A DNA stretch of 64,000 nucleotides from Actinokineospora sp. NBRC 105648 (GTDB lineage: Bacteria; Actinomycetota; Actinomycetes; Mycobacteriales; Pseudonocardiaceae), in assembly GCF_030269645.1 (NCBI RefSeq), contig NZ_BSTR01000006.1, positions 89,541 through 153,540 on the forward strand. The letters are read 5' to 3'. Every line of letters begins with the position of its first letter. Within the stretch, counting starts at the first letter, position 1. Made by a program: the position numbers and the translations under genes. The notes below the pieces were generated by a model, which did no database searches, was not told the DNA's origin, and saw nothing but the letters and a program-made list of their open reading frames with translations. Positions 1 to 64,000 of this stretch are shown here, piece by piece.

Positions 1-330
1 GAGCCGATCGGCTGGGTGGAGTGGCTGCCTGGGTGTGGGAGCCGATCGGCTGGGTGGAGTGGCTGCCTGGGTGTGGGAGCCGATCGGCTGGGTGGAGTGG
101 CTGCCTGGGTGTGGGAGCCGATCGGCTGGGTGGAGTGGCTGCCTGGGTGTGGGAGCCGATCGGCTGCGTGGAGTGGCTGCCTGGGTGTGGGAGCCGATCG
201 GCTGGGTGGAGTGGCTACCTGAGAGTGGGAACTGATCCGCCGGGCACGGCGACTATTCGGGCGTGGGAGCCGCGGCCGGGTGGAGTGGCTGCCTGGGTGT
301 GGGAACCGATTGGCCGCGTGGAGCGACTAG
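1..330. repeat. 38-bp tandem minisatellite (runs off the left edge)
   Basis: Copies of a 38-bp unit start at 1, 39, 77, 115, 153 and 191 and are almost identical. Degenerate copies start at 229, 267 and 303. Each good unit contains the perfect 10-bp palindrome GCCGATCGGC followed by a G/T-rich stretch (GGGTGGAGTGGCTGCC). The array ends directly at the start region of the zf-HC2 gene. Because 38 is not a multiple of 3 and the unit lacks stops, frames stay open and encode a Trp/Gly-rich 38-residue period; I regard that as a by-product. The array continues to the left of the window, so copy number is unknown. Confidence 0.95.
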
Positions 331-336
331 TGGGAT

Positions 337-1062
337 GTGGACTGCACAACCTGCCGTGAGGCCCTCTCCGCCCGGCTCGACGGCGAGACCGAGCCCGTGC
401 CGGCCGGCGACACCGACGCGCACCTCGCGCGCTGCCCGGCCTGCGTCGAGTGGCAGGTCCGGGCGACGGCCGCCACCAGGCTGATCCGGGTGCGCCCCGC
501 CGATCCCGGGCCCGACCTCGTCGAAGCCGTCCTCGCCCGCCGTCCGCGCCCGGTTGCGCTGGTGCCCAGGCTCGCGTTGGCGGTCGTGGCGCTCACCCAG
601 CTGTGGATCGCCCTGGCCCAACTCCTCTCCGGGGCGACCGGTGGCGACCACGCGGGGCACACCGGCGGCATCGCCGGTCATGTCTTCAACGAGGGCGCGG
701 CCTGGAACCTGGCCCTCGGCGTCGGCCTGCTGTTCGCCGCCGTGTCGGTCACCAGGGCGGCGGGCCTGCTGCCGACCCTCGCCGGGTTCGTCGCCCTGCT
801 GGTCGGCCTGTCCGTCCACGACCTCGCCCAGGGCACCGCCACGGTGTCGCGGGTCGCCTCCCACGCGCCGTTGCTGGTGGGGCTGGTGCTGCTGGTCCTG
901 GTCAGCCGCGCCGCACGCGAGCGCCCCGCGCCGGACAGCACGGCGCTGCGCGACACCGACTCGCACACCGACGCACCCACCGGGTCCACCGGTGAACCGG
1001 CGCCCGCGCGCGGCCGGGGCAAGGGACACCTCCGACCGACCGGCCACCACGAGGCGGCTTGA
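337..1062 (+). CDS. zf-HC2 (anti-sigma-like) multi-pass membrane protein
   Basis: A 241-residue protein starting at GTG 337, with a GGAG motif about 13 nt upstream. The N-terminus has the zinc-binding anti-sigma pattern of the zf-HC2 family: CTTC near residues 3-6, then H-L-A-R-C-P-A-C around residues 29-36. Hydrophobic segments near residues 72-95, 118-140, 143-160 and 175-192 suggest four membrane helices, followed by a polar, low-complexity cytoplasmic tail. Such proteins usually hold an ECF sigma factor at the membrane; a partner would lie left of the window, beyond the minisatellite, and is not seen. The body contains His-rich HAGHTGG, which could bind metal (inference). Exact target unknown. 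Confidence 0.75.
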   Translation: MDCTTCREALSARLDGETEPVPAGDTDAHLARCPACVEWQVRATAATRLIRVRPADPGPDLVEAVLARRPRPVALVPRLALAVVALTQLWIALAQLLSGATGGDHAGHTGGIAGHVFNEGAAWNLALGVGLLFAAVSVTRAAGLLPTLAGFVALLVGLSVHDLAQGTATVSRVASHAPLLVGLVLLVLVSRAARERPAPDSTALRDTDSHTDAPTGSTGEPAPARGRGKGHLRPTGHHEAA

Positions 1063-1159
1063 TCGGCCCGTGCCACGCCGGATCGGTCACGCACCACCGA
1101 CCCGGTGTCCGCCCGCCCCGGGTGTGTTCAATGCTGAGCACACCCGGAGCGGGACCCGG

Positions 1160-2587
1160 TCACGAGCCCGCGGGGCTCGCGGTCCGCTTGCGCCACAGGC
1201 CGATCAGGCCGTCCAGCACCAGGAAGGCGAGCAGGCTCACGCCCAGGACCGGCATCGCCCAGCCGATCGCGATCAGCACCAGCGGGGCGGGGACGAGCGC
1301 CCACAGCGGGAGCTGCCGCCACGCTCCCCGGCGCGGAGGTGCGCCGACCGACGCGCGGCGGTCGGCGCGCGTGGGGCGGCGTTGCCACCACATGCGGTAG
1401 CCGAGCACGACGAGCGTGAGGATCGCCGCGGCCAGCAGGAACAGCGCGATCTGGTTGGCCAGGCCGAACAGCACACCCATGTGGGCCTGGATACCCAGTG
1501 AAGACAGTTTCGCCAGCAGCGGCCGGTCGCCCCAATCGGTGCGGGCGGTGACGGCCGCCGTGGTGGGGTCGACCGCGACCTTGTCCAGGCGGATCGGCCA
1601 CGTGTTGTCGGCCTGCGCGGCGGTCCACGCGGTGCCCGGCTCGCTCGCCACGCCGATGTCGATCGGTCCGTCGAGCCCCGCGGCGCGCGCCGAGTCGAGC
1701 ACGCGGTCGAAGGTCGCCGGAGCCACGGCAGTGGCTCCGCCCGAGGTCCCACCGCCGTGTTCGGCGTGTTCGCCCGACGCGGTCGAGGACGTGCCGGGCA
1801 ACGCGGTGTCCAGGACAGGGGCCTTGGCGTTCAGCGCCACCAGCGCCGCGGCGAAGTTGTCGCCTGCGTAGGTGGACCAGGTCAAACCGGTGGCGGACAG
1901 GAACAGCGCGCCTGCCAACGTCCACACGCCGAGGCTGGCGTGGAACGAACGGGTCCGGCGCACCCCCTTGCTCTTGGTGTCCGGCAGCACCACCGCCCGG
2001 ACGCGCCTGCGCGCGGTGCGTTGGCGGACGAGCCACAGGACCACACCGCCCAGCGCGATCACCCACAGCCAACTCGCGGCCATCTCCGAGTAGAGCGAAC
2101 CCGTCTCACCGAGGTGCAGGTCCCGGTGCAGCTCGTCGAGCCAGGTCGCGGCCGGTGTCGACCCGAACCAGGTGGTCAACTGGCCTTGGACGCGAGCGGT
2201 GTAGGGGTCGACGAACACCGCCTTCGAGTGCTCTTCCGGCAGCCCGGGCGCCGTGAACACCACCCGCGTCGCGAGTTCGGGGTCCTCGGGCACTGAGACC
2301 GAGGTGACCGTGCCCTCGGGTAGCGCCGCCTGGGCGGCGGCCACCTGTTCGGCCAACGGCCGGGGCGTGCCCGCGGTGGTGGACGCGGTGAGGACGTCGC
2401 CGTAGAGCACGTCGTCGATCTGCGGCGCGAGCGAGTACAGCAGACCCGTCGCCGCGGCCACGACGAGGAACGGCGCGACGAACACGCCCGCGTAGAAGTG
2501 CAACCGGCGTAGCAGCGGCACCACCGACCACCGTTCGGCCACCGGCGCCTTGGTGGGAATCACATCGTCAACTGGGGGAGCGGACAT
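1160..2587 (-). CDS. PepSY-associated transmembrane protein
   Basis: A 475-residue membrane protein on the minus strand. I start it at ATG 2587 (MSAPPVDD), because the upstream in-frame extension is not protein-like. It shows the PepSY_TM layout: a first helix after RRLHFYAGVF (residues about 25-50), a large extracytoplasmic part containing PepSY-like segments (VFVDPYTARVQGQL; HRDLHLGE), a second helix after MAASWLWVIALGGVVLWLV, then two to three more helices toward the C-terminus. The loop carries an EHAEHGGG His-rich stretch. Relatives often sit near copper or iron handling and respiratory genes. The convergent zf-HC2 neighbour also has a His-rich loop, so a metal or redox role is a reasonable guess but not shown. 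Confidence 0.8.
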   Translation of the reverse strand: MSAPPVDDVIPTKAPVAERWSVVPLLRRLHFYAGVFVAPFLVVAAATGLLYSLAPQIDDVLYGDVLTASTTAGTPRPLAEQVAAAQAALPEGTVTSVSVPEDPELATRVVFTAPGLPEEHSKAVFVDPYTARVQGQLTTWFGSTPAATWLDELHRDLHLGETGSLYSEMAASWLWVIALGGVVLWLVRQRTARRRVRAVVLPDTKSKGVRRTRSFHASLGVWTLAGALFLSATGLTWSTYAGDNFAAALVALNAKAPVLDTALPGTSSTASGEHAEHGGGTSGGATAVAPATFDRVLDSARAAGLDGPIDIGVASEPGTAWTAAQADNTWPIRLDKVAVDPTTAAVTARTDWGDRPLLAKLSSLGIQAHMGVLFGLANQIALFLLAAAILTLVVLGYRMWWQRRPTRADRRASVGAPPRRGAWRQLPLWALVPAPLVLIAIGWAMPVLGVSLLAFLVLDGLIGLWRKRTASPAGS

Positions 2588-2994
2588 CGAACACCTCACG
2601 CGGGAAGGGGAATCTGACGCAGTGGTCGTGCGCCAGTCCGTCCTGGTTCCCGAGGTGGCCGAGACCACAATGACCGGTGACAAAAGGTGCGTCGCCCGAG
2701 GCGGGAATCGCGGATGTCTCGATGCGCGAGTCACTCGTCGCCAATACCTCTCACCGGGACGATCGAATCCGGCGGCGACACTGTAGACGGTGGAGATAAC
2801 TCCTCGCGATCGCTCGAAATCGGCGCTCTTACCTCATTTGCGGAGATCAGGTGCGCCCGGAAAGAGTAGAGACGATCCGGACCCGCGGCGATACGCTCTT
2901 CCGAGCGTCGAATTCGACGCATCGCGGATAGGGGAATCCGGCGGGGTGTCGCGTTTCGCGCTCTCGGTCGCCCCGCATCGAAAGGCGTGGAGTC
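2588..2994. other. intergenic region between divergent genes
   Basis: About 400 bp between the PepSY gene (leftward) and the small secreted protein gene (rightward). It has lower GC than its flanks around 2770-2900 and should hold both promoters. No convincing ORF, RNA gene or hairpin was seen. Confidence 0.6.
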
Positions 2995-3387
2995 GTGTCC
3001 ATTGTGCGAAAGATTGCGGCGGGGGCGTGCGCGGTCCTGTCCGTGGCGGGGTTATCGGTCGTCGGCGCGCCTGCCGCGAGCGCCACTAGCGTAGCGGCGA
3101 ACCGCTGCGTGCGGGTTTCGGTGGACGCCACCCGCACGGGCCCAGTCAGCTGGTACGTGACCTCAGCCAGTGTGGACAACAACTGTACGCCGTTCTACGG
3201 GCACTTCCAGTTGGCCGGCCCCACCTTCAACACCAGCAACCAGGACTCGCCCTCGTCCACCGGTTTCACCGTCACCCTCAACCAGAACTGGGGCGGCACG
3301 GCCCCGTCCGTGTGCGGCACGGCGTGGTTCAAGGTCACACCGTCGTACTGGGCCGACTACGGCTACGTCTGCGTGACCCTCACCTGA
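2995..3387 (+). CDS. small secreted protein of unknown function
   Basis: A 130-residue protein starting at GTG 2995 with a GGAG Shine-Dalgarno sequence 4-7 nt upstream. Residues 1-31 form a clear Sec signal peptide (basic start, hydrophobic core, cleavage near APAASAT). The mature part is about 100 residues, rich in Ser/Thr/Asn/Tyr/Trp, with four Cys that could form two disulfides (NRC, NNC, SVCG, YVCV). This looks like a compact extracellular beta protein, possibly an inhibitor or cell-surface binding protein, but I do not recognise a family. It is transcribed toward the trypsin-like protease gene and separated from it by a strong hairpin. Confidence 0.7.
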   Translation: MSIVRKIAAGACAVLSVAGLSVVGAPAASATSVAANRCVRVSVDATRTGPVSWYVTSASVDNNCTPFYGHFQLAGPTFNTSNQDSPSSTGFTVTLNQNWGGTAPSVCGTAWFKVTPSYWADYGYVCVTLT

Positions 3388-3412
3388 GCCTGCCCCGCCT
3401 TCCCCAAGACAG

Positions 3413-3453
3413 CCGTGGAGCCAGTGCCGCCGAGGCGGTCACTGGCTCCACGG
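3413..3453. terminator. bidirectional hairpin terminator
   Basis: A perfect 14-bp stem (3413-3426 pairs with 3440-3453) encloses a 13-nt loop that itself contains CCGCC/GGCGG. It sits between two convergent stop codons (3387 and 3481) and would serve both genes. Confidence 0.85.
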
Positions 3454-3480
3454 GCTCCCTGCGAGGAGCGTCTCGGGAAA

Positions 3481-4950
3481 CTAGCGCACCGTGATGGTGT
3501 ACTCAGTCGTGCCGGTCTTGCCCGCGCTGTCCGTCGCCGTGATGGTCACCTTGTAGGTGCCGCGCTGGTACGGACCCGCGACCGTCATCCGCGAGGTGCC
3601 GCCGGGCTTGATGGTCGGCGGCGAGAACGACGGCGCGGACAGGCCACCGGTGCCGGTGAGCTTGATGGTGCCGGTGCCGCCGGTGACGGTGACCGTCGGG
3701 TTGACGTAGCCGCCGGGGCCGACGGTGCCCGCGTTCGGGGACACGGACGGCTTGGGGCCGTCGGTGGGCGGGGTGCCGCCGCCGACGGTGAGGGTGTACT
3801 CGGCGGTCTTGGACCCGGAGGTCCCCTTGGCCGTCACGGTGACCTTGTAGGTGCCGTTCGGGGTGGTCGCCGAGGTCTGCAGGGTCAGCTTGGCCACGTC
3901 GCCGGAGTTGACCGAGGTGGGCTGGAAGGTGGCGGTCGCCCCGGTGGGCATACCGGACGCGCTCAGCTCCAGCTTCTCCGCGCCCTGGTCACCGGCCTTG
4001 GTGGTGACGCTGGTGGAGACGTACTTGCCCGCGTCCACCTTGCCGGTGGCCGGGGACAGGGCGACCGCGAACGTGCCGTCGGTCGGCGGGGTGCCGCCGC
4101 CGATCTCGGTCTTGGCCCAGTCGCCCATCGCGTTGGTCAGCCTGCCGAAGATGCTGTACCGGTCGCACTTGCTGGAGCCCCACGAGGAGACGCCGATGAT
4201 CACGCCGTCCACGATGAGCGGGCCACCGCTGTCGCCGGAGCAGTTCGCCGTGCGCCCGTCGTTGTAGCCCGAGCACACCATCAGGTCGCCGTTGACCTTG
4301 ATGTCGAACACGTTGCAGCCGGACGGGTCGTTGATCGGCAGCGTGGTCTTGCGCAGCTCGCCGGAGCCACCGCTGGACGAGGTCTTGCCGTAGCCGAGGG
4401 ACAGGGCGGACTTGCCCGGCGCGCTCAGCGCGGTGTCGCCCGACCCGGCCACCTTGGCCCACTGGGCCTCCGGCACCGGGAGGTCGTCGGCGGTGGTGAC
4501 CACCGCGACGTCCCAGCCGGTCTTCCAGCCGCCGTTGCCGGTGTAGTTGGGGTGGGTCTTGAACGAGGCCACCTTGGTGCGGAAGGTCTCGTCGCCCGGG
4601 GAGTTCAGGTCGTCGTCACCGTAGATGTAGCTCTTGTCGCCGACCGCGTCGATCATGCAGTGCGCGGCGGTGATGATCTTGCGCTTGCCGACCACGGAGG
4701 CGGTGCAGGACTGCCCCTGCGGGCCGCCGCCCCCGACGCGCATGCCCGCGATGATGAACGGGTTCTCCTTGACGGTGGTCTTGGTCCCGTTGACGATCTG
4801 CGCGCTCGCGTCCGGTCCGCGCAGGTCGGCGGTCGGGTTCGCGGCGATGCTGATCCGGTCGGGCTGGGCGGCACCGGCGCTGGTCGTGATCGCCACGGTC
4901 ACCGCGGCCAGCGCCAGGGTCACGGCGGCGGCGAGGTGTCGTTTCCTCAT
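3481..4950 (-). CDS. secreted trypsin-like serine protease (S1) with two C-terminal Ig-like domains
   Basis: A 489-residue exported protease with a signal peptide at residues 1-28. A short propeptide leads to mature IVNG at residue 52, the usual S1 activation site. The catalytic triad is visible: His97 in TAAHC, Asp147 in GWDVAVV and Ser241 in CSGDSGGPL; six or more Cys support disulfides. After about residue 283 come GGGTPPTDG linkers and two Ig-like repeats (about 293-388 and 398-489). The first is the same module found twice in the large S53 protease at 22174-25473. A GAACGATGAGG-type start context with AGGAG precedes ATG 4950. It lies 45 nt downstream of the subtilase gene on the same strand and may be co-transcribed with it. 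Likely role: extracellular protein breakdown. Confidence 0.9.
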   Translation of the reverse strand: MRKRHLAAAVTLALAAVTVAITTSAGAAQPDRISIAANPTADLRGPDASAQIVNGTKTTVKENPFIIAGMRVGGGGPQGQSCTASVVGKRKIITAAHCMIDAVGDKSYIYGDDDLNSPGDETFRTKVASFKTHPNYTGNGGWKTGWDVAVVTTADDLPVPEAQWAKVAGSGDTALSAPGKSALSLGYGKTSSSGGSGELRKTTLPINDPSGCNVFDIKVNGDLMVCSGYNDGRTANCSGDSGGPLIVDGVIIGVSSWGSSKCDRYSIFGRLTNAMGDWAKTEIGGGTPPTDGTFAVALSPATGKVDAGKYVSTSVTTKAGDQGAEKLELSASGMPTGATATFQPTSVNSGDVAKLTLQTSATTPNGTYKVTVTAKGTSGSKTAEYTLTVGGGTPPTDGPKPSVSPNAGTVGPGGYVNPTVTVTGGTGTIKLTGTGGLSAPSFSPPTIKPGGTSRMTVAGPYQRGTYKVTITATDSAGKTGTTEYTITVR

Positions 4951-4995
4951 CGTTCTCCTTCAATGGCAGGGTTCACCGGACTTGGGACAGTCCGG

Positions 4996-6549
4996 TCAGA
5001 ACGTGATCGACCAGCCGGTGAGGGTGCCGGTGTCGAACTGGTAGACGTCGCGGACCGCGAGCTTCCAGGTGCCGTTGGCGTCCTCGCGCGAGGCGTCCAC
5101 GGTGAAGTTCTGGTGCACGCCACCGGATTCGCCCACGCCGCCGGACTTCTTGAGCGGGTAGGACGTCCCGCTCGGGCCGACCAGGTCGACAGCGAGGTCA
5201 CCGGTGTAGCCGTGGTCGATGTCCACCCGGACCGCGAGCGCGGCCGATGCCTTGCCCGAGCAGGAGTCCTGGCTCACCGAGCTGCCCACCGCGGCGCCCG
5301 CGTCGGGGATGGCCACGTCCTCCTCGTTGGCCTTGACCCCGCACTTCGACGGCGGCGTCCCGCCGCCGATGTCGCCGACGTAGAGCAGCTTGTTGGGCGA
5401 GCCGGTCCCGGGGTTGCTGACCAGGTCCGGGGAGGCGCTGCGCACCAGCGCGTCGCTGACCTGCGCCGGGGTGGCGCTGGGGTTCGCCGACAGGTACATC
5501 GCGGCGGCGCCCACCACGTGCGGGGCGGCCATGGACGTGCCGCTGGAGTTGCGGTACTTCCCGGTCTGGTCGCTGGAGTAGATGTTGCCGCCGGGTGCGA
5601 ACAGGTCCACGCAGGTGCCGTAGTTCCCGCCGCGGGTGCGGTCCTTGTTGAACCACCCGACGGTGATCACCTCCGGGACGCGGGCCGGGCTGACCCCGCA
5701 CGCGTCCTGGCCCGCGTTGCCCGCGGAGACCACGACCACGATCCCCTTGGCCACCATGGCCTTGGCCTGCTCGTCACCGACACCCACGGTGTCCATGCCC
5801 AGGCTCATGTTCACCACGGCGGGCTTCACCGCGTTCTTGGCGACCCACTCCATGGCGCTGACGGTGGCCGAGTCCGGGCCGGAGCCCTTGCAGTCCAGCG
5901 ACCGCACGGCCACGATCTTGGCCTTCTTCGCCACGCCGACCGTCTTGCCCGCGATCGTCCCGGCCACGTGCGTGCCGTGGAAGTAGCAGTCGCTCGCGTC
6001 GGTGTCGTTGTCGAGGAAGTCGTACCCGTAGCTCGCCCGGCCCTCGAACTCCGTGTGCGCGGCGTACACCCCGGAGTCGATGGTGTAGGCGGTCACGCCC
6101 TCACCGGAGTTCGGGTAGGTGTACTTGCTGTCCAGGGTGGTGGTGCGCTGGTCGATCTGGTCCAGGCCCCACGACGGCGGGTTCGGCTGCTCGGCGGTCG
6201 CCCTGGTCGTGCCGTCCTGGTGCACCGACTTGACCGACGGGTCGGCCGCCAGCCGCCGCGCCTGCTGCTCGGAGAGCGAGCGGACCGAGAAACCGTTCAG
6301 CGTGACCGAGTACGTGTCGGTCACCTGGCCGCCGTAGCGCTGGGTGAGCGCCGCGGCCTGGCCGCCGGCCGCGGCGCCGGCACCGGCCTTGAGCACCACG
6401 ATGTACTGCCCGGCGTAGGGGTGCTGGGCTTGGACGACGGCTGCTTCCGCCTGCTGCGCCACGGCCACACCCGCGGTCGTCACGGCGGCGGCGGCGGTCA
6501 CCGCGACGGCGAACCCGCTCGACAACCATCGACTTCTGCGCTCTTGCAT
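4996..6549 (-). CDS. secreted subtilisin-like protease (S8) with I9 propeptide and P-domain
   Basis: A 517-residue protein. Start chosen at ATG 6549 (MQERRSRW) because GGAGGA lies 4 nt upstream; an in-frame ATG at 6561 would overlap that site. Domains in order: signal peptide (1-31), inhibitor I9 propeptide (about 45-118), S8 catalytic domain (about 125-395) with Asp158 (TIDSG), His191 (HGTHVAG), oxyanion Asn278 and Ser339 (SGTSMAAP), a GGGTPPS linker, then a proprotein-convertase P-domain (about 403-517) ending in GWSITF. It resembles aqualysin/proteinase-K-type enzymes. The trypsin-like protease gene follows 45 nt downstream on the same strand, giving a two-protease unit. Confidence 0.92.
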   Translation of the reverse strand: MQERRSRWLSSGFAVAVTAAAAVTTAGVAVAQQAEAAVVQAQHPYAGQYIVVLKAGAGAAAGGQAAALTQRYGGQVTDTYSVTLNGFSVRSLSEQQARRLAADPSVKSVHQDGTTRATAEQPNPPSWGLDQIDQRTTTLDSKYTYPNSGEGVTAYTIDSGVYAAHTEFEGRASYGYDFLDNDTDASDCYFHGTHVAGTIAGKTVGVAKKAKIVAVRSLDCKGSGPDSATVSAMEWVAKNAVKPAVVNMSLGMDTVGVGDEQAKAMVAKGIVVVVSAGNAGQDACGVSPARVPEVITVGWFNKDRTRGGNYGTCVDLFAPGGNIYSSDQTGKYRNSSGTSMAAPHVVGAAAMYLSANPSATPAQVSDALVRSASPDLVSNPGTGSPNKLLYVGDIGGGTPPSKCGVKANEEDVAIPDAGAAVGSSVSQDSCSGKASAALAVRVDIDHGYTGDLAVDLVGPSGTSYPLKKSGGVGESGGVHQNFTVDASREDANGTWKLAVRDVYQFDTGTLTGWSITF

Positions 6550-6778
6550 CGATTCCTCCATCGTGCGTTCGAGCGGCCGTCGGCAGGGGGTTTGGGACAT
6601 CGGGCCGCTCGGGATTCACCCTTCGGCCTGGGCGATCGGCGAACAAGTGTGGTGCCGACCCGTATGGGTACGGGATCGGTCACGGGCGCGGTGCCGTGCG
6701 GAGCGGGGTTACGCCCGCCCGCTCGCGGACCTACCCTGTCGGGAATTCCCCGCGGGTGGGTCACCGACAGGAGCGAGC

Positions 6779-9598
6779 ATGGCTGAGGGTCGCGCGAGTC
6801 CCCTCCAGGTCCGGTCCGGCGCGTTGCCGATGATCGGCCGCGACGCGGAACTGGCCGCCCTGCTCGACGCGGTGCGGTGCCCGCCGTCGGCCGTCTTCGT
6901 CGAGGGCCAGGCCGGGGTTGGCAAGACCAGACTGGTCACCGAGTTCGCCGCGGCCGCCCGCGGCGGGCCCGCGCGTGTGGTCATGGGCTCGTGCCAGCCG
7001 TTGGCCGAGCCGTTCCCGTACGGGGTCCTGCTGGACTGCCTCAGCCAGTGCGCCGACCAGCTGCGCGACCCCGGCCCGGTGACCGGCGCGCTGCGCGACC
7101 ACCTGCCCGAACTCGCCGACCGGCTGCCGCCCGCGCCGGGCCCCCTCGGCGATCCCGACGCCGAACGGCACCGGCTCTTCCGTGCCGTGCGCGACCTGCT
7201 CGGCGCCCTGGGGCCGACCGTGCTCGTGCTCGAGGACCTGCACTGGGCGGACGAGGAGACCCGCCGGGTGCTGCGGTTCGTGCTGGGGAACCCGCCGCCT
7301 GGCCTGTCGGTCGTGGCGACCTACCGCCGCGAGGACCTGCCGACCGGGGCCCCGCTCGGCCGCGCCTTCCACGTCCCGCACGGGGTCGACCTGGTCCTGC
7401 GCCCCCTCGGCGCGGCGCAGGTGCGCGCCATGGTCGACGCCCTCGTGGGGGCCGAGGTGACCTCGGAGCGGTTCGCCGAGCTCCTCCTGCGCGAGACGGC
7501 GGGGATCCCGTTCGTCGTCGAGGAGACGGTTCGATCGCTGCGCGACCCGGTGCGCGACGTGCGCGCCGAAGACGACCTCGCCCGGCGGGTACTCGACGGG
7601 ATCGACGTGCCGGTCTTGGTGGCGGACACGATCAGGGACCGGATGGCGGCCCTGCCCGCCGCCGCCCGGTCCATCGCCGAGGCCGCCGCCGTGCTGGGCG
7701 TGCCGGAGACGATCGCCGTCCTGGGCGCCCTCGCGGGGGACGCGGGAACGGAGCACCTGACCGCACTGGTGGAGTCCGGTGTGCTCGTGGAGGAGGCGGC
7801 GAACAGGTACGGCTTCCGGCACAACATCGCCAGGCGCGCGGTGTGCGCTTCGCTGCCCGGTCCCCGCCGGTGGGAGCTGCACGAACGCGCCGTGGCGGTG
7901 CTGTCGGCGCTGGACAACCAACCCGTTGTCCGGCTTTCCGCGCACGCCAAGGCGGCGGGCATGACCGACGAGTGGCTGCGGTACAGCGAGCTCGCCGCCG
8001 AGGCCGCGGAGGAGGCCAAGGACGTGCCCGCCGCGGTCCACCTGCTCTCCGAGGTGCTGGTCGACCCGGAGATCAGCGCCGAGGACGCGAACCGGCTGGC
8101 CACCAAGCTGTGCGGCTACGCCCTGACCGGACTGCCCGGCGGCGAGGTGACCGCGCGGGTCGAGGCCCTGCTGTCGGACCCGCGGCTGACGCCGGACGTC
8201 CGGGGTGAGGTGCACCTGTGGTTCGGGCTGCTGCTGCAGCGCGAGGCAGGGGAGGTCGACCGCGGCGCCGAGGAGATCGCGCACGCCATCGACCTGCTCG
8301 GCGACCAGCCGGAACGCGCCGTGCGCGGGATGGCGGCCATGGCCGGGCCGTACCTGGGCAGCGCGTCCATCGCCGAGCAGCAGGTCTCCCTCGACCGGGT
8401 GGAGGGGATCCTCGACCACCTGCCCACCCAGGCCCTGCGCACCGCCATGCTCGCCACGACGCTCGGCGGGCGGCTCATCGTCGGCGACCCGAGCACCTGG
8501 GAGCGCATCGCCGAGCTGCCCTCGCCCGCGGAGGTGCGCGACCCGGACGACGTGCACAACCTCGCCCGGGCGTACTGCAACCTGGCGGACGCCTGCTCGT
8601 GGATCGGGCACTACGCGCGGGCGCGGGAGTTCCTGCGGGTCGGGACGTCCCTGGCCGAGCGGGTCGCCGCCTCCTACGTCGTCGGCACGGCCGAGGAGAC
8701 CGCGGTCCGGCTGGACTGGTTCAGCGGCCGGTGGTCGGGGCTGGAGCAGCGGATCGACCGCCTGGCCGGGACGTACGCGAACCTGCTGCTGACCAGCCAC
8801 CTGAACCTCACCCGCGGCTGGCTGGCGGCGGCCCGCGGCGACTGGGTCCGGGCCAAGGGGGCCTTCCGGGCGGCGGAGGGGTCCTACCCGGCGGGCATCT
8901 CGGCGGCAGGCGGGATGGCGGGCATGCTGCTCAGCCGGGGCGAGACCGCCGCGGCGGCCGAGCACGTGGAGCGCGGCGTGGCGACACTGCGGCGCAAGGG
9001 CGCGTGGGTGTGGTCGGGCGACATCCTGCCCCAGGCCGTCGACTGCTACCTGGCCGATGGCCGGGTCGACGCCGCCCGGCTGCTCATCGCCGAGACGGCC
9101 GCCGGTCTGGGCGGTGTCGACGCCCCACTGGCCCGAGCCGCGCTGACCGCCTGCCAGGCGAGACTGGCCGCGACGGCGGGCGACCAAGACGAGACCGACC
9201 AGCTCTACCGGGAGGCGATCGACCTGCACCGGGGCCTGGGCCTGACCTACCGGGCCACCCAGCTCGCCGAGCAGGCCGAGGGCGAGACCCCCGCCGACCT
9301 CGCGGTGTTCGACGCGCTGGCCCAGACCTACGACTCGCTGGGGGCCACTGTGGACGCCGCCCGCTGCCGCCACCGCATCCGCGGCACCGGCGCGGCCACC
9401 CCGTCACGCCGGGGCAGGCGCGGCTACGGCAGCGAGCTGTCCCCGCGCGAACAGGACGTCGCCCGCCTGTTGGCGGGCGGTCACACCAACCGCGAGATCG
9501 CCCAGGCGCTGTTCATCTCCCGCCGCACGGTCGAGGAGTACGTCGTCAAGGTCCGCCGGAAGCAGAACGCCCCCTCCCGGCACGACGTCCACATGTGA
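6779..9598 (+). CDS. LAL-type LuxR family regulator with AAA ATPase domain
   Basis: A 939-residue regulator starting at ATG 6779, with AGGAGCG 4-10 nt upstream. Residues 17-52 open the ATPase domain (IGRDAELAALL; Walker A GQAGVGKT at 43-50). Walker B VLVLEDLHWAD follows at about residue 145. The middle is a long helical, TPR-like region. The C-terminus is a LuxR helix-turn-helix (LSPREQDVARLLAGG, then TNREIAQALFISRRTVEEY). The ATP-binding plus LuxR layout at about 900-1000 residues is typical of MalT/LAL regulators, which often control carbohydrate use or secondary metabolism. It is divergent from the protease pair and convergent with the alpha-galactosidase; either could be a target (inference). 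Confidence 0.92.
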   Translation: MAEGRASPLQVRSGALPMIGRDAELAALLDAVRCPPSAVFVEGQAGVGKTRLVTEFAAAARGGPARVVMGSCQPLAEPFPYGVLLDCLSQCADQLRDPGPVTGALRDHLPELADRLPPAPGPLGDPDAERHRLFRAVRDLLGALGPTVLVLEDLHWADEETRRVLRFVLGNPPPGLSVVATYRREDLPTGAPLGRAFHVPHGVDLVLRPLGAAQVRAMVDALVGAEVTSERFAELLLRETAGIPFVVEETVRSLRDPVRDVRAEDDLARRVLDGIDVPVLVADTIRDRMAALPAAARSIAEAAAVLGVPETIAVLGALAGDAGTEHLTALVESGVLVEEAANRYGFRHNIARRAVCASLPGPRRWELHERAVAVLSALDNQPVVRLSAHAKAAGMTDEWLRYSELAAEAAEEAKDVPAAVHLLSEVLVDPEISAEDANRLATKLCGYALTGLPGGEVTARVEALLSDPRLTPDVRGEVHLWFGLLLQREAGEVDRGAEEIAHAIDLLGDQPERAVRGMAAMAGPYLGSASIAEQQVSLDRVEGILDHLPTQALRTAMLATTLGGRLIVGDPSTWERIAELPSPAEVRDPDDVHNLARAYCNLADACSWIGHYARAREFLRVGTSLAERVAASYVVGTAEETAVRLDWFSGRWSGLEQRIDRLAGTYANLLLTSHLNLTRGWLAAARGDWVRAKGAFRAAEGSYPAGISAAGGMAGMLLSRGETAAAAEHVERGVATLRRKGAWVWSGDILPQAVDCYLADGRVDAARLLIAETAAGLGGVDAPLARAALTACQARLAATAGDQDETDQLYREAIDLHRGLGLTYRATQLAEQAEGETPADLAVFDALAQTYDSLGATVDAARCRHRIRGTGAATPSRRGRRGYGSELSPREQDVARLLAGGHTNREIAQALFISRRTVEEYVVKVRRKQNAPSRHDVHM

Positions 9599-9601
9599 CG
9601 G

Positions 9602-9635
9602 GGCGGGCGCACGGTCGCGAGACCGTGCGCCCGCC
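9602..9635. terminator. bidirectional hairpin terminator
   Basis: A perfect 15-bp GC-rich stem (9602-9616 with 9621-9635) and a 4-nt loop, between the convergent stops of the LAL regulator and the alpha-galactosidase gene. Confidence 0.88.
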
Positions 9636-9648
9636 GACGAACCAGGGG

Positions 9649-11436
9649 TCAGGCAGCCGGTGGGGTGCTGAAGGGAGCGCTCCACGTCTGGTTCGGTTGG
9701 TAGCTGCCGCAGCTGTAGGTGGCCACGGTCGCGTTCACGTTGTCCAGGGCGCCGCCCGCGATGTCGGCGCACAGCCCGTTCGCCTTGAGCTGGCCCGCGC
9801 GGTTGTAGGTCCACGTCTGCTTCGCGTCATTCGCGTTGCAGGCGGCCAGTTTCAGGCCCGTGGTCTCGCCGGAGACGCACAGGCCGGTGTTGGCCAGCGA
9901 CGCGATCTGGCCGTTCGCCTTGCGCTGCCACTGCTGGTTGTTGTTGCCGGTGCAGCCGTACAGGCCGACCGAGGCACCCGCGGTGGCGCCGCCGTGGGCG
10001 TCCAGGCAGAAGGCGGCGGCCTGGAAACCGGGCTGGGCGGCCTGGATCTGACCGACCGGGAGCGCCGCGCCGCAGTTGCCCGCGGCGATCGTGTACATCG
10101 CGTTGTCGTGCGCGGGGATGGTCGTGGTGATCGAGGCCGTCACCTGGCTCGTGGTGTGCGTCCACAGGTTCTTGGCCGACCGGGCGCAGGTGAGGTTCCC
10201 GAACCCGACCCGCGCCAGGTCGATGGTGTAGTTGGTGCTGCTGGTGCCCTTGTTCAGGACCGTCACCGCGCGGGCGCCGTTCGCGAGCGGCTTGACGACC
10301 ACGTCCACGCCCGGCGACCGCGAGGCCAGGTAGCCGCCCGCGGTGGTGTCCTGGTCCACGGCGATGATGTCGGCGTTCTTCAGGATGCCCAGCTGGGTCG
10401 CGTACGCGGTGGGGTCGGCCGCCATCCTGCGGACGTCGGTGCTGATCATCAGCGGCGAGCCCATCGCCGACCACAGCGCGAACTGGCTGCGCTGCTCGGC
10501 GATGGTGAGCTGGTTGTTGTCGCCGATCAGCAGCATGTCGGCGTCGTTGTGGTTGCCGGGGCCGTTGTAGCGGGCGAGGGCGACGGTGTCGGTGAGGTTC
10601 TGCAGGACGCCGCCCTCGTAGTAGTCGGCGCCGTGCTGCCAGTCCCACGCCGAGGCCGGGTTCGCGTGCCACACGGCGATGTCCGGGCTCACCCGCCACA
10701 TCTGGCCGAGACCGCGCACCCAGTCCATCGTGCGGTACTTCTCCGCCTGCGCGGGCGAAGCGCCCGCGGGCGCGGACTCGTTGAAAAGGATCTTGCGCGG
10801 GTTGTTGGCCGTCGCCGCGCCGAGCGCCCTGGCCGTGGCGGTGAACTCCTGCTGCCGGTTGTCGAACGTCGTGCCGCAGTTGTCCAGCTTGAGCGAGTCG
10901 ACGCCCCAGTAGGCCAGCGAGTTCGCGTCGGCCTGCTCGTGGCCCTGCACGCCGCCGGGCACGCCCTGGCAGGTGTTGACGCCGGACGTGCTGTAGAGCC
11001 CGGTCTCCATGCCCTGGGAGTGGACGTAGTCGGCGTAGTCGGTCAGCTCCCAGTCGAACCCGGGCTGCGAGCTGCCGCCCCAGTTCGCCGCGCCGTGCAG
11101 GTAACCCGCGCTGGTGCGCTGCATCCAGCAGTCGTCGACGGTGAGGTTGGTGTAGCCGGCCGCGACCAGCCCGGTGTCCTTCATGGCCTTGGCCTGGTCC
11201 TGCATGAACTGCTGGAACGAGTACCCGGTGCGGGTCCCGTCGAGCCTCGCCTGGGCGGCGCAGGTGAACCTGGCCCAGTTGTTGAAGCCCATCATCGGCT
11301 TGACGCCGATCGCGGTGGAGGTGTTGGCGGCGATCGGGTCCGCGATCGCGGGCGGCCCGCTGTCCAGCACCGTCACCGCCGTGATCACCGCCAGGACCGC
11401 GTACCCGAAACCGAACGCCACGTGCTGCCTCGCCAT
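9649..11436 (-). CDS. secreted GH27 alpha-galactosidase with C-terminal ricin-type lectin domain
   Basis: A 595-residue exported glycosidase. Start chosen at ATG 11436 (MARQHVAFG) because GGGAGC lies just upstream. A signal peptide spans residues 1-32. The GH27 barrel begins at TPMMGFNNW-like VKPMMGFNNW (residue 46 on). The nucleophile is Asp185 in SLKLDNC and the acid/base is Asp252 in WRVSPDI; the family motif around NHNDADML is at 295-302. A beta-sandwich domain follows, then a CBM13/ricin-B domain (about 475-595) with Q-x-W repeats (QQWQ, QTWT, QTWS). It would remove alpha-linked galactose from plant polysaccharides or oligosaccharides outside the cell. It is divergent from another ricin-domain protein gene, with inverted repeats between them. 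Confidence 0.92.
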   Translation of the reverse strand: MARQHVAFGFGYAVLAVITAVTVLDSGPPAIADPIAANTSTAIGVKPMMGFNNWARFTCAAQARLDGTRTGYSFQQFMQDQAKAMKDTGLVAAGYTNLTVDDCWMQRTSAGYLHGAANWGGSSQPGFDWELTDYADYVHSQGMETGLYSTSGVNTCQGVPGGVQGHEQADANSLAYWGVDSLKLDNCGTTFDNRQQEFTATARALGAATANNPRKILFNESAPAGASPAQAEKYRTMDWVRGLGQMWRVSPDIAVWHANPASAWDWQHGADYYEGGVLQNLTDTVALARYNGPGNHNDADMLLIGDNNQLTIAEQRSQFALWSAMGSPLMISTDVRRMAADPTAYATQLGILKNADIIAVDQDTTAGGYLASRSPGVDVVVKPLANGARAVTVLNKGTSSTNYTIDLARVGFGNLTCARSAKNLWTHTTSQVTASITTTIPAHDNAMYTIAAGNCGAALPVGQIQAAQPGFQAAAFCLDAHGGATAGASVGLYGCTGNNNQQWQRKANGQIASLANTGLCVSGETTGLKLAACNANDAKQTWTYNRAGQLKANGLCADIAGGALDNVNATVATYSCGSYQPNQTWSAPFSTPPAA

Positions 11437-11467
11437 GCGCGCTCCCAAGGTGCGTACTGCGTCAATG

Positions 11468-11493
11468 TGCTCGAAAGGTGGCAACTTCGAGCA
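11468..11493. promoter_or_regulatory. 8-bp inverted repeat upstream of the alpha-galactosidase gene
   Basis: TGCTCGAA at 11468-11475 pairs with TTCGAGCA at 11486-11493 (10-nt spacer), 32 nt upstream of the alpha-galactosidase start. The right arm is part of GCAACTTCGAGCA (11481-11493), which recurs as GCAACTTCGTGCA at 11591-11603. This looks like a repeated regulator site. The binding protein is unknown. Confidence 0.5.
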
Positions 11494-11539
11494 TTAATGA
11501 AAGAAACGGTGACAGGTGAGCGCGGTCACGTCAACCCTC

Positions 11540-11557
11540 GCCGGATGATCATCCGGC
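11540..11557. promoter_or_regulatory. 18-bp perfect palindrome in the divergent intergenic region
   Basis: GCCGGATGATCATCCGGC is a perfect 18-bp palindrome in the 338-bp gap (11437-11774) between the divergent alpha-galactosidase and BNR/ricin protein genes. It has the form of an operator for a dimeric repressor. The rest of the gap is of lower GC and should hold both promoters; no ORF was seen. Confidence 0.5.
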
Positions 11558-11774
11558 TGCGCGGTTATGGTGAATGTTGGGTGATCTCTTGCAACTTCGT
11601 GCAATTGGCTGCACGATGTTGTGCACGCGCCGACCGGATGTCCCGGCGGGCCGGTGGCCCGAGCGGTCGGTGTGCGGCGCACCCGGGTGCGCTGACAACC
11701 GCCATCTCCCGTGAGCCCGCGCCGTCGCGAGCGGATCCCGGCGACGGGCCCGCGCGACCGACTGAGGAGTCCCG

Positions 11775-14000
11775 ATGCACCCTGCCACCTGCGAACCCCC
11801 ACCCGCTCGACGCGGCAGGCGCGCCGCCGCCGTGGCGGCCGTCGTCGCCGTGCTGACCGGCGGCGCGCTGACCGCGGGCCCGGTCGAGGCCGCCCCGCCC
11901 ACCGGCGGCTACACCGTCTCGGTCGGGTCGAAGGGGTCCTGGTCCTACCCGACCGACGCCCCCGCCAGCCCGTACATCGACAAGGACGGCACGTTCTACT
12001 TCCAGCAGTCCTTGGCCCTCTACGGCGCGAGCGACCCGCGGCGGTGGGACTTCTACACCGGTACCAACTTCGACAACGCCACCAGGTCGAGCGCGATCAG
12101 CGACGCGGTGAACCCGGCCAACTCCAGCGACAAGAACAACGACACCACCTGGCGCTGCAACAACAGCCCGACTGGGAAGGAGGCCGCCGCGCCGCCCTCG
12201 GGGTCGAGCTACGCGCACAAGAACTTCTGCGACCTCATCGGGACCTGGGTCGACCCGGACACCGGCGACTGGTACGGCCTGGTGCACAACGAGTTCACGC
12301 CCAACCCGTTCGGCGACGGCCTGCACTACGACGCCATCGACTACGCCGTCTCCACCAACCAGGGCAAGACCTGGGCGATCAAGTCGCACGTGATCACCTC
12401 GCCGTACAGCACCAAACGCGGTGACACCACGGCGTTCCCGAACCAGACGTACTACTACGGCGACGGCGACCAGCGCCTCTACGTGGACACCGCATCGGGC
12501 TACTTCTACGTCTACTACGGCTCGCGCGTGGTGGACAAGAGCGGTGGCTGGAAGGCGTTCTACTCCCGGGTGGCGCGGGCGCCGATCTCGTCGAAGATGG
12601 CCGCGGGCTCCTGGCAGAAGTGGTACGACGGCGGCTGGGCGCAGCCGGGCATCGGCGGCAAGGAGAGCAACCTGGTCCCGGTGTCCTCGGGCAACCCCAA
12701 CGGTTACACGCCCGCGGCCAAGGAGTACAACCCCGCCAACACCGGCACCGCCGACCAGCAGATCGCGGCGGGCACCATGCCCGCGACCTCGCCGCTGTTC
12801 GTCATGGACATCACCTACAACGCCTACCTGGGCCTCTACCTCGGTGAGCCGCAGGCGGTCGACCAGAGCGGCAACGCGCCCCAGCAGTACTACGCCACCG
12901 ACGACCTCGCCTCCCAGAAGTGGTACGCGATCGGCGGCACGGGCAGCTACCACACGGCGTCGTGGTACCGCTGGTTCGTCGACGGCGTGAACAAGACCAA
13001 CTCCACCATCGTCGGCAAGAACTTCCGCGCCTACTGCTCCTTCGGTTGCTCCGGCGACGCTTCCGGTGAGTACATCAACGTGTCGGTCGACAACGCCACG
13101 CGCCCGGCCGCCCCGTTCGACCCGGCCAAGACCTACAAGATCGCCAACGGCGACGGCCGCGTCCTCGCCCAGGTCTCCGGCGGCTCGGCCACCACCTCGG
13201 TCGCCTCGGGCAACGGCTCCACCTCGCAGGCGTGGTCGTTCGCCGGCAACGGCGACGGCTCCTACCGGATCACCAACGCCGCCACCGGCCAGCTCCTCGG
13301 GGTGGATTCGTCCACAGTGGGCACCCGGGCTTGGGGCACCGCGCCGACCGTGACCGCGGCGGGCACCGGTGGTCCGACCGTGGGGCAGCAGTGGTTCATC
13401 GTCCGGAGCGGCTCCGGCCACCGGCTCGTCAACCGGTACAGCGGCCTGGTGCTCGGCCTGTCCGCGACCTCCGGCAGGCTCGTCGAGACAACCCCCACCC
13501 GCCACTGGACCGACAGCACCGGAAACCCGGTCGGCGGCGGCCGCACGGCCGCCCAGCAGACCCTGGCCATCACCGCGGTCGGCACCGCCGGACTCGGCGG
13601 CAACCACAGCATCGCGGTGGGCGGCAAGGCACTGGACGTCCCCGGCCACAGCACCACGGCGGGAACCCAACTGAACACCTGGACCGCCAACGGCGGCGCC
13701 AACCAGACCTGGACCTTCACCGCCCAGGCCGACGGCTCCTACGAACTCCGCAACGTCGAGTCCGGTCTCTGCGCCGACGTCAACGGCGGCGCCACGACCG
13801 CGGGCGCGGCCATCATCCAGTGGACCTGCAGCGGCGGCGCCAACCAGCACTGGAAAGCCACCCAGCAGTCCGACGGCAACTACACCTTCAGCTCGGTGAG
13901 CAGCGGCCTACTGCTGACCACAGCGTCCACATCGGATGGCGCGCTGGTGACCCAACAGGCGAGCACCGGCGGCAGCCTCCAGCGCTGGACGGTGAACTGA
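11775..14000 (+). CDS. secreted BNR-type propeller protein with two ricin-type lectin domains (putative glycoside hydrolase)
   Basis: A 741-residue exported protein (ATG 11775; TGAGGAG upstream). It has an Arg-rich signal peptide ending near VEAAPP. Residues about 45-440 form a repeat-rich beta domain with many Trp/Tyr, including an Asp-box-like STNQGKTW motif; this suggests a five- or six-bladed propeller related to sialidase-like or GH43-like enzymes, but I cannot assign the reaction. Two ricin-B lectin (CBM13-like) modules follow, about 445-580 and 610-741, with QAW/QTW/QHW signatures. It is divergent from the GH27 gene and both carry ricin modules, so they probably act on the same type of extracellular polysaccharide. 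The N-terminal fold is inferred. Confidence 0.75.
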   Translation: MHPATCEPPPARRGRRAAAVAAVVAVLTGGALTAGPVEAAPPTGGYTVSVGSKGSWSYPTDAPASPYIDKDGTFYFQQSLALYGASDPRRWDFYTGTNFDNATRSSAISDAVNPANSSDKNNDTTWRCNNSPTGKEAAAPPSGSSYAHKNFCDLIGTWVDPDTGDWYGLVHNEFTPNPFGDGLHYDAIDYAVSTNQGKTWAIKSHVITSPYSTKRGDTTAFPNQTYYYGDGDQRLYVDTASGYFYVYYGSRVVDKSGGWKAFYSRVARAPISSKMAAGSWQKWYDGGWAQPGIGGKESNLVPVSSGNPNGYTPAAKEYNPANTGTADQQIAAGTMPATSPLFVMDITYNAYLGLYLGEPQAVDQSGNAPQQYYATDDLASQKWYAIGGTGSYHTASWYRWFVDGVNKTNSTIVGKNFRAYCSFGCSGDASGEYINVSVDNATRPAAPFDPAKTYKIANGDGRVLAQVSGGSATTSVASGNGSTSQAWSFAGNGDGSYRITNAATGQLLGVDSSTVGTRAWGTAPTVTAAGTGGPTVGQQWFIVRSGSGHRLVNRYSGLVLGLSATSGRLVETTPTRHWTDSTGNPVGGGRTAAQQTLAITAVGTAGLGGNHSIAVGGKALDVPGHSTTAGTQLNTWTANGGANQTWTFTAQADGSYELRNVESGLCADVNGGATTAGAAIIQWTCSGGANQHWKATQQSDGNYTFSSVSSGLLLTTASTSDGALVTQQASTGGSLQRWTVN

Positions 14001-14014
14001 CCTTTGACAGGCGA

Positions 14015-14057
14015 GGAAAGCGGGGGGTGGCCGAATACCGGCCACCCCCCGCTTTCC
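14015..14057. terminator. bidirectional hairpin terminator
   Basis: A perfect 19-bp stem (14015-14033 with 14039-14057) with a 5-nt loop, ending in a short T run on the plus strand. It terminates the ricin-domain gene and faces the VOC remnant. Confidence 0.88.
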
Positions 14058-14059
14058 CG

Positions 14060-14330
14060 TCAGCGGGCGAACCTGGCGATGGCGGCTGGGGTGAAGAGGT
14101 TGACCAGGTTGCCGTCGGGGTCGCGGAACAGGAGGGAGCGGTTGCCCCAGGGCATCGTGCTGGGCCCGGTCAGGTGATCGGCCACGGCACCGCGCAGGTC
14201 CTGGTGTGCGCTGTCCACGTCGTCCACCAGGAACTCGATGATCACACTCCGGTTCTCGGCGGGGCGCGCGGCACCGGGGGTGAAGACGCCGACGGTCCTG
14301 GTGCTCGCGATCACGAGGGTGGTCGAGGTG
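14060..14330 (-). pseudogene. VOC/glyoxalase-family remnant (3' half)
   Basis: The minus-strand frame carries a good C-terminal half of a glyoxalase/bleomycin-resistance (VOC) protein: IASTRTVGVF, ENRSVIIEFLVDDVDSAH, PWGNRSLLFRDPDGNLVNLFTP. Upstream of about 14330 the match stops. The same-frame extension to 14557 is low-complexity and not VOC-like, and a faint continuation (LVDLLGG) appears in another frame. The first beta-alpha-beta half is therefore missing or frameshifted. It overlaps no other gene. The neighbouring lower-GC gene at 14625 suggests rearrangement here. Confidence 0.65.
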
Positions 14331-14624
14331 GTCCTGTGGGTCGACGGGACCGCCGAGCAGATCGACCAGCGGCTCCCCGCGTCCGTCGCCACCGTGGCGC
14401 AGCCACCGGGCGGGTGGTCCCGCGTGGAACCTCGCGCCGACCGGCTCGGCTGTGCGGCGGCGACTCCGGACGAGGTGGGTGTCGCGGTCAGCCCTTTCCC
14501 GTCTGTCGCGTGGCTGAAGGTTGAAACGCACGCCACCGGTTGCGACCGCTCGTCCATCCAGGCGGAAGATGTCCACTATTTGTCCATTGCCGCGGTGAAT
14601 CTGACCCGTCGTTGGAGGTGTCTG

Positions 14625-16040
14625 GTGCGCGAGACCAGTGTTATTGTGCGGTGCGCTGCCGAGGGTGATCGGAGGGTGTTGTTGTCGGGCAACGTGCACA
14701 ACGAGCACTCGGGTGACGCCCACGTGGTACTCCAGGTCGGCAGCATTCAGGGAGGGGTGACATTTACCCTCGCCCAAAACCGTGACATCGAATTATCGCT
14801 TCGGCACAAGAGGCGGGAGGCCCGTCTTGTGCCGGGCGTGCGAGAGACATTTTACCTTACCGTCACCAACACGTCGCAGCGTGCCCGCAGTCTCGATTTC
14901 GCGGTTCGCGGTGCCGTCGGGCTCGAGTGGCAGGTGGCCACTGGTGGTGCGAAGGTCGAGGACTTCCAGGTCGGCGCGGGTGAGAGTGCGCATCTCAGCT
15001 TGTTGGTGCTGTGCAAGCCCACCGAGCCTGTCGCGGGCAGTGGTGAGCTGGCGGTCGTCGCGACGGACAAGGAGTTGGGGAACGAGGAGTGGTGGGCGAG
15101 CGATGTCCGGCGCTTTCTCATCGAGGAGAAGCCCGGGATAGCCCTCGTCTTGCTCCCGCCGGAGCGGAAAGTGACGAACTCGGGTCTCTATCGGATGCGT
15201 GTTCGCGTCGAGAACCTGGGAAACTCCGAGTTGTGCGGGATTCTGCGAACATCGCCGGACCGCGATGGGTTCGAGCATCCGGATTGGCTTGATTCCAGGC
15301 TGGTCAACTTCATCGGCGAGGCCCGGTTTCATCTGATTCCAGGGCAAGGTGGCGTGGTCGCGCTGGATCTCGAGGTGTTGCTACCCCACTGGGGGATGGC
15401 GGACAAAGTCTGGCACGTTCCCTTTTTTGCCGATCTGTCGAGTGGTGTTGTGGAGGCGACTACTGTCCACAACACACTCGAACAAGTGGGGATTTGGCGT
15501 GAGATTCCCGTGCTGCTGCGTCGCGCCCGCGCGTGGTCGGGTGTCAAGCGGGAACGGCGACGCGGCGTGGTGCTGTTGTGGGGGCTGCTGCTGTTCCTGG
15601 CCGGTGTCTTCGGCTCAGGTGTCTTCGGCGCGCCGAAGGAACCGCTTGCCCAAGCACCCCGCGAGACGGTAGCGGCGGAACCCGGTCGTCCCCAGGGGCT
15701 CACCTACGCGCCTCGCATGGAGTCCTGTGAGCCGGGCACGGTGTTGCTGGTCCTCGAATCGCTCACCGCGGAGGACCTGCGGCTGCACGGTCAGACCATC
15801 CTCGACTACGACGCCATGGTGCTCGACCGCCGAGCGGCGGCTGTGCCCGCGCTTCGGCCGTACCGGGTGCAGTTGAGCAGGCGTCAAGACCTTTGTCAGG
15901 TGACCCAGCAGAAGGCCGGGCCCGCCGAGTTCACCGACCTCGTCTCGATCGGGCCGGTGCCCGCGGCGGATGGTCTCCAGCTCTGCTCGGACCTCGGGCG
16001 GAGCTACCCGACGTCGTGTATTCCCGTCGCCGTGGCGTGA
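14625..16040 (+). CDS. single-pass membrane protein with N-terminal QVGSIQGGV motif and Ig-like repeats
   Basis: A 471-residue protein. GTG 14625 is chosen because GGAGGTG lies 4 nt upstream. The N-terminus carries the pattern N-x-H-S-G-D-A-H-V-V-L-Q-V-G-S-I-Q-G-G-V (in short, VVLQVGSIQGGV at about residues 31-42). This recurs at the N-termini of many actinobacterial proteins with effector or signalling domains (recalled, not searched). Two beta-sandwich domains of NEW3/CARDB type follow (about 55-165 and 170-290). One membrane helix comes next (about 306-325, VVLLWGLLLFLAGVFGSGVFG), then an exported 140-residue domain with four Cys. GC and codon bias are visibly lower than in the neighbours, and there is a TTA codon at 14793-14795; both suggest transfer or tight control. 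Function unknown. Confidence 0.75.
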   Translation: MRETSVIVRCAAEGDRRVLLSGNVHNEHSGDAHVVLQVGSIQGGVTFTLAQNRDIELSLRHKRREARLVPGVRETFYLTVTNTSQRARSLDFAVRGAVGLEWQVATGGAKVEDFQVGAGESAHLSLLVLCKPTEPVAGSGELAVVATDKELGNEEWWASDVRRFLIEEKPGIALVLLPPERKVTNSGLYRMRVRVENLGNSELCGILRTSPDRDGFEHPDWLDSRLVNFIGEARFHLIPGQGGVVALDLEVLLPHWGMADKVWHVPFFADLSSGVVEATTVHNTLEQVGIWREIPVLLRRARAWSGVKRERRRGVVLLWGLLLFLAGVFGSGVFGAPKEPLAQAPRETVAAEPGRPQGLTYAPRMESCEPGTVLLVLESLTAEDLRLHGQTILDYDAMVLDRRAAAVPALRPYRVQLSRRQDLCQVTQQKAGPAEFTDLVSIGPVPAADGLQLCSDLGRSYPTSCIPVAVA

Positions 16041-16313
16041 CGGGGGCGCCACCGGCCGGCTGCGGTTGAGCGCGGCGCCCGGTCGGGGGGCCGTCCTCTC
16101 GCGCGCCCGGTCCGGCTCGTCCGCGGGACCCGGGTACCCGGGTCTCTCGACGGTCGACAGAATTGCCGTCAATTCTGGGAATGTCCGTGAATTGCGGGTA
16201 ATTCCGGGCAATGACCTGGGTGACGTCGCCTTCCACCGCGAGCTCTTCTAGATCGAGATTGGCGCGAACGGGCAAGTATGGACACGGGCTGAGCCCTTTA
16301 TGATAATTACGGT

Positions 16314-17753
16314 ATGTGGAACATTTCTTTACCATCGAGATTTTCGAGGTCCAAGAGATTGGCGGCCGCGGTCGCCGCCGGTATTGCCGTTTCCGTGGCG
16401 ACGACGATCGTGGTCGCGGGCAACGGGCAGGCCTCACCGCACTCCGCCGCCGCGCTCGCGCCCTGTACCGCCCCCGCCTGGGCCGAGGGCACCACCTACA
16501 ACGCCGGCACCGAGGTGACGTACCTGGGCAGGCTCTACAGCGCCAAGGTCACGCACACCGCGTGGCCGGGGGCTGGGTGGAACCCGGTCGCGGGGCGGTC
16601 GCTCTGGACGGACCTGCGCGCGTGTGACGGCAACCCGCCCACGACGACCACCACCCGGCCGACCACGACGACGACCACGACCACCACCCCGCCGACGACC
16701 ACCACGACCCGGCCGACGACGACCACGACTTCACCGACGACCACCACGACCACCACGCCCCCGACGACGACCACCACGACGACCGAGCCCGGTGGTGACA
16801 CCTGCGCGGTCAAGTCGAAGCCCGCCGGGAAGGTCCTCGTCGGCTACTGGGAGAACTGGGACGGCGCTGTCAACGGGGTGCACCCGCCGTTCGGGTGGAC
16901 GCCGGTGGCCAACCCGGCGATCCGGCAGCACGGCTACAACGTGCTCAACGCCGCGTTCCCGGTGATCCGCTCCGACGGCACCGCGCTGTGGGAAGACGGC
17001 ATGGACAGCAACGTCAAGGTCGCCACGCCCGCGGAGATGTGCCAGGCCAAGGCCGCGGGCCAGACGATCCTGATGTCCATCGGCGGCGCGGCGGCGGGTA
17101 TCGACCTGAACTCCGCCACGGTCGCCGACAAGTTCGTCGCCACCATCGTGCCGATCCTGAAGAAGTACAACTTCGACGGCATCGACATCGACATCGAGAC
17201 CGGTCTCTCCGGCGCGGGCAACATCAACCAGCTCTCCGCCTCGCAGACCAACCTCATCCGCATCATCGACGGCGTGCTGGCCCAGATGCCGTCGAACTTC
17301 GGGCTGACCATGGCCCCGGAGACCGCCTACGTCACCGGCGGCAGCGTCACCTACGGCTCGATCTGGGGCGCCTACCTGCCGATCGTCAAGAAGTACGCGG
17401 ACAACGGCAAGCTCTGGTGGCTGAACATGCAGTACTACAACGGCAGCATGTACGGCTGCAGCGGCGACTCCTACCAGGCGGCGACCGTGCAGGGCTTCGT
17501 CAAGCAGACCGAGTGCCTCAACCAGGGCCTGGTCATCCAGGGCACCACGATCCGGGTGCCCTACGACAAGCAGGTCCCCGGGCTGCCCGCGCAGCCGGGC
17601 GCCGGTGGCGGCTACATGTCACCCGCGCTGGTCTCCCAGGCGTGGAACAGCTTCGGGGGCAACCTCAAGGGGCTGATGACCTGGTCGCTCAACTGGGACG
17701 GTTCGAAGAGTTGGAGCTTCGGCGACAACGTCAAGTCGTTGCAGGGCCGGTAA
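16314..17753 (+). CDS. secreted GH18 chitinase with CBM5/12 and Thr/Pro linker
   Basis: A 479-residue exported chitinase. An extended signal peptide spans residues 1-45. A chitin-binding CBM5/12 domain follows (about 51-104: APAWAEGTTYNAGTEVTYLG, then AGWNPVAG and LW). A Thr/Pro linker runs from 109 to 158, then the GH18 barrel from about 172 to 479. The GH18 signature DGIDIDIE at 288-295 gives Glu295 as acid/base, with SIGG at 255-258. This is a ChiD/ChiC-like bacterial subfamily 18 enzyme that cleaves chitin beta-1,4 bonds. No good Shine-Dalgarno sequence precedes ATG 16314; the upstream region is AT-rich. A strong terminator follows. Confidence 0.95.
   Translation: MWNISLPSRFSRSKRLAAAVAAGIAVSVATTIVVAGNGQASPHSAAALAPCTAPAWAEGTTYNAGTEVTYLGRLYSAKVTHTAWPGAGWNPVAGRSLWTDLRACDGNPPTTTTTRPTTTTTTTTTPPTTTTTRPTTTTTSPTTTTTTTPPTTTTTTTEPGGDTCAVKSKPAGKVLVGYWENWDGAVNGVHPPFGWTPVANPAIRQHGYNVLNAAFPVIRSDGTALWEDGMDSNVKVATPAEMCQAKAAGQTILMSIGGAAAGIDLNSATVADKFVATIVPILKKYNFDGIDIDIETGLSGAGNINQLSASQTNLIRIIDGVLAQMPSNFGLTMAPETAYVTGGSVTYGSIWGAYLPIVKKYADNGKLWWLNMQYYNGSMYGCSGDSYQAATVQGFVKQTECLNQGLVIQGTTIRVPYDKQVPGLPAQPGAGGGYMSPALVSQAWNSFGGNLKGLMTWSLNWDGSKSWSFGDNVKSLQGR
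16638..16787 (+). repeat. ACG/ACC triplet repeat coding for the chitinase linker
   Basis: Fifty codons, nearly all Thr with interspersed Pro and Arg, encoded by alternating ACG/ACC triplets. It is an in-frame, likely length-variable, low-complexity linker between the chitin-binding and catalytic domains. It leaves matching open frames on the other strand that are not genes. Confidence 0.9.
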
Positions 17754-17794
17754 TCCGGGACACGACAACCCGGGTGCACGGCGATGTGAACGCC

Positions 17795-17837
17795 AAGGGC
17801 CCGTCCGGCCCGAACACGAGGGGCCGGACGGGCCCTT
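17795..17837 (+). terminator. chitinase terminator
   Basis: A perfect 17-bp stem (17795-17811 with 17821-17837), a 9-nt loop and a following TCCC, 42 nt after the chitinase stop. Confidence 0.85.
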
Positions 17838-17879
17838 TCCCGTGCCCGTCCCGAGGACGCCGGGACCGCGGGTATCGCC

Positions 17880-17903
17880 GGCGTATCCAAAACTGGATAC
17901 GCC
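17880..17903. promoter_or_regulatory. 10-bp inverted repeat upstream of the VanZ gene
   Basis: GGCGTATCCA (17880-17889), AAAC, then TGGATACGCC (17894-17903): a perfect 10-bp inverted repeat with a 4-nt spacer, 31 nt upstream of the VanZ-family start codon. It is not followed by a T run and sits where a TetR-type operator would be. No TetR gene lies next to it, so the regulator would have to act from elsewhere. Confidence 0.5.
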
Positions 17904-17934
17904 ACCGCAACAGCCCATCGGTTCCAATGGGGGC

Positions 17935-18630
17935 ATGAACCACGGCCCACCCCCGTCGGCACCGCCCCGCGCGCGCACGGTCGTGCTCGTCGTCCTGGCG
18001 GTCCTCGTCCTGGCGGGCGCGGTGTTCGCCCTGCGGCGGCCGCTGCTGATGGCCGCTCCGGCGTGCCTGGCCGGGCGGTGGCACGGCTGCCTCAGCACGG
18101 AGAACGGCGTGCTGCTCATGATGCTGGTCGGCCTGCCGTTGGCCGTGCTGGTGGCGTGGGCGCTGGCGCTGCGCAGGCGGGCCGCCGGTGTCGCCCGGGC
18201 GTGGCGGACGTCGCTGGCCGAGGTGGGCCTGGTCTACGGGACGGTGCCGTGGGTGTGGCTGACCTTGATGCCGGGCTCGGGCGCGGGCGTCGTCCCCGGC
18301 AGGCTGAGCCTGGTCCCGCTGCGCGACCTGGTCACGATGGGACCGATCGGGATCGTCGGCAACCTCCTGGTCCTCGCGGCGCTGGGGTTCTTCGCCCCGA
18401 TGCGGTTCGCCGCGCTGGCGTCCGTGCCGCGGATCTTGGCGCTCGGCGCCTGCTGCTCGATCCTGATCGAGACGGCGCAGTACGTCTTCCAGCTGGACCG
18501 GGTGTCGTCAGTGGACGACGTCCTGGTCAACGCGACCGGCGCCGTACTGGCCGGGCTGGCGTCGCGCCGCTGGTGGCGCACCCCGGCGGAGGTGCGACCG
18601 GAGCGGCCCCATCCCGTGCCCGCGCACTGA
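17935..18630 (+). CDS. VanZ-family membrane protein
   Basis: A 231-residue protein starting at ATG 17935 (GGGGG upstream). Five hydrophobic helices can be seen, near residues 15-33, 58-80, 95-115, 138-160 and 165-190. The VanZ-like core reads NLLVLAALGFFAPM, then IETAQYVFQLDRVSSVDDVLVNATGA. The ETxQ motif and the N-x-x-G pattern in the last helices are typical. VanZ relatives affect teicoplanin susceptibility or envelope functions; the specific role here is unknown. The nearby perfect inverted repeat suggests its own repressor. Confidence 0.8.
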   Translation: MNHGPPPSAPPRARTVVLVVLAVLVLAGAVFALRRPLLMAAPACLAGRWHGCLSTENGVLLMMLVGLPLAVLVAWALALRRRAAGVARAWRTSLAEVGLVYGTVPWVWLTLMPGSGAGVVPGRLSLVPLRDLVTMGPIGIVGNLLVLAALGFFAPMRFAALASVPRILALGACCSILIETAQYVFQLDRVSSVDDVLVNATGAVLAGLASRRWWRTPAEVRPERPHPVPAH

Positions 18631-18687
18631 GCGGCGGCCGGGGTGGTCAGCCTTGGCTGGGTGGGGTGAACGGGCCAGCCGGGAGGC

Positions 18688-18816
18688 TCATCTGGCGCAG
18701 GACTCGGCGAGGTTGTAGCAGTCGTCGGCCGAGGTGATCTGGTTGTGCCGCGGGGTGAAGATCGAGGTGGCCTCGACCGAGAGGGAGCGGCCCGCCGGGT
18801 TGTCGGGCGGGGCGAC
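18688..18816 (-). pseudogene. 3' remnant of an unidentified gene
   Basis: A 42-codon minus-strand frame, from just after a TGA at 18817-18819 to a TGA at 18688-18690, has strong high-GC codon bias and a protein-like sequence: SLSVEATSIFTPRHNQ, then DDCYNLAESCAR. It has no start codon and is closed upstream, so it looks like the surviving C-terminus of a lost gene. I do not recognise the family. It lies in the 312-bp gap between the VanZ and LysR genes; nothing else was seen there. Confidence 0.35.
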
Positions 18817-18942
18817 TCATCGCGTCTGGCACAAACGCGCCCCCGAGTCTGACGGCGATAGGCATGTCCGGCAATGCAAAGACCGGCATACAATCATCCC
18901 GCTCAGCGCAAAGATCCCGGGTGACCTGGCCGTGGAGGGGAC

Positions 18943-19848
18943 GTGGACCTCAACCTGCTCGCCGCGCTCGACGCGCTGTTGCAAGAGTCCAGCGTGACCG
19001 GTGCGGCCGACCGGCTCGGTACCTCGCCCGCCGCGATGAGCCGCAAGTTGGCGAGTCTGCGTCGGATCGTGGGCGACCAGCTGCTCGTGCGCTCGGGCCA
19101 GCGGATGGTGCCGACCGTCCGCGCGCTCGAACTCCGCACAGAGGTGCGCGCGCTCATCGAGCGGACCGAGGTGGTGCTGACCTCCTCCGGGGAGTTCGAC
19201 GTCGCGGGACTGCGCCGGACGTTCACCGTCCAGGTCGGGGACCTGCTGCTGGCCGGCCTGGCCACGTCTTTGGTCGGCCGAGTGCGGGCCCTGGCGCCGG
19301 GTGTGGGTGTGGTGTTCGCGCCCGAGTCGCTCGAGGGCACCCCCGCGCTGCGCCAGGGGCTCGTCGACGTCGAGGTGGGCGTGCTCGGGCACCTCGACCC
19401 GGAGACCCGCGCCGAGCGGTTGACCACCGTGCCGCTGCTCGCCGCGGCCCGGGCGGACCACCCGCTGTTCGACGGTCCGATCGACGCGCGCCGGTTCGCC
19501 GCGGCGGAGCACGTCGGCATCTCGCGCACCGGCAAGCGCCACGGTCCGATCGACGCGGCGTTGGAGCGGGAGGGGTTGCGGCGCGATGTCGTCGTCGTGG
19601 TGCCCGGGCACACTGCCGCGATGGTGTTGGCGCGCAACACCGACCTGGTGTGCCTGACCACCGCGACCGGTGACCTGGCGGACGCCGCCGCGGCGCTGGG
19701 GCTGCGCACGTTCCCGATCCCGTTGGACCTGCCGCCCGTCGAGATCGGGATGGCCTGGCACCCCAGGCACGACACCGACTCCGCCCACCGGTGGTTCCGC
19801 GACCACATCAGGGCGACGGTCACCGCCGCGGTCCGCCGACCCGGATGA
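18943..19848 (+). CDS. LysR-family transcriptional regulator
   Basis: A 301-residue regulator starting at GTG 18943 with GGAGGGG upstream. Residues 1-60 form the LysR winged helix-turn-helix (DLNLLAALDALLQESSVTGAADRLGTSP, then SRKLASLRRIVGDQLLVRSG). The rest is the periplasmic-binding-protein-like effector domain, about 90-295. The HTH and NodD-like pattern are clear; the ligand is unknown. Downstream on the same strand lie the degenerate AsnC and lactate-oxidase-type sequences, which may once have been its operon partners. Confidence 0.9.
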   Translation: MDLNLLAALDALLQESSVTGAADRLGTSPAAMSRKLASLRRIVGDQLLVRSGQRMVPTVRALELRTEVRALIERTEVVLTSSGEFDVAGLRRTFTVQVGDLLLAGLATSLVGRVRALAPGVGVVFAPESLEGTPALRQGLVDVEVGVLGHLDPETRAERLTTVPLLAAARADHPLFDGPIDARRFAAAEHVGISRTGKRHGPIDAALEREGLRRDVVVVVPGHTAAMVLARNTDLVCLTTATGDLADAAAALGLRTFPIPLDLPPVEIGMAWHPRHDTDSAHRWFRDHIRATVTAAVRRPG

Positions 19849-19894
19849 CTGGGCCAATGGCTCACTAGAACCTCGCCAGACTGGACCGGTCCCG

Positions 19895-20215
19895 GTGCGC
19901 GCGTTCATCCGCCTCGACGTCGACACCGCTGACCTGGACGCCATGTTCGCCGGGCTCGAGGAGATCCCCGAGGTCTTGCGGGCGTGGACCTCGACCGGTC
20001 AGGGCGACGTGCTGTGCGAGGTCGCCACGCGGGACAACGAGCGGGTCGAGTCGCTCGTCCACAGGCTGGTGGCGCTGCCCGGCGTCACGCGAACCCGCAC
20101 CGAGATCGCGTTGCGGCAGCAGCTCGCGCCCCGGGTACTGCCGCTGCTGGACCTCGTCGACGCAGAGGACATCGACGCAGAAGACACGCCCACCGACCCG
20201 GCGGCACGGCGGTGA
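19895..20215 (+). CDS. AsnC/Lrp-type ligand-binding domain protein lacking its HTH (probable remnant)
   Basis: A 106-residue frame from GTG 19895. It encodes an Lrp/AsnC RAM domain: VRAFIRLDVDTADLDAMFAG, then EVLRAWTSTGQGDVLCEVATRD and LPGVTRTRTEIALRQQL. An intact Lrp protein would have an N-terminal helix-turn-helix of about 60 residues, but the upstream 46 nt have none and no Shine-Dalgarno sequence is visible. It may be a stand-alone RAM protein, but the decayed gene that overlaps its stop argues for truncation. In other genomes AsnC proteins pair with FMN-dependent alpha-hydroxy-acid dehydrogenases, the same pairing as seen here. Confidence 0.6.
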   Translation: MRAFIRLDVDTADLDAMFAGLEEIPEVLRAWTSTGQGDVLCEVATRDNERVESLVHRLVALPGVTRTRTEIALRQQLAPRVLPLLDLVDAEDIDAEDTPTDPAARR

Positions 20216-20960
20216 CCGGCGGGTGGCCGCGGCGCGACCGGGACACCTCGACGACCGTGCTCGGGCAGCGGCTCGCGGTGCCGGTCATGGTGTCGCCCAT
20301 GGTGTCGCCCATGGGTTTGCTCGGCTTGTTCCACCCGGCCGGTGACGTCGCGGTCGCCCGCGCGGCGAAGGCTGCGGGGCACGGTGTTCGTGCACAGCGC
20401 CTGGTCTTCCTCCCCGCTGTGGAGGTCGCCGCCGCCGCGCCGGGCGCGGTGTGGTCGCAGGTGGCGTGTGGACCGACCGCGAACTCACCGCGCGGCGCCT
20501 GCGCGCGGCCACCCCGACCGCGGTGGTTGTGGGACATGTGGCGGTCCGGGGGCGTGTCCTTCGGCGACGTCACCGACGGCGGGCGGCGGATGTCGGTCCG
20601 GCGGATGGGCGAGTTCATGGGCGCCACCGACGACCCGGCGTCGACCTGGGCCGACGTCGCCGTCCCGCGTGACCAGTCGCCGGGCCACCCGGGCGCTGCC
20701 GGAGGTCGCGGGGCAACTCGCGGGCAGTGGACTCGACGTGCTGGTGGACGGCGGGATCCGGCGCGGTGGTGACGTGCTGAAATTGCTCGCGCCCGGCGCG
20801 CGCGGCAGGCCCGCCGCTTATGGGCTCGCCGCCGGACAACCCGGCGTCGAAAAGGGTTTCACCATTCTGCGCGACGAGTTGCACCGCCATGGGCAGCACC
20901 GGAACCGCGTCGATCGACGCGGCTGGACCGGCGGTGCTCGACCCGGCTCGCACACCGGCC
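20212..20960 (+). pseudogene. decayed FMN-dependent alpha-hydroxy-acid oxidase/dehydrogenase (lactate 2-monooxygenase type)
   Basis: Pieces of one FMN enzyme occur in order but in different frames: [16 protein letters not shown] and [22 protein letters not shown] (frame of 20212), [54 protein letters not shown], then [44 protein letters not shown], and last GTASIDAA. At least five frame changes are needed. The SNHGGRQLDG segment with the catalytic His is gone. A 12-bp tandem duplication at 20287-20310 repeats the residues MVSP. The enzyme is clearly dead; its GTGA start overlaps the AsnC stop, so the pair was once an operon. Confidence 0.85.
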
Positions 20961-21200
20961 GGGCACCGCCAATACACCGAATACCGGTAGCCACGTTGGG
21001 TGAGCGGCCGGTCCGCCCGGCACCCGATTTGCGGTGACCTATCCGATATTCAATTCGCCCGAACCGAATTATCGGCCCACAAGGGATTCGATTTCGCGTG
21101 ACGCACGATGACCGGTGCCCGCCACCGGGAAATGGGGGCTGGACCGATATCGCGTGAGCGGCGATAGTGGTCGAATCGCTGACCGGGACAGGAGGGCGAG

Positions 21201-22127
21201 ATGTCGGGTGGTGTGGACCTGTCGACGCGCCTGCCCGCCGACCGGGAACTGCGCAGGCTGCTGCGGCACGGGACGTTCGCCGAGGTGCTCGACCACGCGC
21301 TGAACGTGCGCCGGTTGAGCCTGGAGCGGGTCCAGCACCACCTCGCCGAGCAGGGGGTGCGGGTGAGTCGGGCGGCGCTGAGCTACTGGCGGCACGGGCG
21401 CAGCAGACCGGAGCGGGCCGAGTCGCTGCGGGCGGTGCAGGCGCTGGAGAAGGTGCTCGACCTGCCGCAGGCCTCGCTGGTGTCGCTGCTGGGCCCGCAG
21501 CGCCCCCGGGTCCGGGCCGAGCGGGTGCCCGCGGCGGTGGACCGGCGGCGGATGTGGCCCGCGCACGGCCCGCTGCTGGCCGCCCTCGACGCGCCGCCGG
21601 ACGGGCAGCTGCGGCGGCTGTCGGTGCACGAGCACGTGCTGGTCGCCGACCGGATGCTCGCCCGGGTGCGCACCAGGCTGGTGCTGGAGGCCACCGAGGA
21701 CCACGTCGACCGCTGCCTGGTGTACCTGTGGAACGAGGACTCGGTGCCGCGGCTGGCCGAGACGCGGTACTGCCGGGCCGGCCGGACCCGGCGCAACGAC
21801 GACGCGGGCGCCGTGGTCACCGAGCTGATGCTTGACCAGCGGCTCGACGCGGGGGAGCGGACGGTCGTGGAGTACACCTGGCTGTTCGCGGCGGGCGACC
21901 CGCTGACCTTCTACCACCGCAGGCTCACCCGGCCGTTGCGCGAGCTGGTGTTGCAGGTGCAGTGCACCGGCGACGTGCCCGCGGGCTGCGTGCCCTACCG
22001 GCAGGCGACCGCCGACAGCCCGAAGCGGTTCGGGAGTCCACTGTGGATCGGCGCGTCCGGGGCCGCGCACCTGGTGCTCGACGACGTGGCCCCCAGCGTG
22101 GTCGGGCTCTGCTGGGAATGGGACTGA
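21201..22127 (+). CDS. helix-turn-helix (XRE-like) actinobacterial regulator
   Basis: A 308-residue protein from ATG 21201, with GGAGGGCGAG just upstream. The N-terminus contains an XRE-type helix-turn-helix (about residues 35-90: LSLERVQHHLAEQGVRVSRA, SYWRHGRSRPERAESLRAVQALEKVLDL). The C-terminal 200 residues form a beta-rich domain of unknown function, seen in many actinobacterial XRE-like proteins. It may sense a ligand, but nothing in the sequence identifies one. Its stop codon lies within the left arm of a long hairpin shared with the convergent S53 protease gene. Confidence 0.75.
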   Translation: MSGGVDLSTRLPADRELRRLLRHGTFAEVLDHALNVRRLSLERVQHHLAEQGVRVSRAALSYWRHGRSRPERAESLRAVQALEKVLDLPQASLVSLLGPQRPRVRAERVPAAVDRRRMWPAHGPLLAALDAPPDGQLRRLSVHEHVLVADRMLARVRTRLVLEATEDHVDRCLVYLWNEDSVPRLAETRYCRAGRTRRNDDAGAVVTELMLDQRLDAGERTVVEYTWLFAAGDPLTFYHRRLTRPLRELVLQVQCTGDVPAGCVPYRQATADSPKRFGSPLWIGASGAAHLVLDDVAPSVVGLCWEWD

Positions 22128-22164
22128 CCGACCGCGACCGGGCGCGGTCGCAGTCGGTCAGTCC
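22121..22164. terminator. bidirectional hairpin terminator
   Basis: Outer stem 22121-22132 with 22153-22164 (12 bp perfect) and inner stem 22134-22140 with 22145-22151 (7 bp). The stop codon of the regulator (22125-22127) is inside the left arm. It is shared with the convergent protease gene that ends at 22174. Confidence 0.85.
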
Positions 22165-22173
22165 CGTCCGGGT

Positions 22174-25100
22174 CTAGTACACGAACCAGCTGAACTGGAC
22201 CCGGCCCGTGGCGCCCGCCGAGTCGGTGGCGGTCACCGTGATGGTGTAGGTCCGCGCGGTGCCGGTCGGCGTACCGCTGATCACGCCGGTACTGGCGTTG
22301 ATCGACAGACCCGGCGGCAGGCCGGTCGCCGACCACCGGTACGAACCGGTGCCGCCACTGGCCTGCAGCGGCAGGTTCACCCGGGTGCCGTGCTGGGTGA
22401 ACTGGAAGCCGGGGTCCCGCACGGTCAGCTTGCCCGGCGTGCCCGACTGGACGGTCAGCGTGAACGTCGTGTCGTGCGCCGCCGTCGCGCCCTTACCGGT
22501 GATCTTCACCGGGTAGCTGCCCGCCGGGGTGGACGCGCTGGTGCTGACGGTGATCTTCGACGAGCCGCCCGCGTCGACCGAGGTCGGGTCGAACGACGCC
22601 GTGGCGCCGCTGGGCAGACCGCTCGCGCTCAGCGCGATGGCACCGCTGGGCGGCGGCGTGCTGCCGGGCAGGTGCGCCTTGATCTCGTCGGCGTAGGTGG
22701 TGACCCGGGCGTACACGCCGTAGGTGTTGCACTGGGTCGCGTCCCACGAGAAGACCCCGATCACCTGGTTGTTGACCAGGAACGGGCTGCCGCTGTCGCC
22801 GGTGCAGACGCCCTGGTGGCCGTCGGCGTAGCCCACGCACAGCATCGAGCCGTCGTTCTTCCAGTTGGAGGCCAGAACCGGCTGGTTGGCGCAAGACGTG
22901 TCGGTCGCGACCGGCAGTTGCACCGTGCGCAGGACGTCGGAGTACGAGTTGGCGCCGGTCTGGCCCCAGCCGATCCCGGTGCCCATCGTCCCGGCCTTGT
23001 TCACGGCCGGGTCGGTCGCGATCGTCGGGTAGGTGATGCCCGAGGGCACCGGGACGTCCCGGTCGAGGGTGAAGACCGCGACGTCGTGGCCGCTCTCCCA
23101 GCCGGTGTAGTCCGGGTCGACCCAGGTGTCCTTGATCTCGGCCCGGAAGCCGCTGTCGTTGAGGTTGGTCGCCCCGTAGATGAACCACTTGTTCCCGGAC
23201 TTCTCCTTGAGGCAGTGCGCCGCGCCGAGCACCGTGTGCGGGCCCATCAGCGCCATGCTGCACGACTGCTGACCCGGGAATACGCTGCCCTCGCGCCGCA
23301 TCGAGATCATGAACGGGTACTGGTCCACTGTGGTCGGGTTGCCACCGACCACGCCGGGGCTCGCGCCACCGCGCGCTGTGGTCGCCGCCGTCTGCACGGT
23401 GGCGGTCGTGGACTGGCCCGCGGTCACTGTCGCCGAACCCGGCGAGACGCTGATCGAGAAGTCGCCCGGCTGGCCGTTCCCGTTGACGGTCAACGAGACA
23501 GCGGCGGTGTGCGTGGCGTCGGTCGCCTTGCCGGTGACCGTGACTGTCGCGGTGCCCGGGCTCGCCGACGACGACGCGGCCAGGGTGAGTGTCGCGGAGT
23601 TGCCCGCGGTCACCGAGGTCGGGGTGAAGGTCGCCGTCACGCCCGTCGGCAGGCCGCTCGCGGACAGCGCCACGCTCTGCGCGCTGCCCTTGACGACCGC
23701 GGTGCTGATGGTCGTGGTGACCGACTTGCCCGGGTCGACGCTGACCGAGGCCGGGCTCGCCGAGAGGGAGAAGTCGTTGCTCGCGGGCGGGGTGGCGCCG
23801 TTGATCAGCGGGTCGGCGAGGTTGTCGCCCTGCGGGGAACCCCAGCCGGTGCACAGGTCGTAGCCGGTGCCCGCGTTGTAGGTGCCGTTGCCGCCGGTGG
23901 TCACGTCGTGGAAGGTGCTGGCGTACTGCGAGGACTTGGCGATGGCGTACAGCGTCGGGTTGATCCCGCCGAGGTTCGCCTTGCCGCCCGCCTTGGCCTT
24001 CTGGTTGACCATCGCGATGTAGCCCGCCCAGAGCGGGGCGGAGAGGCTGGTGCCGCCGACGTCCTGCCAGCCGCCGTTGACGTACACCGACAGCGCCCCG
24101 GCGCCGTAGTCGGCGTCGAGCGCGACGTCGGGCACCGAGCGGAACTGGTTGGTGCCGGTCTGCCAGTCGGGGCGGGCGTAGATCGAGGAGTAGCCGCCGC
24201 CGGAGCGGGTGTTGCCGGAGCCGCCCTGGTTCCAGCACGACTCGGACTGGTAGGTGCCCGCGCTGTCGGAGGTCTTGAGCTGGGTGCCGCCGACGCCGGT
24301 GAACAGCGGGTCGCTCGGCGGGAAGTCGGCCTGGATCGTGGAGTTGTCACCGTTGTAGCCGCAGCCGGTGGCGCCCCAGTCGCCGGAGGCGGAGAGCATC
24401 GTGACGCCCTGCGCGGCGAGCTGGGTGTAGGAGTCGTGCGAGGCGGCGATCGGCGCCGATTCGCACTTCTCGCCGTTGAGCCACGAGCCGGACAGGATGG
24501 TGATCGCGTTGTCGCTGGCGATCTTGGCCATCTCGTGCACCCAGGCGTCGTCGCTGTTGGGCGCCTCGTAGACGACCTGGGCCGCCTTCGGCGCGGTGGC
24601 CGCGACCGCCTCGATGTCGAGGGTCACCTCCAGCTGGTCGCTGCCCGGCGTCGGCTTGCCACCGTCCACCGCGACCACCCTGGGGGTGACGGTCGGCTGG
24701 CTGAAGTTCTTGGTCCAGGCGTCGATGTCGGACTGCTTGAACCCGTCGAACTCGATCAGGCCGACGGTCTGGCCCGAGCCGTCGTAGGACGAGGACAGGT
24801 TCTTCATGCTGTAGGCGGTGCGGAACTGGGCGGGCGTGTAGCCACCGGCAGGTCCGCCGGGACCGGCCGGACCGCCCGCCCGGTGCGCGAACGGCAGGTC
24901 GTTCAGACCGGCCACGGTGCGCACGGTGCCCGCGAGGTCGGCGGGCACCGACGGGGCGCTGTCGTTGGCGAAGAAGTGCGCGCCGTCGGAGCCGGTGTAG
25001 CTGCTGATCGAGGTGGCGAACGCGCCGCGCACCTGCTCGGCGCTGCCCGCCGCGCTGATGACCTGCCGGTTCCCGGAGACCTCCGAGACGCTCAACCCGT

Positions 25101-25473
25101 TGTCCCGCAGGTACTTCACCACTGTGTCCACATCAGACTGTCGTGGCGCGAACAGATCGTTGTACTGCGCTGAGGTCAGGAAGTGGCGGTAGGTGGGGGA
25201 GCCCGGGTCGTTGACCGCGGTGACGAACCGGTTGAGACCGGCCTCGTCGTGCGGCCGCAGCGCGACCGCCAGGTCGACCCGGTGGTCACCGGGCAGTGGA
25301 CCGTCCTTGCGCGCACCGGCGGGCACCGGGGCGCTCTGCCCGGCGAGGGCCACCCGGGGCGCGGCCGGGACCGTCGGCGCCGCGGCCGCGGCGCCGGTCA
25401 CCGCCATCGCGGCGATGGTGGCGAAGCCGGCCGCCGCGGCGACCACCTTCACTGGGAGCAGGGATCGTGACAT
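22174..25473 (-). CDS. secreted S53 sedolisin protease with a trypsin (S1) domain nested in an Ig-like domain
   Basis: A 1099-residue protein. ATG 25473 is chosen because GGAGGA lies 6 nt upstream. Domains in order: signal peptide (1-32), pro-kumamolisin activation domain (about 45-190), S53 catalytic domain (about 210-558) with Glu282, Asp286, Asp365 (SASGDWG) and Ser476 (GGTSLSAP). An intact Ig-like module follows (567-663). A second copy of that module is split: its first half is 670-700 (FSISVSPGSATVTAGQ) and its second half resumes at about 943 (IALSASGLPSGATASFDPTS). Between the halves is a complete trypsin domain with IgA-like start VVGG (708), His753 (AAHC), Asp797 and Ser894 (GDSGSP). 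A cadherin-like/putative Ig domain (about 1013-1099) closes the protein. Two protease active sites in one chain. Confidence 0.92.
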   Translation of the reverse strand: MSRSLLPVKVVAAAAGFATIAAMAVTGAAAAAPTVPAAPRVALAGQSAPVPAGARKDGPLPGDHRVDLAVALRPHDEAGLNRFVTAVNDPGSPTYRHFLTSAQYNDLFAPRQSDVDTVVKYLRDNGLSVSEVSGNRQVISAAGSAEQVRGAFATSISSYTGSDGAHFFANDSAPSVPADLAGTVRTVAGLNDLPFAHRAGGPAGPGGPAGGYTPAQFRTAYSMKNLSSSYDGSGQTVGLIEFDGFKQSDIDAWTKNFSQPTVTPRVVAVDGGKPTPGSDQLEVTLDIEAVAATAPKAAQVVYEAPNSDDAWVHEMAKIASDNAITILSGSWLNGEKCESAPIAASHDSYTQLAAQGVTMLSASGDWGATGCGYNGDNSTIQADFPPSDPLFTGVGGTQLKTSDSAGTYQSESCWNQGGSGNTRSGGGYSSIYARPDWQTGTNQFRSVPDVALDADYGAGALSVYVNGGWQDVGGTSLSAPLWAGYIAMVNQKAKAGGKANLGGINPTLYAIAKSSQYASTFHDVTTGGNGTYNAGTGYDLCTGWGSPQGDNLADPLINGATPPASNDFSLSASPASVSVDPGKSVTTTISTAVVKGSAQSVALSASGLPTGVTATFTPTSVTAGNSATLTLAASSSASPGTATVTVTGKATDATHTAAVSLTVNGNGQPGDFSISVSPGSATVTAGQSTTATVQTAATTARGGASPGVVGGNPTTVDQYPFMISMRREGSVFPGQQSCSMALMGPHTVLGAAHCLKEKSGNKWFIYGATNLNDSGFRAEIKDTWVDPDYTGWESGHDVAVFTLDRDVPVPSGITYPTIATDPAVNKAGTMGTGIGWGQTGANSYSDVLRTVQLPVATDTSCANQPVLASNWKNDGSMLCVGYADGHQGVCTGDSGSPFLVNNQVIGVFSWDATQCNTYGVYARVTTYADEIKAHLPGSTPPPSGAIALSASGLPSGATASFDPTSVDAGGSSKITVSTSASTPAGSYPVKITGKGATAAHDTTFTLTVQSGTPGKLTVRDPGFQFTQHGTRVNLPLQASGGTGSYRWSATGLPPGLSINASTGVISGTPTGTARTYTITVTATDSAGATGRVQFSWFVY

Positions 25474-25700
25474 GCACTTCCTCCGTGACCGGTGCGGGGC
25501 GGACCGGGACGGGCATCCCGATCCGATCTCGAACAAGGGCACGGTAGGTGCGGGGAGTCAGGATTCGGCACGCTGAGTGAACGTTCGGCGCTGTTCAGGT
25601 CGTGGCACCGGTTCAGCCGTGTCCACGCAGGTGGGGGGCTTGCCGGTAACCACTGGTTCACAACGGCCCGGGTCGGTAACAACCGGGCGCACCGCTCCGG

Positions 25701-25988
25701 TCAGGTCAGCGGGCGCACGTCGGCGACGTCGTACTCGGCCACCGAGGCCGACAGGATGGCGGCGCCCTGTTCGTCGCTGGGGCCACTGCCCCGGAACGCC
25801 TCGACGTCCGCGCGCGACTCCCACCGCTCGAGGATGACGATCCGGCCGGGGTCCAGCAGGTCCGCGGTGAGGGAGAACTCGAGGCACCCCGGCGCCCGAC
25901 GACCCTGCTCGACCACGGCGACGCAGTCCGCGAGATAGGACTCCCGCTCCCGCGGGTCGACGACGAGGTACCCCGCGACGATCACCAT
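25701..25988 (-). CDS. small antibiotic-biosynthesis-type (ABM) monooxygenase
   Basis: A 95-residue protein starting at ATG 25988, with GGAGGAGC 6-8 nt upstream. The single ABM ferredoxin-like fold is clear: IVAGYLVVDPRERESYLADC, then APGCLEFSLTADLLDPGRIVILERWES, then SASVAEYDV. Members are cofactor-free oxygenases or stress proteins (YgiN-like) that oxidise phenols or hydroquinones. It is divergent from the FAD-monooxygenase/NRPS operon and may oxidise a product or intermediate of that pathway (inference). It could equally be an unrelated housekeeping quinol monooxygenase. Confidence 0.8.
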   Translation of the reverse strand: MVIVAGYLVVDPRERESYLADCVAVVEQGRRAPGCLEFSLTADLLDPGRIVILERWESRADVEAFRGSGPSDEQGAAILSASVAEYDVADVRPLT

Positions 25989-26317
25989 GTGCTGCTCCTC
26001 CGCTGGTCCGACACCTACCGCCGCAGGGTACGACCTCAGACCTCCTCGGCCGCCGCGCCGCACGGGGTGTTCGGCGGTGGACTCCGGGCCGACGACGCCG
26101 CTCGCCCCCCGCCTGTCGCGAATGCGGTTCACGACTGTCCGAGCGCATTCCCATTCCCAGTTTCACCGCCGCGGGGTTCGACCGCTGGACGACCACCGAC
26201 CAGCAGCGCGTCTCCGGCGCCCGGCCGACCGCTCTCGTCCCGGTGCGGAAACGGTGTGCTACGCCGAAAAGACCAGTGCGATTCCATTTTAGGGAGCAAT
26301 CAATTCGGGCGTCCTTC
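25989..26317. other. divergent promoter region upstream of the NRPS operon
   Basis: About 330 bp between the ABM gene and the FAD-monooxygenase gene. GC drops near 26130-26320. No ORF or strong hairpin was seen. It should hold the promoters of both transcription units. Confidence 0.5.
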
Positions 26318-27799
26318 ATGGATACTTCCGGAGAACCGCCCGCACGCGGCGCGTCGCATGGAGGAGAGGGGCGTCAATTGGGTGCGGGGTCCTCGGACGG
26401 CTCGGATAGTGCTGTCCACGACGTCTCGGGCGACCGGGACGGCCGAGATATCGCCGTGGTGGGCGCCGGGTTGTCCGGGTGCCTGATGGCGGTGCTGCTC
26501 GCCCGGCGCGGGTACCGGGTGCGGGTGTTCGAGCGCAGGCCCGACCCGCGCGTCCGCGGCGGCGACCACGGCCGGTCGATCAACCTGGGGCTGTCCCAGC
26601 GGGGGATCACCGCGCTGCGGCACGCCGGACTGCTCGACCAGGTGCTCGCGCACGCCGCGCCGATGCGCGGCCGGGTGGTGCACCTGCCAGACGGGAGCCT
26701 CGGCTACCACCCCTACGGCACCAGCGACGACCAGATCCTGCGGTCGGTGCTCCGCCACGACCTGAACGTGATCCTGCTCGACGCCGCCGAGGCCGCGAAC
26801 GTGGCGCTGCACTTCGGCGCCCGCCTGACCGACCTCGACAAGGGGAGCGACAAGGGCGGCGACAAGGGTGCTGGCGACACCCCGGTGACGCTGCGGTTCG
26901 AGGACGGCACGGTGGTCGAGGCGGGCACCGTGATCGGCGCCGACGGCGCGTTCTCCACCGTGCGGGCGCGGATGCAGCGCGGCGAGCCCGCCGACTACCA
27001 CCAGGAGTTCTTGCCCTGGGGCTACAAGGAACTCGCCATCGCGGCGGGCGCGGTCGGTGACCGGCGCGCGGACCCGGAGGCGCTGCACGTCTGGCCCGCC
27101 GACGACGGACTGGTCGTCGCGCACCCGAACGCCGACCGGTCGCTCACCGGGACGATCTTCCTCCCGCTGACCGGCCCGGGCGGCTTCGACGCGCTGCGCA
27201 CCCCCGAGGCGGTGCGCGCGTTGGTCACCGAGCGCTTCCCGGACCTGACCGGCCTGGTGCCCGACGTCGTGGCGCAGTTCCTCAGCCAACCGACCGGTCA
27301 CCTGGTGACCGTGCGCACCTCGCAGTGGCACTGGCGCGGCCGCGTGGTGCTGCTCGGCGACGCCTGCCACGCGGTCTACCCGTTCTACGGGCAGGGGATG
27401 AACTCCGCGTTCGAGGACTGCGTGACCCTCGACGGCTGCCTCGAGCGCCACCCGGCCGACCACGGCGCCGCTTTCGCCGCGTACCAGGCGATCCGCAAGG
27501 TGGACACCGACGTGCTGGCGGACCTGTCCGCGGCCAACTTCGTCGAGCTGCGCGACCGGTTGTCCTCACCGCTGTTCCTGGCCCGCAAGAGGGCCGACCT
27601 CGCGCTCAACCGCCTGCTCGGCCGCCGGTGGGTGCCGCTCTACACGATGATCGCGCACACCACGACGCCCTACGCCGAGGCCCTGCGGCGCTCCCGCAGG
27701 CAGAACACGACTCTCGGCTGGCTCGCGGGCGCCACCGCCACCGCCGCGGCCGCCGCGGGGACCTTGCTGGTTCGCCACCTGTCGCGTCAGGGGAAATGA
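26318..27799 (+). CDS. FAD-dependent monooxygenase, kynurenine 3-monooxygenase-like
   Basis: A 493-residue flavoprotein if started at ATG 26318; TTG 26378, preceded by GAGGAGAGGGG, is a credible shorter start. The Rossmann motif AVVGAGLSGCLMAVLLARRG (about 46-65) is followed by GRSINLGLSQRG, the kynurenine-monooxygenase version of the GR motif. The second FAD motif GDACHAVYPFYGQGMNSAFEDC also fits KMO. A C-terminal hydrophobic stretch (TTLGWLAGATATAAAAAGTLLV) could anchor it, as in KMO. The likely reaction is NADPH-dependent 3-hydroxylation of kynurenine or a related aromatic. As first gene of the NRPS operon it probably makes or tailors a tryptophan-derived building block (inference). Its stop overlaps the next start (ATGA). 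Confidence 0.85.
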   Translation: MDTSGEPPARGASHGGEGRQLGAGSSDGSDSAVHDVSGDRDGRDIAVVGAGLSGCLMAVLLARRGYRVRVFERRPDPRVRGGDHGRSINLGLSQRGITALRHAGLLDQVLAHAAPMRGRVVHLPDGSLGYHPYGTSDDQILRSVLRHDLNVILLDAAEAANVALHFGARLTDLDKGSDKGGDKGAGDTPVTLRFEDGTVVEAGTVIGADGAFSTVRARMQRGEPADYHQEFLPWGYKELAIAAGAVGDRRADPEALHVWPADDGLVVAHPNADRSLTGTIFLPLTGPGGFDALRTPEAVRALVTERFPDLTGLVPDVVAQFLSQPTGHLVTVRTSQWHWRGRVVLLGDACHAVYPFYGQGMNSAFEDCVTLDGCLERHPADHGAAFAAYQAIRKVDTDVLADLSAANFVELRDRLSSPLFLARKRADLALNRLLGRRWVPLYTMIAHTTTPYAEALRRSRRQNTTLGWLAGATATAAAAAGTLLVRHLSRQGK

Positions 27800-28476
27800 T
27801 GCTCACCAACGCCAACGACCCCGACAGACTCCTGCTCGAGGTCGACGACATCGAGGACGACCTCCTCCCGTCCGCCCTCGCGCCCTACCGGGCGCAGCTG
27901 CGCACCATCCTGGACTGGGCCCGGCAGTACCTCGCCCGGCCGCACGAGAGCCTGGGCAGGCGGGGGAGCGTGTGCCCGTTCGTCCAGTCCTCTTTGGACC
28001 GGGGCCGGTTCTACCTGGCCGTCTACCCCGGCCACCCGGCCGATCCCCGGGCGGTCGCCGAGGCGGTGCTGCCCTACCGGGACTGGTTCCTCGAGCTGGC
28101 GCCGAACCCGTCCGGCACGGCCCAGCTCACCACCATCCTGGTGCTCTTCCCCGACCTGCCCGCCCAGGACGTCGACCGGATGATCGACGGCTCGCAGGAG
28201 GCCCTCAAGACCGACTACGTGGACCGGGGCCTGATGATCGGCGAGTTCCACGACGGCCCGCCGGACAAGGCCGGGCTGTGGAACCCGGACTTCCGGCCGC
28301 TGCGCAGCCCGGTGCCGCTGCTGGCGATCCGGCACATGGTGCCGACCGACTTCGCCTTCCTCGCCGGCAACCGCGACCACGCGTCGGCCTACCTGCGCCG
28401 GTTCGCCGGTGAGCTGCCCGCGTTCGTCCGCGAGGCGATGGTGCGCGCCCTCGTCCGCGAACAGGTGGCCCTGTGA
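27796..28476 (+). CDS. conserved protein of unknown function (DUF6875-like) in NRPS operon
   Basis: A 226-residue soluble protein. ATG 27796 overlaps the preceding stop by 4 nt (ATGA), and its own stop overlaps the NRPS start (GTGA), so it is translationally coupled at both ends. Conserved-looking parts are LRTILDWARQYLARPHESLGR, GSVCPFVQSSLDRG, LVLFPDLPAQDVDRMID and NRDHASAYLRRFAGELP. The pattern CPFVxxSL and the IRHMVxTDxxFL segment match what I recall of DUF6875 proteins, which occur in natural-product operons. No signal peptide or membrane helix is visible. The reaction is unknown; position argues for a role in making or releasing the peptide. Confidence 0.6.
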   Translation: MMLTNANDPDRLLLEVDDIEDDLLPSALAPYRAQLRTILDWARQYLARPHESLGRRGSVCPFVQSSLDRGRFYLAVYPGHPADPRAVAEAVLPYRDWFLELAPNPSGTAQLTTILVLFPDLPAQDVDRMIDGSQEALKTDYVDRGLMIGEFHDGPPDKAGLWNPDFRPLRSPVPLLAIRHMVPTDFAFLAGNRDHASAYLRRFAGELPAFVREAMVRALVREQVAL

Positions 28477-31400
28477 CCCCGCCCGGCGCCGATCCCGGTT
28501 CCGGTGTGGTCGCCCCGCAGTCCTTCGCCCAGCGGCGGATGTGGTTCCTCGACGCGCTCTACCCGGACTCGGCGCTCTACAACGTCCCGGTCTCGGTCCG
28601 GGTGCGCGGCCCGCTCGACCTGACCGCGGTGCGCGGCGCGGTCGAGGTGCTGGTGGCCAGGCACGACGCGTTGCGCACGGTGTTCGCCGACCACGACGGC
28701 GAACCGGTGCAGATCGTGCGACCCGCCGGCGCGGCGGGCGTGACCCCGGTGGACGTGGTGGCGGTGGCCGACCCGGCCGACATCGAGCGGCTGACGCTCG
28801 CCGAGGCCCGCCGCCCGTTCGACCTCTCGGCGGGCCCGCTGCTGCGCGTCCTGGTGCTGCGGCTCGCCGCCGACGACCACCACCTCATGATCACGCTGCA
28901 CCACATCGTCACCGACGGCTGGTCCCAGGCCGTGCTGTTCGGCGAGCTCGGCGCCGCCTACGCCGCGCTGGTGCGCGGCGAGGTGCCCGCCCTGCCGCCG
29001 CTTCCGGTGACCTACGCCGAGTTCACCCGCTGGCAGCGTCAGGAGGCGGAGAGCCCGCTCGGTGAGATGTCCCTGGAGTTCTGGGCGGACGCGCTGCGCG
29101 GCGCGCCCGAGCTGCTCGCCCTGCCGACCGACCGGCCGCGGCCCGCCACCCAGTCGTTCGAGGGGGCCGTGCACCGGCGGGTGCTGCCGTCGGCGGCGAT
29201 CAAGGCCGCGCTGCCCGGGCTGGGCGGCACGATGTACATGGTGCTGCTCGCGGCGTACCAGGCGCTGCTGGCGCGCTACAGCGGTCAGGACGACATCGTG
29301 GTGGGCACCGCGGTCACCGGACGGACGCGACCGGAGGACGAGCCGCTGGTCGGCCTGTTCGTCAACACGATCCCGTTGCGCACCTCCCTGGCGGGTGACC
29401 CGACCTTCCGCGAGCTGGTGGCGAGGGTGCGGGACGTGGCGCTCGACGGGATGGGCTACGCGGACGTGCCGCTGGAGCGGATCGTCGCCGCGGTCACGCC
29501 GTCGCGGGGCCAAGGGCACGCCCCGGTGTTCCAGGCGGGGTTCACCCTGACCAACACCCCACCCGCCCGGCTTGAGCTGGCCGGGACGGTGGTGTCGGAG
29601 CCCGAGTTCGTCCACTCCGGCACCGCGAAGATCGACCTGACGGTGGGCGCCCTCGAGGTCGGCGACGAGATCATCGTGGACTTCGAGTACGACGTGGCGC
29701 TGTTCGACCCCTCGACCATCGAGCTGTTCGCCGACCGGTTCGCCCGGTTCACCGCCGCCGTGGTCGCCGCGCCGGACACCCGCGTGCGGGACGTCGACCT
29801 GACCACCGACGCGGAACGCGCCCTGATCAGTGGCGGGGACTTCTCCCCGGCGCCGCTGGTGCCGGGCCTGATCGCCGCGCGCGCCGCGGTCGCGCCGGAC
29901 GCCGTCGCGGTGGTCGACGGGGATCGGGTGCTGACCTACGGCGAGTTGGCCCGCCGGGCCAACGCCCTGGCGTGGCGGCTGCGCGAACTCGGTGTCGGCC
30001 CGGAAACCATTGTGGCGCTTGGGTTCCCCGCGAGTGTCGAGGCCATCGTGGCCATCACCGGGATCCACGCCGCGGGCGGCGCGTACCTGCCGGTCGACCC
30101 CGCGCACCCGGCCGACCGGCTGGCCGCGCTGCTGGCCGACGCGGCCCCCGAGGTGTTGGTGACCAACCGGCCCGAGGCGTTCCCTGGGTTCACCGGGCCG
30201 GTGCTCGCGGTGGGCACCGACGAGCGGGAGAAGCCGCCGCCGACCGGGCTCGACCGCGACCACCTCGCGTACGTGATCTACACCTCCGGCTCCACCGGCG
30301 CGCCCAAGGGCGTCGCGGTGCAGCACGGCACGCTGGCCAACCTCGCCGCCGCCTTCGCCGCCGCGCACCCGTTCGGCCCCGACGACCGGGTGCTGATGAT
30401 CCCGCCGCTGACCTTCGACGCCTCCGCGGGCGACGTGTTCCCCGCGCTGATCAGCGGGTCGGCGCTGGTGCTCTGCCACGACCCCGCGGCGCTGTCCGGC
30501 GCCGACGTGCTGCGCCTGTGCGCGGACAAGGGCATCACGATGGTCGACACCGCGGCGCCGTTGTGGCGCAAGTGGGTGGACGACCTCGCCGCGACCGGTG
30601 TTCCCGGCCCGTCGCCGCTGCGCACGATGATGGTCGGTGGCGACGCCGTCGATGTCGCCGCTGTGCGCGAGTGGACGGCGCTGACCGGTGCGACCCTCGT
30701 CAACCACTACGGCCCCACCGAGGGGACCGTGTGCGCCACCCTGCACACCGTGGTCGGCGACGAACCCGGCACCCGGCTGCCGATCGGCAGGCCGCTGCCG
30801 CACGTGCGCGCGTACGTCCTCGACGACAACCTGCGGCCGGTCCTGACCGGGTTGCCCGGCGAGCTGTGCCTCGGCGGGGACACCCTCGCCCGCGGCTACC
30901 TGGGGCGCGGCGACCTCACCGCCGCGCGGTTCGTCCCGGACCCGTTCGGCCCGCCGGGATCGCGGCTCTACCGCACCGGCGACCTGGCCAGGTGGCGGTC
31001 CGACGGGGTGCTGGAGTTCCTCGGCCGGGTCGACCGGCAGGTCAAGATCCGCGGCCACCGGGTCGAGCCCGCCGAGATCGAGGCGGCCTGCCGCGCGCAC
31101 CCCGAGGTCGCCGACGCGCTCGTCGTCGCGCGCCCCGACGAGCTGGGCGACCAGCGCCTGGTCGCCTACCTCGTCCCGGACCACCCGGCCGACCTGCGCG
31201 CGGTGCTGCGCGCGGCGCTGCCGGAGTACCTGGTGCCCGCCGAGTTCGTCGGCCTGGCCCGGTTCCCGGTGACCGGGAGCGGGAAGCTCGACGTCGCCGC
31301 GCTGCCGGACCCGGTGCGGCGGCCCAGGTCCGCGGTGCCGCCGCGCTCGGCGACCGCCCGCGTGCTGGCCGCCGAGTGGGCCGCGCTGCTCGGGGTGGAC

Positions 31401-32765
31401 GCCGTCGGCGAGGACGACGACTTCTTCGCGCTGGGCGGGCACTCGCTGCTGGCCGCGCGCATGATCACCCGGGTCCGACTGGCCCTCGGCGTCGACGTCC
31501 CGCTGCGCGCGGTGTTCGACGCTTCCTCACTCGGTGAGCTGGCCGCGATCATCGACCGCCAAGCTCCCGCCGCCCACGTCGACCTGCGCGCGGAAACCTT
31601 GCTACCTAACGACATCCGACCTGTCACCGCACCGGACGCGGTCGACCGGGCCTGCTCGCCTGCCGCGATCCTGCTAACCGGGGCAACCGGCTTCCTCGGC
31701 GGGTACCTGCTCGCCGATGCCTTGGAGCACACGACCGCGCGGGTGTATTGCTTGGCGCGCGCGGACTCGGCGGCCGACGCGTTGGCCAGGATCGAGCGCG
31801 GGCTGCGCGGGTACGGGCTCTGGACGCCGTCGGCGGCCGAGCGGATCGTGCCGGTGCCCGGCGACCTGGGCGCGCCCCGGCTCGGCCTCGACGAGGACCG
31901 GTTCGACGAGCTGTCCCGCTCGGTCGACCTGATCGTCCACTGCGGCGGGACTGTCCACTTCGCACAATCCTATGCGGAGCTCAAGGCCGCCAACGTGTCC
32001 GGCACGATCGAGGTGCTCCGGCTGGCCACCCGGCACGGCGGCGTCCCGGTGCACTTCGTCTCGACGCTCGGGGTGTACCCGCTGCACCTGCCCGGGACGG
32101 TCACCGAGGACCAGGCGCCGCAGCAGCCCGAGCAGCTCGACCGGGGCTACGAGCAGACGAAGTGGGTCGCCGACGTGCTGGTCCGCGCCGCCCGGGAAGC
32201 CGGTCTGCCGGTCAGCGTCCACCGCCCGGCGCGAGTCACGGGCGACAGCCGCACCGGTGCTAGCTCCGGCGCCGACCTCTTCGCGGGCGAGCTACGCGCG
32301 ATCACCGCGCTCGGTGCGACCCCCGACCTCGACGTCGCCGAGGACATGGCCCCCGTCGACCACGTGGCCGCGGCGATCGGCTGGCTGACCCGCCAGCCGT
32401 CGGCCTACGGCCAGGACTTCCACTTCTACAACGGCCGCACGATCAGCTCGTCCGCGATAGCCGAGACACTGCGCGACTACGGCTACCCGGTACGCGAGGT
32501 CCCGTACGCGCAGTGGTACGAGGACTTGCTCACGGCAGCGGCTGCGTCGGGCGACCCGGCACTGTCGGCGATAGCGGCGGCCTCCGGCCCGGTCCCGGAC
32601 GTCCGCGTCCGGGAGTTCGACTGCACCGCGACCGAGACCCGCCTCGCCACGGGCGGCATCGTCTGCCCACCCGCCGACCCGACGCTACTGCGCGGATACC
32701 TGGACCACTTCGTACGGACCGGAACCCTCCCCGCCCCCACCGCGGCGGTGTCGCGTGCACACTGA
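28473..32765 (+). CDS. non-ribosomal peptide synthetase, C-A-T-R (reductive release)
   Basis: A 1430-residue NRPS from GTG 28473 (GTGA overlap). Domains: condensation (about 14-455; HHIVTDG at 143-149), adenylation (about 465-955; A3 core [11 protein letters not shown] at 603-613, A8 near [11 protein letters not shown]), thiolation (about 965-1035; Ser991 in GGHSLL) and thioester reductase (about 1065-1430; GATGFLG at 1070-1076; catalytic Tyr1226 and Lys1230 in YEQTK). Aligning by eye to GrsA gives a pocket D-A-G-D-M-G-H-V-C-K, which I cannot assign to a substrate. The reductase would release the peptide as an aldehyde or alcohol, so this is probably the last module, acting after the MT-C-A-T protein. 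Confidence 0.93.
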
Positions 32766-33156
32766 CGAGACCGACGGCCAGACCAGAGAACCCGCGAACC
32801 CCGGCCTGGTCTCCGATCCCGGAGCTGTCCACAACCAAGATCATCGAGGCCCCGTCATGTCGGCCCCACCCGGTAGCATGGATATCGGGGGGACGGCGGC
32901 CGCCCTCGATCTCGCCGGGCCCCGATCCGCCGCCGCTCATGCGAAGCGCCGCATCCCACCCGACCAGGCACCAGCTCGTGCCCGGTACCCCGCCGAACTC
33001 GCCGGGAGCGGCATCGACCACGGGACTGCCGTGTGTGGGCCAAGGCGCGCAGAGGGCGTTGCGCGTGGTTCGGGCGTTCGGGTTCCGCCTGCGGTCGCGC
33101 ACCCGCGCCACCCGGCGCGGACGGGCCACCTCACGGCGGTGTCGCGTGCGCACTGA
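32755..33156 (+). CDS. junction ORF 1: small ORF duplicating the NRPS/exporter junction
   Basis: A 133-residue ORF with no recognisable domain. It starts at GTG 32755, overlapping the NRPS stop by 11 nt, and stops at 33156, overlapping the exporter start by 11 nt. Its start (GTGCACACTGACG) copies the exporter start (GTGCGCACTGACG at 33146), and its end (TAVSRAH, stop) copies the NRPS end (AAVSRAH, stop). The middle is rich in Pro/Arg/Ala and looks non-globular. It seems to be a duplicated, drifted junction rather than a normal gene, but the coupling geometry would let it be translated. A GTGTCGCGTGC core is shared by both copies. Confidence 0.45.
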   Translation: MHTDETDGQTREPANPGLVSDPGAVHNQDHRGPVMSAPPGSMDIGGTAAALDLAGPRSAAAHAKRRIPPDQAPARARYPAELAGSGIDHGTAVCGPRRAEGVARGSGVRVPPAVAHPRHPARTGHLTAVSRAH

Positions 33157-34501
33157 CGGCATTGGCCGCTTCGCCGCGATCTGGGCCGGGCAGCTCGTCT
33201 CGATCGCCGGCTCCGGGATCACCGGCTTCGTGCTCGGCGTCTGGGTCTTCCAGCTCACCGGGTCGGCCACCCGGTTCGGCCTGATCATGCTGCTGGAGGC
33301 GGCGGCGGCGATCGCGGTGGCGCCGGTCGCCGGGATGGCCGTCGACCGGGTCGACCGGCGGGCGGTCCTGGTGGTCTCCGACGTCGTGGCCGCCGCGGCG
33401 ACCGCCGTGCTGCTGGCGCTCGTCGCGGGCGGTGGTCTGCGGGTCTGGCACGTCTACCCGATCGCCGCGGCGACCGCGATGTGCGCGACGTTCCGGATGG
33501 TCGCGTTCACCACGGTGCTCCCGCTCCTCGTGCCCGAGCGGCACCTCGGCCGTGCCAACGGCCTGGCGCAGACGCTGCCCGCGGTGCAGATCGCCGCCCC
33601 GCTCGCAGCCGGCGGCCTGCTCGCGGCGGTGCAGCTGCGCGGGGTGGTGCTGATCGACCTGTGCACCTACGCCGTGGCACTCGCGATCACCCTGCTGATC
33701 GGCCTGCCGGAGCGGGCGATCCGCCCGGACCGCGCCGGGTCGGCCGGGGAGGGCGCCTGGGCGGAGCTGACCGGCGGGTGGCGCGAGCTGCGCCGCAGGC
33801 CGGGCCTGCCGCACCTCCTACTGCTACTCGGCGGTTTCCACCTCGCCGCCGGGATGGCCGGGGTGCTGGTCCAGCCCCTGATCCTGACCTTCGCCGGCCC
33901 CTCGACCCTCGGCGTGCTGATGTTCGTCGGCGGCGCGGGCATGTTCGCGGGCAGCGCGGTGATGACCGCGTGGGGCGGCCCGACCCGCCGGATCACCGGC
34001 GTCCAGGTGTTCCTCGCGATCGGCGGGATCGCCCTCGCACTGCACTCGCTCGCCCCGTCGGCCCTGCTCATCGGGGTGCTCGCGCCCGCGTTCCTGTTCA
34101 CCCTGCCGGTGATCACCGGCAGCGCCATGTCGTTGCTGCAGACCAAAGTCGACCCAAGCGCACTCGGCCGCGTGATGGCCGGCGTGCGGATGACCGCCCA
34201 GGGCGGCACCGCCCTCGGCTTCGCCGCCGCGGGACCACTGGCGGACCTGGTCTTCGAGCCGCTGCTACGACCGGGCGGCGCCCTCGCCGGGTCGGTCGGC
34301 ACAGTGATCGGCGTGGGGGATGGTCGGGGGATCGCGCTGATCTTCGCCATCACCGGCGCCGCACTCATCGCCCTGGCCGCCTGGGCCGCCACCTCGCCCG
34401 TACTGCGCGCCGTCGACGACCTCCCCGACCTGCTGACAACACCGGACGACAACACGCCAACCGACAAGGGGGAAGCCGATGCTCGAACAGTTGCGGGCTG
34501 A
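33146..34501 (+). CDS. MFS exporter of the NRPS operon
   Basis: A 451-residue membrane protein; GTG 33146 (VRTDGIGRFAAIWAGQLVS) is the natural MFS start. About 11-12 helices can be drawn, with the MFS loop motif DRVDRRAVLVVSD between helices 2 and 3 and a basic central loop. It is closest in style to EntS/TMEM205-like MFS_3 exporters, in which FAAIWAGQLVSxxGSGITGFVLGVWVFQLTGS is typical in form. The gene lies between the two NRPS genes and is coupled to small ORFs on both sides. Likely role: export of the peptide product or self-protection. The C-terminal tail ends DKGEADARTVAG, and this is copied at the end of junction ORF 2. Confidence 0.88.
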   Translation: MRTDGIGRFAAIWAGQLVSIAGSGITGFVLGVWVFQLTGSATRFGLIMLLEAAAAIAVAPVAGMAVDRVDRRAVLVVSDVVAAAATAVLLALVAGGGLRVWHVYPIAAATAMCATFRMVAFTTVLPLLVPERHLGRANGLAQTLPAVQIAAPLAAGGLLAAVQLRGVVLIDLCTYAVALAITLLIGLPERAIRPDRAGSAGEGAWAELTGGWRELRRRPGLPHLLLLLGGFHLAAGMAGVLVQPLILTFAGPSTLGVLMFVGGAGMFAGSAVMTAWGGPTRRITGVQVFLAIGGIALALHSLAPSALLIGVLAPAFLFTLPVITGSAMSLLQTKVDPSALGRVMAGVRMTAQGGTALGFAAAGPLADLVFEPLLRPGGALAGSVGTVIGVGDGRGIALIFAITGAALIALAAWAATSPVLRAVDDLPDLLTTPDDNTPTDKGEADARTVAG

Positions 34502-34937
34502 CCGCCAGCCCCCCGTCAACGGCGCCCGACCTCGTGGACACACTGCCCTTCCGCGCAGCCGAGCACACGGCCTGCCTACCGCCGGTAGCCTGCGGACCGC
34601 AGTGATCGAGGGGTTGGTGCCCGAGTCGCGGTGGATAGACCACCGGACCTCCGCGAATAGCGCTCGGCCTCATGGAAACGCTGCCCTTTCGCGCGGTGGG
34701 AGCCGAGCACACGGCCTGCCTTCCGCCGGCAATCCGCGGACCGTGCTGATCGAGAGGTCGGTGCTCGAGTTGCCCTGGGTCGGCCACCGGACTTCCGCGA
34801 ATAGTGCCGGGTCTCGTGGTGGCGCTGTCCTTCCGCGCGGTCGGAACCGCCTTTCCGCCGCCCGGCCCGCCGTCGACAACCTGTCCACCACACTGATCGA
34901 CAAGGGGGAAGCCGATGCTCGAACTGCCGCAGGCTGA
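34479..34937 (+). CDS. junction ORF 2: small ORF duplicating the exporter/NRPS junction
   Basis: A 152-residue ORF without a known domain. ATG 34479 overlaps the exporter stop by 23 nt, and its stop (34937) overlaps the MT-NRPS start by the same 23 nt. It starts MLEQLRADRQ, like the MT-NRPS start MLELPQAERQ, and ends LIDKGEADARTAAG, like the exporter end TDKGEADARTVAG. A 27-bp sequence is identical at 34462-34488 and 34898-34924. The interior consists of imperfect 144-bp repeats derived from the first codons of the MT-NRPS gene. Expression is possible through coupling; function, if any, is unknown. Confidence 0.45.
   Translation: MLEQLRADRQPPVNGARPRGHTALPRSRAHGLPTAGSLRTAVIEGLVPESRWIDHRTSANSARPHGNAALSRGGSRAHGLPSAGNPRTVLIERSVLELPWVGHRTSANSAGSRGGAVLPRGRNRLSAARPAVDNLSTTLIDKGEADARTAAG
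34490..34914 (+). repeat. three imperfect ~144-bp tandem repeats copied from the MT-NRPS 5' end
   Basis: Anchor GAGCACACGGCCTGCC occurs at 34561 and 34705 (144 nt apart). CCACCGGAC(C/T)TCCGCG occurs at 34640 and 34784 (144 nt apart). The core CTG(C/T)CCTTCCGCG recurs at 34543, 34681 (one variant base) and 34825, and in the real gene at 34996. The third unit is shorter and more degraded. The repeats look like stepwise tandem duplication of the start of the downstream gene. Confidence 0.85.
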
Positions 34938-37900
34938 ACGCCAGGCTTTCACCGACGGTGCCGCGCCCGCGCCGCACCTGGACCTCGTGCACGCGCTGTC
35001 CTTCCGCGCCGCCGGGGCCGCTCTGCGTCTTGGCGTGTTCGACCACCTCGGTGACGAGTCCCGAACCGCCGACGCCATCGCTGCCGGGATTGGGGGCGAT
35101 CCGCGCGGTGTGCGGGTACTCCTCGACGCCCTAACCGGCTTCGGCTACGCCACCCGGGACGGCTCCGGGTACCGCGCTACCCCGGCTGCGGCTTGGTTGG
35201 GCACCGGCTACCGGTCGGCTTTCTCGTTCTGGCACCGCGTCCTCGTCGACCAGTGGACCGACCTAGAGCAGTCCATTGTGGACGGCAAGCCGGTCGGTGA
35301 CTTCTACGGCTGGCTCGGCGCCGACCCGGCCGCCCTCGGCGAGTTCCAAGCCATGCTCGGCGAGCTGGCCGACGCGGTGGCGCCGGACGTAGCGAGCGCG
35401 GTTCCCGGTACCGCCCGGCGGTTGCTCGACATCGGTGGCGGACACGCCCGCTACGCCACCGCCTGCTGTGCGGCGAACCCCGAGCTGCGCGCCGACGTCG
35501 TAGACCTTCCTGGTTCCCTCGACGCCGGCCGCGCATACGCCGCAGCGGCCGGAGTCGGCGACCGTGTCCGATTCCGGGAGGCCGACTGGTCGACCGGCGA
35601 CCTCGGCGCGGACTACGACGTCGTGCTGGTGTTCAACGTGTTGCACTGCCTGAGCCCCGACCGCGCCGAGGACCTCCTCCGGCGGGCGGCCCGGGCGCTG
35701 CGGCCCGGCGGGACGGTCCTCATCCTGGAGGAGACCGCGGACGTGCCCGCCGAGGCCGGCGCGCTCGGCGCCGCCTGGGTGCCCGCGTCGAGTCTGAACC
35801 TGTTCCACACCCAGGGCGGGCAGATCTACGACCGCGAGCGGTTCGTCGAGTGGCTGGGCCGGGCCGGGCTCGCCGCGCCCGAGGAGGCCCGGATCGCCGC
35901 CGCGCCGACGTTCACCTTGTTCAGCGCCACCAAGGAGAACGCGCCGGGTCGGACGCTGACCGCGGCGCAGCGAAAGATGCTGCTGTTCGACCAGACGCGC
36001 CCGGACTCGACCTGGTGCAACGTGCCGCTCACCGTGCGGATCGCCGGGCCGCTCGACGCCGCCCGGCTGCGGGCGGCCCTGCGGCGGTGCTGGCTGTCGC
36101 ACGAGGCGCTGCGCAGTACCCACGACGGCGACACCGCCATGACCGGCGTCCTCCCGGAACTGCGGGAGGTCACGGTGACCGACGAGGCGGGTTTGGCCGA
36201 GCTGCGAGAGCGGGAACTGCGCACGGGGTTCGACCTGGCACACGAAGCACCGCTGCGAGCGACCTTGGCCCGGCTCGCCGACGACGACCACGAACTGATC
36301 CTGATCACCCACCACATCGCCACCGACGGGTACTCGCTCACCGTTCTGCGGCAGGACATCCTCGACGGGTACGCCGATCCGTCCCGCCCACCGCGGGCCG
36401 CTCACCGCCCAGTGCCCGCCGACGATCACGACGAGGACATCGAGTTCTGGGCCCACACCCTGGCGGACCTGCCGGAGGACACGGCGCTGCCGTTCGCCAC
36501 GCCCGCAGGCCCGTCCCTGGCCGCGGACGTGGTGCCGTTCGAGCTTCCCGACGACGTGACCACCATCGTCCGCGAGGTCGCTCGAAGTGGGCGGTCCAGC
36601 CCGTTCATGGTGCTGCTCACCGCGTTCGGCGTGCTGCTCGACCGGCTCGGTGCGGGCGATGACCTCGTGATCGGCACGCCGGTCGCCGGGCGTGACGCGC
36701 CGGGCAGCGAGGACGTCGTCGACTGCCTGGTGAACATGGTCGCGCTGCGCCTGCGCCTGCGCGGGGCCACCACCTGGGCGGACGCGCTGGACACGGTGCG
36801 GTCGACCGCCCTGGACGCCTTCGACCACACCGGCGCGCCGTTCAGCGAGGTCGTGGACCGGCTGGCCGCGCCCAGGTCGGCGCACCCGCACCCGGTGTTC
36901 CAGGTCGTCTTCGCCGCCCCGCCCGCGGTAGCCGGACCGACTACAGTGGACGGTGTTACCTTCGACTTCGCGCACGGCACCAGCGCCGAGTCGCTCTTCG
37001 ACATCGAGGTGCAGGTCTTCGACGACGGCGACGGCATGGGCGGCTACCTCAAGTTCCGCACGGCCCGCTTCACCCGGGCCCAGATGACCGCGGTGCTGGA
37101 CCAGTTCCGCACCCTGCTCGGCGGGCTCGACCCGACCGCCCGGTTGGCCGACGCAGTCCTGCTCACCCCGGCGGAGCGCCACCGCGCGGTGGTCGAGTGG
37201 AACGCCACCACGACCGACTACCCGCGCGAGCGCACCCTGGTGGAGCTTTTCGAGTCGCGTGTGGACGAACGGCCGGACGCGGTCGCCGCGGTGTACGGCG
37301 CCGAAGTCCTCACCTACCGGGAGCTGGACGAGCGGGCGAACCGGCTGGCCGCGCTGCTGCGCGACCGCGGGGTCGGGCTGGAGGACCGGGTCGGGATCCG
37401 GCTCGGGTTCGGCGCCGGCTGGGTGGTCTCGGCCCTCGCCGTGCTCAAGGCGGGCGCGGCGTACGTGCCGCTCGACCCGCTGTACCCTGCGGCCAGGCTG
37501 GACCACATGTGCGCCGACAGCGGGGTGGCGACCGTCGTCACCGACGAGGTGCTCGGCGAATCGCCCACCTTCCCGGCCGACCGCGCGGTTCGTTGTGCCC
37601 GCCCGGATTCGTTGGCCTACGTCATGTACACCTCCGGCTCCACCGGGCGGCCGAAGGGGGTCGGCGTCACCCACCGCGACATCGTGCGGCTGGTGTGCCG
37701 GACCGACTACGTCCACTTCGGACCGGACGACGCGGTCGCGCAGGTCTCCAGCCCGTCGTTCGACGCGGCCACCTTCGAGCTGTGGGGCCCGCTCTGCGCG
37801 GGCGGCCGGATCGTCGGCGTGCCCAAGGACGACCTGCTGTCCCCACCCGACCTGGCGAAGACGTTGCGGGACAACGGTGTCGCCCTGATGTTCCTCACCA

Positions 37901-38922
37901 CGTCGCTGGCGCGGCGGCTCGCCGCCACCGCGCCGGAGACCGTCGCCGGTCTGCGCCAACTGCTGATCGGCGGGGAGCAGCTGGACGCGGACACCGTGTC
38001 ACGGCTGAGATCCGTGCCCGGCTTGACCGTGGTGAACGGCTACGGTCCAACTGAGACCACCACCTTCGGTGTGACCTGGGCCGCCGGAAGTGTTGTTGCC
38101 GGGGAGGTCGTGCCGATCGGGCGGCCCATCTCGAACAGCACCGCCTACGTCCTCGACGCCTGCCTGGAACCCGTGGCGCCCGGCATGGTCGGGGAGATCC
38201 ACCTCGGCGGTGACGGCGTGGCCCGGGGCTACCTGGGCAGGCCCGGCCTCACCGCGGCCCGGTTCGTGCCCGACCCGTTCGGTGTGCCCGGTTCCCGGAT
38301 GTACCGCACCGGCGACCTCGGCCGGTACCGCCCCGACGGCCTCATCGAGTGCCTCGGCCGGGTCGACCGGCAGGCGAAGATCCGCGGTTTCCGGGTCGAG
38401 CCCGGCGAGGTGGAGACGGTGTTGCGGGAGACCGGGCGCGTGGTGGACGTGACCGTCCAGGTGCGGGTCGAGGAGGAGCTGCTGGTCGGTTACGTCGTGC
38501 CCACCGACCCGGCGGAGTCCATGGCGGATCTGCGCGCGCAGCTCAGTGGACTGCTCCCGGAACACCTGGTGCCCGCGGTGCTGGTCGCGCTCGACGTGCT
38601 CCCGGTGAACCAGAACGGAAAGCTCGACACCGCCGCTCTGCCCGACCCGTTCGCGGCCGCCTTGACCGGGTCCGCCGGGGCCACCGCCGAGCCCACCACG
38701 GACACCGAGCGCGTCGTCCGCGACATCTGGCGCGAGGTCCTCGCCAACCCCGACATCGGCCTGCACGACGACTTCTTCGCCCTGGGCGGCCACTCGGTGA
38801 AGGCCGGGCAGGTGCTCGCCCGGATCCGCGCCGAACTCCGGGTCCCCGCCTCCCTGCGGCTGGTCTTCGACAACCCGACGGTGGCCACCCTGGCCGCCGC
38901 ACTGCCCGTCCCGAGGAGCTGA
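34915..38922 (+). CDS. NRPS with N-terminal O-methyltransferase: MT-C-A-T
   Basis: A 1335-residue fusion from ATG 34915 (AAGGGGGAAG upstream). Residues about 10-335 are an acetylserotonin-type O-methyltransferase: a dimerisation winged helix (LDLVHALSFRAAGAALRLGVFDHL), SAM loop LLDIGGGHARYA near 170-181, and VFNVLHCLSPDRAEDLL. Then condensation (about 345-770; HHIATDG at 466-472), adenylation (about 790-1235; YTSGSTGRPKG at 905-915) and thiolation (about 1250-1330; Ser1294 in GGHSVK). The pocket by eye is D-A-F-F-L-G-G-T-F-K, one change from the valine code D-A-F-W-(I/L)-G-G-T-F-K, so a branched aliphatic residue is likely. There is no release domain; the C-A-T-R protein should act next. A C domain in the first module suggests an acylated or aryl-capped start. 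Confidence 0.92.
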   Translation: MLELPQAERQAFTDGAAPAPHLDLVHALSFRAAGAALRLGVFDHLGDESRTADAIAAGIGGDPRGVRVLLDALTGFGYATRDGSGYRATPAAAWLGTGYRSAFSFWHRVLVDQWTDLEQSIVDGKPVGDFYGWLGADPAALGEFQAMLGELADAVAPDVASAVPGTARRLLDIGGGHARYATACCAANPELRADVVDLPGSLDAGRAYAAAAGVGDRVRFREADWSTGDLGADYDVVLVFNVLHCLSPDRAEDLLRRAARALRPGGTVLILEETADVPAEAGALGAAWVPASSLNLFHTQGGQIYDRERFVEWLGRAGLAAPEEARIAAAPTFTLFSATKENAPGRTLTAAQRKMLLFDQTRPDSTWCNVPLTVRIAGPLDAARLRAALRRCWLSHEALRSTHDGDTAMTGVLPELREVTVTDEAGLAELRERELRTGFDLAHEAPLRATLARLADDDHELILITHHIATDGYSLTVLRQDILDGYADPSRPPRAAHRPVPADDHDEDIEFWAHTLADLPEDTALPFATPAGPSLAADVVPFELPDDVTTIVREVARSGRSSPFMVLLTAFGVLLDRLGAGDDLVIGTPVAGRDAPGSEDVVDCLVNMVALRLRLRGATTWADALDTVRSTALDAFDHTGAPFSEVVDRLAAPRSAHPHPVFQVVFAAPPAVAGPTTVDGVTFDFAHGTSAESLFDIEVQVFDDGDGMGGYLKFRTARFTRAQMTAVLDQFRTLLGGLDPTARLADAVLLTPAERHRAVVEWNATTTDYPRERTLVELFESRVDERPDAVAAVYGAEVLTYRELDERANRLAALLRDRGVGLEDRVGIRLGFGAGWVVSALAVLKAGAAYVPLDPLYPAARLDHMCADSGVATVVTDEVLGESPTFPADRAVRCARPDSLAYVMYTSGSTGRPKGVGVTHRDIVRLVCRTDYVHFGPDDAVAQVSSPSFDAATFELWGPLCAGGRIVGVPKDDLLSPPDLAKTLRDNGVALMFLTTSLARRLAATAPETVAGLRQLLIGGEQLDADTVSRLRSVPGLTVVNGYGPTETTTFGVTWAAGSVVAGEVVPIGRPISNSTAYVLDACLEPVAPGMVGEIHLGGDGVARGYLGRPGLTAARFVPDPFGVPGSRMYRTGDLGRYRPDGLIECLGRVDRQAKIRGFRVEPGEVETVLRETGRVVDVTVQVRVEEELLVGYVVPTDPAESMADLRAQLSGLLPEHLVPAVLVALDVLPVNQNGKLDTAALPDPFAAALTGSAGATAEPTTDTERVVRDIWREVLANPDIGLHDDFFALGGHSVKAGQVLARIRAELRVPASLRLVFDNPTVATLAAALPVPRS

Positions 38923-38950
38923 CGCCGGGTCCCTTGAGTCCACAATAGAC

Positions 38951-38978
38951 AGGCGGCCGACCTTTCGGTCGGCCGCCT
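38951..38978 (+). terminator. terminator of the NRPS operon
   Basis: A perfect 12-bp stem (38951-38962 with 38967-38978) with a TTTC loop, 28 nt after the stop of the last NRPS gene. Confidence 0.85.
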
Positions 38979-39054
38979 GCGGGTTCTCGCGCGTTACCCG
39001 GGCAAGCGGTGGCCACCGGTACCCGAGTGGCCGCCAACCTCGCCGGAAATGGTG

Positions 39055-39315
39055 CTAGCTGGGCAGCTCGGGGGCGTAGAGGGTGCGGAAGTACCAGCCC
39101 GCCGGGAACTGGGACGTGCTCTTGTACAGGCACTCGCTCGCCCACGCGGACCGGTCGCTGCCGTTGTCCCGCCACGCCTGGGCCTGGACCTCGCACTCGG
39201 TCACGGTGGTGTAGGGGCCGATGTAGGTGAACGGCGGTGGGGCCGCGACGGCGGGTGCGACCGCCCCCGCGACACCCACGGCGGCGAAGCAGACGGCGAG
39301 GAACAGTCGACGCAT
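39055..39315 (-). CDS. small secreted protein
   Basis: An 86-residue protein starting at ATG 39315, with AAAGGT upstream. A signal peptide (1-24, ending PAVAAP) precedes a mature part of about 60 residues with two Cys (TVTECEV and SECLY) and many aromatic residues: TYIGPYTTVTECEVQAQAWR and GWYFRTLYAP. The TECE-x3-A-x2-W arrangement with a second Cys about 20 residues later suggests one disulfide. This type of small exported protein is common in Pseudonocardiaceae, but I know no function. Confidence 0.75.
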   Translation of the reverse strand: MRRLFLAVCFAAVGVAGAVAPAVAAPPPFTYIGPYTTVTECEVQAQAWRDNGSDRSAWASECLYKSTSQFPAGWYFRTLYAPELPS

Positions 39316-39529
39316 GTTGTGGACCTTTCGGTGATCAGCACCCGGACAACGCGAACGTACAGCGCTGAATCGGTTCGCGGCAGGGTTGGCGGCAGAGTGC
39401 GGCCGAGTGGATCAGCACCGGCGTCCGCGCGGCGGCGGCCCCGATCCGCTGTCGTACCGCGTTTTCCTCGACCGGTTGTCCGTCCGGCCGTTGCGCCCCG
39501 ACCATCCTATTAGGACTCGTTGCCCCGTG

Positions 39530-40425
39530 GTCGACTCGGCGCACGGCCCACGAGGGGCACGCCGCGGCTCGGCTGACCAGCAGGGCGCGCTCACGGTCGT
39601 TGTCGGACAGCCCGGCCGCCCGCTCGAACTCGGTTCGGGCTCGCCCGGCGGCACGAGTTTGACCAGCAGGTCGGCCCGCACGGCGGGCAGCAGGTGGTAG
39701 CGGGCCGGCGCGTTCTCCTCGACGAGGGCGTCCCGACCACCCGGTCGAGCGCGGCCAGTCCGCGCCGGATCAGCGACTGGTCCCAGCGGGCGCGGTCCCG
39801 AGCAGGGTGACGATCTCGCCGGCGGCGTCGGTGCAGGCCCGCAGCAGGATGCCTGCAGCTCCATCAGCGCGAGCCGTCCGTGCGCCTCGGGCTCGTCCGG
39901 CGCGGGGGCGGCGAGTACCCGGCCCAGCCGCAACGCCCCCCACGCACAGCGCCGAGCGGGCGAGGTCGGGACCGGCGGTGGCCGAGTAGCCCGCGTTGAA
40001 CAGCAGGTAGACCACGCCGAGGGCGGACGCCAGCCGGGGCACGAGCTCGGCGCCGGTCGGCACCTCGAAAGGCACCCGCGCGTGGTGGGTCCCGCTGGGC
40101 AACTCGGACAGCCTCTGCACGAGGACGGTGCTGGCCTCCCGGGATCAGCGCACTCGCGCCCACGTTCCGAGCTAGGCCGAGGTAGCAGGCCCACCGCACG
40201 GCGAGGGTCTTCTTGGCCCGAACAACGCGCTGGGCCATCGTCGCCGTTGGGGACCAGGAACGCCCGGGCGATCTCCTCGGTGCGCAGCCCGGCCTCGGCC
40301 CGACCGACGTCGCGGACCAGGCGGGCCAGGTCCCCGGTGAGCCGGGCCGCCTCGCTCCGCCAGACCGCCTCGATCGCCCGGTGCGTGGCGGGTGTCGGAT
40401 CGGGGGCCCAGGCTCAACCGCACCG
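39530..40425 (-). pseudogene. decayed ECF-like sigma factor (DUF6596 type), partner of the YCII gene
   Basis: Ordered fragments in several minus-strand frames match one sigma factor: AIEAVWRSEAARLTGDLARLVRDVGRAE (sigma-2 start), fused directly to LRTEEIARAFLVP (sigma-4), then MAQRVVRAKKTLA, VPFEVPTGAELVPRLASALG, VVYLLFNAGYSATAGPDLA, RLGRVLAAPAPDEPEAHG and finally EFERAAGLSDNDRERALL. Most of sigma-2 and the region to sigma-4 is deleted, and at least four frameshifts follow. In other actinobacteria this sigma family lies directly after a YCII gene, exactly as here. Confidence 0.85.
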
Positions 40426-40514
40426 GGCGGACGCGCGCGACCGCCCGCGGTGACCGCGCTCTCGTGAGGTTCGGCGCGTGGTCGACCGCACCGAGAGCAC
40501 GATCATCCGCGGGG

Positions 40515-40997
40515 TCAGTTCCCACCCTGTTCCTGCTGGGCGGCGGCCTCGGCGCGCCACTGGGCCACGTTGGCCCGGCCCAGCTCACCCACGCCGTCGG
40601 CGAAGGCGGCCACCTCGGCGGTGGCGTTGTCGCCGAAGTCCGCGGCCTCGAAGATCTGCCGGATCTCGACCTCGCCGACCTGGCCGGGCGGCAGGTTCGG
40701 GGCCCGCCTGACCCACTCGATGGCCTCCTCCCTGGAGGCCACCTCCAGGATCGAGTAGCCGGCGATCAGCTCCTTGGTCTCGGCGAACGGCCCGTCGACC
40801 ACCGTGCGCTCCTCGTCCTCGAACCGGACCCGCACGCCCCTCGAGGTCGGGTGCAGGCCGTCGGCGGCCACCAGGACGCCCGCCTTGACCAGCTCCTCGC
40901 TGTACCGACCCATCGCCACCATCGCCTCGGTCGTGGGCAGCACGCCTGCCTCGGACTCGGCCGTCGCCTTGGCGATCACCATGAACCGCATCGTCAT
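40515..40997 (-). CDS. YCII-related (DGPF) protein
   Basis: A 160-residue protein; ATG 40997 is taken (GGAG 6 nt upstream), and ATG 40991 is an alternative. The YCII/DGPF fold is clear: MRFMVIAKATAESEAG, RYSEELVKAGVLVAADGLHPTS, then VVDGPFAETKELIAGYSILEVAS-like segments with the DGPF signature. A C-terminal helical extension follows. YCII proteins of this type sit beside DUF6596 sigma factors and may sense or process a small molecule. Here the sigma partner 90 nt downstream is a pseudogene, so this gene is now alone. Confidence 0.88.
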   Translation of the reverse strand: MTMRFMVIAKATAESEAGVLPTTEAMVAMGRYSEELVKAGVLVAADGLHPTSRGVRVRFEDEERTVVDGPFAETKELIAGYSILEVASREEAIEWVRRAPNLPPGQVGEVEIRQIFEAADFGDNATAEVAAFADGVGELGRANVAQWRAEAAAQQEQGGN

Positions 40998-41191
40998 CAT
41001 CTCCAAGTGGTCCGGGGTCCCGGGCCGTTCGCCCGGTCGCAACCCCGATTCACCAGGGCGTCGAACGGGCGACCCCGATTTCGACACCCTCACCGAACAA
41101 TCTTGCAAAAGATTTCGCGGGGGACCCGGTCGTGCGGCGTCACGGGCCCGACCAGCGGTCCAGCGGGCGTTCGGTCGGCACGGGTGGCAGG

Positions 41192-42310
41192 GTGACCGGC
41201 GTGCGTGACACGTTGAACGCCGCCAAGACCAGGTCCGCGCTGCGCACGTCGGCGCGGGTCTCGTTGGACGCGCTGCTGGTCCTGCTGCTGACCGCCGTGG
41301 CGCTGTGGGTCCTGGGCTGGATGTGGTCGGTCGTCTGGCCGGTCGTGATCGCCCTGCTGCTCACCACGCTGACCTGGCCGGTGACCCGGTTCTTGCGCGG
41401 CAAGGGCTGGCACCCCGCGCTGGCGGCTTCCGTGGTGACCCTGCTGTTCCTCGTGGTCGCCGCCGGGACGGTGCTGCTGATCGCGATACCGGTGGCGTCG
41501 CAGTCCGGTGACCTGGCCGACGGTGTGGGCCGGGGGATCGAGCAGGTGCGGCAGTGGGCGTCGGGCCCACCGCTGAACATCCGGGACGACCAGGTCACCG
41601 GCGCGCTCGACGCCGGGGTCGACCGCCTCCAGGACAGCGTCGGGAGCATCGTCAACGCCACCGTGACCGGCGTGGGCGCGGTGGCCAACGGGGTGGTCGT
41701 CGCCGTGCTGGCGCTGTTCCTGATGTTCTACTTCCTCAAGGACGGCCCCCGCTTCCTGCCCTGGCTGACCCGGCAGCTGCCCGGGCGCCTGGCCGCGGAC
41801 GTGCCGGTCGTGGCCGCGCGCTGCTGGGACACCCTGGGGTCGTTCGTGCGCTCCCAGGCCCTCGTGGGCCTGCTGGACGCGGTGTTCATCGGCCTGGGGC
41901 TGTGGATCATGGGCGTGCCGCTGGTGCTGCCGCTGGCGGTGCTGACGTTCGTCTCGGCGTTCGTCCCGATCGTGGGCGCCCTGTTCGCCGGGTTCGTCGC
42001 GGTGCTCATCGCCCTGGTGTCCAACGGCCTGACCGACGCCCTGATCGTGCTGGCGATCATCGTCGCGGTGCAGCAGCTCGAGGGCAACGTCTTCCAGCCG
42101 ATCCTGCAGAGCCGGAGTCTGGGCCTGCACGCCACCGTGGTCCTGCTCGCCGTCACCCTGGGCGGCACCCTGGCGGGGATCACCGGCAGCCTGCTGGCCG
42201 TGCCCCTGGCCGCCCTCCTCGCCGTGGTCTGGGACTACCTCCGCGACCAGCTGAGCACCCCGCGACCAGACCCCGCGGCTGAACCACCGCCCACGACCGA
42301 CACACCCTGA
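41192..42310 (+). CDS. AI-2E family (PerM-type) transporter
   Basis: A 372-residue membrane protein; GTG 41192 is chosen as the first start ahead of the first helix (GTG 41201 also possible). About seven to eight helices, with the AI-2E exporter core: LFLMFYFLKDGPRFLPWL, then RCWDTLGSFVRSQALVGLLDAVFIGLGLWIMGVPLVLPLAVLTF and QQLEGNVFQPILQSRSLGLHATVVLLAV-like segments. The family includes permeases and Na+/H+ antiporters; substrate here unknown. It is convergent with the trypsin/Fn3 gene. Confidence 0.88.
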   Translation: MTGVRDTLNAAKTRSALRTSARVSLDALLVLLLTAVALWVLGWMWSVVWPVVIALLLTTLTWPVTRFLRGKGWHPALAASVVTLLFLVVAAGTVLLIAIPVASQSGDLADGVGRGIEQVRQWASGPPLNIRDDQVTGALDAGVDRLQDSVGSIVNATVTGVGAVANGVVVAVLALFLMFYFLKDGPRFLPWLTRQLPGRLAADVPVVAARCWDTLGSFVRSQALVGLLDAVFIGLGLWIMGVPLVLPLAVLTFVSAFVPIVGALFAGFVAVLIALVSNGLTDALIVLAIIVAVQQLEGNVFQPILQSRSLGLHATVVLLAVTLGGTLAGITGSLLAVPLAALLAVVWDYLRDQLSTPRPDPAAEPPPTTDTP

Positions 42311-42326
42311 CGACCGGCGCCGGTCG
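42311..42326. terminator. palindrome between convergent stops
   Basis: CGACCGGCGCCGGTCG is a perfect 16-bp palindrome filling the gap between the stops at 42310 and 42327. It could fold as a short hairpin terminator for both genes. Confidence 0.5.
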
Positions 42327-44258
42327 CTACTTCGGCGAGTCGGGACTCGGGGACAACGGGACCGCGGACTGGCCGTAGGCCTGGTTGGCCGCGATCACCA
42401 CCCACTCCTGCCGTCCGGTGACACCGTGGGCGAATGAGCGGACCTCGGGCCCGAACTCGAACACGCGGCCGCTGACCCGCTCGACCACGATGTAGGACTC
42501 CACCGGCGCCTGGGCCGGGGTCGGCGCGGCCTCGAGCCAGGTGAGCGGGCTCGGGATCGCGACCCTGGGGGCGGGCGGCACCACGCTGGCCGCCTCGAAG
42601 GTCGCGGGGGCGCCGATGTCGACGGTCACCTTGGTGGCCGGACCGAGGCCCCAACTCCAACTGCGCGGCACGATCTCCAGTACGTACCGCCCCGGCGGGA
42701 AGCGGCTGTCGAGCACGCGCGAGAGGACCGGGGGCGCGCCGGCCTCCACCGTGTCCAGCGTGCGCCGCCTGCCCTGCGGGTCGGTGTAGTAGAACGAGTA
42801 GAGGTCCGGGGTGGCGTGCTGGCGGTACCGGGTGAGCGGCACGTTCAGCGTCGGCTGGAAGTCGTTGCGGGTGTCCCAGCTGAGGACGAGCTGGGCGTCG
42901 GTGACCCGCGCGGTCAGCGTGCGCGGTGCCGTCGGCGGCCGCAGCGGCAGGTAGTGGACCGTGGTGCGGACCTCGGGGGCTGGGCCGGCGAGGTTCGCGT
43001 CGCGTGTGGACACCACGAACCTGTCCCCGTACACCGCGCCCGCGGGGAGCGCCAGGTCAGCGGCCGTGATCGTGGTGTCGAGCTGCGTGATCGGGTTGGC
43101 GCACTGGGGATCGGTCCCGGCGCACAGGCGGGTCAGGGTGTGGTTGACGTCCTCGACCGCGCCGGGGCCGCGGGTCCACCGCACGCGCAGCGCGCCGGGG
43201 CTGGAGGTGACCTCGACCGGGTTCACCGCGGTGGGCGGCGGGCCCGCCGCGACGTAGCGGGAGTACTGGTAGGTGATCTGGTCGCCGGACTGGTTGAATC
43301 CCGCCGGGACCCGCGCGAGGCCGTTGGCGTTCTCCGGCAGCACGAACGCGCCCCACCGTGCCCCGGTGGGCACGTCGAAGGACGCCATCGTCGCGGTGGT
43401 CCGGACCAGCTTGCGGTCGGCGGCGTCGGCGGGGTTGACGAGCACGGCGGTGTACGCGGACACCGGCGGGCTCGAGGTCGCCGGGTTCCAGGAGAGGCGG
43501 ACCGAGGTGCTGGTCGCGGTGGCGGTGAAGTCCGTGATCGAGGCGGGCAGGTCCGGGCGGGGACCGAGACCGTCCACAGTGGTCCAGCGGACCGCGGTCC
43601 CGACGACGCCGGTGATGAAGTCGCGGTGGTCGGGGGTGAACTCGGGGACGCCGGTGACCGGGTTCGGCGCGCCGTAGGTCATGAGGCCGACGAGGTGGCC
43701 GGTCGGGTCACCGGGGCGGTGGTAGAAGGCGGGGCCGCCGCTGTCGCCGGGGATCGCCGTGGGCGGGGCGGCCAGGGACGCCAGTTCCGGGTTGCCACCG
43801 GGCGTCGTCCACGCCGCGGTGAGCTTGCCGCCGCCCAAGCCCACGACCAGGGTGTTGCCCGCGTAGGTGAGGTCGTGCTCGAGGATGCCGCTCTCGACGA
43901 GGTCCGGGAACGCGGGCGCCGGGATCGCCGTCGTCAGGTGCGACACGCTCAAGTCGCAGCTGTTGCCGACGCACGACGTGACCGCGTCGATCGTCGCGGT
44001 CCCGTAGGCGTTCGCGAAGGTGCCGCCCACGCGTCCCGGCGCGTGCCGGGTGGTCAACACCCACTCGGGCGCGACCTGCACGCCCGAGGCACTCGCCCGG
44101 CCCGCCAACCGCCACTCGTCGACCACCTGACCGCTCAGCGGTTCCCGGATCGCGGTCACCACCGGGTCGACCCCGTTGCCCACCGCCGCGGCGGGGGTCA
44201 CCGCCGCCGACAAGGAGACCGCGCACACCGCGGCCGCCATCGCCATCCGCTTGATCAT
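42327..44258 (-). CDS. secreted trypsin-like protein with fibronectin-III-like repeats
   Basis: A 643-residue exported protein (ATG 44258, signal peptide 1-25). The S1-like domain (about 26-225) keeps His72 (in TTRHAPG rather than TAAHC), Asp102 (CDLSVSHL) and Ser173 (GDSGGPAF), with a Cys96/Cys101 pair. It is more divergent than the other two trypsin domains in the window, but the triad appears complete. Residues about 235-640 form four Fn3-like beta domains (TDFTATATSTSVRLSW, VTSSPGALRVRW, ARVTDAQLVLSW and a last one). Likely an extracellular protease or adhesin. Confidence 0.8.
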   Translation of the reverse strand: MIKRMAMAAAVCAVSLSAAVTPAAAVGNGVDPVVTAIREPLSGQVVDEWRLAGRASASGVQVAPEWVLTTRHAPGRVGGTFANAYGTATIDAVTSCVGNSCDLSVSHLTTAIPAPAFPDLVESGILEHDLTYAGNTLVVGLGGGKLTAAWTTPGGNPELASLAAPPTAIPGDSGGPAFYHRPGDPTGHLVGLMTYGAPNPVTGVPEFTPDHRDFITGVVGTAVRWTTVDGLGPRPDLPASITDFTATATSTSVRLSWNPATSSPPVSAYTAVLVNPADAADRKLVRTTATMASFDVPTGARWGAFVLPENANGLARVPAGFNQSGDQITYQYSRYVAAGPPPTAVNPVEVTSSPGALRVRWTRGPGAVEDVNHTLTRLCAGTDPQCANPITQLDTTITAADLALPAGAVYGDRFVVSTRDANLAGPAPEVRTTVHYLPLRPPTAPRTLTARVTDAQLVLSWDTRNDFQPTLNVPLTRYRQHATPDLYSFYYTDPQGRRRTLDTVEAGAPPVLSRVLDSRFPPGRYVLEIVPRSWSWGLGPATKVTVDIGAPATFEAASVVPPAPRVAIPSPLTWLEAAPTPAQAPVESYIVVERVSGRVFEFGPEVRSFAHGVTGRQEWVVIAANQAYGQSAVPLSPSPDSPK

Positions 44259-44527
44259 GCCGCCACGCTAGGCCGCCGCGGACGCGCCGCTCCAGCACCG
44301 GATCCGCCCCTTCACGCGCTGTTCGTCGCCGGTTCCCGCACTCACCCGTTCGGCCCGCGACGGCCGCAACCGGCCCAACCACACCGCGCCCGCCATCTCT
44401 CCACAATGGACTCTTTGCGTCCGACCAAACCGGTTGCCAAGCCGGGCGGGCCGACAAACTGGCCCTGGGGACCACCGTCCACATCGCCGCGATCAACGAA
44501 TGGCTCTGACCGACTTCGATACCGGCC

Positions 44528-45226
44528 CTAGGCCGCCTCGCGCAGCAGTTCGGTGAGCTCGGCGGGCATGGTGATCATGCAGTCGTGGCCGGTGGGCAGG
44601 TCCCGCACCCGCTCGCCCGCCGGGACGGGGCGCCGGGTGATGCCCGCCGGTCGGCTCCCGACGCAGTGGATGTGCGTGCGCGGGACCCCGCGCGCGGCCG
44701 GGTCGCCCGGCCGGACCGGCTCCTGGAGGCAACGCACCGGTTGGTCGGACAGCATCGCGCGCAACCAGGCGACGTCGTCGGGGTCGGTGACCCCGAACAG
44801 GCCGAGCGGCGGCGGTTGCTCCGGCATCGGCGGGACCCGCCAACCGTCCACGGCGGCGTCGACGAGGTGCTGGGTGACCGGGAGGACGTCGACGGCGGTC
44901 TCGCCGTCCTCGGGGACCATCGCGTCGAGGAACACCAGGTGCGCGATCCGGTTCGGGACCCGGTTGACGACCCCGGAGATGACCATCCCGGCGTAGCTGT
45001 GCCCGACGAGCACGACGTCGCGCAGATCCTCGGCCTCGATCAGGCCGGTGACGTCGTCGACGTGGGTGCCGAGCCCGACCTCGGGACCCAGCAGGTGGGC
45101 CTTGTCGCCGTAGCCGGTCAGCGACGGCGCGAGGACCCGGTGCCCGGCCGCCTCCAGCAGCGGGACCACCCGGTCCCAGCTCCGCCCGCTGTGCCAGGCG
45201 CCGTGCACCAGCAGAAATGTGGCCAT
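44528..45226 (-). CDS. alpha/beta hydrolase (esterase-like)
   Basis: A 232-residue enzyme from ATG 45226 (GGGGAGG upstream). It has the alpha/beta hydrolase pattern: FLLVHGAWHSGRSWDRVVP (oxyanion HG), nucleophile Ser77 in VGHSYAGM, acid in the middle region and His214 in TGHDCM. It resembles the salicylate-esterase/hydroxynitrile-lyase-like hydrolases (EstC/MES family). It is divergent from an HxlR regulator 118 nt away, which probably controls it. Substrate unknown. Confidence 0.88.
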   Translation of the reverse strand: MATFLLVHGAWHSGRSWDRVVPLLEAAGHRVLAPSLTGYGDKAHLLGPEVGLGTHVDDVTGLIEAEDLRDVVLVGHSYAGMVISGVVNRVPNRIAHLVFLDAMVPEDGETAVDVLPVTQHLVDAAVDGWRVPPMPEQPPPLGLFGVTDPDDVAWLRAMLSDQPVRCLQEPVRPGDPAARGVPRTHIHCVGSRPAGITRRPVPAGERVRDLPTGHDCMITMPAELTELLREAA

Positions 45227-45250
45227 GGTCGTGCGGTTCCTCCCCGTGCC

Positions 45251-45285
45251 CCGGTACCTTTTGGTAACCGGGACCATCGTGGTCC
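45251..45285. promoter_or_regulatory. possible HxlR operator in divergent promoter region
   Basis: The 118-bp gap between the hydrolase and HxlR genes holds GGTACC-TTTT-GGTAACC (45253-45269) and the inverted repeat GGACCA-TCG-TGGTCC (45271-45285). Both are plausible binding sites for the dimeric HxlR protein. This is inferred from position and symmetry only. Confidence 0.4.
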
Positions 45286-45344
45286 GCACGACGCGCACCG
45301 GGCAATAAGGCACTTCTCGGTGCCCCGGTTCTCTGGAGGTAACC

Positions 45345-45683
45345 GTGCCGGACCCGTGCCAGGCCCGCGAAGTCCTGGGGATCGTCGGCGACAAGTGGGC
45401 CCTGCTGATCGTGCGCACCCTCAAGGACGGCCCGCGGCGCTTCACCGAGCTCAAGCGGGCCGTCGACGGCATCAGCCAGCGGATGCTCACCGTGACCCTG
45501 CGCGACCTGGAGCGCGACGGGATCCTCACGCGCACGGTCCGCGACGTGATGCCACCGCACGTCAGCTACGAGCTCACCACGATGGGCCGCACCCTGCGCG
45601 AGGCCACCGCTCCGCTGCTCGAGTGGAGCCTCGCCCACCTGCCCCACATCGACGCCGCCCGCGCCGCCTACGACAACCGCTGA
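45345..45683 (+). CDS. HxlR-family transcriptional regulator
   Basis: A 112-residue winged-helix protein starting at GTG 45345 with GGAGGTAA upstream. The HxlR pattern is complete: N-terminal Cys5, then VLGIVGDKWALLIVRTLKDGPRRFTELKRAVDGIS in parts, QRMLTVTLRDLERDGILTR, and YELTTMGRTLREATAPLLEW. HxlR proteins often sense electrophiles or redox state via the N-terminal Cys. It is divergent from the alpha/beta hydrolase gene, its probable target. Confidence 0.92.
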   Translation: MPDPCQAREVLGIVGDKWALLIVRTLKDGPRRFTELKRAVDGISQRMLTVTLRDLERDGILTRTVRDVMPPHVSYELTTMGRTLREATAPLLEWSLAHLPHIDAARAAYDNR

Positions 45684-45856
45684 GCCGCCCCGTTGGTGGA
45701 CCGAACCTGCCGCCCGCGGCACCAGGGCGCAGGTCAGTCTGCACCGGAGCTGATTCCGGCCGCGATCGGGCAAGCCGGGCGCCCAGCCGACCGACCCGTC
45801 AGGCGCCACCGGTGATCCCCGGCCCAGCGCACCCGCCCAGGGCCGTCGTCCATCGG

Positions 45857-45887
45857 CTCCCTCGCCCCCGCTGTGGGGACGAGGGAG
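45857..45887. terminator. hairpin terminator between convergent genes
   Basis: CTCCCTCG (45857-45864) pairs with CGAGGGAG (45880-45887), with further near-pairing CCCC/GGGG inside. It lies just past the stop of the 188-residue membrane protein (45893, minus strand). The rest of 45684-45892 holds no gene. Confidence 0.65.
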
Positions 45888-45892
45888 TCGCC

Positions 45893-46459
45893 TCACCCGG
45901 CGAGCAGGTCGCGCCCCCGCTTGCCGACCGAGCGCAGACCCTGCAGCGGTCGCTGCTGCTCACCCTGCTGCGCGCCGAGCACGACGAGGACGCCGGTCAG
46001 CACCGGGGTGGCCCACTGCAGCAGGCGCAGCTGCCGCTGTGCCGCCGCGACGTCGGTCGGAGTCGCGTCCCCCGGCTTGGTACCGCTCTCGGCCGGGACG
46101 TCGCCCGCCGCCGCCACCTTGGCGCCCAGCACCCCGCTGTAGGCCGTGGTCGCCAGCGCCGCCGCGGTGAGCACGGTCTTGACGATGGTGTTGGCCTTGG
46201 CCCCGGGCTGGGCCCGCACCCGCTTGCGCTGCGCGATGACCAGTCCCGCGCCCCCGACCAGGTGGGCGGCGATCGACGCGGCGGACACCGGCGACCACCG
46301 CGCCCACCCGGACGAGGCGATCTTGGTGCGCTCGGTCTCGTCGTCGACGTCGGCCGCGGCGCCGTTCACCCCGACCGCGCCCATCAGGGCACCGCCGAAC
46401 CAGGCGCTCAGACCCACGTCGTGCAGCGAGCGGATGATGGTGTTCCTGCCATTGCTCAT
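45893..46459 (-). CDS. conserved actinobacterial membrane protein
   Basis: A 188-residue protein from ATG 46459, with GAGGGAA upstream. It has the pattern RSLHDVGLSAWFGGALMGAVGVN near the N-terminus, then hydrophobic segments near 60-78, 95-112 and 148-165. The C-terminus is basic (LRSVGKRGRDLLAG). Proteins of this layout are widespread in actinobacteria as uncharacterised membrane proteins. I see no catalytic motif. Confidence 0.75.
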   Translation of the reverse strand: MSNGRNTIIRSLHDVGLSAWFGGALMGAVGVNGAAADVDDETERTKIASSGWARWSPVSAASIAAHLVGGAGLVIAQRKRVRAQPGAKANTIVKTVLTAAALATTAYSGVLGAKVAAAGDVPAESGTKPGDATPTDVAAAQRQLRLLQWATPVLTGVLVVLGAQQGEQQRPLQGLRSVGKRGRDLLAG

Positions 46460-46812
46460 ATTCCCTCAAATCTGGAAAGGGCCGGAAACGGCCCGGAGAC
46501 CAGCGCGGTCGAGGCGTGGCGCGCTCAGGGAGATCCGGACGACACCGGGGCTGGGGTGCGTACCTGGAAATGGGAAGAGCGCGTTCCACTGGCCGTGTGG
46601 CTGGTAGTGGGCGGATACCCGACACCGCGTTCGGCAAACGGGAATCCGATGTCAGCCCGGTCGCACCCGCACGACCGGGTGAAACCGCCCCGGCTCGCCG
46701 AACGGGCCCCACGCGGCCGGGGCGACGTCGGTGTCGAAGGTCGCGGACCGCGGGACGAGCAGTCGCGGCGGGTTGCCGCGCGTCGCCTTCAGGCGGTCAC
46801 GGTCCCGCCCGG
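46460..46812. other. intergenic region with a possible coding remnant
   Basis: About 350 bp. The minus strand from about 46812 down to a stop at 46652 has good codon bias and reads LKATRGNPPRLLVPRSATFD, then PFGEPGRFHPVV, but it has no start of its own and no family I recognise; it may be a remnant. The part next to 46459 should hold the membrane protein promoter. Confidence 0.35.
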
Positions 46813-47253
46813 TCAGCGCCTGCCGGTGGCCAGGATGACGAGGAACTGGCCGCCGCCCGGCTCGACGTTGGCGGTCACCGGCAGCCCGGGCACCAGCCGG
46901 GAGAAGCGGTCCACCAGCCAGTCCGCCGCCTCGCGCGCGTCCCGTTCGGTCGGGCAGCGGGCGACCATCTCCCGGCCACCCTTGCGCTCCAGCCGCCCGG
47001 CGACGGTGATCAGGGGAGCGGGCTCGGCCACGTGCAGGCGGTCCGGCCAGGCGATGACCACCTTGACCGCGCCCTTGCGGGTGTTGCACCCGCGGTGCGC
47101 GAGCCGCTCGGTGACCTTGGCCTTCCGGTCGGCGGTCCGGCTGTCGACGCTGGGCCCCCGCGGGTCGTTCACCGACATGTCCGCGTCGACCGGCTCATCG
47201 CACACCCAGCACCGCCAGCCGTCGCGCTCGGCCACGTCATCGAGGAGACTCAC
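46813..47253 (-). CDS. HNH-like zinc protein, uncharacterised
   Basis: A 146-residue protein from GTG 47253. The N-terminal third looks like an HNH-type zinc site: ERDGWRCWVCDEPVD, then ERLAHRGCNTRKG, giving C-x2-C and H-x2-C. In true HNH nucleases the middle His would fall in a similar place, but here it is not evident, so nuclease activity is doubtful. The C-terminal part is a small alpha/beta domain (ARCPTERDAREAADWLVDRF). Conserved in actinobacteria with no assigned role that I know. Confidence 0.65.
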   Translation of the reverse strand: MSLLDDVAERDGWRCWVCDEPVDADMSVNDPRGPSVDSRTADRKAKVTERLAHRGCNTRKGAVKVVIAWPDRLHVAEPAPLITVAGRLERKGGREMVARCPTERDAREAADWLVDRFSRLVPGLPVTANVEPGGGQFLVILATGRR

Positions 47254-47562
47254 CCGAGCAAACTAGCCTGCCCGGTCGCCGTCGCGCTCACCGCGCCCGG
47301 GTGAGCGCCACCAGTCCCGTGCCACACCCTCGCCGTCGAGCCGGTTCCATGCGGACACCGACCGCCGTCGTCGGGCACGCGCGGCATGGCTCATTCCTGC
47401 ATCGCCCGCTTCGCTTTCGCGGTGGCATCCATTCGGTGCGCCACAACACCCAACTCTCGCCGCGCGGTCCGTGTAGTCGAGATCTTGCAGCTGCGCTAAA
47501 AGGAATTGTCGGATGCGGCTGTTACGTTCGCGTCGCGAGCCGGTGGAGTGAGGAGGACATCA
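47254..47562. other. divergent intergenic region
   Basis: About 310 bp between the HNH-like gene and a GNAT gene. No ORF or clear hairpin. It should contain both promoters; an AGGAGGAC ribosome site for the GNAT gene is at 47551-47558. Confidence 0.5.
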
Positions 47563-48036
47563 GTGGTGGGAGTGGCACTGCGGCTGGTCGAGGATTCGGA
47601 CCTCGACGCCCTGTTCAACCAGATGCGCGACCCCGAGTCGGTCTGGATGGCCGCTTTCACCGCCCGGGATCCCGACGACCGGCAGGCGTTCGACGCCCAC
47701 ATGTCGAAGTTGCGCACCTCCCACGACATCACCCTGCGCGCGGTGACCCGCGACGGACACCTCGTCGGCAGCATCGGTTGTTTCGTCGTGGAGGGCGACA
47801 CCGAGATCACCTACTGGATAGACCGTTCGGTCTGGGGTCAAGGGGTCGCCGGCCAAGCCCTCGCCCTGTTGCTCGACTTGGTCAAGGTTCGGCCCTTGCG
47901 TGCCCGCGCCGCCAGCGACAACCTCGGCTCGCTCAGAGTCCTGCGGCGGGCGGGCTTCACGACCACCGGCACCGAGATCGCCTACGCGGCCGCCCGGGAC
48001 GCCGAGATCGAGGAAACCATCCTGCGCCTCAGCTAG
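47563..48036 (+). CDS. GNAT-family N-acetyltransferase
   Basis: A 157-residue protein. GTG 47563 is chosen because AGGAGGAC lies 4 nt upstream. It has the RimJ/RimL-type GNAT fold: LRLVEDSDLDALFNQMRDPE, VGSIGCFVVEGDTEITYWID, the acetyl-CoA loop as RSVWGQGVAGQALALLL, and RAASDNLGSLRVLRRAGF. It acetylates an unknown amine (protein N-terminus or small molecule). Confidence 0.9.
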   Translation: MVGVALRLVEDSDLDALFNQMRDPESVWMAAFTARDPDDRQAFDAHMSKLRTSHDITLRAVTRDGHLVGSIGCFVVEGDTEITYWIDRSVWGQGVAGQALALLLDLVKVRPLRARAASDNLGSLRVLRRAGFTTTGTEIAYAAARDAEIEETILRLS

Positions 48037-48069
48037 CCCAGACCCGCAGGCGCCGCCCCACCCGGGCCG

Positions 48070-49254
48070 TCAGGGCTTGAAGACGACCTTGATGGCGCCG
48101 CTTTCCTTGCGTTGGAACATGTTGTAGGCCTCGGGTGCGTCGGTGAGTGGGATGGTGTGGGTGGCGAAGGTGTCCACGCCCAGGGGGTCGTCGTCGGTGA
48201 GCAGGGGCAGGATGTCGGGGACCCAGCGGTGGACGTTGGCCTGGCCCATGCGCAGTTGGACCTGCTTGTCGAACAGGGTGAGCATCGGGATCGGGTCGGT
48301 CATCCCGCCGTAGACGCCGACCAGGGAGATGGTGCCGCCGCGGCGGACGATGTCTATGGCGAGGCGTAGTGCGGAGAGGCGGTCGACGCCCGCGGTGCGC
48401 ATGATCTTGGCCGCGGCGGCGTCGGGCAGGAGGCCGACGGCGCGTTGGGCGAGGCCGGCGACGGGGGCGCCGTGGGCTTCCATGCCGACGGCGTCGATGA
48501 CCGAGTCGGCGCCGCGGCCGTTGGTCAGGTCGCGGACGGCGTCGCCGAGGTCGTTGCCGAGTTCGCGCACGTCCAGGGTGTGCACGCCGCGGGCGGCGGA
48601 GCGGGCCAGCCGCTCGTCGACCAGGTCGATGCCGATCACGTTCTCGACGCCGCGGTGCTGGGCGACCCGTGCGCACATCTCGCCGATGGGTCCGAGGCCG
48701 ATCACGGCGAGCGTTCCGCCGGGGGGAACCGCGGCGTACTCGACGCCCTGCCAGGCGGTGGGCAGCACGTCGGAGAGGAACAGGAACCGGTCGTCCGCGG
48801 GGCCCTCGGGGACCTTGATCGGCAGCTTGTCCGCGAACGGCACGCGCAGGAACTCTGCCTGGCCGCCGGGCACGCCGCCGTAGAGCTTGGTGTAGCCGAA
48901 GAGGGCGGCGCCCATGCCCTGGTCGCGGACCTGGGTGGTCTCGCACTGCGAGTGCAGGCCCTGGCCGCACATGAAGCAGTCACCGCAGGAGACGTTGAAC
49001 GGCACCACCACCCGTTCGCCGACCTTGAGCGAACTCACCCCCGGCCCGACCTCCTCGACGACGCCCATCGGCTCGTGCCCGAGGATGTCGCCCTCGGTGA
49101 GGAACGGGCCGAACACCTCGTAGAGGTGCAGGTCCGAGCCGCACAGGCCGGTGGAGGTCACCCTGATGACCGCGTCGGTCGGGTCCTGGATGACCGGGTC
49201 GGGGTGGGTGTCCACCCGGACGTCGCGCTTTCCGTGCCAGGTCAGAGCCTTCAT
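48070..49254 (-). CDS. zinc-dependent alcohol dehydrogenase (formaldehyde/threonine dehydrogenase-like)
   Basis: A 394-residue MDR enzyme from ATG 49254 (GGAGGCGA upstream). Catalytic zinc ligands Cys38 (GLCGSDLH), His60 and Glu61 (GHEPMG) are present. The structural zinc lobe Cys90-Cys93-Cys96-Cys104 is complete, and the Rossmann motif GLGPIGEM is near residue 188. The long insert after the fold and VRDLTNGRGADSVIDAVGMEAHG fit glutathione-independent formaldehyde dehydrogenase-like proteins. Probably oxidises short alcohols or aldehyde adducts with NAD(P)+. Confidence 0.92.
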   Translation of the reverse strand: MKALTWHGKRDVRVDTHPDPVIQDPTDAVIRVTSTGLCGSDLHLYEVFGPFLTEGDILGHEPMGVVEEVGPGVSSLKVGERVVVPFNVSCGDCFMCGQGLHSQCETTQVRDQGMGAALFGYTKLYGGVPGGQAEFLRVPFADKLPIKVPEGPADDRFLFLSDVLPTAWQGVEYAAVPPGGTLAVIGLGPIGEMCARVAQHRGVENVIGIDLVDERLARSAARGVHTLDVRELGNDLGDAVRDLTNGRGADSVIDAVGMEAHGAPVAGLAQRAVGLLPDAAAAKIMRTAGVDRLSALRLAIDIVRRGGTISLVGVYGGMTDPIPMLTLFDKQVQLRMGQANVHRWVPDILPLLTDDDPLGVDTFATHTIPLTDAPEAYNMFQRKESGAIKVVFKP

Positions 49255-49378
49255 CGAGTCGCCTCCAGGGCGGTGTCGGGGGTGCCGCGGTCGGTCAGGA
49301 CGGACTGGGTCGACGCCCGCGGGCCAACAGGACGACCGCGACGACGCCGACCACCGCCCCCACCCCGATGAGCGGTCT

Positions 49379-50392
49379 TCAAGTGTGCCGCGTCCCGCCC
49401 GCGGGAGTGCGGTCAACGTCCTGTTCGGACTCGTCGACCGTCGGCTCGACCTCGGCGCGCAGCTCGTCGTCGAGCGCGTGGGTGTCCCGGGGCGGCAGGA
49501 ACGGTTCCTGTTCCGCGGGCACCCCCTCGGTGATCTGCTTGGCCCGGGCGAGTTCCGCGTCCAGTTCGGCGCCCAGGAGCACGGCGATGTTGGAGATCCA
49601 CAGCCACACCAGGAACCCGATGACGCCGCCGAGGGAGCCGTAGGTCTTGTTGTAGGAGCCGAAGTTGGCCACGTAGAAGCCGAACGCGCCGGAGGCGATG
49701 ACCCACAGCAGGACGGCGAGCAGCCCGCCGGGGCTCAGCCAGCGGAACTTGGGCTGCCGGACGTTGGGCGCGGCCCAGTACAGGATGGCGAACGCCAGCC
49801 CGACCAGCAGCGCGATCACCGGCCACTTGGCGATGTCCCAGATCCGCACCCCGGTGTCGCCGACGCCCAGCAGCGCCCCGACCCGGTCGGCGACGGTGCC
49901 GGTGGCGACCACCCCGACCGCGCAGACCGCGAGCAGCACGACCACCGCGGCGGTCAGCAGCAGCCGCAGCGGGACGGTCTTCCACACCGGCCTGCCCTCG
50001 GGCATCTCGTAGATCGAGTTCGCCGCCCGCATGAACGCGCCGACGTAGCCGCTGGCCGACCACAGCGCCCCGGCGATGCCCACGACCGCCAGCACACCCG
50101 CGGCGCCGCTGGTCCGCTGCAGGCCGGTGATGGCCTCGACGATGATGTCGGCCGACTCGCCCGGCGCGACCAGCCGGACGTTGTCGACCAGGGTCGCGGT
50201 GGCCGACGGGCCGAGCATCGCCAGCACCGAGGTGAGCACGATGATCGCGGGGAACAGCGAGAGCACGGCGTAGTAGGTCAGCGCGGCGGCCCAGTCGAGC
50301 AGGTTGTCCCGCTGGAACTCCTTGGCAGTGCTGCGAAGCACCGCCCACCACGACCGCTTGGGCAGGTCCGTCGGACCGTCTGGCACAGGCAT
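49379..50392 (-). CDS. YihY/BrkB-family membrane protein
   Basis: A 337-residue protein from ATG 50392 (GGAGGATCG upstream). Six helices of the YihY/virulence-factor BrkB family: DNLLDWAAALTYYAVLSLFPAI, GIAGALWSASGYVGAFMRAAN, then LRLLLTAAVVVLLAV, WPVIALLVGLAFAILYW and SYNKTYGSLGGVIGFLVWLW. The tail after residue 285 is acidic and polar. The family was once annotated as RNase BN; a lipid or small-molecule transport role is more likely. Confidence 0.92.
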   Translation of the reverse strand: MPVPDGPTDLPKRSWWAVLRSTAKEFQRDNLLDWAAALTYYAVLSLFPAIIVLTSVLAMLGPSATATLVDNVRLVAPGESADIIVEAITGLQRTSGAAGVLAVVGIAGALWSASGYVGAFMRAANSIYEMPEGRPVWKTVPLRLLLTAAVVVLLAVCAVGVVATGTVADRVGALLGVGDTGVRIWDIAKWPVIALLVGLAFAILYWAAPNVRQPKFRWLSPGGLLAVLLWVIASGAFGFYVANFGSYNKTYGSLGGVIGFLVWLWISNIAVLLGAELDAELARAKQITEGVPAEQEPFLPPRDTHALDDELRAEVEPTVDESEQDVDRTPAGGTRHT

Positions 50393-50635
50393 CGCGATCC
50401 TCCGGGTAGTCCCGGCAGGTCTGCCCACCTCGATGTGCCGCGAAACATGGGCCACCGGAGCGCACGCCACTTGCCCCGGACTGGTGAGAGCGGGGTGGTC
50501 GCCGACCCGAAATCCGCGGCCGACCGGGCGCTGTCGTCACCTCGTGTTCCCTGCTCCGCCCGCGCGTCGCCACTCGTGGGTGTCGCCGGGTGTCACGGCG
50601 AGTCGTCGGCGTGCGCCTGCGGTTAGGCTTTCCCG

Positions 50636-51910
50636 GTGCCCGATCTGTCAGGCCCCGCCGATCGCGTGAGCGTGCTGGAGGCGATCACCGATGTCGCGCT
50701 GCGCCACCTGGAGCTGGAGGAGTTCCTGGGCGAGGTGCTCCGGCGGGTGCGCGAGCTGTTCGAGGTCGACACCGCGACCGCGGTGCTCTACGACCCGGGG
50801 ACCGAGCGCCTCGCGGTGACCGCCACCGCGGGCATGGAGGAAGAGGTCCGGCAGGGCACGACCATCGCGCTGGGTGAGGGGTTCACCGGCCGGATCGCCG
50901 CCAGCCGGGAGCCGATCGTCCTCGATCGGGTGGACAACACGACCGTGCTGAGCCCGCTGAAGTGGCGCAAGGGGTTGAGCGCCCTGCTCGGGGTCCCGAT
51001 GCTGGCCCGCGGGGACCTGGTCGGGGTCCTGCACGTGGGCTCCCTGGTCCCGCGCCGGTTCACCGACGCCGACACCCGGCTGCTGCACCTGGTGGCCGAC
51101 CGGGTCGCGCTGACCGTCCAGGCCGAGACGACCAGCGCCGAGCGCGCGGCGACCACGGCGTTGCAGCGCAGCTTGCTGCCCACCCGGTTCCCGCTGGTGG
51201 ACGGCATGAGCTTCGCCGCCCGCTACCTCCCCGGCGCGCCGACCGCGGTGGGCGGGGACTGGTACGACGTGTTCCCGCTGCCCGGCGACCGGCTCGGCGT
51301 CGTCATCGGCGACGTCGCGGGCCACGGCCTCGCCGCGGCGGTGGTGATGGGCAGGCTGCGCAGCGCGCTGCGCGCCTACGCCCTGGACTACGACAGCCCC
51401 GCCGAGGTGCTGGGCAAGCTGCACCGGAAGGTCTCGCACTTCGAGGACCGCGCGATGGCCACGGTCAGCTACGGGATCGTCGACCTGGCCACCCGGCGGA
51501 TCACCCTGTCCTCGGGCGGGCACCTCCCGCCCGTGTTCGCCGCGCCGGAGCGGGCGGCGTGCCTGGTGCCGGTCGAGCCGGACCCGCCGGTCGGGCTGAA
51601 CATCCCGGTGCCGCGGGGCAGGCGCGAGACCACCCTGGACCTGCCCGCGGGCTCGGTGCTGGTCTTCTACACCGACGGCCTGGTCGAGCGGCGGGGGCAC
51701 TCGATCGACACCCACCTGGCCCGGCTCACCGCCGCGGTGGTCCCGGCACCGCCGGACACCGTGTGCGCCCAGGTGGTGGACGCGCTCATCGGCCCCGAGC
51801 CCGCCACCGACGACGTGGCCCTGCTCGTCCTGCGGCTGCTCCCCCGCGACCAGGACGGGGGAGCCGGGGGCGCCGGGGGCGCCGATGACAGCGTCCACTG
51901 TGGTCAGTAG
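50636..51910 (+). CDS. GAF-domain PP2C (SpoIIE/RsbU-type) serine phosphatase
   Basis: A 424-residue protein from GTG 50636. A GAF domain spans about 12-165 (VDTATAVLYDPGTERLAVTA, FTGRIAASREPIVLDRVDN). A PP2C/SpoIIE domain spans about 185-405 with AVGGDWYDVFPL, IGDVAGHGLAAAVVMGRLR and VLVFYTDGLVERRG, the metal-binding Asp positions. It would dephosphorylate an anti-sigma-factor antagonist (STAS) protein, i.e. act in a partner-switching stress cascade. No STAS or RsbW gene lies nearby. Next to it are a response regulator and three ANTAR proteins. Confidence 0.92.
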   Translation: MPDLSGPADRVSVLEAITDVALRHLELEEFLGEVLRRVRELFEVDTATAVLYDPGTERLAVTATAGMEEEVRQGTTIALGEGFTGRIAASREPIVLDRVDNTTVLSPLKWRKGLSALLGVPMLARGDLVGVLHVGSLVPRRFTDADTRLLHLVADRVALTVQAETTSAERAATTALQRSLLPTRFPLVDGMSFAARYLPGAPTAVGGDWYDVFPLPGDRLGVVIGDVAGHGLAAAVVMGRLRSALRAYALDYDSPAEVLGKLHRKVSHFEDRAMATVSYGIVDLATRRITLSSGGHLPPVFAAPERAACLVPVEPDPPVGLNIPVPRGRRETTLDLPAGSVLVFYTDGLVERRGHSIDTHLARLTAAVVPAPPDTVCAQVVDALIGPEPATDDVALLVLRLLPRDQDGGAGGAGGADDSVHCGQ

Positions 51911-52133
51911 CGCGTGCGGCCGAGGACCGTTCCACGTCCCGAACCCGTGCGGCACAACATGATCCAGATCGCGAACACGGTGCTCGGCCGCCACTGGCTC
52001 CGCACGGCCGAGCACGGTGAGGCTGGTGGCATCGACGCGAACCGCGCTCACATCCAGGTCGCGGGCGTGGCGGCGGTGGGACATGGCACCATTCGTCCGA
52101 CTGTCCCGCCCACCGCACGCCGAGGAGCAGGCC

Positions 52134-52604
52134 ATGACCGACCACACGACGGCCCGGGGCGACTCGACCGACGACGCGGCGGCCCCGTTCGACGTGCTGC
52201 TGGTCGAGGACGACGAGGGTGACGTGATCATGATCCGCGAGGCCCTCGAGGCCCGCGGCACCAGCACCACGCTGCACGTGGTCCACGACGGCGTCGAGGC
52301 GGTCGCCTTCCTGCGCCGCGCCGAGGCCTATCACGACGCGCCCCGGCCGCGGCTGGTCCTGCTCGACCTCAACATGCCCCGCAAGGACGGCCGCGAGGTC
52401 CTCGCCGAGGTCAAGGCCGACCCGGACCTGGCCGCGATCCCGGTGGTCGTGTTCACCACCTCCGCCGCCCAAGCCGACGTCCTGGCCAGCTACTCCCTGC
52501 ACGCCAACGCCTACGTCACCAAACCCACCGACCTCGACGAGTTCATGTCCGCCATCGGCAAGATCGACGACTTCTTCGCCGCCACCGTGCGCCTGCCCGC
52601 CTGA
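52134..52604 (+). CDS. single-domain response regulator (Rcp1-like)
   Basis: A 156-residue receiver protein from ATG 52134 (GAGGAGC upstream). Receiver residues are all present: acidic pocket Glu25-Asp26-Asp27 (LLVEDDEGD), phospho-acceptor Asp78 (LLDLNMP), the Thr of VFTTSA, and the Lys of YVTKPTD. It has no output domain. The EGDVIMIREAL start and NMPRKDGREVL pattern fit the Rcp1/phytochrome-associated subfamily. No histidine kinase is adjacent. Confidence 0.92.
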   Translation: MTDHTTARGDSTDDAAAPFDVLLVEDDEGDVIMIREALEARGTSTTLHVVHDGVEAVAFLRRAEAYHDAPRPRLVLLDLNMPRKDGREVLAEVKADPDLAAIPVVVFTTSAAQADVLASYSLHANAYVTKPTDLDEFMSAIGKIDDFFAATVRLPA

Positions 52605-52808
52605 CCCGTCCCACGCGCGCGGACCTGCGGGCGCCGCACTGTCCGAAAAGGACCGTGCGGGACCCCTGGCGGCGAGCACCCCGCTCGAGCGGCGGGACCC
52701 CGCGCCGACACGCCGGGTGGATCAGCGGCGGCCGAGTCTTGTCCACGTCGGCGCCGCGCGGTGGGCGGCCGTACTGTTGGGGATCGCACGGAGGTCGAGT
52801 GGAGGCCC

Positions 52809-53540
52809 ATGGTGGAGGACCGGCTCCAGCGGTTGCGGGACCTGCTCGCCGCCGACCGGCTGAGCCGACCCGCCGCGGCGGTGCGCCTGGTGTGCGAGCG
52901 GTGTTTGGTCGAGCTGTCGATCTCCGGGGCGGGCGCCACCGTGCTGAGCCACCTGCCGGGGGTCGACAGCGATGACGACCGGCTGGGGCGGGGTCTGGTC
53001 TACGCCACGAACGCGGTCAGCGCCGGGCTGGAGGACCTGCAGCTGACGGTCGGTGAGGGCCCGTGCCTGGACGCCTTCGCCTCCGGTGGCCCGGTGCTGG
53101 TGGCCGATCTCGCCGCCGAGACGGCGCGGTGGCCCGCGTTCACCCGCGCGGCGTGCGACCTGGGCGCGGCGGCCGTCTTCTCCTTCCCGTTGGAGGTCGG
53201 CGTGGTGCGGTTGGGGTCGTTGGACCTCTACCGGGACACGGCCGGGCCGTTGACCCGGGTGGAGTTGGCCGACGCGCTGATCCTGGCCGATCTGGCGACG
53301 CAGGGGGTGGTGGCCGACCTGGACGGCCACGACACCGAGGACGTGAGCTGGCTCGCCGACCCGCACGTCGAGGTGCACCAGGCCGCGGGCATGGTGCAGG
53401 TGCAGCTGGGGACGACCACGGACGTGGCGCTGATGCGGCTGCGCGCGCACGCCTTCACCCACGACCTGCCGCTGGCCGAGGTCGCCCGGCGGGTCGTGGG
53501 GCGCACACTGCGGTTCACCGACGACAAGGATGGGCACTAG
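52809..53540 (+). CDS. GAF-ANTAR regulator 1
   Basis: A 243-residue protein from ATG 52809 (GGAGGCCC upstream). A GAF domain covers about 20-165 (LSISGAGATVLSH, LTVGEGPCLDAFASGGPVLV). An ANTAR RNA-binding domain covers about 175-238 (VEVHQAAGMVQVQLGTTTDV, then ALMRLRAHAFTHDLPLAEVARRVV). ANTAR proteins bind two-hexaloop RNA hairpins and act as antiterminators. First of three tandem paralogues. Its GAF domain is more divergent from the other two. Confidence 0.9.
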   Translation: MVEDRLQRLRDLLAADRLSRPAAAVRLVCERCLVELSISGAGATVLSHLPGVDSDDDRLGRGLVYATNAVSAGLEDLQLTVGEGPCLDAFASGGPVLVADLAAETARWPAFTRAACDLGAAAVFSFPLEVGVVRLGSLDLYRDTAGPLTRVELADALILADLATQGVVADLDGHDTEDVSWLADPHVEVHQAAGMVQVQLGTTTDVALMRLRAHAFTHDLPLAEVARRVVGRTLRFTDDKDGH

Positions 53541-53565
53541 TGCTTGGTGGAAGAAGGTCGACGTG

Positions 53566-54339
53566 ATGGGCGATGTGACGGGCCGCGTGCCAGGCGGCGC
53601 TCGGGACCAGCGGCTCGCGAGCACGTTCGTGGCGCTGGCCGACACCCTGGTCGCGGACTTCGACGTGCTCGACTTCCTCGGTCTGCTCACCGAGCGCGCG
53701 GTCGAGCTGCTCGCGGTGGACGCCGCGGGCGTGATCCTGTCCGACCAGCGCGGTGGGTGGCGCCCCGCGGCGGCGTCCTCCGAGCACGCCCACCTGGTCG
53801 AGGTGTTCGCCGCGCAGACCAAGCAGGGTCCGTGCCTGGACTGCGTCCGCACCGGCGCGGTGGTCACCAGCGCGGACCTGGCCGACGAGCGGCGGCGCTG
53901 GCCGCAGTTCGCCCCGGTGGCGGTCAGCGCGGGGTTCCGCGCGGCCTGCGCGGTGCCCATGCGGCTGCGCGACGACGTCATCGGCGCGCTCACCCTGCTC
54001 AGCGCCGAGCCGGTGGCCATCGATGACGCCAGTGTCGCGCTGGGGCGGGCGCTGGCCGACGTCGCCACCATCGGGATCCTGCAGCAGCGCGCGATCCGGC
54101 ACGACGAGATCGTGGCCGAGCAGCTGCAGACCGCCCTGCACCACCGCACGGTCGTCGAGCAGGCCAAGGGCGTGCTCGCCGAGCTGGGCGGGCTGGACAT
54201 GCACCAGGCCTACACCGCCCTGCGGGCCCACGCCCGCGCCCACCGCCGCAGGCTCTCCGAAGTCGCCCACGACGTGGCCACCGGCGCGCTCGACCCCAAC
54301 ACCCTGCTCAGCGACCCGGCCACGGTGCCAGGGGCCTAG
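53566..54339 (+). CDS. GAF-ANTAR regulator 2
   Basis: A 257-residue protein; ATG 53566 is used (GTG 53563 also possible; GAAGG upstream). GAF domain about 20-170 (AVDAAGVILSDQRGGWRP, KQGPCLDCVRTGAVV, RAACAVPMRLRDDVIGALTLLS), then ANTAR about 180-245 (LQTALHHRTVVEQAKGVLAE, then AYTALRAHARAHRRRLSEVA). It lies 25 nt after paralogue 1 and is closely related to paralogue 3, so the pair arose by tandem duplication. Role: sensing a small ligand or redox state and controlling transcripts by antitermination. Confidence 0.92.
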   Translation: MGDVTGRVPGGARDQRLASTFVALADTLVADFDVLDFLGLLTERAVELLAVDAAGVILSDQRGGWRPAAASSEHAHLVEVFAAQTKQGPCLDCVRTGAVVTSADLADERRRWPQFAPVAVSAGFRAACAVPMRLRDDVIGALTLLSAEPVAIDDASVALGRALADVATIGILQQRAIRHDEIVAEQLQTALHHRTVVEQAKGVLAELGGLDMHQAYTALRAHARAHRRRLSEVAHDVATGALDPNTLLSDPATVPGA

Positions 54340-54383
54340 CCGACGCCAGGGGCCCAGTCGAACAAGCCCATCAGGAGGCTCTC

Positions 54384-55172
54384 GTGCCGGACACCTCTGA
54401 CGCCGTGGCGGCGCCGGCCCGGGAACAGCGGATCTCCCGCACGTTCGTGGCGCTCGCCGACTCCCTGGTGGACGATTTCGACATCGCCGAGTTCCTCGAC
54501 GTGCTCACCGAGCGGGCGGTGGAGCTGCTGTCGGTCACCGCCGCCGGGGTCATCCTGCTCGCGCCGGACGGCAGGCTCGAGGTGCTGTCGAGCACCTCCC
54601 GACGAGCGGACCTGCTGGAGCAGTTCGCGGTGGAGATCAACGACGGCCCGTGCGTCGAGTGCACCCGCCGCGGCGTGCCGGTGACCTGCGCCGACCTGGA
54701 GGTCGAGGCCCGCAGGTGGCCCCGGTTCGCCGCCGCCGCCCGCGAGTGCGGGTTCCGCGCCGCCCACGCGCTGCCGATGCGGCTGCGCAAGCAGACCATC
54801 GGCGCGCTGAGCCTGCTCGGCGCCCAGCCGGGCAGCCTCGAGGGCGACCAGCTCGGCCTCGGGCAGGCACTGGCCGACGTGGCCACCATCGCGATCCTGC
54901 AGCAGCGCAGCATCGAGCACGGCGACCGGCTCTCCAGCCAGCTGCAGACCGCGCTCAACACCCGCGTGGTGATCGAACAGGCCAAGGGCGTGCTGGCCCA
55001 GCGCGCCGCGCTGTCCATGGACGAGGCGTTCGCCCTGCTGCGCGGCCACGCCCGCGCCCGCAGCCAGCGCCTCGTCGACCTGGCGACGGCCGTCGTGGCC
55101 AACACCGCCGACCTCGACTCGATCACCCTCCCGGCTCGCCCGCCGACCGGTCGGGGCGAGGGCCGGAGCTGA
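54384..55172 (+). CDS. GAF-ANTAR regulator 3
   Basis: A 262-residue protein from GTG 54384 with AGGAGG upstream. GAF (about 15-168: SVTAAGVILLAPDGRLEVLS, NDGPCVECTRRGVPVTCADL, RAAHALPMRLRKQTIGALSL) and ANTAR (about 180-240: LQTALNTRVVIEQAKGVLAQ, then AFALLRGHARARSQRLVDLA). High similarity to regulator 2 along the whole length. It follows 44 nt after regulator 2, so the three genes form one probable operon. Confidence 0.92.
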   Translation: MPDTSDAVAAPAREQRISRTFVALADSLVDDFDIAEFLDVLTERAVELLSVTAAGVILLAPDGRLEVLSSTSRRADLLEQFAVEINDGPCVECTRRGVPVTCADLEVEARRWPRFAAAARECGFRAAHALPMRLRKQTIGALSLLGAQPGSLEGDQLGLGQALADVATIAILQQRSIEHGDRLSSQLQTALNTRVVIEQAKGVLAQRAALSMDEAFALLRGHARARSQRLVDLATAVVANTADLDSITLPARPPTGRGEGRS

Positions 55173-55267
55173 CCGTGGGCGTCCACTGTGGATGGTCGCC
55201 GCGATCCGGTCGGCGCTCCCGCCCACGTCTCCGTGTCGGAATTGCCCGGGCCGGGTAGTTCCCCGGT

Positions 55268-56218
55268 ATGGCGGTCTACGGCTTACACGCATCCCATGAG
55301 CAGGTCCACCCGGCGCGACTGCTGGCCGCGGTGCGCCGCGCGGAGGACGCCGGGTTCGGCGCGGCGATGTCCTCCGACCACTTCGCGCCGTGGACCTCGG
55401 CCCAGGGCGAGTCGGGTTTCGCCTGGTCGTGGCTGGGCGCCGCGCTGCAGGCGACCTCGCTCGGGTTCGGTGTGGTGACCGCCCCCGGCCAGCGCTACCA
55501 CCCGGCGATCACCGCCCAGGCCATCTCGACGCTCAGCGCCATGTACCCGGGCAGGCTGTGGGCGGCGCTGGGCACCGGCGAGGCGTCCAACGAGCACATC
55601 ACCGGCGCCGGGTGGCCGCGCAAGGACGTGCGGTCGGCGCGGCTGCGCGAGTGCGTCGACGTCATCCGGGCACTGCTCGCCGGTGAGGAGGTCTCGCACG
55701 ACGGTCTGGTGACCGTCGACCGGGCCCGGCTGTGGACGCTGCCGGAGACGCCGCCGAAGCTCTACGGCGCGGCGGTCAGCGTCGAGACGGCGCGCTGGTG
55801 CGCGGAGTGGGCGGACGGCCTGATCACCGTCAACGCGCCCGTCGAGCACTTGCGGTCGGTGGTGGGCGCCTACCGGGACGCGGGCGGGCGCGGGGAGCTG
55901 GCGTTGCAGGTCCACCTGAGCTGGGCCCCGTCGGAGGACGAGGCGCTGGCCGTCGCGCACGAGCAGTGGCGCGGCAACGTGTTCCCGCCGCCGGTCTGCT
56001 GGGACCTGCTCCCGGCCCACTTCGACGAGATCTCCCGCTTCGTCACCCCTGAGCAGGTGCGCGCCTCGGTGAACGTCTCGGCCGACCTCGGGCAGCACGC
56101 CGCCTGGCTGCGCGGGTACGCCGACCTCGGCTTCGACCTGATCCAGTTGCACCACGTCGGCACGGAGCAGGACGCCTTCATCGACGCGTTTGGCGCCAAG
56201 GTGCTGGGGGAGCTGTGA
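55268..56218 (+). CDS. LLM-class oxidoreductase (TIGR03885-like)
   Basis: A 316-residue luciferase-like protein from ATG 55268. It has the LLM barrel signature: YGLHASHEQVHPARLLAAVR, AMSSDHFAPW, GVVTAPGQRYHPAITAQAIS, PGRLWAALGTGEASNEHITG. It fits the TIGR03885 (probable non-F420 flavinoid) branch. Its stop overlaps the start of the GH13 gene (GTGA), so the two are coupled, an association I recall from other actinobacteria. Cofactor (FMN or F420) not certain. Confidence 0.88.
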   Translation: MAVYGLHASHEQVHPARLLAAVRRAEDAGFGAAMSSDHFAPWTSAQGESGFAWSWLGAALQATSLGFGVVTAPGQRYHPAITAQAISTLSAMYPGRLWAALGTGEASNEHITGAGWPRKDVRSARLRECVDVIRALLAGEEVSHDGLVTVDRARLWTLPETPPKLYGAAVSVETARWCAEWADGLITVNAPVEHLRSVVGAYRDAGGRGELALQVHLSWAPSEDEALAVAHEQWRGNVFPPPVCWDLLPAHFDEISRFVTPEQVRASVNVSADLGQHAAWLRGYADLGFDLIQLHHVGTEQDAFIDAFGAKVLGEL

Positions 56219-57846
56219 GACTGACCAAGACCTCGGACCTGTGGTGGAAGAACGCGGTCGTCTACTGCCTGGACGTGGAGACGTTCCAGGACGGGAACGG
56301 CGACGGCTGCGGTGACTTCCGCGGGCTGACCCAGCGGATGGACCACTTCGAGCGGCTGGGCGTGACCTGCCTGTGGCTCATGCCGTTCCTGCCCTCGCCC
56401 GACCGCGACGACGGCTACGACATCACCGACTACTACTCGGTCGACCCGCGGCTGGGCACCGTGGGCGACTTCGTGGAGTTCATGCGCACGGCGCGCGACC
56501 GCGGCATCCGGGTCATCGCCGACCTGGTCGTCAACCACACCTCCGACCAGCACCCGTGGTTCCAGTCGGCCCGCGAGAGCCGCGACTCGCCCTACCGCGA
56601 CTGGTACGTCTGGCGCGACGAGCCACCGGCGGACGGTCCGGAGGGCGTGGTGTTCCCGGACAAGGAAACCAGCCTCTGGGAGTACGACGAGAAGACCGAG
56701 CAGTACTACCTGCACCGGTTCTACAAGCACCAGCCCGACCTCGACGTGGCCAACCCGGCGGTGCGCGACGAGATGGCGCGGATCATGGGGTTCTGGCTGG
56801 AGCTGGGCCTGTCCGGCTTCCGGGTGGACGCGGTGCCGTTCCTCCTGGAGACCGAGGGCGCCCTCGACGCCCACGACCTGCCCGACCCGCACGACTACCT
56901 GGTCGACCTGCGCGCGTTCATCTCCCGCCGCGTGGGCGACGCGGTGCTGCTCGGCGAGGTGAACCTGCCGTACGAGGACACCATGGAGTACTTCGGCGCG
57001 GGCGTCGGCGACCAGCTGACGATGTGCTTCGACTTCATCGGCATGCAGAAGATGTACCTGGGCTTGGCCCGCGGCTCGGCGGCCCCGCTGGTCGAGGCGC
57101 TGACCGAGCGCCCGGAACCGCCCCGGGACGGGCACTGGGCGACGTTCGTGCGCAACCACGACGAGCTGACCCTGGACAAGCTCACCGACGCCGAGCGCGC
57201 CGAGGTCTTCGCGGCGTTCGGCCCGGCTCCGGAGATGCAGCTCTACGACCGCGGGCTCCGCCGCCGCCTGCCCCCGATGCTCGACGGCGACCGACGACGG
57301 ATCAGGATGGTCTACAGCCTGCTGTTCTCCCTGCCCGGCACCCCGGTCCTGTTCTACGGCGAGGAGATCGGCATGGGGGAGAACCTCGCCGTCGAGGGCC
57401 GCTCGGCCGTGCGCACCCCGATGCAGTGGGAACCCGGCGTCGGCGCGGGCTTCTCCACCGCCGACCCGTCGACGTTCCCCGCCCCACCCCCCGTGGGCAC
57501 CTACGGCCCCTCCGAGGTCAACGTCGCCCGCCAACGCCACGACCCCGACTCCCTGCTGTCCTGGATCCGCCTCCTGATCGAGCGCTACCGCGAGAACCCC
57601 GAACTGGCTTGGGGTGACTTCACCCCCCTGCCCACCGACGACGACGCCCTCCTCGCCCACACCTGCACCGCCGATGGCGTCTCCATCACCGCCATCCACA
57701 ACTTCACCGAGCACGAGGCAACCACAGCCCTGCCCCTGCCCGAGGGGCCTCACCTCGACCTCCTCACCCAAACCCCGATCCCCTTCCCCAACGGCGAGCT
57801 CACCGTCGCCCCCTACGGCTCCCTCTGGTTCCGTCACCCCGCTTGA
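56215..57846 (+). CDS. GH13 trehalose-synthase-like alpha-amylase family protein
   Basis: A 543-residue enzyme from GTG 56215. GH13 conserved regions: DLVVNHTSDQHPWF (about 103-116), GFRVDAVPFL with nucleophile Asp205, LLGEVN with acid/base Glu248 and RNHDEL with Asp316. The N-terminus WWKNAVVYCLDVETFQDGNGDG resembles trehalose synthases (TreS). A C-terminal beta domain completes the family length. It probably interconverts or hydrolyses alpha-glucans or maltose/trehalose. Cytoplasmic (no signal peptide). Confidence 0.9.
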   Translation: MRLTKTSDLWWKNAVVYCLDVETFQDGNGDGCGDFRGLTQRMDHFERLGVTCLWLMPFLPSPDRDDGYDITDYYSVDPRLGTVGDFVEFMRTARDRGIRVIADLVVNHTSDQHPWFQSARESRDSPYRDWYVWRDEPPADGPEGVVFPDKETSLWEYDEKTEQYYLHRFYKHQPDLDVANPAVRDEMARIMGFWLELGLSGFRVDAVPFLLETEGALDAHDLPDPHDYLVDLRAFISRRVGDAVLLGEVNLPYEDTMEYFGAGVGDQLTMCFDFIGMQKMYLGLARGSAAPLVEALTERPEPPRDGHWATFVRNHDELTLDKLTDAERAEVFAAFGPAPEMQLYDRGLRRRLPPMLDGDRRRIRMVYSLLFSLPGTPVLFYGEEIGMGENLAVEGRSAVRTPMQWEPGVGAGFSTADPSTFPAPPPVGTYGPSEVNVARQRHDPDSLLSWIRLLIERYRENPELAWGDFTPLPTDDDALLAHTCTADGVSITAIHNFTEHEATTALPLPEGPHLDLLTQTPIPFPNGELTVAPYGSLWFRHPA

Positions 57847-58058
57847 CGGGATCCGTTCACGACCTCACCCGGCGCGTGGCCGCGGGTAGCTGCTGCGCGC
57901 CGGTCGGGTGTGGTAGTCACGGCATCACCCGCCTCACCCCCGACCACCGGGGCGCCGTGGTGATGGACATCTGGCGGATCCAGGACGGCCTCCTGGCCGA
58001 ACACTGGGACGTCGGACAACAGGTACCCGACGACATCTCCCCCGACGACATGCTCTGA
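57843..58058 (+). pseudogene. SnoaL-like (NTF2-fold) C-terminal remnant
   Basis: A 71-residue frame whose last 35 residues (RGAVVMDIWRIQDGLLAEHW, then DVGQQVPDD) match the end of SnoaL/NTF2-like ester cyclase proteins. The first part (SVHDLTRRVAAGSCCAP) does not match, and the other two thirds of the fold are missing. It starts right after the GH13 stop. Probably a leftover of a deleted gene. Confidence 0.65.
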
Positions 58059-58321
58059 GCCCCGACACGCGATCCCGTCGGCGAGGCGTGGTCGGCGGGT
58101 GGTTCGAGTACGGGTCGGCGGGCCCCGCTCCAGGGTGGAGGGCGACGGGTCCAGCCGGCGGGTGCCCGATCCGGGCACGTGTGGCTGGATGCGGTGCGTG
58201 TGACCGGTATCGGGTGCGGCTAGGGACGTGCATGACCCGGGATGGTCGGGTATGGGCGTGTGCGACGTGGGCCGTGTGCAGACCTGGGATGGCCGGGGCG
58301 GCGGTGGTGATCACCGTGGTG

Positions 58322-58560
58322 GCGCGCTGGTCCTCCCGACAGGACCGGCGCGCTGGTCCTCCCGACAGAGCCGGCGAGATACCGCTAGCGCGGGTTCGCA
58401 TGGCGGGTGCAGCGAGATCTCGCTAGGGGATTCTCCCGGCAGGACCAGCGAGATCCCACTGGCGGGATCTCGGCGGGGATCCCGCTCCGGGAGATCCGCT
58501 GGCGGGTCCTACTTGCTGGCGGGTCCTACTGGCAGGGCCGGCGGGATCTCGGCGGGTCCG
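58322..58560. repeat. cluster of short GC-rich direct and inverted repeats
   Basis: A 21-bp unit (GCGCGCTGGTCCTCCCGACAG) occurs at 58322-58342 and 58348-58368. AGCGAGATCTCGCT at 58411-58424 is a perfect 14-bp palindrome. GGCGGGTCCTACT occurs twice (about 58502 and 58520), and GAGAT(C) motifs recur. The stretch 58060-58560 has no gene; the repeats fill its second half and abut the CGNR gene stop. Confidence 0.75.
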
Positions 58561-58561
58561 G

Positions 58562-59101
58562 TCAGTCAGCCTGGTCGTTCGCCGCGCTGGTTCGGGTGCG
58601 GTGTCTGCGCACGGCGTCGCGGTTGGCGCACTGGTGGGTGCAGTAGCGCTTCCGGCCGGTGCGGGTAGTGTCGGCGAAGATCGTGTCGCAGTCGGTCACG
58701 GCGCAGCGTCGTAGTCGGTGGATGCCTCGTCCGGTCAGGTGCAGCGCGGTGCCGACGGAGATGATCGCGCACAGCACGGAGCCGAGCGGAACGCCGTGGT
58801 CGCGGTAGTGCAGGTGCCAGCCCGCGTCCCCGTGGTCGGTCAGCCGCGGGTGTGCGGCCGATTCGCCGAGCATGTGGTTGAGGAGCCGGGCGCGCTCGTG
58901 CTCGGTGGTGGCGTCCACGACGCTCTCCCACGCGTTCAGCATCGCCTGGGTGCGAGTCAGGTCGTTGCCGGTCGCGGCCTGTTCCACCACCAGGCCGGCG
59001 GCGCGGCAGCGGTCGACAAGCTCCTCGACGGTCGTGGGACGTCGGTTGGCGAGCTCGGCGGCCAGGTGCACGACGTCCGCGCCGTAAGGGTTGAGGTGCA
59101 C
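58562..59101 (-). CDS. CGNR zinc-finger transcriptional regulator
   Basis: A 179-residue protein taken from GTG 59101 (VHLNPYGAD). The N-terminal two thirds form the ABATE stress-response-like domain (VVHLAAELANRRPTTVEELV, then a helical part). The C-terminus is the CGNR zinc finger: LRRCAVTDCDTIFADTTRTG, RKRYCTHQCANRDAVRRHR (C-x4-C ... C-x3-C with CANR in place of CGNR). A DNA-binding regulator of unknown signal. It is divergent from the GNAT gene with only 25 nt between the start codons, so at least one transcript must be leaderless or start inside the other promoter. Confidence 0.88.
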   Translation of the reverse strand: MHLNPYGADVVHLAAELANRRPTTVEELVDRCRAAGLVVEQAATGNDLTRTQAMLNAWESVVDATTEHERARLLNHMLGESAAHPRLTDHGDAGWHLHYRDHGVPLGSVLCAIISVGTALHLTGRGIHRLRRCAVTDCDTIFADTTRTGRKRYCTHQCANRDAVRRHRTRTSAANDQAD

Positions 59102-59126
59102 AAGCCCATTACAACACGCTGGTGGG

Positions 59127-59606
59127 ATGCGGGAACAGATCGCGGTGCGGCAGGCGTGCGAGAACGACGTCGGAGAGTTGGTGCGCCTACGGGCCTCACT
59201 GTTCGACGACCTAGGTGGCGACTTCTTCAACCCCCCGGCGGCCGATGGCGCCTGGCGGGCCGCGCTGGCCAAGGTCCTGACCAGGAAATTAGCCGCCGAC
59301 GACGCGCGGATCCTCGTCGTTGACGGCGAGGCGGGCCTGGCCGCCTGCGGTATCGGGACCATCGAGGAGTGGTTCCCCGGCCCGCACTCGCGCAATGGCC
59401 GCATCGGCCACGTCATCGGCGTCGTCACCGACCCCGCCTACCGGCGACGCGGCTACAGCCGCGCGATCATGCACGCCCTACTCGACTGGTTCACCGCGGG
59501 CGATGCCGCGCGGGTGGACCTCTACGCCTCACCCGAGGGCGAACCGCTCTACCGCGATCTCGGCTTCACCGAACACCCCGACCCCGCCCTGTGGTGGCGC
59601 CCCTGA
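59127..59606 (+). CDS. GNAT-family N-acetyltransferase
   Basis: A 159-residue protein from ATG 59127 without a clear ribosome-binding site. GNAT motifs: IAVRQACENDVGELVRLRAS, ARILVVDGEAGLAACGIG, the acetyl-CoA loop VVTDPAYRRRGYSRAIMHAL and YASPEGEPLYRDLGFTEHP. It contains a rare TTA codon at 59289-59291. It is divergent from the CGNR regulator and likely controlled by it. Substrate unknown. Confidence 0.9.
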   Translation: MREQIAVRQACENDVGELVRLRASLFDDLGGDFFNPPAADGAWRAALAKVLTRKLAADDARILVVDGEAGLAACGIGTIEEWFPGPHSRNGRIGHVIGVVTDPAYRRRGYSRAIMHALLDWFTAGDAARVDLYASPEGEPLYRDLGFTEHPDPALWWRP

Positions 59607-59904
59607 CAGTCCCACCCCCGATGGGCGATGCTGTGATCACACCAGCCGGGGTTGCGTTGACTCGCGTTCTCTTTGGTGGACAAAGACTTAAGACCATCAA
59701 CCCTCCACAATAGACGGAGTATCGGCGTGCCCGGACGCATGCCGGGGCCGACCCGGGCGGGGTGCGTACCAACCCCCGCACCAGGCCGAACAGTCGGCGC
59801 CGCCGAGAACCTGGGGGGCCAAGAAGCCGGTGTGTGAGCCGTCCGGCGGTTGGGCTCGGTGGTGGCCGGGTATGTCCGGAAGGAGAAGAGCGAAGGAGAC
59901 GCCA

Positions 59905-60048
59905 ATGGCAGGGTTGTTGAACCGGATCAAGTCCTTCCTGCGCAGCCCGCGCGGTCAGCAGTTGACGACCAAGGCGCGCGACCTGGCCCGAGACCCGCGC
60001 AACCGCGAGCGGGCCCGCCAGGCCGCGCAGAAGTTCCGCAAGCGCTGA
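59905..60048 (+). CDS. very small basic protein (47 residues)
   Basis: ATG 59905 has an excellent Shine-Dalgarno sequence (GAAGGAGACG). The 47-residue product is strongly basic and helical: MAGLLNRIKSFLRSPRGQQL, then KARDLARDPRNRERARQAAQ and KFRKR. Small proteins of this style (a short start, SPRGQ, then DPRNRER repeats) are conserved among actinobacteria; role unknown, perhaps nucleic-acid or membrane association. A terminator-like hairpin follows. The 298 bp before it (59607-59904) hold no other feature that I can support. Confidence 0.75.
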   Translation: MAGLLNRIKSFLRSPRGQQLTTKARDLARDPRNRERARQAAQKFRKR

Positions 60049-60070
60049 CCCGAGCGCACCTCAGACCAGA

Positions 60071-60108
60071 CGCCCCGTTGACCACCTCACCCGGTGGTCA
60101 GCGGGGCG
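60071..60108 (+). terminator. hairpin terminator after the 47-residue gene
   Basis: A 16-bp stem with one G-T type mismatch (60071-60086 with 60093-60108), 6-nt loop, 22 nt after the stop at 60048. A second hairpin (AGGCCGCC 60165-60172 with GGCGGCCT 60187-60194) follows. Confidence 0.8.
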
Positions 60109-60958
60109 TGGTGGTTCCAGACCCGCACAACATCGCCACTCTCCACAAACGCTTGCGCTGACAAGGCCGCCACCTCGGTCGCGAGGGGCGGCCTCCTCGT
60201 GTCCGGCAGGCGTGGAGCGGTCTCGGACCGGGCGCCGGACGAGTCCGCCGGGGACCTTGGTGGTGCGGATGGGTGCCGCTGGTGCGGCGCTTGGACGATC
60301 GGTCGGGTCGAGTGCGGCACCCGGGAGCGGATCGCCCATTCCGCAAGCACTTCCGCGTTCCACCGCGCTCGCCTGCCCTCGTCCGGACGATGTCCTCGCG
60401 CGCTCCCGGCGTCCCGGGGTGGGGCCGGAGTGGACAACGCCGCGCGCACCGCCGCGGCCACCCGGCAGGCCCGCCACCGGTGACGCGCCGCTGTCTCCCC
60501 GTCACCCGTTCAGCGGTACATCGAGAAGTGCGCGGAACCCAATAATAATTCGCTGGCACACGATGATTTGTGCACGCAGGGTAATCGGCGGGGGCTTTTG
60601 GGCAAGCGACTCGTTTCATCTTGGGAGAATGGTGAAAATCTGCGGGTTGTCGCGCGCGTCCTTGATCGCACCGGTGCGGGCCGCGTCGGTGGGCGGGTCG
60701 TCCCGCGCGCACTCGCCCGCGCTGTTGTGACTGTGGCAGTTGTTGTGACTGTGGCATAAGCCTTCTGGTGACTGGTGGCGCACACCGCGCGCGCCCCGTC
60801 GCCGGGGGACGATCGGATCTCCGCGCGGCGGAACACCGTCGTGCTTCCCGGTCCTGCCTTTTCCGCCTGGGTCCGCCAGGTGGTTCGGTGGGCGTCGAAT
60901 CCCGGCCGGACTCTGGCGACCCGGCGTCCGCGGATCCGCACGACTCGGTATCGCGAAG
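60109..60958. other. long non-coding stretch upstream of the dcs-like operon
   Basis: About 850 bp without a gene I can support. The minus strand at about 60087-60200 reads TEVAALSAQAFVESGDVVRV and WNHHAP before a stop, which could be the end of a lost gene. GC falls clearly between 60535 and 60650. Near 60723-60756 there is a short direct repeat. This region should hold the operon promoter and may mark the edge of an acquired island. Confidence 0.5.
60723..60756 (+). repeat. two 16-bp direct repeats with an 18-bp period
   Basis: TGTTGTGACTGTGGCA occurs at 60723-60738 and again at 60741-60756, about 240 nt upstream of the first gene of the dcs-like operon. Tandem repeats with helical-turn-like spacing can be activator sites; the spacing here is 18 bp. 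No regulator is identified. Confidence 0.6.
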
Positions 60959-60991
60959 GTGACCGCACCACATTCTTTCGGTGATGAATGG

Positions 60992-61765
60992 ATGTATCAG
61001 GTGATCGAGACGGATGCGAAACTAATCTCCCAGGAGCAGGTCGGCGCGAGCGGGCCGGACTGGCACCTCGACGCTCTGCGCGACCTCGAGTCCAGGCTCC
61101 TCGACCCCGGGTTCCCGTGCGTGTTCGCCAAGAACGCGGCGCGGAAGAAGATCGTCACGATGCTGTTCGTCGAGGACACCGGGAGCAGTGGCATCAGGCA
61201 CCTGGCGGCGGGCCTGGCCGACTTCGTCGAGCGGTCGCGCGACTGGGACGGCAGGTTGGACTCCGCGCCGCCGCTGGTCGTGGCGTTCGCGCCGGACGCG
61301 GTGTACGCGCGGACGGTCGGCGAGTACCACTCGTTCGGCTGGCGGGTGCTGCGCTCCCTGCACGCCCTCGACCCCCGGCCGTGGCCCGCGGCGATCAGCC
61401 GGGACCCGGACACCGACTCGTGGTCCATGTGCTTCAACGGGATGGCGCTGTTCGTCAACATGAGCAGCCCGGCCCACCACGTCCGCCGCAGCCGCAACCT
61501 CGGCAGGCACTTCGTCCTGGTGGTCAACCCGCGGGAGCGGTTCGACGTCTTCGCGGGCGACACCCCCAGCGGGCGCAAGGTGCGCGCCAACATCCGGGCC
61601 AGGATCGGCCGCTACGACGGCGCGCCGCACGCCTGGCAGCTGGGCTCCTACGGCACCGGCGCGCTGGAGTGGCGCCAGTACGGCCTGGTCGAGGAGAACG
61701 TCGAACGCGCGGACCGCTGCCCCTTCCGGCTCCGCACCCCCGATCCCCGAGGAGGTACCCCGTGA
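60992..61765 (+). CDS. dcsA: YqcI/YcgG-family heme-protein homologue, DcsA-like (arginine N-hydroxylation)
   Basis: A 257-residue protein if started at ATG 60992 (MYQVIETD); GTG 60959 gives 268 residues. Family features: LLDPGFPCVFAKNAARKKIV (FPCxFA), ADFVERSRDW, SFGWRVLRSLHALDP, FNGMALFVNMSSPAHHVRRS and RCPFRL near the end. DcsA of the D-cycloserine pathway belongs to YqcI/YcgG and converts L-arginine to Nw-hydroxy-L-arginine with heme (established for Streptomyces lavendulae). The next three genes match DcsB, DcsD and DcsE, which strongly supports the same step here. Its stop overlaps the next start (GTGA). Confidence 0.85.
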   Translation: MYQVIETDAKLISQEQVGASGPDWHLDALRDLESRLLDPGFPCVFAKNAARKKIVTMLFVEDTGSSGIRHLAAGLADFVERSRDWDGRLDSAPPLVVAFAPDAVYARTVGEYHSFGWRVLRSLHALDPRPWPAAISRDPDTDSWSMCFNGMALFVNMSSPAHHVRRSRNLGRHFVLVVNPRERFDVFAGDTPSGRKVRANIRARIGRYDGAPHAWQLGSYGTGALEWRQYGLVEENVERADRCPFRLRTPDPRGGTP

Positions 61766-62580
61766 TCGACCTCATCGTCTCCCAGGGCCGCGTCGCCGAC
61801 CGCGCGGCCAGGATGATCGAGGGCGCGGCGCGCACCGCGCGCGCCCTCGAGGACCGCTACGGCACCAAGGGCGACTACATCGGCGTGCCCGCGCCCGCCG
61901 AGCGCGACGACTGGACCGCCAGCCTCCCGCAGGCGCGCGAGACCCTGCTCGGCCTCGGGGCGGCCGTCGGGGCGAGCCTGCGCGGCGGCAACACCCCGGT
62001 GATGGTCGCCAACACCTGCTCGGCGAGCCTGGCCACGCTGCCGGTCGTGGCCGGTGAGCGCCCGGACGCCGTGGTCCTCTACATCGACGCGCACGGCGAC
62101 TTCAACACCCCGGACACGACCGACTCCGGCTACCTCGGCGGCATGGTGCTCTCCGCCGCCTGCGGCCTGTGGGACAGCGGCCACGGCAGTGGCCTGCGGC
62201 CCGCGCAGGCCGTCCTGGTCGGCACCCGCGACATCGACGACACCGAGCGCGAACTGCTTCGCGCCAACGGGGTCCGCGTCATCCCGCCCCAGGAGGCGAG
62301 CGCGGCGAACGTGCTGGCCGCGGTCGGCGACGCGCCGGTGTGGGTGCACATCGACTGGGACGTGCTCGACCCGCGGTACCTGCCCGCCGACTACGTGGTC
62401 CCCGACGGCATGTCGCCCGCGCAGATCCGGGCGATCCTCGAGGCGATCCCGCCCGCCCGGCTGGTCGGCCTCGAGGTCGCCGAGTTCAACGCCCCGGTCG
62501 ACGAGCGCGGTACCGCCGAGGCGGTGGCGACGATCCTGGACATGCTGGCCCCCGTCTTCGAGACCGCCGCGAACACCTGA
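61762..62580 (+). CDS. dcsB: arginase-fold Nw-hydroxy-L-arginine hydrolase, DcsB-like
   Basis: A 272-residue enzyme from GTG 61762 (GGAGGT upstream; GTGA overlap with the preceding gene). It has the arginase metal motifs DAHGD (Asp109, His111, Asp113) and DWD (Asp198, Asp200), but GGDHS is replaced by NTCSAS with Cys86. From memory, DcsB has Cys86 in place of the first His ligand of the binuclear manganese site, the same position. The start MIDLIVSQGRVADRAA also fits DcsB as I recall it. It would cleave Nw-hydroxy-L-arginine to L-ornithine and hydroxyurea, the ureido donor for the next enzyme. Confidence 0.9.
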   Translation: MIDLIVSQGRVADRAARMIEGAARTARALEDRYGTKGDYIGVPAPAERDDWTASLPQARETLLGLGAAVGASLRGGNTPVMVANTCSASLATLPVVAGERPDAVVLYIDAHGDFNTPDTTDSGYLGGMVLSAACGLWDSGHGSGLRPAQAVLVGTRDIDDTERELLRANGVRVIPPQEASAANVLAAVGDAPVWVHIDWDVLDPRYLPADYVVPDGMSPAQIRAILEAIPPARLVGLEVAEFNAPVDERGTAEAVATILDMLAPVFETAANT

Positions 62581-62635
62581 TCCCCCCGGCCCGCACCGAG
62601 ATCCCGGCCCGACCCACCCGCGAAGGACGACCACC

Positions 62636-63637
62636 GTGCCCCTGTACGACAGCATCCTCGACACCATCGGCCGCACCCCCATCGTCCGGCTGCACCGGCT
62701 CGCGCCCGCGCACACCACCGTCTACGTCAAGGTGGAGTCGTTCAACCCCGGTGGCTCGGTCAAGGACCGCCTCGCGCTGGCCGTCATCCTCGACGCCGAG
62801 CGCAAGGGTCTGCTCAAGCCGGGGGACACCATCGCGGAGTGCACCTCCGGCAACGTCGGCATCGCGCTGGCCATGGTGGCCGCGGCCCGCGGCTACAAGT
62901 TCGTGGCGCTCATGGGCGACACCTACTCGGTCGAGCGGCGCAAGCTGATCCGCGCCTACGGCGGCAAGATCATCTTGTTCCCCGGGGCCGAGGGCAGCTC
63001 GGGCGGCAACCGCCGGGCCGACGAATTGGCCGCCAAGCACGGCTGGTTCCGGGCCAACCAGTTCGACAACCAGGCCAACCCGGCCTACCACCGGGAGACC
63101 ACCGCCGCGGAGATCCTCAGCGACTTCGCGGGCAAGCGGCTGGACTACTTCGTCACCGGCTTCGGCACCACCGGCACCCTGACCGGGGTCGGGCAGGTGC
63201 TCAAGCTCGCCCGACCCGAGGTGCGCGTGGTCGCCGTGGAGCCGGAGAACGCCGCCGTGCTCGGGGGCAAGGAGTGGAACGTGCACCGCATCCAGGGCTG
63301 GGCGCCCAACTTCGTGCCCAGCGTGCTGGACCAGACCGTGATCGACGAGCTGCGGACCATCGGCGAGGTGGAGGGCCGCGACACCGCCCGCCGCCTCGCC
63401 GAGCAGGAGGGGATCTTCGCGGGCGTCTCCGCGGGCGCCACCCTCGCCACCGCGCTGCAGGTGGCCGAGACCGCCCCCGAGGGCTCGGTGCTGCTGGCGA
63501 TGCTGCCCGACACCGGCGAGCGCTACCTGTCCACCTTCCTGATGGACGGCGTCGAGGAGGGCTCCGACGACGAGTGGCTGGCCTCCCTGGACACCGAAGA
63601 CACCGAAGACACCTTGGACACCGTCGGAGGGGAGTGA
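62636..63637 (+). CDS. dcsD: PLP-dependent O-ureido-L-serine / cysteine synthase, DcsD-like
   Basis: A 333-residue enzyme of the cysteine synthase family from GTG 62636. PLP lysine Lys43 lies in NPGGSVKDR; the substrate loop reads TSGNVGIALA and the phosphate loop GFGTTGTLTGVG. The acidic C-terminal tail (DTEDTEDTLDTVGGE) is unusual. In the D-cycloserine pathway DcsD joins O-acetyl-L-serine and hydroxyurea to give O-ureido-L-serine. Here the gene follows DcsB by 55 nt, and the O-acetyltransferase follows it by 5 nt. It could also act as an ordinary cysteine synthase, but context favours the ureido reaction. Confidence 0.88.
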   Translation: MPLYDSILDTIGRTPIVRLHRLAPAHTTVYVKVESFNPGGSVKDRLALAVILDAERKGLLKPGDTIAECTSGNVGIALAMVAAARGYKFVALMGDTYSVERRKLIRAYGGKIILFPGAEGSSGGNRRADELAAKHGWFRANQFDNQANPAYHRETTAAEILSDFAGKRLDYFVTGFGTTGTLTGVGQVLKLARPEVRVVAVEPENAAVLGGKEWNVHRIQGWAPNFVPSVLDQTVIDELRTIGEVEGRDTARRLAEQEGIFAGVSAGATLATALQVAETAPEGSVLLAMLPDTGERYLSTFLMDGVEEGSDDEWLASLDTEDTEDTLDTVGGE

Positions 63638-63642
63638 GTCGG

Positions 63643-64000
63643 ATGGGGGAGTTCATCCCCAGGGCGACCCGGTTCGTCGACCTGCCCACCCCCTTCCCGA
63701 TGCACCGCGGCGGCGCGCTGCACGGGGCCCGGATCGCCTACGAGACCCACGGTGAGCCGAACGCGGCCCGGGACAACGTCGTCCTGCTGCTCACCGGGCT
63801 CTCCCCGAACGCGCACGTGGCCGCGCACCCGCTCGACCCCACCCCCGGCTGGTGGGAGGCGATGGTCGGCCGGGGCAAGCCGGTCGACACCGACCGGTGG
63901 CACGTGGTGTGCGTGAACTCGCTGGGCAGCTGCAAGGGCTCGACCGGGCCGCCGTCCACCGACCCGGCGACCGGCGAGCCCTACCGGTTGACCTTCCCCG
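63643..64000 (+). CDS. dcsE: MetX-family O-acetyltransferase, DcsE-like (truncated by window end)
   Basis: The first 119 residues of a homoserine O-acetyltransferase-like alpha/beta hydrolase, from ATG 63643 with GGAGGGGAG upstream. Visible: PFPMHRGGALHGARIAYETH, ALTGLSP-like LLLTGLSPNAHVA, GPGKP-like VGRGKPVDTDRW, and the family motif NSLGSCKGSTGPPSTDPATG. DcsE of the D-cycloserine pathway is a MetX relative that acetylates L-serine. The catalytic Ser/Asp/His lie beyond the window. It is separated from the synthase stop by 5 nt. Confidence 0.85.
   Translation, partial: MGEFIPRATRFVDLPTPFPMHRGGALHGARIAYETHGEPNAARDNVVLLLTGLSPNAHVAAHPLDPTPGWWEAMVGRGKPVDTDRWHVVCVNSLGSCKGSTGPPSTDPATGEPYRLTFP

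Follow-up and report, generated by a model that had tools for sequence, protein, structure and literature searches.

Can a complete protease sit inside a single Ig-like domain of another secreted protease, and if so, what might the nesting do? One gene in the window, the stretch of 64,000 nucleotides of Actinokineospora sp. NBRC 105648 DNA analysed here, raises this question. An earlier note on the sequence had described it as an S53 protease with a trypsin domain lodged in a loop of its second Ig-like module.

Two proteases and a split Ig-like domain in one chain

The gene (22174..25473, minus strand, as for all features of its product below) was defined by its open reading frame and by Pfam matches. 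The frame runs from 25473 to 22174 with no internal stop and encodes 1099 residues, in the order signal peptide, pro-kumamolisin prodomain, S53 domain, intact Ig-like domain, split Ig-like domain with S1 inside it, and He_PIG domain. As read from these domains, the product is a secreted chain with two different proteases, S53 and S1.

A probable signal peptide (residues 1 to ~32; 25378..25473) was recognised by eye from its basic start, hydrophobic run and Ala-rich end. The pro-kumamolisin activation domain follows (residues 53-192; 24898..25317; Pfam PF09286, Pro-kuma_activ, E = 5.3e-34), and then the S53 catalytic domain (~210-556; 23806..24846), which was placed by conserved motifs and by phmmer matches to kumamolisin structures (E ~1e-41). 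The prodomain, the Glu-Asp-Ser residues (E282, D286, S476) and the oxyanion D365 expected of an S53 enzyme are present, in line with the Ser-Glu-Asp residues that had been proposed, and the four residues are kept in 10 of 10 S53 members. The S1 domain (708-934; 22672..23352) matches Pfam Trypsin over residues 708-929 (E = 4.7e-37) and has the GDSG motif and the His57-Asp102-Ser195 triad, with His753, Asp797 and Ser894 at the positions originally assigned to them, as the alignments confirm. Nested S1 domains also conserve the cysteines that form their three usual disulfides, the C220 column being gap-shifted in the alignment with a cysteine nearby. The chain ends in a putative Ig domain, He_PIG (1021-1096; 22186..22413; Pfam PF05345).

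No Pfam model scored above its cut-off for either Ig-like stretch. The first Ig-like domain (566-669; 23467..23778), earlier placed at 567-663, is intact according to its high-pLDDT AlphaFold strands and its profile match. As a separate observation, the Ig-like domain of 23467-23778 (DFSLSASPASVSV...LSASGLP) has many copies in secreted proteins of the source genome and its relatives. For the second domain we used two hmmsearch profiles, the first built on intact first Ig copies (profile 1) and the second on Ig domains taken from proteins with an unnested S1 (profile 2). In the window protein, profile 1 matched an N-half (strands A, A' and B; 670-698; 23380..23466) over positions 2-30 (E = 1.3e-7) and a C-half (strands C-G; 946-1011; 22441..22638) over positions 35-100 (E = 2.7e-23), with no significant match within S1. 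Between the halves lie a variable linker that ends in P-G (699-707; 23353..23379, from alignments), the S1 domain, and a Pro/Ser-rich linker leading back to the Ig (935-945; 22639..22671, from the sequence). The second copy had been described as cut at about residue 700 and resuming at about 943, with S1 exactly between the halves. Here it stops at about 698 and resumes at 946, and the one minor correction is that S1 proper starts at Val708, after the linker.

This complementary split was found in 16 of 16 homologues with both profiles, the N-half covering positions ~1-30 and the C-half ~30-35 to the end (profile 1 E-values of 1e-5 to 3e-8 and 1e-14 to 1e-26, respectively); three members have long linkers, into which the N-half match extends by some residues. 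The split site is the B-C loop, whose counterpart in the intact copy is the short loop VVKGSAQS. In one member, L036, there is a single Ig copy with no intact one before it, yet it is split in the same manner.

We also computed two AlphaFold models, each from seven sequences, the second from a construct without the first Ig domain. Both halves were modeled with high confidence (pLDDT ~85-90 for the N-half and mostly >80 for the C-half) in the strand order A-A'-B, S1, C-D-E-F-G, matching the intact copy; this covers the strand-order part of the structure prediction that had been proposed as a check. The 29-residue N-half reached a pLDDT of ~90 even without the first Ig domain. The S1 part was weak (pLDDT ~35-78 by block), and the pTM of the two models was 0.41 and 0.51. 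Foldseek returned VesB as the best solved match for both models, with S. erythraea trypsin next in line for the second model. Together, profile coverage and models support the reading that the two halves are one Ig-like domain, interrupted at its B-C loop by a whole S1 domain; the halves would then be in direct contact.

An assembly-error fusion was considered and rejected because 15 other sequences carry the same arrangement, which is real and conserved and no accident of one genome. The uninterrupted module pair, suggested as a comparison, did not turn up: among 200 genomes of the family, we found no S53-Ig-Ig protein without the insertion, and the relatives inspected were S53 proteins with He_PIG or without Ig.

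Interchange of the front protease and of S1

The nested module is known in 16 proteins from several actinomycete families, 10 of them S53 chains and 6 subtilisin (S8) chains. Besides the window protein there are six full-length homologues (Actinokineospora inagensis, Streptomyces seoulensis, Hamadaea tsunoensis, Kribbella monticola, Streptomyces montanisoli and Labedaea rhizosphaerae), to which whole-genome searches added three S53 chains (L015, L032, L036) and, with a Pfam check, the six S8 chains (L016, L017, L018, L034, L035, L037). The unit of one Ig domain, an Ig half, S1, the other Ig half and He_PIG is common to both kinds of front protease. Since the nested S1 recurs in nine further S53 chains and in six S8 chains, the front protease is, at the level of sequence, interchangeable; the subtilisin chains go beyond the earlier note, which describes the module with S53 only. 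The arrangement is uncommon. Within the family, at least 8 of the 150 sampled genomes have it; in the class and phylum samples only the source genome is among the matches listed. These counts are lower bounds, since few candidates were scored per genome in these large samples. The Streptomyces, Kribbella and Hamadaea cases place it outside the source family. No plasmid record searched matched 80% of the query at a single place. Two further observations concern related genes: the L032 gene (genome G119) has a frame change in the C-half of its split Ig (L073, ~6700-6800), either a natural frameshift or a sequencing error, and L022 (747-3683, minus strand) encodes another two-protease chain, ordered S8, P domain, S1 and Ig, in which S1 is unnested.

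The S1 tree contains two nested types. Type one is found only with S53. Type two, which occurs with S8 and in the Labedaea S53 protein, clusters with S1 enzymes that are unnested (support 100/99). A single clade of all nested S1 domains was rejected (p-AU 0.011), although this test loses force through a long outgroup (L006) and a modest sample, as was a single clade of S53-linked S1 domains (p = 8e-5). In Labedaea, the first Ig domain, the two Ig halves and He_PIG lie nearer the S53 group (C-half, 74% vs. 62% mean), whereas its S1 is nearer the S8 group (70% vs. 43%). The simplest reading of these sequences is that S1 was swapped inside the same Ig loop in Labedaea while the Ig halves were retained. 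On the same comparisons, the Ig loop shows itself to be a reusable acceptor site for S1, compatible with either one or two original insertions.

The S1 domain had been called trypsin-like, which holds for its fold and triad. Its specificity is another matter: residue 189 is Gly in 14 of the 16 nested S1 domains (including that of the window) and either Ala or Ser in the remaining two, and position 216 has Asp, Met or Leu. Because Asp189 is absent, trypsin specificity is unlikely, and we would guess at a preference for small or aliphatic P1 residues. The GDSGSP motif, singled out earlier as unusual, is indeed confined to 8 of the 10 S53-linked members, with GDSGGP in L014, L036 and all S8-linked ones, and is thus a feature of a clade and not unique to this protein. 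Elsewhere in the window, positions 3481-4950 (minus strand) encode a secreted S1-Ig protease paralogue with 37% identity to the nested S1.

Convergent with the protease gene, and 46 bases from it, is a gene for a 308-residue protein (21201..22127, plus strand) with an HTH-like N-terminal part, recognised by eye; no Pfam or NCBIfam family was found for it. Of the 15 other loci, 14 have a homologue adjoining the nested protease, the exception being A. inagensis (15/16 overall). Each of the four genomes checked has 6-14 copies of the gene, and 9 of 30 inspected copies have a serine protease within 1.5 kb, nested ones counted; some genes for simple S53 and S1-Ig proteases also have a homologue beside them. 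The product is probably a regulator tied to secreted proteases. Near the L036 protease, at a distance of a few kb, a second HTH-like copy adjoins a further S1-like gene (L074, 10446-12248). The window further encodes an NRPS module with condensation, adenylation, carrier and terminal reductase (NAD_binding_4) domains (28473-32765, plus strand), and a GH18 chitinase-like protein with CBM5/12 (16314-17753, plus strand).

Proposed activation of the nested S1 domain

Chymotrypsin-fold S1 enzymes require a free residue 16 for activity. Both zymogen residues, Val16 (V708) and Asp194 (D893), are invariant in the 16 nested S1 domains, and the catalytic sites of the front protease and of S1 are complete in 16/16. 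At the start of S1, after the variable-length linker, 14 of the 16 proteins have the motif P-[GAS]-V-[VI]-[GN]-G (the exceptions are L018 and L032), which in the window protein makes Gly707-Val708 the putative activation site.

Arguing from sequence and by analogy, we consider it an even call that the chain is a two-protease zymogen, in which S1 would be activated by a cut from the front protease and held by a nicked Ig tether. The front protease (S53 or S8) would mature first, shedding its own prodomain. S1 would then be activated by a cut at Gly707-Val708, its new N-terminus pairing with Asp893. The P1 residue is small (Gly, Ala, Ser or Asn) and usually follows Pro, so no trypsin-type cut would be required, and we infer that the likeliest activator would be the front protease, acting within its own chain or on a neighbouring molecule. 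Since the cut falls inside the Ig B-C loop, activation would not separate the enzymes: the nicked Ig (A-A'-B plus C-G) would hold them together noncovalently, and the tethered pair would jointly digest outside protein. In two-chain S1 proteases elsewhere, the partners are joined by an inter-chain disulfide.

The Ig split seen by two profiles in every member, the high pLDDT of both halves in the strand order of the intact copy, the complete catalytic sites, the invariant Val16 and Asp194, the motif at the start of S1 and the same nested module behind S8 all speak for this proposal. That the split is conserved with either kind of front protease fits it as well. A parallel is S. griseus trypsin, whose propeptide also ends without a basic residue (APNP) and which does not activate itself (PMC4794721). 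Against the proposal, P-[GAS] also precedes some unnested S1 domains (RPS in L022, SPS in L004), so the motif is no mark of nesting, and the cut could come from some other extracellular protease. Kumamolisin-As favours Arg at P1 (PMC11294657), which makes cutting after Gly or Ala by the window S53 an assumption. The modeled S1 has low confidence, and the pTM values give little hold on the inter-domain geometry.

Modular shuffling might instead have produced the nesting. An Ig loop whose ends lie close together would tolerate the insert while the halves still act as one spacer, whichever extracellular protease was at hand would cut S1, and each enzyme would simply digest protein alongside the other at a different pH. 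We regard this as a real possibility, if a somewhat doubtful one. It would account for two S1 types in the same loop, with the rejected single nested clade and the Labedaea exchange that kept the halves, and L022 demonstrates that an S8-P-S1-Ig chain can exist without a split; it sits less well with a split kept in all 16 proteins across two front proteases, and with L036, whose only Ig copy is the split one. Alternatively, cuts in the linkers on either side of S1, of which the C-terminal one is Pro-rich, would free S1 and let the Ig halves re-close, which we think improbable. Both linkers are Gly/Pro/Ser-rich and variable, and there is a precedent in Polyserase-1, which frees its protease units by processing (PMC1435904), but alignments of the 16 members showed no conserved cleavage motif after S1, and its C-terminus is joined to the Ig by about ten residues in every one. 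That the halves are two unrelated β-segments flanking S1 is highly improbable: unnested S1-Ig pairs are common in the same genomes and the C-half could be a shortened Ig, but the profile matches are complementary and non-overlapping in 16/16, the N-half keeps its confidence without the first Ig domain, and L036 has no other copy of this Ig domain.

If the tether of the two-protease zymogen holds, it would be a natural cascade design in which activation keeps the partners joined, and it would offer engineers an acceptor site ready for use. The putative cut also provides a defined point for tests of S1 activation in actinomycete trypsins, whose activation has been described as unresolved (PMC4794721). 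We extend the proposal only tentatively, and think it rather unlikely to hold in full, to a general device: an S1 zymogen in an Ig loop would be cut, in cis or between like molecules, by a protease of another clan (S53 or S8), the nicked Ig would keep the pair joined, and the loop would serve as an exchangeable S1 socket.

Comparison with known proteases

We found no literature on chains combining S53 and S1 or on proteases nested in Ig domains, and the available text of a 2008 survey of prokaryotic serine proteases reports none, its five named families omitting S53 (PMC2605481). There is thus no earlier report that we could find of a protease nested in an Ig-like domain, or of a nested module common to two clans. 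Kumamolisin and kumamolisin-As (S53; PDB 1gt9, 1sio, 1t1e) share the prodomain, S53 body, Glu-Asp-Ser residues and oxyanion Asp; kumamolisin-As, however, is described as a catalytic domain that lacks an accessory binding domain (PMC11294657), whereas the window chain adds Ig, nested S1 and He_PIG. The trypsins of S. erythraea (4m7g, 5dk1) and S. griseus share the actinomycete S1 fold and triad, and that of S. griseus also lacks a basic propeptide end, but both are stand-alone enzymes, and S. erythraea trypsin has Asp189 and Gly216 in place of the Gly/Ala/Ser189 and Asp/Met/Leu216 of the nested domains. In Streptomyces, UmbA shows that a trypsin fold can be non-catalytic, a point against the two-protease zymogen, although the triad of UmbA is incomplete (PMC11062931). 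Actinomycete S1-Ig proteins and L022 have related S1 and Ig domains, with S1 beside the Ig and not inside it.

Animal Polyserases 1-3 (PMC1435904) also carry several serine protease units per chain, but theirs are all S1, in tandem and none nested; here two clans are combined, one S53 or S8 with one nested S1, and not tandem S1 units. Finally, VesB of Vibrio cholerae (PDB 4lk4) resembles the nested module in pairing an S1 zymogen with an Ig-fold domain. In VesB, however, S1 precedes a whole Ig, with no nesting and no second protease, and activation is at Arg-Ile and apparently by VesB itself (PMC6219818).

Follow-up and report, generated by a model that had tools for sequence, protein, structure and literature searches.

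How can genes whose stop and start codons overlap take up several hundred bases between them and still keep those overlaps? The question is raised by a natural-product operon on contig C6 of the 8.4 Mb genome of Actinokineospora sp. NBRC 105648 (G000), in which two successive gene junctions each hold a small ORF that overlaps both neighbouring genes. The window analysed here is a 64 000 nt stretch of this contig (NZ_BSTR01000006.1, positions 89 541 to 153 540), and the coordinates given are window positions on the forward strand, on which all of the features described lie. The genes concerned are an NRPS with the domains C-A-PCP-thioester reductase (28473-32765; Pfam Condensation, AMP-binding, PP-binding and NAD_binding_4), an MFS exporter of 451 aa (33146-34501; Pfam MFS_1) and a methyltransferase-NRPS, here MT-NRPS, with the Pfam-assigned domains MT-C-A-PCP (34915-38922). 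The same order, NRPS-exporter-MT-NRPS, is present in four of four congeners, where the exporter orthologues are 71-88% identical. The NRPS/exporter boundary is here called junction 1 and the exporter/MT-NRPS boundary junction 2. As the next junction 5' in the operon, between the gene at 27796-28476 and the NRPS start at 28473, is an ordinary 4 nt stop/start overlap, expansion is limited to some junctions of the operon.

ORF1 (32755-33156; 133 codons, GTG start) is open from the NRPS stop to the exporter start and overlaps each neighbour by 11 nt, and ORF2 (34479-34937; 152 codons, ATG start) spans the interval from the exporter stop to the MT-NRPS start with overlaps of 23 nt at both ends. Both are putative relay ORFs, and the start-to-start distances of 391 and 436 nt are each 1 mod 3. 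In the ORF2 region, each of the two other forward frames contains four stops. The sites at the two ends of each ORF, here called coupling sites, are direct repeats. At junction 1, copy a (32743-32767), which contains the NRPS stop and the ORF1 GTG start, is identical at 24 of 25 positions to copy b (33134-33158), which contains the ORF1 stop and the exporter GTG start. When the whole genome was searched for this site with up to three mismatches, only these two copies were returned. At junction 2, the first copy (34462-34508; exporter stop and ORF2 ATG start) and the last (34898-34944; ORF2 stop and MT-NRPS start) share 42 of 47 positions, with the leading 27 bases matching exactly (27/27). The coordinates and overlap lengths in the preliminary description were thus exact on recheck, and its statement that the ORFs run from junction to junction with copied ends is borne out. 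Its suggestion that the two junctions share one architecture holds in part: both are bridged by an ORF with copied ends, but they do not contain one element, as junction 2 is occupied by an array of junction copies and junction 1 by a mixed spacer.

By sequence comparison, ORF2 is a multiplied exporter/MT-NRPS junction. The segment at 34500-34849 is a decayed tandem array of units composed of the MT-NRPS head and the exporter tail with 138/144 nt spacing (TRF period 144), and positions 34500-34705 match 34638-34849 at 76% (blastn E 4.6e-40). The units match the head of the MT-NRPS gene; at the end of the last one there is also a match to the exporter tail, which is more complete for the exporter of the congener G009 than for that of the same genome. 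No copy of the unit was found elsewhere in the genome. The exact copying of the overlaps is explained by duplication of the junction, for which this array is direct evidence. Each of the array spacings (138, 144, 147 and 171 nt) is divisible by 3, and the only internal indel is 6 nt long. Differences between the repeats fall 15/16/13 by codon position, with pS 0.22 and pN 0.21 (pN/pS about 1); the frame of the array has thus been kept, with the amino acids free to change. Relative to the native MT-NRPS head, and judged from anchor positions, the first unit has lost 17 nt, which brought it in frame with the stop in the exporter tail. The ORF2 frame was therefore not the product of a single clean duplication but arose through a subsequent indel.

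The 366 nt between the junction 1 coupling sites show no similarity to the flanking genes. Positions 32818-32891, continuing to about 32907, match a dispersed intergenic element with dozens of copies in the congeners G009 and G012, and the copy in the ORF1 spacer (32815-32907) is 71-80% identical to many of these. As the spacer includes this dispersed element, it is of mixed origin. With up to three mismatches allowed, the element motif occurs at 75 sites in G009, 49 in G012, 15 in G007, 12 in G005 and none in G006 or G010, and the single site in the genome studied here is the one within ORF1. The element is approximately 80 bp, with the pattern GAGTTGTCCACAGGC..GATC..........TGTCGG..CC..CCGGTAG.ATGGAT..CGGGGGCCGG and the invariant core GGTAG..T.GA..CGGGGG, and the ORF1 copy is well conserved. 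It contains TTGTCCACA, which we take to resemble a DnaA box of the Streptomyces type. Copies lie in loci L118-L132 and L153-L172; in the loci inspected, the element mostly followed a gene of the same orientation and faced the next gene tail-to-tail, often in several copies. An insertion element or transposon was rejected as the source of the spacers, as they have no other copies in the genome and the dispersed-element part alone has copies, in congeners. The exporter frame is also open across spacer 1 (32513-34501, 662 codons), and automatic annotation may therefore add a false N-terminal extension to the exporter. That the spacer is a genuine extension was rejected, as G004 and G009 have a stop immediately 5' of the exporter start.

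To place these junctions against a background, 912 genes predicted by a simple codon-usage caller in 1.25 Mb of the genome were used. Same-strand neighbours separated by 60-1000 nt number 253 pairs, and in each pair the sequence surrounding the stop of the first gene was scored for repeats against that surrounding the start of the second. Scores of 69 and 45 were obtained for the two junctions described here, 29 being the 99.9th percentile for mismatched pairs. They are the only clear cases among the 253 pairs, the scan proposed in the preliminary description having returned no other; one further pair scores 32 and shares a mere 16 bp word. Of 231 other gaps measuring 60-600 nt, 7 contain an ORF that overlaps both neighbours but lacks copied junctions; bridged gaps of this kind are located, for example, at C3:115732-118555 and C2:321636-323640. 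Bridging alone is thus not very rare, and bridging combined with copied junctions is rare in this genome.

The corresponding junctions in the congeners differ in their state. Junction 2 is a plain 23 nt overlap in all four. At junction 1, G010 has a 4 nt overlap and G006 is close-spaced; among more distant relatives in the wider family the junction is close-spaced, mostly with a 4 nt overlap. The closest relatives are G004 and G009, with a nucleotide identity of about 83% and a difference of 34% at fourfold sites. Measured between starts, the junction 1 spacer is 115 nt in G004, where the coupling site is present twice, and 229 nt in G009, where it is present three times; both contain an ORF from a start overlapping the NRPS stop to a stop overlapping the exporter start. 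The comparison with relatives proposed in the preliminary description thus shows simple overlaps at junction 2 throughout and plain junctions at junction 1 in G010 and G006, but spacers at junction 1 in G004 and G009. In G009 (L014:9923-10162), the three coupling-site copies have their starts at 9923, 10073 and 10152, spaced 150 and 79 nt apart, and the ORF from 9923 crosses the second start (10073) in frame and stops at the third (10152). An assembly artefact, raised earlier as a possible explanation, was rejected, as the copies are not identical, with differences of about 4 to 24%, and the relatives have versions of their own. No mutual similarity was detected among the junction 1 spacers of the three species, so they may have a single origin or several. 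All four spacers, 391, 115 and 229 nt at junction 1 and 436 nt at junction 2, are open and 1 mod 3.

With moderate confidence, we favour the explanation that coupling sites were duplicated together with intervening DNA, and that this was tolerated because a relay ORF, whose peptide would be irrelevant, keeps termination-reinitiation coupling intact. Both junctions would originally have been simple coupled overlaps. At junction 2, a segment of exporter tail and MT-NRPS head was tandemly duplicated and later decayed; junction 1 gained a mixed-origin spacer, with the dispersed intergenic repeat among its components. The outer coupling-site copies were retained, and the interior stayed open in the frame that links the first site to the second. 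A ribosome finishing the upstream gene would most likely restart on the relay ORF, make a functionless peptide, terminate at the second site and restart on the next gene, so that coupling would outlast an insertion of about 400 nt. In the systems tested, reinitiation reportedly drops nearly to zero once the gap is about 20 nt (PMC10666635), and an untranslated gap of 380-413 nt should therefore uncouple the genes. Such a relay would account for the bridging of 4/4 spacers, for outer sites that are kept where interiors have decayed, and for a frame conserved without its peptide. The earlier proposal that coupling is kept despite the insertions is plausible, as the G004 and G009 spacers, unrelated in sequence, are also bridged and 1 mod 3. 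Junction duplication, its decay, the frame relation, openness, the absence of constraint on the peptide and the repetition of the arrangement in two congeners are observed; on this explanation the ORFs would also be translated, coupling would depend on them and selection would act on the frame. We see an even chance that it does so in the fuller sense that the frame and openness of the spacer are kept and no amino acid is, giving sequence-free relay ORFs that would have arisen repeatedly in one operon and would let operons absorb insertions without uncoupling.

The weakness of coupling by relay ORFs is statistical, as the chance of openness in a single case is not small, and chance openness in GC-rich DNA is a serious rival. 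The junctions may be neutral scars, duplicated and invaded by intergenic DNA, with the exporter and MT-NRPS using their own ribosome-binding sites and the ORFs open by chance. Both starts are preceded by Shine-Dalgarno-like sequences, strong ones in G004 and G009, from which each gene might be initiated on its own. The codon usage of the ORFs is non-coding, unrelated gaps are bridged at the background rate given above (7/231), and a fresh junction duplication yields a bridging ORF automatically in one-third of cases. Long frames can stay open by chance in GC-rich DNA, and after dinucleotide shuffling the four spacers were open with frequencies of 0.30, 0.074, 0.775 and 0.48 (0.07-0.78 per single case). 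Against chance, all four spacers are open and 1 mod 3, and every array spacing is divisible by 3; with one-third for the frame combined with the shuffled openness, the joint chance is estimated at about 1e-4 for all four, and at 0.04 for the two relatives, which lie outside the selection made in the preliminary description. If the three junction 1 spacers derive from one ancestral event, as they may, these cases are not fully independent. The outer sites are also kept at 27/27 and 24/25, in contrast to interiors that match at about 76% or are unrecognisable. We consider the neutral origin a real possibility, though a less likely one than the relay.

Two further explanations give the spacers a product or a signal. 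That the two ORFs are ordinary genes encoding small proteins would fit their openness, their plausible ribosome-binding sequences and their operon-like overlaps with both neighbours. However, no orthologue was found in the operons of the four congeners, so the conservation as proteins that might have overturned the earlier interpretation is not seen, and the relatives' spacers are unrelated in sequence. GC3 is 0.74 for ORF1 and 0.72 for ORF2 (range 0.68-0.74), compared with 0.92-0.98 for genes in the window, and the codon score of both is negative. Pfam returned no family at its cut-off, a SAP match reaching 18.4 bits against the required 23.9, and pN/pS between the ORF2 repeats is about 1. 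Small protein genes are, on this evidence, scarcely credible. Very unlikely, too, is a regulatory element (a promoter, attenuator or structured RNA) in the spacers to which the ORFs are incidental. The well-conserved copy of the dispersed element, with its invariant core, in the ORF1 spacer points that way, but the element is missing from the other three spacers. Neither it nor the spacers matched an Rfam family, the spacers contain no match to a sigma-70-type promoter or terminator, their folding is not unusual (z -0.44 and 0.50), and the 37 element copies compared have no consensus RNA structure.

The preliminary description knew of no element that behaves as these ORFs would on the relay explanation, but there are precedents in the MIRUs (PMC12548453) and in the coupled small ORFs of mycobacteria (PMC4633059). 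MIRUs (mycobacterial interspersed repetitive units; Supply et al. 1997, as described in PMC12548453 and PMC2734929) are mobile repeats whose insertion at a start codon couples their ORF to the gene by a 4 nt overlap (PMC12548453). In M. tuberculosis, repeats account for 358 bp at the rnc-fpg1 junction, which measures 6-20 bp in several other mycobacteria (PMC2734929). As with MIRUs, the extra DNA at the coupled junctions described here carries an ORF that would be coupled to its neighbour, so that the operon need not uncouple; the ORF ends overlap the neighbouring genes, tandem copies are present, and relatives without the repeat have plain junctions. MIRUs, however, are one dispersed family of 40-100 bp, whereas the ORF2 unit and the junction 1 coupling site are confined to this operon, and only part of the ORF1 spacer belongs to a dispersed family, as its sole copy in this genome. 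The ORF2 spacing is 138-144 nt, ORF1 has no recognised unit, and the spacers of 115-436 nt are mutually unrelated. The overlaps are 11 and 23 nt instead of 4 nt, and the coupling sites are copies of local junctions. The arrangement would thus act like a MIRU, yet it differs in dispersal, unit size and overlap. In the mycobacterial small ORFs, linkage is conserved and sequence is not, and they may serve only to deliver ribosomes (PMC4633059). Their stop overlaps the downstream start, as here, and linkage without sequence conservation is likewise seen in the bridging of junction 1 in three species and the pN/pS of about 1 in ORF2. They are, however, located at the start of leaderless transcripts, and the ORFs described here lie between two large genes and would be coupled at both ends. 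Each ORF end also has the usual stop/start overlap geometry of termination-reinitiation pairs, which usually have one junction per two genes, where the putative relay ORF doubles it (PMC10666635). Our literature search returned no report of tandem duplication at coupled junctions.

Taken together, the junction case is real and unusual for the genome, with its origin explained, a plausible function and clear precedents. If the relay explanation is correct, overlapping gene pairs can move apart by hundreds of bases and remain coupled, and Actinokineospora offers a natural series of 0, 115, 229, 391 and 436 nt in which coupling could be tested against mere spacing. It would also account for some of the ORFs that lie between operon genes without annotation or conservation, and would caution against annotating them as proteins.
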